This document shows positions 1 to 23,648 of a stretch of DNA of 23,648 nt, piece after piece. A program made the position numbers and the translations under genes. Origin of the DNA: a virus. The notes beneath the pieces were generated by a model. That model was not told the origin of the DNA. It ran no database searches and saw only the letters and a program-made list of their open reading frames with translations. Positions within the stretch are counted from its first letter, which is position 1, and every line of letters begins with the position of its first letter. The stretch is from IMG/VR virus record IMGVR_UViG_3300035670_001255, positions 1 through 23,648 of that record. One strand, given 5' to 3'.

Positions 1-2
1 TC

Positions 3-986
3 CTCCGCAATGCGTTGCGGCAGCGCAAGCTGGAAGATCGCCTGATCCGTCAGGCACTGCGTGATCTGCGCAGCACCTTGGCTGCGGTGGAGAGAGTAGT
101 GGGTAGCTCTGGTGTGCTGGCGGTTGGTGTCAACCGTGAGCGCACCATTGCGGCAATCACCACTGCGGTGGCCAAGAGCGTGCAGGACTCCTTTGGTGTG
201 CCGCAGCTGGCAGCCTTGCAGGAGGCCTTGGCCCCCTTTGTGGAGCAGCAGCTGGACTATGCGCGGCGGCTGGTCACCATGGCCGGCGGGAACCTCACGG
301 CAGAAGGCGCGGGTCAGCTCAGCCAAGTGCAGGTGCAGCGCCTCGTGAACGATGCCGTCGTGGGCGGCAAAACCCTCAGCACGCAGCTCACCCAAGCTCT
401 GCCAGCCACCGTCGCGGATCGCGTAGAGCGCTTCATCCGCCTCGGCCTATCGGACATCGGTGGTGAGACGTTTGCCACCTATCAGAACGCCGTGGTGCGC
501 GTCACCGAGAACAACGTCGAGGCCATCGTGCGCACCGCCGTCAATGAGGTGGGCAGCGCGGCACAACAGGCGATCTACCAATACGAAGCTGACCCGGACT
601 GGCTGGATGCCGAGGGCCTGGTGTGGACCGCCCTGCTGGACAGCCAGGTCTGCCCGATCTGCCTGAAGCTGGATGGCAAGCGCTTCCCGCCGGACTACCA
701 GAAGGTCTCGCCGCATTTGCAGTGCCGCTGCAGCCTTGTGCCTTGGAAATGGCGTAACGAGGATATGCGCGATTCCAACGGCAACCCCGTGGCACCCCGT
801 CGCCTCGCCGATGGTGATGGCCCAGAGCAACCACTCGACTTCAAGGTGGCCGCGAAGCAGTGGGTCAAAGACAACCCCCAGACCGCTCAGGCCATCTTTG
901 GCAAGAAGCTGGGCCAGCGCCTCGTGGACGGTGAGATCAGCTTTGATAAGGCCGTGAAGCAGTGGGCCGCTCCAAAGGCAAGTTAG
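3..986 (+). CDS. Phage minor head / head morphogenesis protein (5' end outside window)
   Basis: The reading frame is open to the left edge, so the N terminus is missing. A TTG at 15 exists, but the frame continues upstream of it. Numbering from that TTG, the C-terminal third holds the signature of the Mu F / SPP1 gp7 head-protein family: CPIC at 213-216, LDG at 219-221, then a histidine and two cysteines (H234, C237, C239). This is a probable metal-binding cluster of the type xCPxC...LDG...PHxxCRC. These proteins sit at or near the portal vertex and are needed for prohead assembly; some members are ejected with the DNA. The preceding 200 residues are mostly helical and Ala/Gln-rich, as is usual in the family. 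The stop codon lies inside the first copy of the repeated GGCAAGTTAG element. The family call is firm; the exact role in the head is inferred. Confidence 0.8.
   Translation, partial: LRNALRQRKLEDRLIRQALRDLRSTLAAVERVVGSSGVLAVGVNRERTIAAITTAVAKSVQDSFGVPQLAALQEALAPFVEQQLDYARRLVTMAGGNLTAEGAGQLSQVQVQRLVNDAVVGGKTLSTQLTQALPATVADRVERFIRLGLSDIGGETFATYQNAVVRVTENNVEAIVRTAVNEVGSAAQQAIYQYEADPDWLDAEGLVWTALLDSQVCPICLKLDGKRFPPDYQKVSPHLQCRCSLVPWKWRNEDMRDSNGNPVAPRRLADGDGPEQPLDFKVAAKQWVKDNPQTAQAIFGKKLGQRLVDGEISFDKAVKQWAAPKAS
977..986 (+). promoter_or_regulatory. Copy of recurrent GGCAA(C/G)(C/T)TAG element
   Basis: GGCAAGTTAG, beginning 28 bases before the ATG of the connector gene at 1005. It contains the stop codon of the head gene. 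It is one of a set of near-identical elements found at similar distances before genes in this window. Its function, promoter or otherwise, is inferred only from recurrence and position. Confidence 0.45.
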
Positions 987-1004
987 TGCTAAGGGTGCGT
1001 TGCT

Positions 1005-1562
1005 ATGACCGTCACTGTTGTTGCCACTGCCGGCTCGGCTTCGGCCAATAGCTACATCAGCGTGGCCACTGGTGATGATCTCGCCAATCTCTACCTCGGC
1101 ACTCTGAATTGGACTTCAGCCAGCACCGATAACAAAGGGCGGGCGCTGATCATGGCGACCCGCTACCTCGATGAGCTGCGCTACATCGGCGAGAAGGCCT
1201 CCACCACCCAAGCGCTGGCTTGGCCCCGGAGTGATGCAGCCTGCGGTGATTGGAGCTTCACCACCAGCGAGATCCCGCAGCCGATCAAGCAGGCCACCTT
1301 TGATCTGGCTGAGGCTCTGCTGGGTGACAGTACTTTGCTGACCGTTGCCGGCGCAGGCAGCACTGAGCTGATCCCTGGCATCCCCAATGCCAACCTCAAG
1401 CGTGCCCGCGTCGATGTGATTGATGTGGAGTTCAACAGCGTGCAGCAAGCCGAAAGCAAGAACGCTTTGAACGTCGTGCCACACCTCAAGCAGGTGCTCG
1501 GTTGTCTGTGCTTAAGCAAGGCATCATCTTCTGTTGGGGCTGTCCAAGTCTTGCGAAGTTAG
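1005..1562 (+). CDS. Head-tail connector of the DnaT-like family
   Basis: A 185-residue protein. Its first 65 residues match the pattern of phage proteins annotated as 'DnaT-like ssDNA-binding' or gp6-like connectors: an early SYIS(V/L)A motif, a mid-domain ALIMATRYLD helix, and a QALAWPR motif near residue 73. Despite the name, members sit in structural operons between the head protein and the tail genes, and are best read as adaptors that bind the portal ring. Here the gene follows the head morphogenesis gene by 18 bases, which fits that reading. A possible Shine-Dalgarno (AAGGG) lies about 9 bases before the ATG. The last 25 residues are Cys/Ser-rich without a clear motif. The family call is good; the connector role is inferred from position. 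Confidence 0.65.
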   Translation: MTVTVVATAGSASANSYISVATGDDLANLYLGTLNWTSASTDNKGRALIMATRYLDELRYIGEKASTTQALAWPRSDAACGDWSFTTSEIPQPIKQATFDLAEALLGDSTLLTVAGAGSTELIPGIPNANLKRARVDVIDVEFNSVQQAESKNALNVVPHLKQVLGCLCLSKASSSVGAVQVLRS

Positions 1563-1571
1563 ACTGCATGT

Positions 1572-2150
1572 ATGCGCATCGCTGAAGGCCAACTTTCATT
1601 CTTCAGCACTCCGGCTGAACCGGAGAAAAAGCGCGTTGAGCATCATCTCGCCAAGCCGTTCACCAGAGAAGAGCAGCGGCGCTTTGGTCGGATGTATGCC
1701 GAGAACATTGGCCTGATCCGCATGTTCGGCGGGAAGCTGTGCCGCAAGTATCGGCACTGCATGGCCACCGAAGACATCTTCTCCTGCGTGGACATTGCCT
1801 TTCTCAAGGCGTGCCGTGCGCATGACCCGGAACGCGGGAAGCTCAGCACCATCTTCTGGACGTTTGCCCAAGGCGAGTGCCTGCACTTCCTGCGGGGGAG
1901 CAACTGGACAATTAAGGCCACGCACAAAGCGCGTCTCTTGGGCAATAGCGCTAGGAAGCTCATGGCCCTTGGCTGGACCTCGCTAGCGGTGTGCAAGGAA
2001 CTGAGCTGCACGAAGACCGAGCTGAAGGATGCGCTGCTGGCCACCGCTGGCGTTGCCCATGACGTGAAGGGCTTTGATCTGCACGTTTGCCCTCGGCCTA
2101 CACCGTGGGAGGTGCTGGAAGCTGAAGAAGATCGTTTAGCGGCAAGTTAG
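1572..2150 (+). CDS. Small sigma-70-like protein inside the structural operon
   Basis: A 192-residue protein, not structural in appearance. Residues about 43-108 read as sigma-70 region 2: a helix with ENIGLI, the EDIFSCVDIAFLKACRAHD segment (region 2.2, core RNA polymerase contact), then PERGKLSTIFWTFAQGE and a following FLR. The last part corresponds to regions 2.3-2.4, which melt and read the -10 element. Residues about 124-158 (ARKLMALGWTSLAVCKELS and onward) could form a helix-turn-helix of the region 3/4 type. It is shorter than RpoD and closer in size to ECF or phage sigma-like factors. It lies between the connector and tail tube genes, an odd place for a regulator, and could direct late transcription. 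An anti-sigma or core-binding role is also possible. Upstream is only a weak element-like sequence (GCGAAGTTAG, about 20 bases before the ATG). Confidence 0.6.
   Translation: MRIAEGQLSFFSTPAEPEKKRVEHHLAKPFTREEQRRFGRMYAENIGLIRMFGGKLCRKYRHCMATEDIFSCVDIAFLKACRAHDPERGKLSTIFWTFAQGECLHFLRGSNWTIKATHKARLLGNSARKLMALGWTSLAVCKELSCTKTELKDALLATAGVAHDVKGFDLHVCPRPTPWEVLEAEEDRLAAS
2141..2150 (+). promoter_or_regulatory. Copy of recurrent GGCAA(C/G)(C/T)TAG element
   Basis: GGCAAGTTAG, identical to the copy at 977, beginning 33 bases before the ATG of the tail tube gene. Its TAG is the stop codon of the sigma-like gene. The bases that follow, GGCTACAAGCC, could form a very short hairpin. Between the element and the ATG lies AGGAACG, a plausible ribosome binding site. 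Confidence 0.45.
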
Positions 2151-2173
2151 GGCTACAAGCCACAGGAACGATC

Positions 2174-2653
2174 ATGGCCACCGGTGCCTTCTTCGCGGCC
2201 CTTGGGTATCGCTTCTATGTGAAGGCTGGCACCACGGCCTCCACCAACCCAACCGCTTCTACTGGCATGACCGAAGTGCTCGGTCTGACGAATGCCGGCA
2301 TTCAGGGTGCATCCACCACTACGGAGGTGCTGGACTACGGCTCAAGCCAAGGTTACGCCGCCAGCCTGGTGACCGGGCAGAGCTACACCATCCCGATGTC
2401 GATGAACCTCAACCTCAATGACGCGGGCTATCTGGTGCTTAAGCAAGCAGCTTTGGACGCCGCTACCGGCGTAACAGTTCAGTGGTTTCGGGAATCGCCT
2501 GAGATGAGTTCCACCGGCAGCCCGGAGTACAACAGCGGCGTGGCCTTCGTGACCGACTTCTCCGAAGACATCCAGGCTGGCAACGTGGCCAGTGTTTCGT
2601 TCACCTTGACCGGTTATGGCGCCCCATCTTGGGTGGCTGAGACGAACACCTGA
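2174..2653 (+). CDS. Major tail tube protein
   Basis: A 159-residue protein with the composition and layout of siphophage tail tube subunits: a short hydrophobic start, many Thr/Ser/Gly beta strands, an 'EVLDYGSSQGY' segment around residues 52-62, a central MSMNLNLNDAGY stretch, and a C-terminal strand ending in SVSFTLTGYGAP. The last is typical of tube proteins that share a fold with phage lambda gpV and TP901-1 MTP. These proteins stack as hexamers around the tape measure. The gene is followed directly by an intrinsic terminator, as expected for a highly expressed tube gene. The ATG is preceded by AGGAACG at a suitable distance. The neighbours support the call; the fold is inferred from sequence pattern. 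Confidence 0.7.
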   Translation: MATGAFFAALGYRFYVKAGTTASTNPTASTGMTEVLGLTNAGIQGASTTTEVLDYGSSQGYAASLVTGQSYTIPMSMNLNLNDAGYLVLKQAALDAATGVTVQWFRESPEMSSTGSPEYNSGVAFVTDFSEDIQAGNVASVSFTLTGYGAPSWVAETNT

Positions 2654-2685
2654 GGCTAACTAGAGAGCGAGCAAAGGGATCACAG

Positions 2686-2712
2686 GCGGTGGGCTACGGC
2701 TCACCGCTTTTT
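2686..2712 (+). terminator. Intrinsic terminator after the tail tube gene
   Basis: A nine-pair stem (GCGGTGGGC at 2686-2694 with GCTCACCGC at 2699-2707, one G:T pair) closes a TACG tetraloop and is followed by five T at 2708-2712. cUACGg is one of the most stable RNA tetraloops. It ends one base before the stop codon of the convergent minus-strand gene. On the minus strand no T run follows the hairpin, so it should work mainly for plus-strand transcripts. Confidence 0.85.
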
Positions 2713-2713
2713 G

Positions 2714-3160
2714 TTAGAGGCTCATGCCGCTCAGCTTGCGCCACTGATCGGCGAAGTAGGTATCGAGCGGGGCATTCTCTAGGGCTGGTTTGATCCAGTT
2801 GCGACCCGGCACCAGCGTGCCCTTGCTGGTGGTGTAGCCGGTGAGGATCAGCGGGGCATAGGCAAACCCGCCTTTGCTCTTGGCATCCCAGGTGAATGTG
2901 ATCGTGGTGCGACCATCAAAGTTGCGGCGCTGGGAGCGCAGGAACCCTCCCAGATCCACAATGTCGCGGGGGCTGCTGACAGTGGCGCTATTGCGGCGTT
3001 TGGTTGCCCGAGGCCAGCTGAACTGCGGTGATTGGATCTCAGCTTTGAGCTGCTTGTCCAGCACGGTCTGGTAGGTGCCGAGGATCTGCGGAACGCGCAG
3101 CTTCAGTTGATTGGCATTCCAACCGGTCAGGTTAAACGTCGCCTTAACTTGAACTGCCAT
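2714..3160 (-). CDS. Probable tail-completion / HK97 gp10-like neck protein
   Basis: A 148-residue protein on the minus strand. A longer in-frame version reaching 3271 exists, but its extra 37 residues are low-complexity read-through of the neighbour. The ATG at 3160 overlaps the upstream stop as TAATG, a sign of translational coupling. The sequence has PRDIVDLGGFLRSQ near residues 63-76, a central GRTTITFTWDA strand, YAPLILTGY near 99-107, and PGRNWIKPALE near 117-127. This is the order seen in HK97 gp10-like and related tail-completion proteins (Grl/Lxx...S, YA..v..G, PaRpW). Such proteins cap the tail or join it to the head. The orientation against all neighbouring structural genes is unusual. 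The family is reasonably supported; the precise position in the virion is inferred. Confidence 0.6.
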   Translation of the reverse strand: MAVQVKATFNLTGWNANQLKLRVPQILGTYQTVLDKQLKAEIQSPQFSWPRATKRRNSATVSSPRDIVDLGGFLRSQRRNFDGRTTITFTWDAKSKGGFAYAPLILTGYTTSKGTLVPGRNWIKPALENAPLDTYFADQWRKLSGMSL

Positions 3161-3555
3161 TAGCCCTGCACGTAGCGGGCCAAGCGGATCTTGTCGCCCA
3201 GCACCTGCTGGAGGGTGCTGCCGATCAGGCCGGTGCTGCCATAAGGAAAGCGGCCGTTGATCACCTCGCATTCAATGGCACCTTGACCAGCAAAGTTCAG
3301 CGTGCCGGTGATGCCTGCCTTGATGCGGGCATCGAGGGCTTGGGGGCTGACGGCATAGCCCTCATAGGTCTCCACGTCTGTGTCCACACCAGGAAAGCCA
3401 GCACTGCTGCTGCCCGCCTGTCGCAGGTACAAGCTGACGGTGACGGCTTCTGTAGCCGGTGCAATGTTCCCGGTAACGGGATCAGTCATGGTGCCAACGG
3501 TGGGCACAGTGAAGGTCGCCGTGGCGTTGGCGAGCGCAGCGAGAGCACTTGTCAT
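3160..3555 (-). CDS. Probable head-closure (stopper)-type protein
   Basis: A 131-residue minus-strand protein, first gene of the two-gene inverted unit. After a short Ala-rich start it carries PVTGNIAPATEAVTVSLYLRQ (about 26-46), then a DVETYEGYAVSP segment and a C-terminal GSTLQQVLGDKIRLARYVQG. This pattern, a small beta-barrel opened by 'DP.TG...p', fits head-closure or connector proteins such as SPP1 gp16 analogues, which are often encoded beside the tail-completion gene. The partner at 2714-3160 supports this. The stop overlaps the next start. Upstream lies an inverted repeat shared with the divergent tape measure gene. I did not recognise a decisive motif, so the function rests mainly on context. 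Confidence 0.45.
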   Translation of the reverse strand: MTSALAALANATATFTVPTVGTMTDPVTGNIAPATEAVTVSLYLRQAGSSSAGFPGVDTDVETYEGYAVSPQALDARIKAGITGTLNFAGQGAIECEVINGRFPYGSTGLIGSTLQQVLGDKIRLARYVQG

Positions 3556-3558
3556 GGC

Positions 3559-3568
3559 CTAGGTTCCC
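3559..3568 (-). promoter_or_regulatory. Minus-strand copy of the recurrent element before the inverted pair
   Basis: Read on the minus strand this is GGGAACCTAG, one base different from GGCAACCTAG. It starts only 13 bases before the ATG at 3555, closer than the other copies. Its core TAGGTT (3560-3565) forms an inverted repeat with AACCTA (3582-3587) of the plus-strand copy, so the two divergent genes share a symmetric control region. Confidence 0.4.
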
Positions 3569-3578
3569 GCGTTTGAGA

Positions 3579-3588
3579 GGCAACCTAA
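3579..3588 (+). promoter_or_regulatory. Copy of recurrent element before the tape measure gene
   Basis: GGCAACCTAA, beginning 30 bases before the GTG start at 3609. It is the plus-strand half of the divergent pair described at 3559-3568. An AAGAAG stretch about 12 bases before the GTG is the only ribosome-binding-like sequence. Confidence 0.45.
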
Positions 3589-3608
3589 AAGCAACAAGAA
3601 GCTGAGTT

Positions 3609-5759
3609 GTGGCCGAGAGTCTGGGCGCTGCTGTATTGACGGTTAGCGTTGATGACGCCCAGCTCAAGGCAGGCCTGCAGGTCGCAGAGCGGCAGGCGCA
3701 AGCAAGCGGCAAGAAGATTGAGCAGTCCTTAACACCATCAAGCAGGCCAGGTCAAAAAGCTGCCAATGGACTTGAAGGTTATATTGATGCTCAAAATAGG
3801 GCTCGGACTGCATCTGGCAAATTATTGACGGTTGCACAGCAGCAGGCAGCCGGCTTGGATCGTTTAGGTGGTTCAGCCTCTACAGCCGCTGGCGGCGTGG
3901 CCCGTCTGACGCCGGTTCTCTCTGGGTTGAATGCCACCTTGCAATCATTGGCTGGTGTTGCCGGTGTTGTTGGCATCGGTGCACTCACGCAGCAGCTGAT
4001 TGCAACAGGTCAAGAGTCGCAACGCGCTCAAATCCAGCTCAGCGCTCTCGCTGGCGGTTACAACGAAGCAGCGGCCGCTGGCCAAGCCGCAGCCCGTATT
4101 CAAAAGGTGCTGGGTATCAGCGCGGTCGATGCCACTCAAGGCTTTGCGCAGCTGTATGCCGCACTGCGTGGCACTGGTATCGGGCTGCAGCAGTTAGAGG
4201 TGCTGTTTGTTGGCATCAGTAACGCTGCACGGCTATCAGGTGCTGGCACGCAAGAAGCCCAAGCAGCTTTGCTCCAGTTGAAGCAGGGCTTAGCGGCTGG
4301 TGTTTTGCAAGGCGATGAACTGCGTTCAGTGCTGGAGCAGCTGCCGGCCTTTGCGCAGGCGATTGCCGCTCAGTTAAATGCGAACGTTGGCCAGCTGCGC
4401 CAGCTGGGCTCTGAAGGGAAGATCACAAGCGACATCGTATTCAATGCTGCTAAGCAGCTCGCCACGGCAACGGTGCCGGGTCGCACCGAGATTGAACAGC
4501 TTGGTATTGCATTTGAGAATGTCAAGGCTCAAGCGGCCGCAGCGTTAGGGCCACCGCTTCTAGGCATCCTTCAAACCACTGCCGCTGGCCTAGTTGCATT
4601 CAAAAAGTTCTTAGAGGAAAACCAGACTGCATTGATCAATGTCGGCCGCTCAGTGATTGAGATCGGCAAGACCTTTGCGCCATTCGTCGCTGGGATTCTG
4701 GCTGTTCAGGCAGCGATGAAGGCCTGGTCAATCGCCAGCAAAGCTGTTGCAGTAGCTCAAGCTGCTGTTTTGGCGTTGCAAGGCCCCAAGGGCTGGGCTG
4801 TTTTGGCTGGAGCCGTTGCCGCTAGCGCTACGGCTGCGGCTGTACTGGAAAACACACTCAAAGGCGTTGGCAAGGCAACGCAAGAAGCAAAGGCTGAAGC
4901 CCAGGCAGCCTTTGATCAGTTCAAGCAACTGCTCAATACCACAACATTGAGCAATCCGGCGACAGAGTTGGCTAAGGCTGCAGAAGCTACCAAGAAATGG
5001 GCTGCAGAAGTCAAAGTCCTTAACGAGCTTCTTTCGATTCAAGAAGCCACTGCGATTGAGCAGCAACGTGGATCGCTCACTGGCACTGGTATTGGAGCAT
5101 TGCAAGCCGTCAAAGCCCTAGAGGATGCACGGCGAGCTGAGCGTGATGCGCAGGCAGCCTTACGTGCAGGGCAAAACGAAGATGCTGACAAGCGCCAATC
5201 TCTGCTTGATGCTTCTCGCGTCGCATCTGAAAACGTCAAGCTAGCTGCAGCCAAGACCAAGGCTGATTTAGAAGATGCTTATAAGTCTGCGCAAGATTCA
5301 GTCAAGAGCATTAGTCGCAGTATTGAAGACGCTGTGACGGCTCTATCTGCAGCTAGGGGCGGCACAGAAGGTGTCAACAAGTTTATCAACCCCCAAGATG
5401 CTCGCAATCGACAGGAAGCGGCCAACGCTCAGCTTTTGGCAGACGCTACAAAGGTCGCTCGTGAGTTAGGTGTTGTTGCCAGCTTCAGTGGATCGCTGAC
5501 CGAGCGCAACGCCCAGATCGCCGAGTTTATCAATGCCGGCAGGCAGGAGCTTCGTGGCGGACAAGACTTAATGACGCTGCAAGACGACTTTGTGAAGGCA
5601 ACGGCAGATCTTGCTACTGCCAATGATGCCTTGTTCAAGGTGAATAGCGCTTTGGTGGAAGCTACTCAGGCGTTGGCAACTAAGGACTGGAACGTCTACG
5701 TGAGTGTGCCCGGCGGCAACGCCTCCGGTGATGTCGTCCGCGAGGGGGTTTACCAATGA
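3609..5759 (+). CDS. Tail tape measure protein
   Basis: A 716-residue protein starting at GTG. Residues about 100-310 match the conserved N-terminal tape measure region (TIGR02675 type). It contains TPVLSGLNATLQSLAGVAG, a long Ala-rich helical stretch, and the hallmark GVLQGDELRSVLEQLPAFAQ (about 231-250) followed by LGSEGKITSDIVFNAAKQ. Hydrophobic segments near 115-135 and 355-415 are the usual membrane-prone parts. The rest (420-700) is Ala/Gln/Lys coiled coil. At about 1.5 angstrom per residue the tail would be roughly 105-110 nm, in the siphovirus range. The stop overlaps the next start (ATGA). No chaperone pair sits directly upstream, which is the normal arrangement; the pair is 7 kb downstream instead. 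The gene looks slightly more AT-rich than its right-hand neighbours. Confidence 0.88.
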   Translation: MAESLGAAVLTVSVDDAQLKAGLQVAERQAQASGKKIEQSLTPSSRPGQKAANGLEGYIDAQNRARTASGKLLTVAQQQAAGLDRLGGSASTAAGGVARLTPVLSGLNATLQSLAGVAGVVGIGALTQQLIATGQESQRAQIQLSALAGGYNEAAAAGQAAARIQKVLGISAVDATQGFAQLYAALRGTGIGLQQLEVLFVGISNAARLSGAGTQEAQAALLQLKQGLAAGVLQGDELRSVLEQLPAFAQAIAAQLNANVGQLRQLGSEGKITSDIVFNAAKQLATATVPGRTEIEQLGIAFENVKAQAAAALGPPLLGILQTTAAGLVAFKKFLEENQTALINVGRSVIEIGKTFAPFVAGILAVQAAMKAWSIASKAVAVAQAAVLALQGPKGWAVLAGAVAASATAAAVLENTLKGVGKATQEAKAEAQAAFDQFKQLLNTTTLSNPATELAKAAEATKKWAAEVKVLNELLSIQEATAIEQQRGSLTGTGIGALQAVKALEDARRAERDAQAALRAGQNEDADKRQSLLDASRVASENVKLAAAKTKADLEDAYKSAQDSVKSISRSIEDAVTALSAARGGTEGVNKFINPQDARNRQEAANAQLLADATKVARELGVVASFSGSLTERNAQIAEFINAGRQELRGGQDLMTLQDDFVKATADLATANDALFKVNSALVEATQALATKDWNVYVSVPGGNASGDVVREGVYQ

Positions 5760-6505
5760 GCATCTCAATCGGCGCCTTCAGCACCAGCAAGCTGATCGCC
5801 CAGCCATTTGGCTACGACGAAACCGACACCAGTGCTGGCCTCACCGCCCGTAAGTGGACCGTCAGCGGCCTACTCACCACCAGCGAGTGGCAGTCCCTCC
5901 TCAGCGTCTACAACACCTGGCGCGACACCCGCATCACCGATGCCGACACGCTCAGCAGCGGCACGGTCGGCACCACCGTCAGCCTGACCGCCAGCGCCAA
6001 CGGGATCAGCTGGAGCGGGATCGGCTGTTGGTTCACCGCTGCACCGACAGGCGAGCAAGCCGGCCCCTACATCCAGGCCACCTGCGAGCTGGTGGATGCC
6101 GCGCAAGCGCTAGCCGTGCTGCTGCGCCAAGAGGAGAAGAACCGCCAGCGCAGTGAGGCCACCATCCCAAGCCTGGGCACCGTGACGCTCGGCAGCGCCA
6201 CGCTCACGCTGCTGTCTCCGATGGAGACCTATCAAGACACCCCCCAGTTGCAGCTGACTGCTAGCGGCACGCACTACATCTCTGGCGCTTTGACCGCCAC
6301 TCGCGTGCGCCGCATTGAGGGCACCACCGATAGCAGCGGCTGGACGGCGGTGCGGAGCTGGTACGAAACCGCCGTCGCCAGCACCCCCAGCACCGGCAGC
6401 TACTTCCCGATCAGCGCACCCAGTGCCAGCGCTGAGGTGATCATCAGCAGCGGCGTTAAAAGCACCCGCTACACGGTCAGCGTTGAAGTGGCGGAGGTGA
6501 AGTGA
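5756..6505 (+). CDS. Tail protein, possibly distal tail (Dit-like)
   Basis: A 249-residue protein, coupled to the tape measure gene by an ATGA overlap and to the next gene by TGATG. The position between tape measure and tail-tip protein is where siphophages encode the distal tail protein (Dit), the hexamer that links tube and tip. The sequence is a run of Ser/Thr-rich beta strands. A WTVSGLLTTSEWQSLLSVYN segment near 33-52 and a GPYIQATCELVDA strand near 101-113 are typical of a tail beta-sandwich with an inserted helix. A helix near 115-135 (ALAVLLRQEEKNRQR) divides two beta domains. I saw no diagnostic Dit motif, so the call is positional. Confidence 0.5.
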   Translation: MSISIGAFSTSKLIAQPFGYDETDTSAGLTARKWTVSGLLTTSEWQSLLSVYNTWRDTRITDADTLSSGTVGTTVSLTASANGISWSGIGCWFTAAPTGEQAGPYIQATCELVDAAQALAVLLRQEEKNRQRSEATIPSLGTVTLGSATLTLLSPMETYQDTPQLQLTASGTHYISGALTATRVRRIEGTTDSSGWTAVRSWYETAVASTPSTGSYFPISAPSASAEVIISSGVKSTRYTVSVEVAEVK

Positions 6506-9500
6506 TGGCCATCGACATCCGCGCTGAAGTCAGCTGCAGCCTCGGCACCGTGATCAGCGGCAGCTTTGCTGATGACTACCTGCAGGGCAACGGCCTAATC
6601 AAGACCCGTGGCGAGGTGGTGCTCAACGGCACCCAAACGCCTGTGGTCGGCACTGAAGTGACGTTTACCTACGACAAAGGCGGCAGCACCTACACGATTC
6701 CACGGGTGCTGCGGGTGCTGAGCAGCTTTGCCGATCCGTTTCGCCGCACCACCACGGTGCAGCTGGGCTGCAAGCTGACCTACCTCGAAAACCGCAAGCC
6801 ACCCGTTACCGACCCGAACGCCAAAGACGAGCACAGCGATGTGCCGTGCAAGGTGTTCCTCAAGGCAATGCTGCCGATCAGCGCGGACTACGTGTTCCAG
6901 CAGTGCCTCGATGCACTGGAGCTGGACAGCGCGGCTATCCCGCTCACCAACAAGTTCTCGGTAGAGGAGTTCGATCTGACGCCGGGCTTCATCCAGGTGA
7001 TGAGCGACCTGCTGCAGTCCGAGGGCTATGTCGGCTACTTGGACAGCGAAGAGACGCTGCAGTTTCTGGACCTGACGCAGGACACCGCCACCGGCCCTGT
7101 GATCACCCCGGCTGATGTGGTGGACCTTGGCCCCATCGGCGTCGGCGACCTGCCCGGCGAGAGCGTGGTGGTCCGCTTCAGCAGCCTGCGCCTGCTACCG
7201 CCAGACGAGCTGTATGGCGACGGCTACCTCAAGCGCAGCTGGGAAATCGAGGAAGTCTTCGGGGCGCCCTCGGAAGTCAGCGTCAGCTACACCAACGACG
7301 CCGGTGCCACCGTCACCGACAGCGATGTTTTCTACCCCTACAGCTTCACGGCCACGCGCTACGACGTTTGGGACCGCAAGATCGAGTCGATCTCGCTGAA
7401 TCTGGTTTCCTCAGCAGAAACCAACAACCGCTGGGCCAGTGATGCCCTGCGCAGCGGCAGCCCGTGGAACCTGCCCACCGCCAAGTTGGTGCGTGAGGTG
7501 ATTGAGTACGAAAAGGCTGCGGCGCCTGCTAACAACGTCAATCTGCTGTCGGTGCAGCTGGTTGGTGGCGGCGTCACACAGATCAAAGCGGCGCTGAGCA
7601 GTGCGGCAGAAGAGCACACCGGCCTCGCCAACTTCTGCAAAACCGATGTGCCAGAGGGTGCCGATGTGGTGAAGTCGCAGACCACCTACAACTACTTCTC
7701 CGAGCTGGAGCTGGCCGGCAGCCTCAACATCGACACCTACATCGACGACACCGGCTCGCTGGAAGAGTTCGACACCATTGCCGCTGAACTGGATTCCACG
7801 GTGGTCGTCGAATACGAAATCGACGCCGCTAGCGGTATTTCCAAGACGATCACCAAGCGCAGCATCTCCCGCTCGCAAACGGTCTCTGGCCAGCAGGATC
7901 TCGCCACCCGCGCCCAAGACCTTGATACTGCCGACCTCACCAACAGCATTGCGTCGCTGCTGAACCTGGCCCGCCGGCAGGTCTACATCGGGGCTGACAC
8001 CAGCCTGCACACCCAGCGTGAGTACGGGCTGCAGAAGCGCCCCAGCGAAGCCGAGCGCAACAACACCGCCAACGAGAAACCCACCGTCACTGAGCAGAAG
8101 GCCGAGATCGCTTGGGTGACCGGCAGCACCACCAGCACGGCCGTCACCGAGTTCACCGTGCCCTACGCCCCAGATGACGAGATCACTTGGGATGAAAGCA
8201 GCGGTGCATTCAGCAGCGTGCCGAGTGACGCCAAGGAAAAAGCGCTGCGTTACGGGCGCATCCAAAACAAGCTGCTGCTGGGCAACCGCAGTGGCGTGAG
8301 CTTGCAGCTGGCGCCCGAGCAACTGCCCAAACGACCCTTCGACCCGCTGTATCTGCAGGCATCGGGCATCACCGGCGCCTACCGCGTCAACGGCACCAGC
8401 TGGGCATTTGATGCCAGCGGCATCGTCGCCTCCACCGATGCCCTGCTCTGGGGTGCGGTGAGTGCAACGTCCGGCACCAACCTGGCCAGCAGTTGGGTGC
8501 CGCTGGCACCGGGCACCACCAGCCTGCCCCTGCCGTACACACCCACAAGCGGCAGCCCTGATTCGGAAACCGGTGTGACCTTTAGCGCTGTGATCACCCC
8601 CACCACAGTCCTGCCGCCTTACATCGAGTCGGTGTTGGTGGAAGGAGTCAGCCGCAGCAGCGCAGCGATCACTGACTACCCCTATGGCTTGGATCGCGGC
8701 AGCACAACGGCTGCACTGATCACCCGCACCAGTGTGCTGATTGCTAGCCGCCTTGTCGCCGATGTAGGCAGCTTCGCAGTGAACGGCCAAGCCGCAGCAC
8801 TGAAGGTCACCAAGGCGATCAAGGCTGGTGTTGGCAGCGTTGCCGTCAGCGGCTTTGGCGCCGGCTCAATCCGTGACTACCGCATCGGCACTAACTTTGG
8901 CACCTTCACCGCCACGGGCCAGAACGCCATCGTGGCGCTGCAGCGGGCACCACTGGCTGCAGGCGCTGGTAGCTTTGCGCTGAGTGGTCAAGATGTGGTC
9001 TTCTCTGAAGCCACATCATTCCCCGCTGAAGCAGGCAGCTTTGCGCTCAGCGGCCAAGAAGCTGCCAGCGTTCGCAACTATGTGCTCAGTGGCGCAACAG
9101 GAGCCGTCGCGGCGACTGGGCAAGACGCGGTGTTGAACTACGTCACACCGGTGTTCAATATCTTGAGCTACAGCGGCACGAATGCCACTCGCTCGCTTAC
9201 CGGGCTCGGCTTTAAGCCAGGAATTGTCTGGGCGAAGGTTCTCTCTGGCACCAACCAAAACCATGTCCTGTTTGATATTCTTCGCGGCGTAACTAATGCC
9301 ATCTACCCCAACGTCTCCACCAATGAAGCAGTCCTGAGCGGTGGCCTTACGTCTTTTGATTCAGATGGCTTTAGCTGCGGCAATGCGACCGTGATCAATG
9401 GTTTGAGTAGTTATGCGTACCGCGCATTCTGCTGGAAAGAAGGAAGCTCGCCGACCACCAACAATGATGGCGCGATTGCTTCGACAATTTCCGTCAATGC

Positions 9501-10095
9501 CACCGCTGGCTATAGCATATTTGCGTGGTCGGGAACAGCATCGCAAAGCACGATTGGTCATGGCCTTGGCGGCACGCCTGATGCCGTTTTCATTAAGAAC
9601 AGAACTGGAACTGGCTACGCCCCTCGGCTCGGCTCGCCGCTGATTGGCAATGATTTTTATCTGTCGTTCGACACCACAACGGCCAGAACTTCTAGCACCA
9701 GTTGGTATCGCAGCGTTAGCTCAACAACAGTTACTGTCGGCTCCAGCATCAATACGAGTGGAACTCTGGTTGGCTACGCCTTTAAGTCGGTGCCTGGTGT
9801 TAGCAAAATCGGCGTTTTCACGGGAAATGGTAGCGGTGTGTTTAGTGTTAATTGCGGCTTTACGCCACGCCTCGTGATCCTGAAGTCGTACATCGGCACC
9901 AGCAACTGGTTTATGTATTACATGGGCAGTGGCGCCACCGGATACCCGAACAATGTCCAAGTAAACTCCACGGCACAAGCAAACACGACTCAGACAAACG
10001 TAGAGTTCACTTCAACTGGCTTTACTGTTGCCGCTGGCTGGACCGGCAACATCACAGGAAGTGCCAGTAGCGCCATTTTTATGGCGTGGGCATAG
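6505..10095 (+). CDS. Tail tip / host-interaction protein with repeat stalk and fibre-type C terminus
   Basis: A 1,196-residue protein. A GTG directly in front (6502) could also start it, but the ATG at 6505 overlaps the upstream stop as TGATG and is preferred. Residues 1 to about 600 resemble tail-associated hub proteins (gp27/Tal-like beta domains, with an LQFLDLT strand near 190). About 600-745 is a linker with proline-rich turns. About 750-880 holds six 22-residue repeats with GSFALSGQ cores. About 885-1196 is a fibre domain: YSGTNATRSLTGLGFKPGIVW, then NHVLFDILRG, a DSDGFSCG turn, a GHGLGGTPDAVFIK strand and a final SSAIFMAWA. The last domain is of the kind often named DUF7483 in marine phage fibres and recurs in the gene at 16280. 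The protein probably forms the tail tip and contacts the host surface. The C-terminal third is visibly more AT-rich. Confidence 0.7.
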   Translation: MAIDIRAEVSCSLGTVISGSFADDYLQGNGLIKTRGEVVLNGTQTPVVGTEVTFTYDKGGSTYTIPRVLRVLSSFADPFRRTTTVQLGCKLTYLENRKPPVTDPNAKDEHSDVPCKVFLKAMLPISADYVFQQCLDALELDSAAIPLTNKFSVEEFDLTPGFIQVMSDLLQSEGYVGYLDSEETLQFLDLTQDTATGPVITPADVVDLGPIGVGDLPGESVVVRFSSLRLLPPDELYGDGYLKRSWEIEEVFGAPSEVSVSYTNDAGATVTDSDVFYPYSFTATRYDVWDRKIESISLNLVSSAETNNRWASDALRSGSPWNLPTAKLVREVIEYEKAAAPANNVNLLSVQLVGGGVTQIKAALSSAAEEHTGLANFCKTDVPEGADVVKSQTTYNYFSELELAGSLNIDTYIDDTGSLEEFDTIAAELDSTVVVEYEIDAASGISKTITKRSISRSQTVSGQQDLATRAQDLDTADLTNSIASLLNLARRQVYIGADTSLHTQREYGLQKRPSEAERNNTANEKPTVTEQKAEIAWVTGSTTSTAVTEFTVPYAPDDEITWDESSGAFSSVPSDAKEKALRYGRIQNKLLLGNRSGVSLQLAPEQLPKRPFDPLYLQASGITGAYRVNGTSWAFDASGIVASTDALLWGAVSATSGTNLASSWVPLAPGTTSLPLPYTPTSGSPDSETGVTFSAVITPTTVLPPYIESVLVEGVSRSSAAITDYPYGLDRGSTTAALITRTSVLIASRLVADVGSFAVNGQAAALKVTKAIKAGVGSVAVSGFGAGSIRDYRIGTNFGTFTATGQNAIVALQRAPLAAGAGSFALSGQDVVFSEATSFPAEAGSFALSGQEAASVRNYVLSGATGAVAATGQDAVLNYVTPVFNILSYSGTNATRSLTGLGFKPGIVWAKVLSGTNQNHVLFDILRGVTNAIYPNVSTNEAVLSGGLTSFDSDGFSCGNATVINGLSSYAYRAFCWKEGSSPTTNNDGAIASTISVNATAGYSIFAWSGTASQSTIGHGLGGTPDAVFIKNRTGTGYAPRLGSPLIGNDFYLSFDTTTARTSSTSWYRSVSSTTVTVGSSINTSGTLVGYAFKSVPGVSKIGVFTGNGSGVFSVNCGFTPRLVILKSYIGTSNWFMYYMGSGATGYPNNVQVNSTAQANTTQTNVEFTSTGFTVAAGWTGNITGSASSAIFMAWA
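8755..9140 (+). repeat. Six tandem ~66-bp coding repeats (GSFALSGQ type)
   Basis: Within the tail-tip gene, six units start near 8758, 8826, 8893, 8960, 9028 and 9090. Each encodes a variant of A-G-x-G-S-F-A-L-S-G-Q-D/N-A followed by about ten variable residues. Units four and five are closest (GSFALSGQ in both). The period is about 66-68 bases, or 22 residues. They look like beta-strand repeats forming a stalk between the hub domain and the C-terminal fibre domain. Confidence 0.7.
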
Positions 10096-10096
10096 A

Positions 10097-10106
10097 GGCA
10101 ACCTAG
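10097..10106 (+). promoter_or_regulatory. Copy of recurrent GGCAA(C/G)(C/T)TAG element
   Basis: GGCAACCTAG, starting 28 bases before the ATG at 10125 and two bases after the stop of the tail-tip gene. No Shine-Dalgarno sequence is visible between it and the ATG. Confidence 0.45.
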
Positions 10107-10124
10107 CCCCAAAGCTCCGGCCTC

Positions 10125-10547
10125 ATGGCGTCGTTCAACAAGTTCAATAGCTTCGTGGAGGCATTGGCCGAAAAGAAGCATGATCTCGGCGCTGACACGC
10201 TCAAGGTGCTGCTCACCAACACCGCACCCGTCGCTACCAGCAGCGTTAAGGCCGATCTGACTGAGATCAGCGGCGGCAATGGTTACACCGCCGGCGGCAA
10301 CACCGCGTCGGTCACTAGCTCCGCCCAAACCTCTGGCACCTACAAGCTGGTGCTGGGCGACCCGGCCACCTGGACCGCCAGCGGCGGCAGCATCGGCCCG
10401 TTCCGTTATGCCGTGCTCTACAACGACACCGCTGCCAGTGATGAGTTGATCGGCTGGTGGGACTACGGCAGCAGCATCACCCTGGCCGCAGGTGAATCCT
10501 TTGCTGTGGACTTCGATCCGACCACCGGTGTCCTCACCCTTGCCTGA
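10125..10547 (+). CDS. Phage structural protein of unknown role
   Basis: A 140-residue protein of a type I recognise from many phage structural modules but cannot name. It has an N-terminal helix FNSFVEALAEKKHDLGADTL (about 7-26), then KVLLTNTAPVA, a LTEISGGNGYTAGG turn near 45-58, and a C-terminal beta part ending FAVDFDPTTGVLTLA. Related proteins are often annotated as virion or tail fibre-associated. It opens a three-gene run (gaps of 2-3 bases) after the tail-tip gene and is preceded by the recurrent element. No signal peptide or membrane segment is present. The next gene shares the same general plan (GNGY / ANGYAP turn, GxxxxYDxIxV strand), so the two may be diverged relatives. Confidence 0.6.
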   Translation: MASFNKFNSFVEALAEKKHDLGADTLKVLLTNTAPVATSSVKADLTEISGGNGYTAGGNTASVTSSAQTSGTYKLVLGDPATWTASGGSIGPFRYAVLYNDTAASDELIGWWDYGSSITLAAGESFAVDFDPTTGVLTLA

Positions 10548-10549
10548 TC

Positions 10550-10954
10550 ATGGCCATCACGCTCTCGATCAGTCAGTACGAATTGCAGCGTCAAGCTGCC
10601 TTGGCGTTTGAAGGCAAGGCATACGAAGTCTTCCTGGCCACCAACAGCGGCAGCCTGACCGCCAACTCCACCTACGCCGCTTGGCAGGCGGTGGAAGTTG
10701 CCAGCGCCAACGGCTATGCCCCCGTGACTGGCACCATCGGCACCGGCGCCTGGGATGCGGGTGACGCCCGCTATGAACTGCCCGCCATCACGGCCACCTT
10801 CACCAGCAGCGGCTCTGGCTTCAGCTACGACACCATCTGCGTGCGGATCGGCACTGAGACCTACCTGCACAGCACCGTGGCTGAATCGCCGTCGATCACC
10901 TTGGCCGCCGGCCAATCCAAGACCTATGTGATCACGTTGGTGCAGGACGACTGA
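10550..10954 (+). CDS. Phage structural protein, possible relative of its left neighbour
   Basis: A 134-residue protein starting two bases after the previous stop. After a helix (ISQYELQRQAALAFEGKAYE, about 7-26) comes a FLATNSGSL strand, an ANGYAPVTGTIGTGAWDAGD region near 53-72, and SYDTICVRIGTETYLHS near 93-109. The C terminus is SKTYVITLVQ. The order helix, 'short hydrophobic strand', 'GYxP turn', 'beta core' repeats that of the protein at 10125. The protein is probably part of the tail tip or baseplate. No enzymatic motif is seen. Confidence 0.55.
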   Translation: MAITLSISQYELQRQAALAFEGKAYEVFLATNSGSLTANSTYAAWQAVEVASANGYAPVTGTIGTGAWDAGDARYELPAITATFTSSGSGFSYDTICVRIGTETYLHSTVAESPSITLAAGQSKTYVITLVQDD

Positions 10955-10957
10955 TCC

Positions 10958-12538
10958 ATGAGCACCCGCATCACGGTCACCAGCAGCAGTGATGCGTTGC
11001 TGGCCAGTGCGCGTCAAGTGCAACAGGCCAACCGTGAAGCACAACTGCAGCGCGAGCGTGATGCCCGCGTTGAAGCGACCACCATCGCTGAGGTGCAGGC
11101 AGCCACGCTGCCACCACCCGTAGGCGGCACTCCCGACACCAGCATCGACCGGCGCCCTGCTGCGCAACGGGCTGGCGGCTTTGGCCTGCTGTTCCAATGC
11201 GTCTTCATTGACGGCCCCGGCACCACCTGGAGCGATGGTGTCACCTTGGACCCCTTTGTCTCCCGGAATCAGAACACCGTCACCGCTCAACTGCTGGCGG
11301 ATGCCACCGATCCGACAACGCTGCAAGAGCTGGAGGTGACCGTGCCGGCCTACACAGCGGCAACGTGGAATCGCTTCAACGCTCGCTCACCCATGGCGGG
11401 TGGCATCTTGAAGCGCGTTTACAAGCCCTACACCGGGCGTGAAAACGGCTCAGTGCAGTACCGCTACGGCTATGGGGGCTTCAAGCTGAAGCAGCCCACC
11501 ACCAGCCCCAGCCCGGTTAGCGGCACCATCAGCGCCAAGTTCGAGACGACCTACAGCGACGCGCTGCAGCTCAACCGCTTCCCCTTTCACGTTTATCCCG
11601 AGATCCACGGCGCCGTTGTCGTGGGCTTTGGCATCACGGACGGCAGCCAGACGATCACAGTCTCCAATGGTGGCCCCAGCATCGCGGTCGGGGCCTCGAT
11701 TCGCATTGCACCGGAGTGGACAACCAACACCGCAGCGCAGAGCTTCATCGTCAACTACCTGATGCCAAACCTGGAGACGAACTACACCGTCACCGCTGTG
11801 GAGGTTGGCAGCAGCACAACGGTCTACACCCTTAGCGCGTTGATCTACGACGGTGCCGCATCTGGCATCCCTGCGCGCCTGTACAAGTCGTATACCTCAT
11901 GGGCTGCGGTGCCGATCAATGAGGTGCGCTGGAATTGGAGCGACAGCGTGCTGGCCGAAGACTTGCCCGGTGGCGGCTGGAACGATGTGTCAAATACCTT
12001 TGACTACACCACTTCGGTTGGGGCTGATCAAGCCAATGCCGGCACTGCCTGGACATTGGTGGACCTGCACCGCGTGCAGATTCCCCCGATCTTTAACACG
12101 ATCACAGCCAACGGCTCGGGTCTTGCAGTGCCCTACCCCACCAGCGCAGCGATCAGTGCGGGGTCCACGAACACTTGGGTGGTGCGCCAAGGCGAATACA
12201 GCATCACGCGCAACAGCGACCGGACCCTCGCCAAGACGCCTTACGGCGAGTACATCTACAACCCAGCCCTAGCGCCTGACACCGGCTACGTGTCCAAGAC
12301 TGGCCCCTGGGAGGTGTGGAACACCAGCGCGGACTACAGCGCAGAGCTGTTCAACGTCACCGTCCGGCAAGGCACCTTCCCTGAGCACACCGACTACGTG
12401 CTGCAAGTGCCGTTTGCAGCGTTGACGCCGCTGCTGTCGCCGGGCTTTGGCAATGCGTTGCCCAGCGGCACACCAGAGAACCGCTTTGGCAACCCGCCAG
12501 GCACTTATTACTCCTTGGCGGTCACGTTGATCGAATAG
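10958..12538 (+). CDS. Large structural protein of unknown function
   Basis: A 526-residue protein, third gene of the run, starting three bases after the previous stop. Residues about 8-50 form a charged helix (SARQVQQANREAQLQRERDA), likely a coiled coil or attachment helix. Residues 50-75 are a Pro-rich hinge. The remaining 450 residues are aromatic-rich beta structure (for example RYGYGGFKLKQP near 168-179 and a WNWSDSVLAEDLPGGGW region near 326-342). There is no Gly-X-Y repeat, hydrolase motif or transmembrane segment. Context and composition point to a tail-tip, baseplate or receptor-binding component. I do not recognise the family. Confidence 0.5.
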   Translation: MSTRITVTSSSDALLASARQVQQANREAQLQRERDARVEATTIAEVQAATLPPPVGGTPDTSIDRRPAAQRAGGFGLLFQCVFIDGPGTTWSDGVTLDPFVSRNQNTVTAQLLADATDPTTLQELEVTVPAYTAATWNRFNARSPMAGGILKRVYKPYTGRENGSVQYRYGYGGFKLKQPTTSPSPVSGTISAKFETTYSDALQLNRFPFHVYPEIHGAVVVGFGITDGSQTITVSNGGPSIAVGASIRIAPEWTTNTAAQSFIVNYLMPNLETNYTVTAVEVGSSTTVYTLSALIYDGAASGIPARLYKSYTSWAAVPINEVRWNWSDSVLAEDLPGGGWNDVSNTFDYTTSVGADQANAGTAWTLVDLHRVQIPPIFNTITANGSGLAVPYPTSAAISAGSTNTWVVRQGEYSITRNSDRTLAKTPYGEYIYNPALAPDTGYVSKTGPWEVWNTSADYSAELFNVTVRQGTFPEHTDYVLQVPFAALTPLLSPGFGNALPSGTPENRFGNPPGTYYSLAVTLIE

Positions 12539-12540
12539 CC

Positions 12541-12657
12541 ATGACACCATCCCAGTTGATTGCTTACAGCAAGCAGGTCCAAGCTGCTGTGCGCCAAGCG
12601 CAGTTGCGCAAGGAAAAAGAGCAACGTCTCATCAACAAGGCAATAACCTCTAAGTAA
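12541..12657 (+). CDS. Small basic protein, 38 residues
   Basis: A short ORF that begins two bases after the stop of the large structural gene and ends 13 bases before the chaperone gene, in the same orientation. The product is one amphipathic, Gln/Lys/Arg-rich helix (MTPSQLIAYSKQVQAAVRQ... ending NKAITSK). Its helix resembles the N-terminal helix of the preceding protein (SARQVQQANREAQLQRERDA), so it may pair with it or with the tail. Tight spacing supports translation, but so short an ORF could occur by chance. Confidence 0.4.
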   Translation: MTPSQLIAYSKQVQAAVRQAQLRKEKEQRLINKAITSK

Positions 12658-12670
12658 GTAGCCAACCTGT

Positions 12671-13255
12671 ATGCCGACGCTTCCCTTTGTTCAGGCGCCT
12701 GAAGCACCCACATCCCGGCGACTTGGCACACCGGCGAGCGGCATTCTGGAGATGCCGGTGCTGGGTGGGCTCACCGTTGGTGAATCGGCAGTGATTTCTG
12801 AGCTGCTGGCCAATGAGCAGAGCAGCTTCGTCAAAGGCGCCCAGATCGCTGATGCCATTGCCAAAGCCGAAGCGATCAGCATTTCCGAGGCGTTCAACAT
12901 CATTGAAGGTGCGATCAGCGGCCGTCAGCTGGAGGAGCGGGCCGAAGAGATCCGCACGAAGCACGCAGCCTTGATCCAGGAGGTCGCGCAGGTGTATGCC
13001 GCTGCCGGGCAGCGCAACATGGAATCCACGGTCACGGCCTTGATCCGGTGCCGCTGCAACCTGCCGGACTGGAGCATTGCGGACACCCGCCAAATGCACC
13101 GCGCTTTGTTCAACGCGATCTGGCAACTAGCGCAGGAAGAAAGCGATGCCGAGGCGCTGCCCAGTGAGCCGCCGACTGAGGAGGAGCTGGGAAAGCCGCC
13201 AGCGGCGGATGGCGCCGCAGCGAAACGGACTGGCAAGCGATCTTCTACGACCTAG
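12671..13255 (+). CDS. Tail assembly chaperone, lambda gpG-like (zero-frame product)
   Basis: A 194-residue product. It has a Pro-rich start, an ILEMPVLGGLTVGESAVISE segment (about 25-44) of the kind seen in many siphophage chaperones, then helices to about residue 160 and an acidic Pro/Glu tail. At 13189-13195 the tail crosses a GGGAAAG slippery heptamer in the right phase (G GGA AAG = Leu-Gly-Lys). Ribosomes that do not slip finish at 13255; those that slip -1 continue to 13842. This two-product arrangement is the hallmark of gpG/gpGT chaperones, which hold the tape measure during tail assembly. The residues after the slip site in the zero frame (KPPAADGAAAKRTGKRSSTT) are low-complexity, as expected for a by-product tail. 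It is displaced from the tape measure gene, which is unusual. Confidence 0.75.
   Translation: MPTLPFVQAPEAPTSRRLGTPASGILEMPVLGGLTVGESAVISELLANEQSSFVKGAQIADAIAKAEAISISEAFNIIEGAISGRQLEERAEEIRTKHAALIQEVAQVYAAAGQRNMESTVTALIRCRCNLPDWSIADTRQMHRALFNAIWQLAQEESDAEALPSEPPTEEELGKPPAADGAAAKRTGKRSSTT
13189..13218 (+). promoter_or_regulatory. Programmed -1 ribosomal frameshift site (GGGAAAG + hairpin)
   Basis: GGGAAAG at 13189-13195 is the same heptamer phage lambda uses for gpGT. The zero frame reads ctG GGA AAG, the required X XXY YYZ phase. Six bases later GCGGCG (13202-13207) pairs perfectly with CGCCGC (13213-13218) across a five-base loop, giving an all-GC six-pair stem at a suitable spacing. A competing stem CCGCC/GGCGG (13196-13208) also exists. 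The -1 frame has no stop between the slip site and 13842. Confidence 0.8.
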
Positions 13256-13842
13256 CGCACAGCTACCCCGGCCAGTTCCACCGCACCACCTACGCGACGG
13301 AACTGCGGCAAACGGTGCTGCAGGCATGGCGTGAGCTGCAGCGGATCCGCCGCGAGCAAGCGCAACTGCAGGAGATGCCGGTGGCCCAACTCGCAGCGCT
13401 GCTGGCCAACATCAACCGCGACCCCAAGAAGGGCAAACCGTTCTCGCTGCAGGACTTCCAGCTGTTCGCCAGCGAGCAGAAGGCCGAGCGGCGTCTCAGC
13501 GCCGAGGTGGCTGCGGTTGCCTTGGCGCTCAAGCACGACGACAAGGCACCGCCCCTATTGGTGTCCTGTTGGAACGAGGTGCTGGCCAGCGCGGCAGACG
13601 GCACCCGTATGCCAGGCGTGCGGGCGCTGCATTCCGACGATGAGGCGGTGTGGGTGTTGGCGCCGGTGTGGGAAGCCACCGGTATCCGGGGCGGATTGGT
13701 GCTTGTTCGTGGGCAGATCAGCGGCACGGTCCTGCTGCGCGATTTAGATCGGCCACTGTTGACACACCGGCTGCTAGTCCCCGCTCGCCCCGGCTTCGGG
13801 TGGATTGAGGCAGGCTGCTTGCTGCTTTCGGCGGAAGACTAG
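13195..13842 (+). CDS. gpT-like extension of the tail assembly chaperone (made by -1 frameshift)
   Basis: The -1 frame is open from the slip site to 13842, so the fused product would have 175 residues from the first frame plus 215 from this one (about 390). Right after the slip comes a sensible, conserved-looking sequence before any start codon: TDWQAIFYDLAHSYPGQF, then RQTVLQAWRELQRIRREQ. This makes independent initiation at the GTG of 13315 unlikely as the main route. Residues around INRDPKKGKPFSLQDFQLF resemble the end of T domains in other phages ('...kp.s..dF..f'), which bind the tail tube subunits. About 110 further residues (ending ARPGFGWIEAGCLLLSAED) are an added domain I do not recognise. 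A separate short product from 13315 cannot be excluded. Confidence 0.7.
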   Translation, partial: AASGGWRRSETDWQAIFYDLAHSYPGQFHRTTYATELRQTVLQAWRELQRIRREQAQLQEMPVAQLAALLANINRDPKKGKPFSLQDFQLFASEQKAERRLSAEVAAVALALKHDDKAPPLLVSCWNEVLASAADGTRMPGVRALHSDDEAVWVLAPVWEATGIRGGLVLVRGQISGTVLLRDLDRPLLTHRLLVPARPGFGWIEAGCLLLSAED

Positions 13843-13845
13843 GTA

Positions 13846-14244
13846 ATGGACTTGCTGAGCCTGCGCACCGCCATCGAGACCACGCTGGTGGATCAGCTCG
13901 GCACGTACACCCTGGCCAATAGCGCCACCACCCCGGCCATCTCGGTGCGGGCGCCGGGTGAGAGCCTGCCGCCTGGCACCACCGTCACGGGCTTGGAGGT
14001 GGTGATCGTGCGCGAGCCTGAACTGGTGCCGGTGCGGCAATACAGCAAGGAGCAAGCCTTCAGCCGCTGGACGCTGTATCTGGTGGACTGGAGCGGCGAT
14101 GCCAGCCTGCAGGAAGTGGCCGGCCGCCTGCTGTGGAGCTACCCCGGCAGCAACGCGGTGACGATCAACGTGCCCCGTGGTGTGGGGCCGAGATCGCAGA
14201 TGCGCGTGGACATCACGACCAACCCCGACACCTACGCGGGTTGA
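13846..14244 (+). CDS. Possible tail terminator / minor tail protein
   Basis: A 132-residue protein, three bases after the chaperone stop. It starts with an amphipathic helix (LLSLRTAIETTLVDQLGTY), then ISVRAPGESLPPGTTVTGLEVVIVRE, a central FSRWTLYLVDWSGD strand near 78-91 and a short helix LQEVAGRLLWSYPG. The order 'N-terminal helix, then beta sheet with a W-x-L-Y-L-x-D strand, then helix' is what tail terminators and lambda gpU-like proteins show, and one is expected in a siphovirus tail module. No clearer motif is visible; other tail-completion roles are possible. Confidence 0.45.
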   Translation: MDLLSLRTAIETTLVDQLGTYTLANSATTPAISVRAPGESLPPGTTVTGLEVVIVREPELVPVRQYSKEQAFSRWTLYLVDWSGDASLQEVAGRLLWSYPGSNAVTINVPRGVGPRSQMRVDITTNPDTYAG

Positions 14245-14264
14245 ACTGACCGGAAACCTTGGGT

Positions 14265-14609
14265 ATGGCGATCACCCCGGCGAGCTACAACATCCGGCCC
14301 CAGCGGCGGGCGGATTATCCGCTGCAGGTGCAGTTCAAGGATGCGGACGGCGACGGCATCAACATCACCGGCTGGACGGTGCTGGCGCAGGTGTGGGATA
14401 AGACGCGAGCGACGAAATACGGCGACTTCACGGTCAGCGTCACCAATGCGGCAACCGGGGCTGTCACCTTGACCTTGCCATACACGATCACGGCAACGCT
14501 GCCTGATGAGTGCCGCTACGACGTGATGCTGATCAATGCCGCTGGGCTGCGCGAGTATTACCTCGAAGGCATTGTCAGGCCCTCTGAGGGCTATACCGCA
14601 CCGTCTTGA
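14265..14609 (+). CDS. BppU-like / fibre-associated beta-sandwich protein
   Basis: The ATG at 14265 (MAITPASYN) is preferred over a TTG six bases upstream, giving 114 residues. The pattern YPLQVQFKDADGDGINITGWTVLAQV (about 18-43), then FTVSVTNAATGAVTLTL and a YDVMLINAAGLREYYLEG strand, is the phage Ig-like fold found at the start of baseplate upper protein (BppU) and in many small fibre-adaptor proteins. The aspartate-rich DADGDG turn is typical. It lies at the head of the fibre cassette and may anchor fibres to the tail. No SD sequence; AAACCTT is the closest upstream sequence. Confidence 0.6.
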   Translation: MAITPASYNIRPQRRADYPLQVQFKDADGDGINITGWTVLAQVWDKTRATKYGDFTVSVTNAATGAVTLTLPYTITATLPDECRYDVMLINAAGLREYYLEGIVRPSEGYTAPS

Positions 14610-14611
14610 TC

Positions 14612-14827
14612 ATGGCGACTGAGATCACCAGCATCAATCAGGTCGTCGTCACTGAAACGGCTGCCAATGTCGTTGAGGTGCAAGTGCCTGGCCCCCAAGG
14701 CCCTGCCGGTGATGGCACAGGCGGTTTACCCACTGGTGGTGATCCCGGCAATGTGCTGCTGAAAAACAGCGGAACCAACTACGACGCCACTTGGGCTGCA
14801 ACTGTAGACGGCGGTACTTTCGCCTAG
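14612..14827 (+). CDS. Small collagen-like fibre peptide
   Basis: The product has 71 residues. The ATG at 14612 lies two bases after the previous stop; a TTG start at 14606 is less likely. It contains VPGPQGPAGDG (about 26-36), a short Gly-X-Y collagen-like run that often promotes trimerisation in phage fibres, and ends in WAATVDGGTFA. The same VDGGTF ending, in nearly identical DNA (14804-14821 and 15299-15316), closes the product of 14864. It may be a degenerate or modular fibre tip. Confidence 0.55.
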   Translation: MATEITSINQVVVTETAANVVEVQVPGPQGPAGDGTGGLPTGGDPGNVLLKNSGTNYDATWAATVDGGTFA

Positions 14828-14832
14828 CCACC

Positions 14833-14842
14833 GGCAACTTAG
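14833..14842 (+). promoter_or_regulatory. Copy of recurrent GGCAA(C/G)(C/T)TAG element
   Basis: GGCAACTTAG, starting 31 bases before the ATG at 14864 and just after the stop of the collagen-like gene. It overlaps a hairpin (14841-14859). Confidence 0.45.
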
Positions 14843-14859
14843 GGCACTGCACCTGCCCT
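14841..14859 (+). other. Leader hairpin before the fibre gene at 14864
   Basis: AGGGCA (14841-14846) pairs perfectly with TGCCCT (14854-14859) around a seven-base loop. There is no T run, so it is not a terminator. It ends four bases before the ATG and could affect ribosome access. Chance occurrence is possible. Confidence 0.3.
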
Positions 14860-14863
14860 GCTA

Positions 14864-15319
14864 ATGGCACGCCTTCAGCTAAAGCGTGGTCTCAAGGCCA
14901 ACCTCCCTACAACAGGGATGCTGGCTGGCGAGCCGCACATCACGACAGATCGCGGCACGCTTCACGTCGCTACTGATGCCACCACCAAGCTGCCGGTGGT
15001 GCCTGCGATTGATGACCTCACCACCCTTGGCAGCGTGAGCGGTGCCGATGATCTGCTGATCATCCATGACGCGAGCGAAGCCAGCGCTCAGAAAGAGAAG
15101 AAGATCACCTTTAATGCTTTCAAGACCGCGCTCAATATCCCCGCTGCTAGCACCGACGAGAAGGTGGCAGTGGTGAGTGGCGGCACCGCCGGTTACATCT
15201 GGGGCACCGATGGCACCGATGGCGTGATTCGCCTCAACAGCAGCCTCAGCTGGACAAAGGATGCCGGCAATGGCTTCGTCACCATCGCCGTGGACACGGT
15301 AGACGGCGGCACCTTCTGA
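14864..15319 (+). CDS. Tail fibre protein with N-terminal fibre module (first of three)
   Basis: A 151-residue protein. The first 40 residues (MARLQLKRGLKANLPTT..., LAGEPHITTDRGTLHVATD) follow the short module seen at the start of many trimeric phage fibres, including Mtd-like and hyaluronidase-like proteins: 'iqlRrG...lpt..l.aGE..i.tD.g.lhv.d'. The rest includes ADDLLIIHDASEASAQKEKK and ITFNAFKTAL, common in cyanophage fibres, and ends in TVDGGTF. It sits in a row with two other genes carrying the same module. It probably contributes to host binding. No catalytic motif. Confidence 0.6.
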   Translation: MARLQLKRGLKANLPTTGMLAGEPHITTDRGTLHVATDATTKLPVVPAIDDLTTLGSVSGADDLLIIHDASEASAQKEKKITFNAFKTALNIPAASTDEKVAVVSGGTAGYIWGTDGTDGVIRLNSSLSWTKDAGNGFVTIAVDTVDGGTF

Positions 15320-15330
15320 TCACCGTACCC

Positions 15331-15340
15331 GGCTAAATAG
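15331..15340 (+). promoter_or_regulatory. Divergent copy of the recurrent element
   Basis: GGCTAAATAG, matching GGCAACTTAG at seven of ten positions and starting 27 bases before the ATG at 15358. It is part of a small palindrome (GGCTA-AA-TAGCC). Weaker than the other copies; included because the position agrees. Confidence 0.3.
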
Positions 15341-15357
15341 CCGACAGTGTTAGCCAC

Positions 15358-15582
15358 ATGGCACAAACAATCAAGCTCAAGCGCAGCGCCGTTGCAGGCA
15401 AAGTGCCGACCACCAGTGACTTGGCGCTGGGTGAGGTGGGCATGAACACCTGGGATGGCGCGTTGTATATGAAACGCGACTCAGGTACGCCTGAAATCGT
15501 GCGGATTGCATTCGCAGATCAGGACTACGGACTGATTACTGGCGCCGCAGGTGGTGCCCTCGATTACGGAGCACTGGTCTGA
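15358..15582 (+). CDS. Small fibre protein with the shared N-terminal module (second of three)
   Basis: A 74-residue protein made almost entirely of the fibre module: MAQTIKLKRSAVAGKVPTT, then LALGEVGMNTWDGALYMKRD. The 'iklkRs..agkvPtt.dL..GE..mNt.dg.ly.k.d' pattern is a frequent cyanophage structural motif. The C terminus (AGGALDYGALV) is short. It couples to the next gene by TGATG (stop 15580-15582, ATG at 15582). It may act as an adaptor between tail and longer fibres. Confidence 0.6.
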   Translation: MAQTIKLKRSAVAGKVPTTSDLALGEVGMNTWDGALYMKRDSGTPEIVRIAFADQDYGLITGAAGGALDYGALV

Positions 15583-16283
15583 TGGCTACTCAAGTTCAAC
15601 AGCGTCGCGGCACCACTGCAGAGCACGCCAGCTTTACCGGTGCCGTTGGTGAAATCACGGTTGATACCACCAAAGACACGGCCGTGGTGCATGACGGCAC
15701 AACTGCTGGTGGGCACCCGCTACTGAAAGAGGCTACTGCTGCTGCCACCTACCAGACGCAATCGGGGATGTCGTCGTATCTGACGACCTCTGCTGCTGGT
15801 ACGACGTATGCACCGCTAGCCAGCCCGACATTTACCGGAACGGTGACGATTCCGGCAGGTGCCTCTATTAGCGGCTACCTGGCGACCAGCGCCATCGGCA
15901 CCACGGTGCAGAGCTATGACGCAGACACGGCCAAGACCGACGTTGCACAGACCTTCACCGCAGCTCAACGCGGTGCCTATGTGACGCTGACCGATGCCGC
16001 AACGATTGCCACGGACCTGAGCCTCGGCAACCAGTTCCAGGTGGTTCTCGGTGGTAACCGCACCCTTGGTGCCCCGACGAATGTTGTCGCTGGTCAGAGC
16101 GGTGTGATCCGTGTCGTCCAGGACGGCACCGGCTCCAGAACACTCGCCTACAACAGTGTCTTCAAGTTCCCAGGGGGCACAGCACCGACGCTCACCACAA
16201 CGGCCAATGCTGTGGATCTACTGGCCTATCACGTTGAGTCAACGACTCGCATTGCGGTCCGCTTTATCGGTGACGTGAAATGA
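15582..16283 (+). CDS. Tail fibre protein with shared module and beta-rich tip (third of three)
   Basis: A 233-residue protein. It opens with the same module (TQVQQRRGTTAEH, GAVGEITVDTTKDTAVVHDG, residues 3-40). A stalk follows with YLTTSAAGTTYAPLASPTFT and GTVTIPAGASISGYLATSA (about 65-105), related to the 'PtFtGtvt' repeats of phage fibres. The last 100 residues form a beta domain (NQFQVVLGGNRTLGAPTNV, GVIRVVQDGTGSRTLAYNS, FKFPGGTAPTLTTTANAVD) common at fibre ends. The stop overlaps the next ATG as ATGA. It is likely a trimeric fibre. Confidence 0.7.
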   Translation: MATQVQQRRGTTAEHASFTGAVGEITVDTTKDTAVVHDGTTAGGHPLLKEATAAATYQTQSGMSSYLTTSAAGTTYAPLASPTFTGTVTIPAGASISGYLATSAIGTTVQSYDADTAKTDVAQTFTAAQRGAYVTLTDAATIATDLSLGNQFQVVLGGNRTLGAPTNVVAGQSGVIRVVQDGTGSRTLAYNSVFKFPGGTAPTLTTTANAVDLLAYHVESTTRIAVRFIGDVK

Positions 16284-18721
16284 GCGCCTTGAACAACAGC
16301 CTCCTGTTGGGGCAGGAAGGTGGCGGTGGGTACGCCATCTCACGTTCGCTCCGGTTCTCATCAGCCGACAGCAGTTTTCTCAGCCGCACCCCCGCATCAG
16401 CCGGCAACCGCAAGACGTGGACCTGGGCAGGGTGGGTGAAGCGGAGCCGGATCAGTACAGCTAGCACGTTCCCAAACATTTGGTCTGCCGGATCAACAAC
16501 AAATAGTGTCACATGCCGATTTTTGGCTGACGATACTTTCAACATTAGACTTTATGGCTCCACGGAACTGAGAACAACAACTCAAGTATTTAGAGATGTT
16601 TCTTCTTGGTATCACTTCGTTATTACTTTTGACACGACGCAAGCTACGGCAAGCGATAGGTTGAAGTTATACGTCAATGGAGTTCAGGTTACTGCTTTTA
16701 ACACTAGCAATGATGTCAGCCAAAACTTTGACGCGGACACGAACAATACCCAAGCTCATTACATAGGACAAGTAGGCACGGGCTCAGCCGCGCACATGTT
16801 TGACGGCTACTTAGCCGACGTGCATCTGGTGGATGGCCAAGCTCTAGACCCCACCAGCTTCGGTGAGTTTGACGACAACGGCATCTGGCAACCGATTGCC
16901 TATAGCGGCACCTACGGAACCAACGGTTTCCACCTCCCGTTCTCCGACAACAGCAGCGCCGCCGCACTCGGCTATGACGCCGCTGGATCTAACGATTGGA
17001 CCGTTAACAACCTATCCGTCACCGCTGGTGCAGGCAACGACAGCCTCGTCGATGTCCCCACCAACGGCAGCGAGGTTGATACGGGAAGTGGGGGGCAGGT
17101 AAGGGGGAATTATTGCACTTGGAATCCACTAGATACTTCGTATAGGACTGCTGTTGCCGCTTTCACAATCAGCAACGGCAATCTTGATATTACAAATGGC
17201 TCAACTGGTTATGGCGGTGTCATTGGGACGGTGGCCGCATACGCCGGCAAGTTTTATTGGGAGATTACAGTATCTGGAACAGTTCAAGTAAATGATTACA
17301 TAGGTTTAGCATCAACCGATTCAGCGTCTGGCGCCAAGGCTGTACCAAATCCCGGTGGGTTTGACGGATTCTGTGGATACAATTCCAGTGGCACACGCAT
17401 TGAAAACACCACTTACGGCTATACCGGAACAGCGTATGGGGCCTCGTGGACAAGCGGTGATGTTATAGGAGTGGCGTTTGATGCCGACAACTCACAAGTT
17501 ACGTTCTACAAAAATGGTGTTAGCCAAGGCTTAATCACCACAGGCATTGTAGCTTCGCGGGGTTGGTATCCCTATGTAGGCGATTACCGAAACGCGCCTA
17601 GCTTTAACTGTTCCGCCAACTTCGGCCAACGCCCCTTCGCCTATCCCGTAAGCGGCTTCAAGGCGCTCAATACTGCAAATCTACCCAGCCCGTTAGTCAC
17701 GAAGCCTTCCACGGTGATGGACGTGCTGACGTGGACTGGAACTGGCGTTGCCCGTTCGATAACAACACCTTTTTCTCCTGACTTTGTTTGGATTAAGCAG
17801 CGCAACAGTGCCAATAATCACGTTCTATTTGATGTCGTACGCACGGCTACCAAAGGTCTCCATTCTGATTTGACAGATGCAGAATTTACAGATGCTGCCA
17901 CCCTTACTGCATTCAACAGTGATGGTTTTAGCATTGGTACTCACCCCACGGTCAACACTAACACCAGCACCTATGTGGGCTGGACCTGGGACGCCGGCAG
18001 CTCCACCGTCACAAACACCGCAGGCTCCATCACTAGTCAGGTGAGGGCTAATGCAAGTGCGGGGTTCTCGATTGTTACTTATACGTCTCCCGGTCTGTCG
18101 AACCCGAATACGGGAACCGTAGGTCACGGGCTTGGCGTAAAACCAGCTTTAATTATCCATAAATTGCGTAGCGGCACTGATCCGTGGCCTGTATATCACT
18201 CTTCTGCCGGAGTTAGTGCAACGCCAGAACTTTTGTATTTGAATACCACTGCAGCACGTGGGGCAGATGGTTCAGTTGTTCCTGCCCAACCAACCTCATC
18301 GGTATTTTCTGTGGGCTGGAGTAATCAGACTGGCGGCACATTAGGTAATACCTTCGTCGCCTACTGCTTCGCCCCAGTAGCCGGGTACTCTAGTTTCGGC
18401 AGCTACACCGGCAACGGCAGCGCAGATGGGCCGTTTGTTTATACCGGGTTTAGGCCGAAATTTGTTCTACTTAAAGACATAAGTAGTTCAAGTTATAATT
18501 GGCAGATTCACGACTCAGTTCGCAATCCTTACAACGAAGTGAGCAATCGGCTGGAGCCGAACACGTCCACAGCAGAAAACGCAGCCAGCGGAATTAGAGA
18601 CTATCTTTCAAATGGTTTTAAGATTCGTACAACGGGAGCTGCTGTAAATACAAATGGCAGCACTTACATCTACGCCGCATTTGCCGAATCGTGTTTCGCC
18701 CTGAACAACCGCGCCCGCTAA
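16280..18721 (+). CDS. Large receptor-binding fibre protein: LamG + SPRY + fibre C-terminal domain
   Basis: An 813-residue protein. Residues about 22-190 form a LamG/concanavalin-like sandwich (SLRFSSADSSFLSRTP, WTWAGWVKRS, WYHFVITFD, LKLYVNGVQV, YIGQVGTG). About 290-460 is a SPRY-type domain (GKFYWEITVSG, DVIGVAFDADNSQVTFYKNG, FNCSANFGQRPFAYP). About 478-810 is a fibre domain of the DUF7483 kind (VLTWTGTGVARSITTPFSPD, NHVLFDVVR, FNSDGFSIG, GHGLGVKPALIIHK, YIYAAFAESCF), homologous to the C terminus of the tail-tip protein. All three folds bind sugars or proteins, so it is the best receptor-binding candidate here. GC content drops to about 38% in some 60-base stretches (16501-16560, 18481-18540), suggesting acquired segments. 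The stop is followed by a GC hairpin without a T run. Confidence 0.75.
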   Translation: MSALNNSLLLGQEGGGGYAISRSLRFSSADSSFLSRTPASAGNRKTWTWAGWVKRSRISTASTFPNIWSAGSTTNSVTCRFLADDTFNIRLYGSTELRTTTQVFRDVSSWYHFVITFDTTQATASDRLKLYVNGVQVTAFNTSNDVSQNFDADTNNTQAHYIGQVGTGSAAHMFDGYLADVHLVDGQALDPTSFGEFDDNGIWQPIAYSGTYGTNGFHLPFSDNSSAAALGYDAAGSNDWTVNNLSVTAGAGNDSLVDVPTNGSEVDTGSGGQVRGNYCTWNPLDTSYRTAVAAFTISNGNLDITNGSTGYGGVIGTVAAYAGKFYWEITVSGTVQVNDYIGLASTDSASGAKAVPNPGGFDGFCGYNSSGTRIENTTYGYTGTAYGASWTSGDVIGVAFDADNSQVTFYKNGVSQGLITTGIVASRGWYPYVGDYRNAPSFNCSANFGQRPFAYPVSGFKALNTANLPSPLVTKPSTVMDVLTWTGTGVARSITTPFSPDFVWIKQRNSANNHVLFDVVRTATKGLHSDLTDAEFTDAATLTAFNSDGFSIGTHPTVNTNTSTYVGWTWDAGSSTVTNTAGSITSQVRANASAGFSIVTYTSPGLSNPNTGTVGHGLGVKPALIIHKLRSGTDPWPVYHSSAGVSATPELLYLNTTAARGADGSVVPAQPTSSVFSVGWSNQTGGTLGNTFVAYCFAPVAGYSSFGSYTGNGSADGPFVYTGFRPKFVLLKDISSSSYNWQIHDSVRNPYNEVSNRLEPNTSTAENAASGIRDYLSNGFKIRTTGAAVNTNGSTYIYAAFAESCFALNNRAR

Positions 18722-18792
18722 CCCCGCCCTCGTAGTGAACAAGACTTCTCGCCCCGCCGGGGCCCACCCCATGTAACACCGCACCACCAGCC

Positions 18793-19341
18793 ATGTTCAT
18801 CCTCGACGGCAAGCCCCTGAGCCCCGACGTGGCGTTCACCGCCACCGACGCCGATGGGCAGTTGATTCAATTCCCCGCGAATTGGCTTCGCTTATCGACG
18901 CCAGAGCAACGCGCAGCCATCGGAATCACAGAGCAGGTTGACCCCCCAAGCTGGGATCAGAGGTGGGCATGGGGCTATGACGCTGACGGTCATCTCATCT
19001 GGAAGGACCACACCCAACTCGTTGAGCAGTGGGTGGCCCAAACCCGCGCCACCGCCGGCACGCTTCTGGTCCCGAGCGACTGGCTGGTGATCCGCGAGCA
19101 AGACAACGGCACTGCTGTGCCGACCCAGTGGAAGGACTGGCGCCAGGCCATCCGCATGGCTACTGGCGACAAGGTGGCCGCGATTGAAGCCACCACCACC
19201 ACGGAGGAGCTGGCTGCCTACATCACCGGGGCCGACTATCCGATGTGGCCTGCGGATCCCAACCAACCGCAGCCTGAGCCTCCGGTGGAGGACACCATCT
19301 CGTTTGAAGGTGGCGTGACCAGCGGGCAGATCGTTTCGTAG
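18793..19341 (+). CDS. Tail fibre assembly-type protein
   Basis: A 182-residue protein. The N terminus (MFILDGKPLSPDVAFTATD, FPANWLRLSTPEQRAAIGIT) matches the start of phage proteins with 'G..yp.nWLrl.t.eera.lGi', and the middle segment (TAGTLLVPSDWLVIRE, TQWKDWRQAIRMATGDKVAAI) matches the tail fibre assembly pattern 'a..lL..tDW..iR.....W..yRq.lr'. Such proteins help fold or attach fibres and usually follow the fibre gene, as here. The C terminus is Pro-rich (ADPNQPQPEPPVEDT). No SD sequence is seen in the 71-base gap upstream, which contains a GCCCC-GCC-GGGGC hairpin (18751-18763). Confidence 0.6.
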   Translation: MFILDGKPLSPDVAFTATDADGQLIQFPANWLRLSTPEQRAAIGITEQVDPPSWDQRWAWGYDADGHLIWKDHTQLVEQWVAQTRATAGTLLVPSDWLVIREQDNGTAVPTQWKDWRQAIRMATGDKVAAIEATTTTEELAAYITGADYPMWPADPNQPQPEPPVEDTISFEGGVTSGQIVS

Positions 19342-19355
19342 GTGTGATGGGTGAA

Positions 19356-19408
19356 AGGGCTGGTACTTGATGGGTACTTGACGGATACTTGTTCGTATCA
19401 CCAGCCCT
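19356..19408. repeat. attP-like repeat cluster upstream of the integrase
   Basis: Three tandem 11-base direct repeats (GGTACTTGATG 19362-19372, GGTACTTGACG 19373-19383, GATACTTGTTC 19384-19394) are flanked by a perfect nine-base inverted repeat (AGGGCTGGT 19356-19364, ACCAGCCCT 19400-19408). An 11-base period puts the copies on one DNA face, as arm-type integrase or excisionase sites are. Two more inverted repeats follow: GTACGA/TCGTAC (19423-19439) and GCCCAAGC/GCTTGGGC (19468-19509). The 282-base stretch 19342-19623 holds no convincing gene and lies directly before the integrase, so an attachment region is the simplest reading. No core or attB can be identified. Confidence 0.5.
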
Positions 19409-19623
19409 CGAACCCACCTTCCGTACGATGCGCTCGTACCCGCTCTGCTTTGCATCGGGCTGATAGAGCCCAAGCCTCTGTGCGTCCTTGAGGCGTCTCA
19501 CGCTTGGGCCATCCATTCCCAAGGCCAGTAGGCAGCAGATCTACAGCGGTGTGCTACTTCTGTGGTGGGCCAGCGCGGCGGCAACCGCCTGACCCGTGAT
19601 CAGATCCAGTACGAGTGGACCCG

Positions 19624-20517
19624 ATGGCCGAAGCCTATCGCGCAGGAGTCACTGCGCACGTCTGCGAGCAGACGCTTTCTCAAGCCTGGGAGATGTTCAA
19701 GGCAGAGCGCAGCGTTTCGCTCTGTCCCACCAGCCTCACCAGCGATTACGCCCAAGTCAGCAAATGGCTGGCTCGTTGCCCGATTCAGGAGTTTCCTGAT
19801 GGCAGGCGCGTGTTGACCTGGCTGCTGCAGCAGACGCCTGAGAAAGCCGCTCGACGTGTGTGCATGTACGTGCGAACCCTGTATCGCTGGGCGGCTGCTG
19901 AAGACGTGGCTTTACTGCCTCGCAACCCTGTCGCCAACTTCAGGATGCCCAAGGCTCCGCAAGGCGAGCACGAGATTGTGGTGATCCCTCGTGAGGAGAT
20001 CGCCCTTGTACTTGTGGCGCTGGAGGCCAAAAGCCGTAGGCGCGGTGCGAACTGGGCTCTGTTCGCGGAGTTCATGCTTCAGACGGCACTACGAACCGGT
20101 GAGGTCAGAGCGATCAAATGGGCCGACATTGATGGCGAGCGGGTGCTGATCCATAGCAACTACACCTTGACCCACGGCCACAAGAACAGCACCAAGACCA
20201 ACAAGAAGCGTTGGGTGCCTCTTAATGCCAGAGCACAGGAGATTTTGCGCCAGCTTGCGCAAGACAACGAGTATGTGTTCCCGTGGAACCGGTTTTCGTT
20301 TCAGAGCTTCTTCTATGACCGAATGAGTGAGCTGCACAGCGCGGGGCTGATCAAGAAGCGCTACCGGCCGTATGACCTACGGCACGTTGCGATCAGCCGC
20401 TGGCTAGAGGCTGGCATCCCGGTGACGCAAGCCGCCAACTGGGCCGGAAATACGTCGGAGGTGATCTGGAAGCATTACGCCGCAACGACTGCGGAATATG
20501 AGATGCCAGTGCTGTAA
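19624..20517 (+). CDS. Tyrosine-type site-specific integrase
   Basis: Start ATG at 19624 gives 297 residues; GTG at 19615 is an alternative, and a stop at 19597 limits any earlier start. The N-terminal part (15-105) is a SAM-like DNA-binding domain. The catalytic domain has R157 in TALRTGEVRAIKW, a lysine in the TKTNKKRWVPL hairpin (about 191-195), Y250-D-L-R253-H254 in RPYDLRHVAIS, N276 in WAGNTSEVIW, and the nucleophile Y285 in KHYA. Compared with the canonical set (R, K, H-x-x-R, H/W, Y), the first His is Tyr and the late His is Asn. Both changes occur in phage and cyanobacterial integrases. It would integrate and, with a partner, excise the phage, pointing to a temperate life. It sits between the fibre and lysis modules; no repressor or excisionase is visible. 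Confidence 0.85.
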   Translation: MAEAYRAGVTAHVCEQTLSQAWEMFKAERSVSLCPTSLTSDYAQVSKWLARCPIQEFPDGRRVLTWLLQQTPEKAARRVCMYVRTLYRWAAAEDVALLPRNPVANFRMPKAPQGEHEIVVIPREEIALVLVALEAKSRRRGANWALFAEFMLQTALRTGEVRAIKWADIDGERVLIHSNYTLTHGHKNSTKTNKKRWVPLNARAQEILRQLAQDNEYVFPWNRFSFQSFFYDRMSELHSAGLIKKRYRPYDLRHVAISRWLEAGIPVTQAANWAGNTSEVIWKHYAATTAEYEMPVL

Positions 20518-20521
20518 GGCG

Positions 20522-20531
20522 GGCAACTTAG
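20522..20531 (+). promoter_or_regulatory. Copy of recurrent GGCAA(C/G)(C/T)TAG element
   Basis: GGCAACTTAG, identical to the copy at 14833, starting 28 bases before the ATG of the holin-like gene and four bases after the integrase stop. It would separate lysis-gene expression from integrase expression if it is a promoter. Confidence 0.45.
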
Positions 20532-20549
20532 ATCAACTGCTCGGCCACC

Positions 20550-20723
20550 ATGACGCCAGAGGAACTTGCGGGCCTAGCCATTGCCTTACTGGCTGGCTCC
20601 GAGCTGCTCAGCTACATCCCTGGCGTCAAAGCCAACGGTTGGGTGCAACTGGTGCTGGCAGCCCTTCGGGGTATCGCCGCCGCTGCTCAGGTTGAGCAAA
20701 ACAACAAGCGCAAGCGCCGCTGA
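20550..20723 (+). CDS. Small holin-like membrane protein, 57 residues
   Basis: A 57-residue protein with two hydrophobic helices (LAGLAIALLAGSELLSYI about 6-23 and WVQLVLAALRGIAAAA about 31-46) joined by PGVKANG, and a strongly basic tail (NNKRKRR). The 'GSELL..IPGVKANGWVQL' pattern is one I recall from small cyanophage membrane proteins in lysis modules. Two helices, size and position just before a TM/coiled-coil protein and the endolysin suggest a class II holin, which would let the endolysin reach the peptidoglycan. It starts 28 bases after the recurrent element and ends three bases before the next gene. Confidence 0.65.
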   Translation: MTPEELAGLAIALLAGSELLSYIPGVKANGWVQLVLAALRGIAAAAQVEQNNKRKRR

Positions 20724-20726
20724 GTC

Positions 20727-20969
20727 ATGGTCGAAATCGTCGCTGCTTTGGCAGGTGCTGTCCTAGCCATTGGGGCAGGCGGCGTTGGTTCCTTTATGCG
20801 CAAAGACGAGGAAGCCTCAAAGGCTGTGATCCGCCTGACCGCCGCTGTGGAGCACATTGCTGGTGAAGTCAGCCTGCTGCGCACTGAGATCAAGGAAGAC
20901 CGGCAAGAGCTATACCCCCGCTTGAACGCGATTGAACAGCGCCTAGCTGTGCTGGAGACCAAGATATGA
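20727..20969 (+). CDS. TM plus coiled-coil protein of the lysis module (spanin-like or holin partner)
   Basis: An 80-residue protein with one N-terminal hydrophobic helix (VEIVAALAGAVLAIGAGGVG, about 2-21), a basic flank (MRKDEEASK) and a coiled coil to the end (VEHIAGEVSLLRTEIKE, LNAIEQRLAVLETKI). The plan 'membrane anchor then long helix outward' is that of Rz-type inner-membrane spanins, though at 80 residues it is short. A XhlA-like associate of the holin is an alternative. It is coupled to the endolysin gene by an ATGA overlap and follows the holin candidate by three bases. Confidence 0.55.
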   Translation: MVEIVAALAGAVLAIGAGGVGSFMRKDEEASKAVIRLTAAVEHIAGEVSLLRTEIKEDRQELYPRLNAIEQRLAVLETKI

Positions 20970-22147
20970 GCATCATTCAGCTGCGCGATGCGGCCAAGCA
21001 CTTCAAGCAGCTGCCTCATCAACTCGCTGCGTGGGATTGGCTGCAGGAACACTTGGACGCTGACACGCTCAAGCAGTTCGCGGAGCTGTATCGCGCTGAT
21101 CCCGCCATCAAGCAACCGCTGCCGCCGACCTGGCTAGCGCCTGCCATGAAGATTATCCGTGAGTTTGAAGGCTGCAAGCTGGAGGCCTACCGCTGTCCAG
21201 CTGGTGTGCCCACCATCGGCTGGGGCACAACACGGCTGATGGATACGCCGGTGCGCATGGGCGACAAGATCAGTCAGGCCCTAGCGGATGAGCTGCTGCA
21301 AAACGAGGTAGAGAACCTCTTCGGCCCTGGCGTGCTGCACCTGCTGCCGCTGGCCAAGCAGTGGAAGCCAAATCAGGTCGCGGCCATCATCAGCTTCGCC
21401 TACAACCTCGGTCTTGGCGCTTTAGAGGATTCCACGCTGCGCAAGCGGCTGCTGGCTGGGGAAGATTCCTGCACCGTCGTGCGGGAAGAGCTACCGCGCT
21501 GGGTGCATGCCGGGGAAGCTGTGCTGGCTGGGCTAGAGCGGCGCCGCGCTGCGGAGGTGGCCCTGTTCTGCGGTGATCAGCGTTTGGGCGTGCCCGCACA
21601 GCAAAAGCCCAACACACCGCTGAAGGTGCCCTACTACAGCCAGCGCGATTCCACGGTGGCGGACCAGGCCAATCGGATGTGCTTCTCCAGCAGTTGCGCC
21701 ATGCTCGTCTCCTTCCTACGACCGGGTGTGATTACCGGTCTTGCGGCCGACGATCAATACCTCAAGACGGTGCAACGCTTTGGCGATACCACCGATGTGA
21801 ATGCCCAGCTCAAGGCACTAGCGCACTACGGCGTCAAGGCTCGCTTCAAGCAAGACGCCGGTTGGGATGACCTGCAGCAGCAGATCGCACGTTCGGTGCC
21901 GATCCCCTGCGGATTCCTGCATCACGGCACCAGCGCCAAGCCCACTGGCGGCGGCCATTGGCTCACCGTGATCGGCATCACCAAAGGTCACGTCATCGTC
22001 AACGATCCTTTTGGCGAGCTGGACGTGGTGCGTGGCACCTACCTCAACAGCAAAGGTTCAGGGCTGCCCTACAGCAAGGCGAACTGGGGGCCACGGTGGC
22101 TGGTGGAAGGACCGCGTTCCGGCTGGTGCATCATCGCCGAGCCATGA
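20966..22147 (+). CDS. Two-domain endolysin: GH24 lysozyme plus C39-like cysteine peptidase
   Basis: A 393-residue protein. Residues about 55-205 are a T4-type lysozyme (GH24): FEGCKLEAYRCPAGVPTIGWG contains E68, C77 and T83 at the spacing of the T4 triad E11/D20/T26, with Cys in place of Asp, a variant seen in other endolysins. QVAAIISFAYNLGLGAL follows. Residues about 218-393 read as a papain-fold C39-like domain: VPYYSQRD, catalytic C239 in MCFSSSCAM (aligning with C-G-P-x-S-x-x-M), H331 in GGGHWLTVIGI and D347 in VNDPFG. The lysozyme should cut the glycan strand. The second domain could cut a peptide or serve binding and processing; its substrate is not shown. The first 55 residues are a helical leader (QLPHQLAAWDWLQEHLDADT) without a signal peptide, so release needs a holin. 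Confidence 0.8.
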   Translation: MSIIQLRDAAKHFKQLPHQLAAWDWLQEHLDADTLKQFAELYRADPAIKQPLPPTWLAPAMKIIREFEGCKLEAYRCPAGVPTIGWGTTRLMDTPVRMGDKISQALADELLQNEVENLFGPGVLHLLPLAKQWKPNQVAAIISFAYNLGLGALEDSTLRKRLLAGEDSCTVVREELPRWVHAGEAVLAGLERRRAAEVALFCGDQRLGVPAQQKPNTPLKVPYYSQRDSTVADQANRMCFSSSCAMLVSFLRPGVITGLAADDQYLKTVQRFGDTTDVNAQLKALAHYGVKARFKQDAGWDDLQQQIARSVPIPCGFLHHGTSAKPTGGGHWLTVIGITKGHVIVNDPFGELDVVRGTYLNSKGSGLPYSKANWGPRWLVEGPRSGWCIIAEP

Positions 22148-22329
22148 GGAACGTGAACATCAGCCAGCGGATTCAACCTGGCCTCTGGAAGGTCCACCGC
22201 CGTGACACAGGCGTGGTGGTGTGGATGGCGATGGCCAACGGCATCACCTACCTCAGCTATCAAGAGGAGCAAACCCGCCTCTGGCTCAGCCGTGAGCTAG
22301 ACGACCCAGAACCGCTCGATGCGGCATGA
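22144..22329 (+). CDS. Small hypothetical protein, 61 residues
   Basis: Start ATG at 22144 overlaps the endolysin stop as ATGA; a longer in-frame version from 21958 would only be a shadow of the endolysin gene. The product has a beta-rich middle (GLWKVHRRDTGVVVWMAMANGITYLSYQ) and an acidic C terminus (SRELDDPEPLDAA). No known domain recognised. Coupling to the endolysin suggests co-expression in the lysis operon. The minus-strand terminator at 22329-22356 starts at its stop codon. Confidence 0.5.
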   Translation: MRNVNISQRIQPGLWKVHRRDTGVVVWMAMANGITYLSYQEEQTRLWLSRELDDPEPLDAA

Positions 22330-22356
22330 AAAAGCCCCCGGCATGACCACGGGGGC
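22329..22356 (-). terminator. Intrinsic terminator for the minus-strand small gene
   Basis: GCCCCCG (22334-22340) pairs with CGGGGGC (22350-22356). On the minus strand the hairpin is followed by five T (A run at 22329-22333). On the plus strand no T run follows, so it acts on leftward transcription. It lies 16 bases past the stop of the 54-residue gene at 22373-22537, which supports that gene as real. Confidence 0.8.
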
Positions 22357-22372
22357 AGGTTGAACATCCGAC

Positions 22373-22537
22373 CTAGTTTGCCGGCTTGTCTTTTCTTAAA
22401 CCTTTCGCCACCATCATGCACTCAAACATCACCTCAGCTTGCCAGCGTTGTTGATGTTCAATGCAGTAACCAAGGCCACACACCCGCCACTTGATCCCAT
22501 CCTTTGTGGTGACCTGATTGATGACAGGTTCACTCAC
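22373..22537 (-). CDS. Small minus-strand protein, 54 residues
   Basis: A GTG-started ORF. The product begins MSEPVINQVTTKDGIKWRV, has a CGLGYCIEHQQRWQAEVMFEC centre with three cysteines (20, 25, 40), and ends in a basic KGLRKDKPAN. Beta start, helical end; no membrane segment, no known domain recognised. Support: coding-like composition, a copy of the recurrent element (GGGAACCTAG) 31 bases upstream on the same strand, and an intrinsic terminator just downstream, so it looks like a complete single-gene transcription unit. It could be a phage moron or small regulator, but function is unknown. Confidence 0.55.
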   Translation of the reverse strand: MSEPVINQVTTKDGIKWRVCGLGYCIEHQQRWQAEVMFECMMVAKGLRKDKPAN

Positions 22538-22558
22538 GGGAATACTTAGCGCAACCTT

Positions 22559-22568
22559 CTAGGTTCCC
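22559..22568 (-). promoter_or_regulatory. Minus-strand copy of the recurrent element
   Basis: Minus-strand GGGAACCTAG, identical to the minus-strand copy at 3559-3568, beginning 31 bases before the GTG at 22537. It also forms an inverted repeat (AACCT-TCT-AGGTT) with GCAACCT on the plus strand, between two divergent small genes, similar to the arrangement at 3560-3587. Confidence 0.45.
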
Positions 22569-22571
22569 GTT

Positions 22572-22793
22572 ATGGCGTGGGGAGAGTGGATGGTGCCCCA
22601 GCCAGGACCGGAGCACCTGCTCACGCTGGAACAGCAACGGCGAGCTGTTGATGGCTACACGCTGCCGCAGGCCAAGGCCATGCTGCTGCGCTTGTGCCAG
22701 CTGTCCCTACATCAAGACCTGATCATCCGAGGCGCTACGCGGCGGATCGCAGAGCTTGAATGCACTCTTGCCCTTGCAGACCGCCAAGCTTAA
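22572..22793 (+). CDS. Small hypothetical protein, 73 residues
   Basis: A 73-residue, mainly helical protein: LLTLEQQRRAVDGYTLPQAK, MLLRLCQLSLHQDLIIRGATRRIAELE. The second half (LCxLSxHQDxIIRxATRRIAELE) is a motif I have seen in small proteins of cyanobacterial genomes and phages, but I cannot attach a function. The ATG is divergent from the minus-strand gene at 22537. Its last 59 bases overlap the 3' end of the convergent sigma factor gene, so the two cannot be independently changed there. Confidence 0.5.
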   Translation: MAWGEWMVPQPGPEHLLTLEQQRRAVDGYTLPQAKAMLLRLCQLSLHQDLIIRGATRRIAELECTLALADRQA

Positions 22794-23648
22794 GCCTCAG
22801 GGTGGTCATGGCTCGGTTGTGCATCTGCTGGGTGGCCTGACGGCTGACCTGAAGCTCGGCACCAATTTGTTCGTAAGGCTTCGGCAGGCGGGTGCTGCCG
22901 AAATAGCGGCTGCGGATGATGTGCTGGTGCTCGGGGGTCAGATCGTTGATGGCTTCATGTAGCGCATCACTGAACTCTTGCAAGTCATCAAGTTGTCCAT
23001 CGGTGCTGCGCGGATCAGCCACCACATCCATAAAGTCGCCGTACTTCTCACCGCCCGGCATCTTCTGATCCAGGCTCAAGACGCTGGCGTTGTGGTTGAG
23101 GTAGCCGAGCAGCGTTTGCTTCTGGATCCCGCAATGCTTGGCCACATCAGCCAGCGGCGGCAGCTTTCCCTGCTCCCGCAGGTGCAGCTGCATGTAGTCC
23201 ATCGCTTTGCGCAGCTGATCATTGGCCTGCATCGGCAGGTGGATGATGCGGCTGTGGCGGTTGATCGCCCGCGTGATGCCCTGGCGGATCCACCAGTAGC
23301 AATAGGTGCTGAACTTGTAGCCCAGCGCCGGCTCAAATTTGAGGATGGCGGAATCGAGGCCAATCAGACCTTCTTGAATCAGGTCTTCAAGGGTCAGCGT
23401 GCCGCTGTACTTCTTGTATTTGCCGGCCACATTGACGGCCAGGCGAATGTTGGAGAGAAAGAAGCGATCACGAGCGCGGCGCCCTTTGTTGATGATGCCC
23501 TTCTGCTGTTTGGTGGGCTTTTCAGGGTCACCGATGGCGAGCCAGGCCTGCACCTGACGAGCCAGGGTGATCTCTTCGGCAGCGGTGAGCAGGGGATAGC
23601 GGCGCGAGTGCTGGATGATCCAATCGACGGAAGTGCCAGGCGTAGCCA
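22735..23648 (-). CDS. Group-2 RpoD-like sigma factor (5' end outside window)
   Basis: The frame is open from the right edge, so only the C-terminal 303 residues are seen. It includes region 1.2 upstream of the first visible start codon (YPLLTAAEEITLARQVQAWL), region 2 (LTLEDLIQEGLIGLDSAILK, then GYKFSTYCYWWIRQGITRAI, IIHLP), region 3 (REQGKLPPLADVAKHCGI, ASVLSLDQKM) and region 4 (DLTPEHQHIIRSRYFGSTR, YEQIGAELQVSRQATQQ helix-turn-helix). This is a full sigma-70 of the cyanobacterial group-2 type, without signs of decay in what is visible. It would direct RNA polymerase to a set of promoters. Whether it belongs to the phage or to the neighbouring chromosome cannot be decided here. The last 59 bases overlap the convergent gene at 22572-22793. 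Confidence 0.85.
   Translation of the reverse strand, partial: ATPGTSVDWIIQHSRRYPLLTAAEEITLARQVQAWLAIGDPEKPTKQQKGIINKGRRARDRFFLSNIRLAVNVAGKYKKYSGTLTLEDLIQEGLIGLDSAILKFEPALGYKFSTYCYWWIRQGITRAINRHSRIIHLPMQANDQLRKAMDYMQLHLREQGKLPPLADVAKHCGIQKQTLLGYLNHNASVLSLDQKMPGGEKYGDFMDVVADPRSTDGQLDDLQEFSDALHEAINDLTPEHQHIIRSRYFGSTRLPKPYEQIGAELQVSRQATQQMHNRAMTTLRLKLGGLQGQECIQALRSAA

Follow-up and report, generated by a model that had tools for sequence, protein, structure and literature searches.

Two overlapping open reading frames on a viral contig raise the question of whether they encode two unrelated products or a short tail assembly chaperone together with a longer, frameshifted form of it. The window analysed here is the whole 23,648-base IMG/VR virus record IMGVR_UViG_3300035670_001255. 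Family searches of the window identified a head morphogenesis protein, a head-tail adaptor, a major tail protein and a 716-residue tape measure protein, and further genes for a fibre, an integrase and a sigma factor. Given these gene families, and since all isolates with a homologous chaperone pair are cyanophages, the window is most likely from a siphovirus of cyanobacteria. Two sigma-70-like proteins are encoded in this one phage record: a short, region-2-like protein within the head-tail module (1572-2150, plus strand) and a larger, RpoD-like protein near the window end (22735-23553, minus strand).

Comparison with related loci makes it very probable that a lambda-type -1 frameshift joins tail assembly chaperone frames in the window. 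The features on which this reading draws are as follows.

Slip site and reading frames

12671-13255, plus strand: ORF1, putative short tail assembly chaperone, gpG-like; 194 aa without a shift; homologous to PSS2 and S-CBS2 ORFs
13179-13184, plus strand: AGGAGG, putative internal Shine-Dalgarno-like stimulator upstream of the slip; seen in the sequence, partly conserved
13189-13195, plus strand: slippery heptamer G GGA AAG; in phase, 38/38 loci, no variation of GGA or AAG across 28 unique sequences
13195-13842, plus strand: -1 frame, putative T-like C-terminal extension of a gpGT-like fusion; 215 codons plus stop, purifying selection in the -1 frame only
13202-13218, plus strand: 6-bp hairpin, six bases past the slip
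13321-13506, plus strand: Phage_tail_T (PF06223, Pfam 'Minor tail protein T') match in the -1 frame; 7e-5, just under the curated cut-off

The heptamer lies 60 nt before the end of ORF1 and, counted from the ORF1 start at 12671, GGA occupies 13190-13192 and AAG 13193-13195. The -1 frame is open from 13180, following a TGA at 13177-13179, to a TAG at 13840-13842; read from 13195, it gives a fusion of 175 + 215 = 390 residues. The first ATG, GTG or TTG of this frame is GTG 13315, about 120 nt past the slip. After a six-base spacer (13196-13201), GCGGCG (13202-13207) pairs with CGCCGC (13213-13218) around a GATGG loop. A sequence-only reading of the window had described the same elements, namely GGGAAAG in the correct phase shortly before the first frame ends, a six-base spacer before a six-pair GC hairpin, and a -1 frame open for 215 further codons with a fused product of 390 residues, and each was recovered at the positions above. 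The start that it gave, 13189, is that of the slip site; the gene starts at 12671. Its wider statement, that all parts of the gpG/gpGT mechanism are visible, stands for the slip site, spacer, hairpin and open -1 frame, but the hairpin is not universal among relatives and the place of the genes is unlike that in lambda. Whether the upstream AGGAGG acts as an internal Shine-Dalgarno-like stimulator is speculative; it is conserved in part only and is encoded by a Glu run.

Under the proposed mechanism, most ribosomes would terminate at the ORF1 stop (13255), yielding a short G-like protein. A minority would move back by one base at G GGA AAG, where the tRNAs would re-pair on GGG AAA, the GC hairpin six bases downstream probably aiding the slip. 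Slipped ribosomes would continue in the -1 frame to 13842 and produce the 390-residue GT-like fusion, such that the ratio of G to GT would be set by slip efficiency. By analogy with lambda, the G part may form a coat on the tape measure protein, and recruitment of the tail tube protein may fall to the T part.

The kind of mechanism is already known. Frameshifting by -1 in tail assembly genes is established for long-tailed phages (review PMC5009743; PRFect, PMC10885494), with which the window would share both mechanism and gene role. The lambda slip site is G GGA AAG (PMC7618472), as is also seen in the lambda sequence, and this heptamer and A AAA AAG are both highly shift-prone in E. coli (PMC5009743). 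As in lambda gpG/gpGT, the window heptamer has the same phase and lies near the end of the first frame, and a -1 shift into an extension would give short and long isoforms. In contrast to lambda, the window has a stem and a longer second frame, its T-family similarity is visible only via a Pfam profile and a bridging relative, and the pair follows the tape measure gene at a distance of about 7 kb, whereas in lambda the pair lies just upstream (order U-V-G-T-H). Gene order alone is unusual here.

Conservation of the slip site and stem

Within the window, GGGAAAG is seen twice against 2.1 expected, and the heptamer alone is therefore not above chance. A 72-base fold at the site is not special (z +1.05), and the fold of the 35 bases after the slip stands out (z -2.1). 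It is conservation, not single-sequence statistics, that raises the slip site above chance. We found 56 viral loci that encode a relative of the second frame, 38 of which span the junction. The check suggested from the sequence had been to search homologues for the heptamer, its absence counting against a frameshift; GGGAAAG is in phase, with the second frame at -1, in every one of the 38 (second frame 57-100% identical).

Moreover, neither slip codon, GGA or AAG, shows a synonymous replacement in the 28 unique sequences, where GGA is the rarest Gly codon. Because these sequences are related, codon invariance is given as a comparison between columns, with no probability attached: 57 of the 61 invariant degenerate residues of ORF1 vary in codon and four use one codon. 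Two of these four are the adjacent slip Gly (GGA) and Lys (AAG), and a third lies in the dual-coded overlap. In the remaining nine invariant Gly columns of ORF1 the codon varies without exception. The slip site is thus conserved beyond protein-coding need.

For the stem, alignment columns 14-19 and 25-30 pair in 80.6% of cells, which are sequences and not independent events, and a partner shifted by one to three columns no longer pairs. Double changes are found at 4/6 pairs, with 0/500 shuffles on the covariation score. There are about three independent stem changes: a G-C to C-G exchange at the stem base, a block change common to the L028/L031/L034 group, and one in L029. The expectation that homologues would share the downstream stem was only partly borne out, as compensatory changes keep it in most but it is absent or weak in L032, L037, L038 and L039, which lack the 6-bp form, and in PSS2, which has no clear stem. 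Because it has been lost in a few relatives the stem is at most an enhancer, and it is likely to be an enhancer rather than a requirement.

Gene family and gene order

Downstream of the overlap, purifying selection is evident in the -1 frame (pS 0.26-0.58, pN 0.03-0.22) and not in the other two frames. The Phage_tail_T match of this frame scores 2.3 bits below the curated cut-off in the window itself, and the family was matched, weakly, in 16/19 relatives. Using hhalign, the second-frame profile gave nothing against lambda T alone, and a structure model of the T part (pLDDT 54) was too poor for a fold search. A distant relative, L052 (42% over 54 residues), matches PF06223 at 2e-18 and has G GGA AAA in phase. 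Its gene order is a TAC_13-like ORF (G), GT and then directly an open frame of >1300 residues, which we read as the tape measure. L052 links the PF06223 signature to the classical locus order of G, GT and tape measure. The signature, weak alone and consistent across members, points to T domain homology (PF06223) in the second frame.

ORF1 is similar to a PSS2 ORF at L083:11444-12118 (29%, 8e-15) and to S-CBS2 gp15 (29%, 1e-11), and the first ORF of S-CRES1 is also homologous. No homologues turned up other than cyanosiphovirus ORFs in the corresponding position. There was no Pfam match to ORF1, and its fold model (pLDDT 82) gave no PDB match and two viral matches, to unnamed proteins, with E below 0.001.

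The structural and neighbouring genes to which the pair is compared are the following.

2174-2653, plus strand: major tail protein; family search
3609-5759, plus strand: tape measure protein; TMP_3 match 3e-32, with the chaperone pair about 6.9 kb further downstream
13846-14244, plus strand: next gene, moving together with the pair; S-CBS2 and S-CRES1 relatives at 32-35% identity, about 1e-12

In the published descriptions consulted, the usual chaperone place is upstream of the tape measure gene. The window pair does not have the usual context, between major tail protein and tape measure, a context that we did not take as defining. Its placement with respect to the tape measure is atypical; in 16/16 related contigs holding both, the tape measure comes first and the pair follows downstream, both genes being on one strand. 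A true -1 frameshift in a virion structural protein, rather than in an assembly chaperone, would suit the surroundings of the pair, which are fibre-like genes at a distance from the tape measure, as well as an ORF1 that matched no known gpG family by sequence. However, the second frame carries the Phage_tail_T signature. Moreover, the published protein table of PSS2, which is not raw peptide data, assigns virion peptides to ORFs 061-063 and 066-068 and leaves ORFs 064/065, the homologous pair, unlisted (PMC2784084). Such an omission is as expected of an assembly chaperone; mature virions contain neither gpG nor gpGT (PMC5009743). We consider a structural protein very unlikely.

The gene at 13846-14244 had no Pfam match. 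Its relatives come after the pair and just before the major tail protein in S-CBS2 and S-CRES1, and position, the only guide here, suggests a tail-terminator-like (gpU-like) protein. One tentative explanation, which we hold to be possible rather than probable, is that the G/GT cassette of this clade, with the 13846 gene, came apart from the tape measure and was relocated behind fibre-like genes, two opposite-strand genes being kept in the usual place, and that chaperone dose and timing would thus be set independently of the tape measure. A chaperone cassette apart from its tape measure offers a testable case.

In the usual G/GT place, flanked by the major tail protein and tape measure genes, the window holds two genes on the minus strand (2717-3555; individually 2717-3160 and 3163-3555). 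Relatives of these exist in 15/15 contigs tested, and adjoin the tail tube or tape measure gene in opposite orientation wherever either of these is also placed. Elsewhere in the window, the final 300 residues of a large tail protein (6502-10095, plus strand) match DUF7483 / a tail fibre family.

Start codons and cultured relatives

Second-frame homologues (27-32% identity) are found in the isolates PSS2, S-CBS2, S-CRES1 and S-CRES3. Like the window, PSS2 ORFs 064/065, S-CBS2 gp15/gp16, S-CRES1 gp72/gp73 and S-CRES3 gp79/gp80 are a homologous pair with an in-phase heptamer at the same place. Near the end of the first ORF this is G GGA AAG in PSS2 (L083:11992) and S-CRES3 (L104:2468). In S-CBS2 (L085:9771) and S-CRES1 (L084:11956) the heptamer class changes to A AAA AAG, in phase and with a stop at once after. 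The gene order of the isolates differs from that of the window: the pair precedes the major tail protein or, in the case of PSS2, the tape measure, from which it is separated there by about 18 kb that include fibre genes.

Annotators entered each of these pairs as two genes, labelled hypothetical or tail assembly, and the GenBank records of PSS2, S-CBS2 and the S-CRES phages would in this respect favour two separate genes, the second frame of the window being translated alone from GTG 13315. However, the first start codon of the second frame is not conserved. It is scattered among relatives, mostly 84-117 nt into conserved protein (117 nt in the window), and the relatives spanning the site gave no sign of a free-standing gene with its own conserved start, the other observation that had been named as telling against a frameshift. 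About 39 conserved residues (TDWxAIFYxLAHxYPGQFxRxTY...) precede GTG 13315, which agrees with the earlier remark that sensible protein follows directly after the slip and ahead of any start. Two separate genes would, moreover, leave the invariance of GGA-AAG without a reason, and we regard them as highly improbable. In the isolates, too, second-frame homology reaches upstream of the annotated second starts, which are too late, and therefore the records of PSS2, S-CBS2, S-CRES1 and S-CRES3 miss the predicted fusion, as had been anticipated for automated calls of two ORFs. It is extremely improbable that a real fusion arises instead by transcriptional slippage, for although the A7-G run of S-CRES1 and the A6-G run of S-CBS2 could make RNA polymerase stutter, neither the window nor any of the 38 close relatives has a long homopolymer, the heptamer being GGGAAAG throughout, and the codon phase and downstream stem suit a ribosomal slip.

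With ribosomal frameshifting as the preferred reading, the comparison indicates that cyanobacterial siphoviruses, cultured isolates included, very probably use a tail-chaperone frameshift, and that isolate records give the pair as two genes, the start of the second being wrong. The comparison also gives a likely role to phrog_34388, which is filed as 'unknown function'. The PSS2 paper makes no mention of a frameshift (PMC2784084), and among the papers searched we found none on tail-chaperone frameshifting in cyanosiphoviruses.

Lastly, a genome scan for close prophage relatives returned only distant T-like proteins in MAGs, mostly of Planctomycetota and Verrucomicrobiota-type. At the first-ORF ends of nine prophage-like MAG loci and viral contigs (L054, L086, L088, L089, L092, L098, L099, L101 and L103), T-like proteins lie in the -1 frame (W..AG.VGVDPGPLTLRELLWMAE...), which reads sensibly before the ORF1 stop and without a start codon. 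We dropped two early ideas on the distant MAG proteins, namely that they are free-standing genes and that T TTT TTC is their slip site: in the majority of the loci inspected, the sensible -1 frame sets in only a little ahead of the ORF1 stop and far downstream of that motif. As no X XXY YYZ heptamer was seen near the junction of these loci, they may use another slip site.
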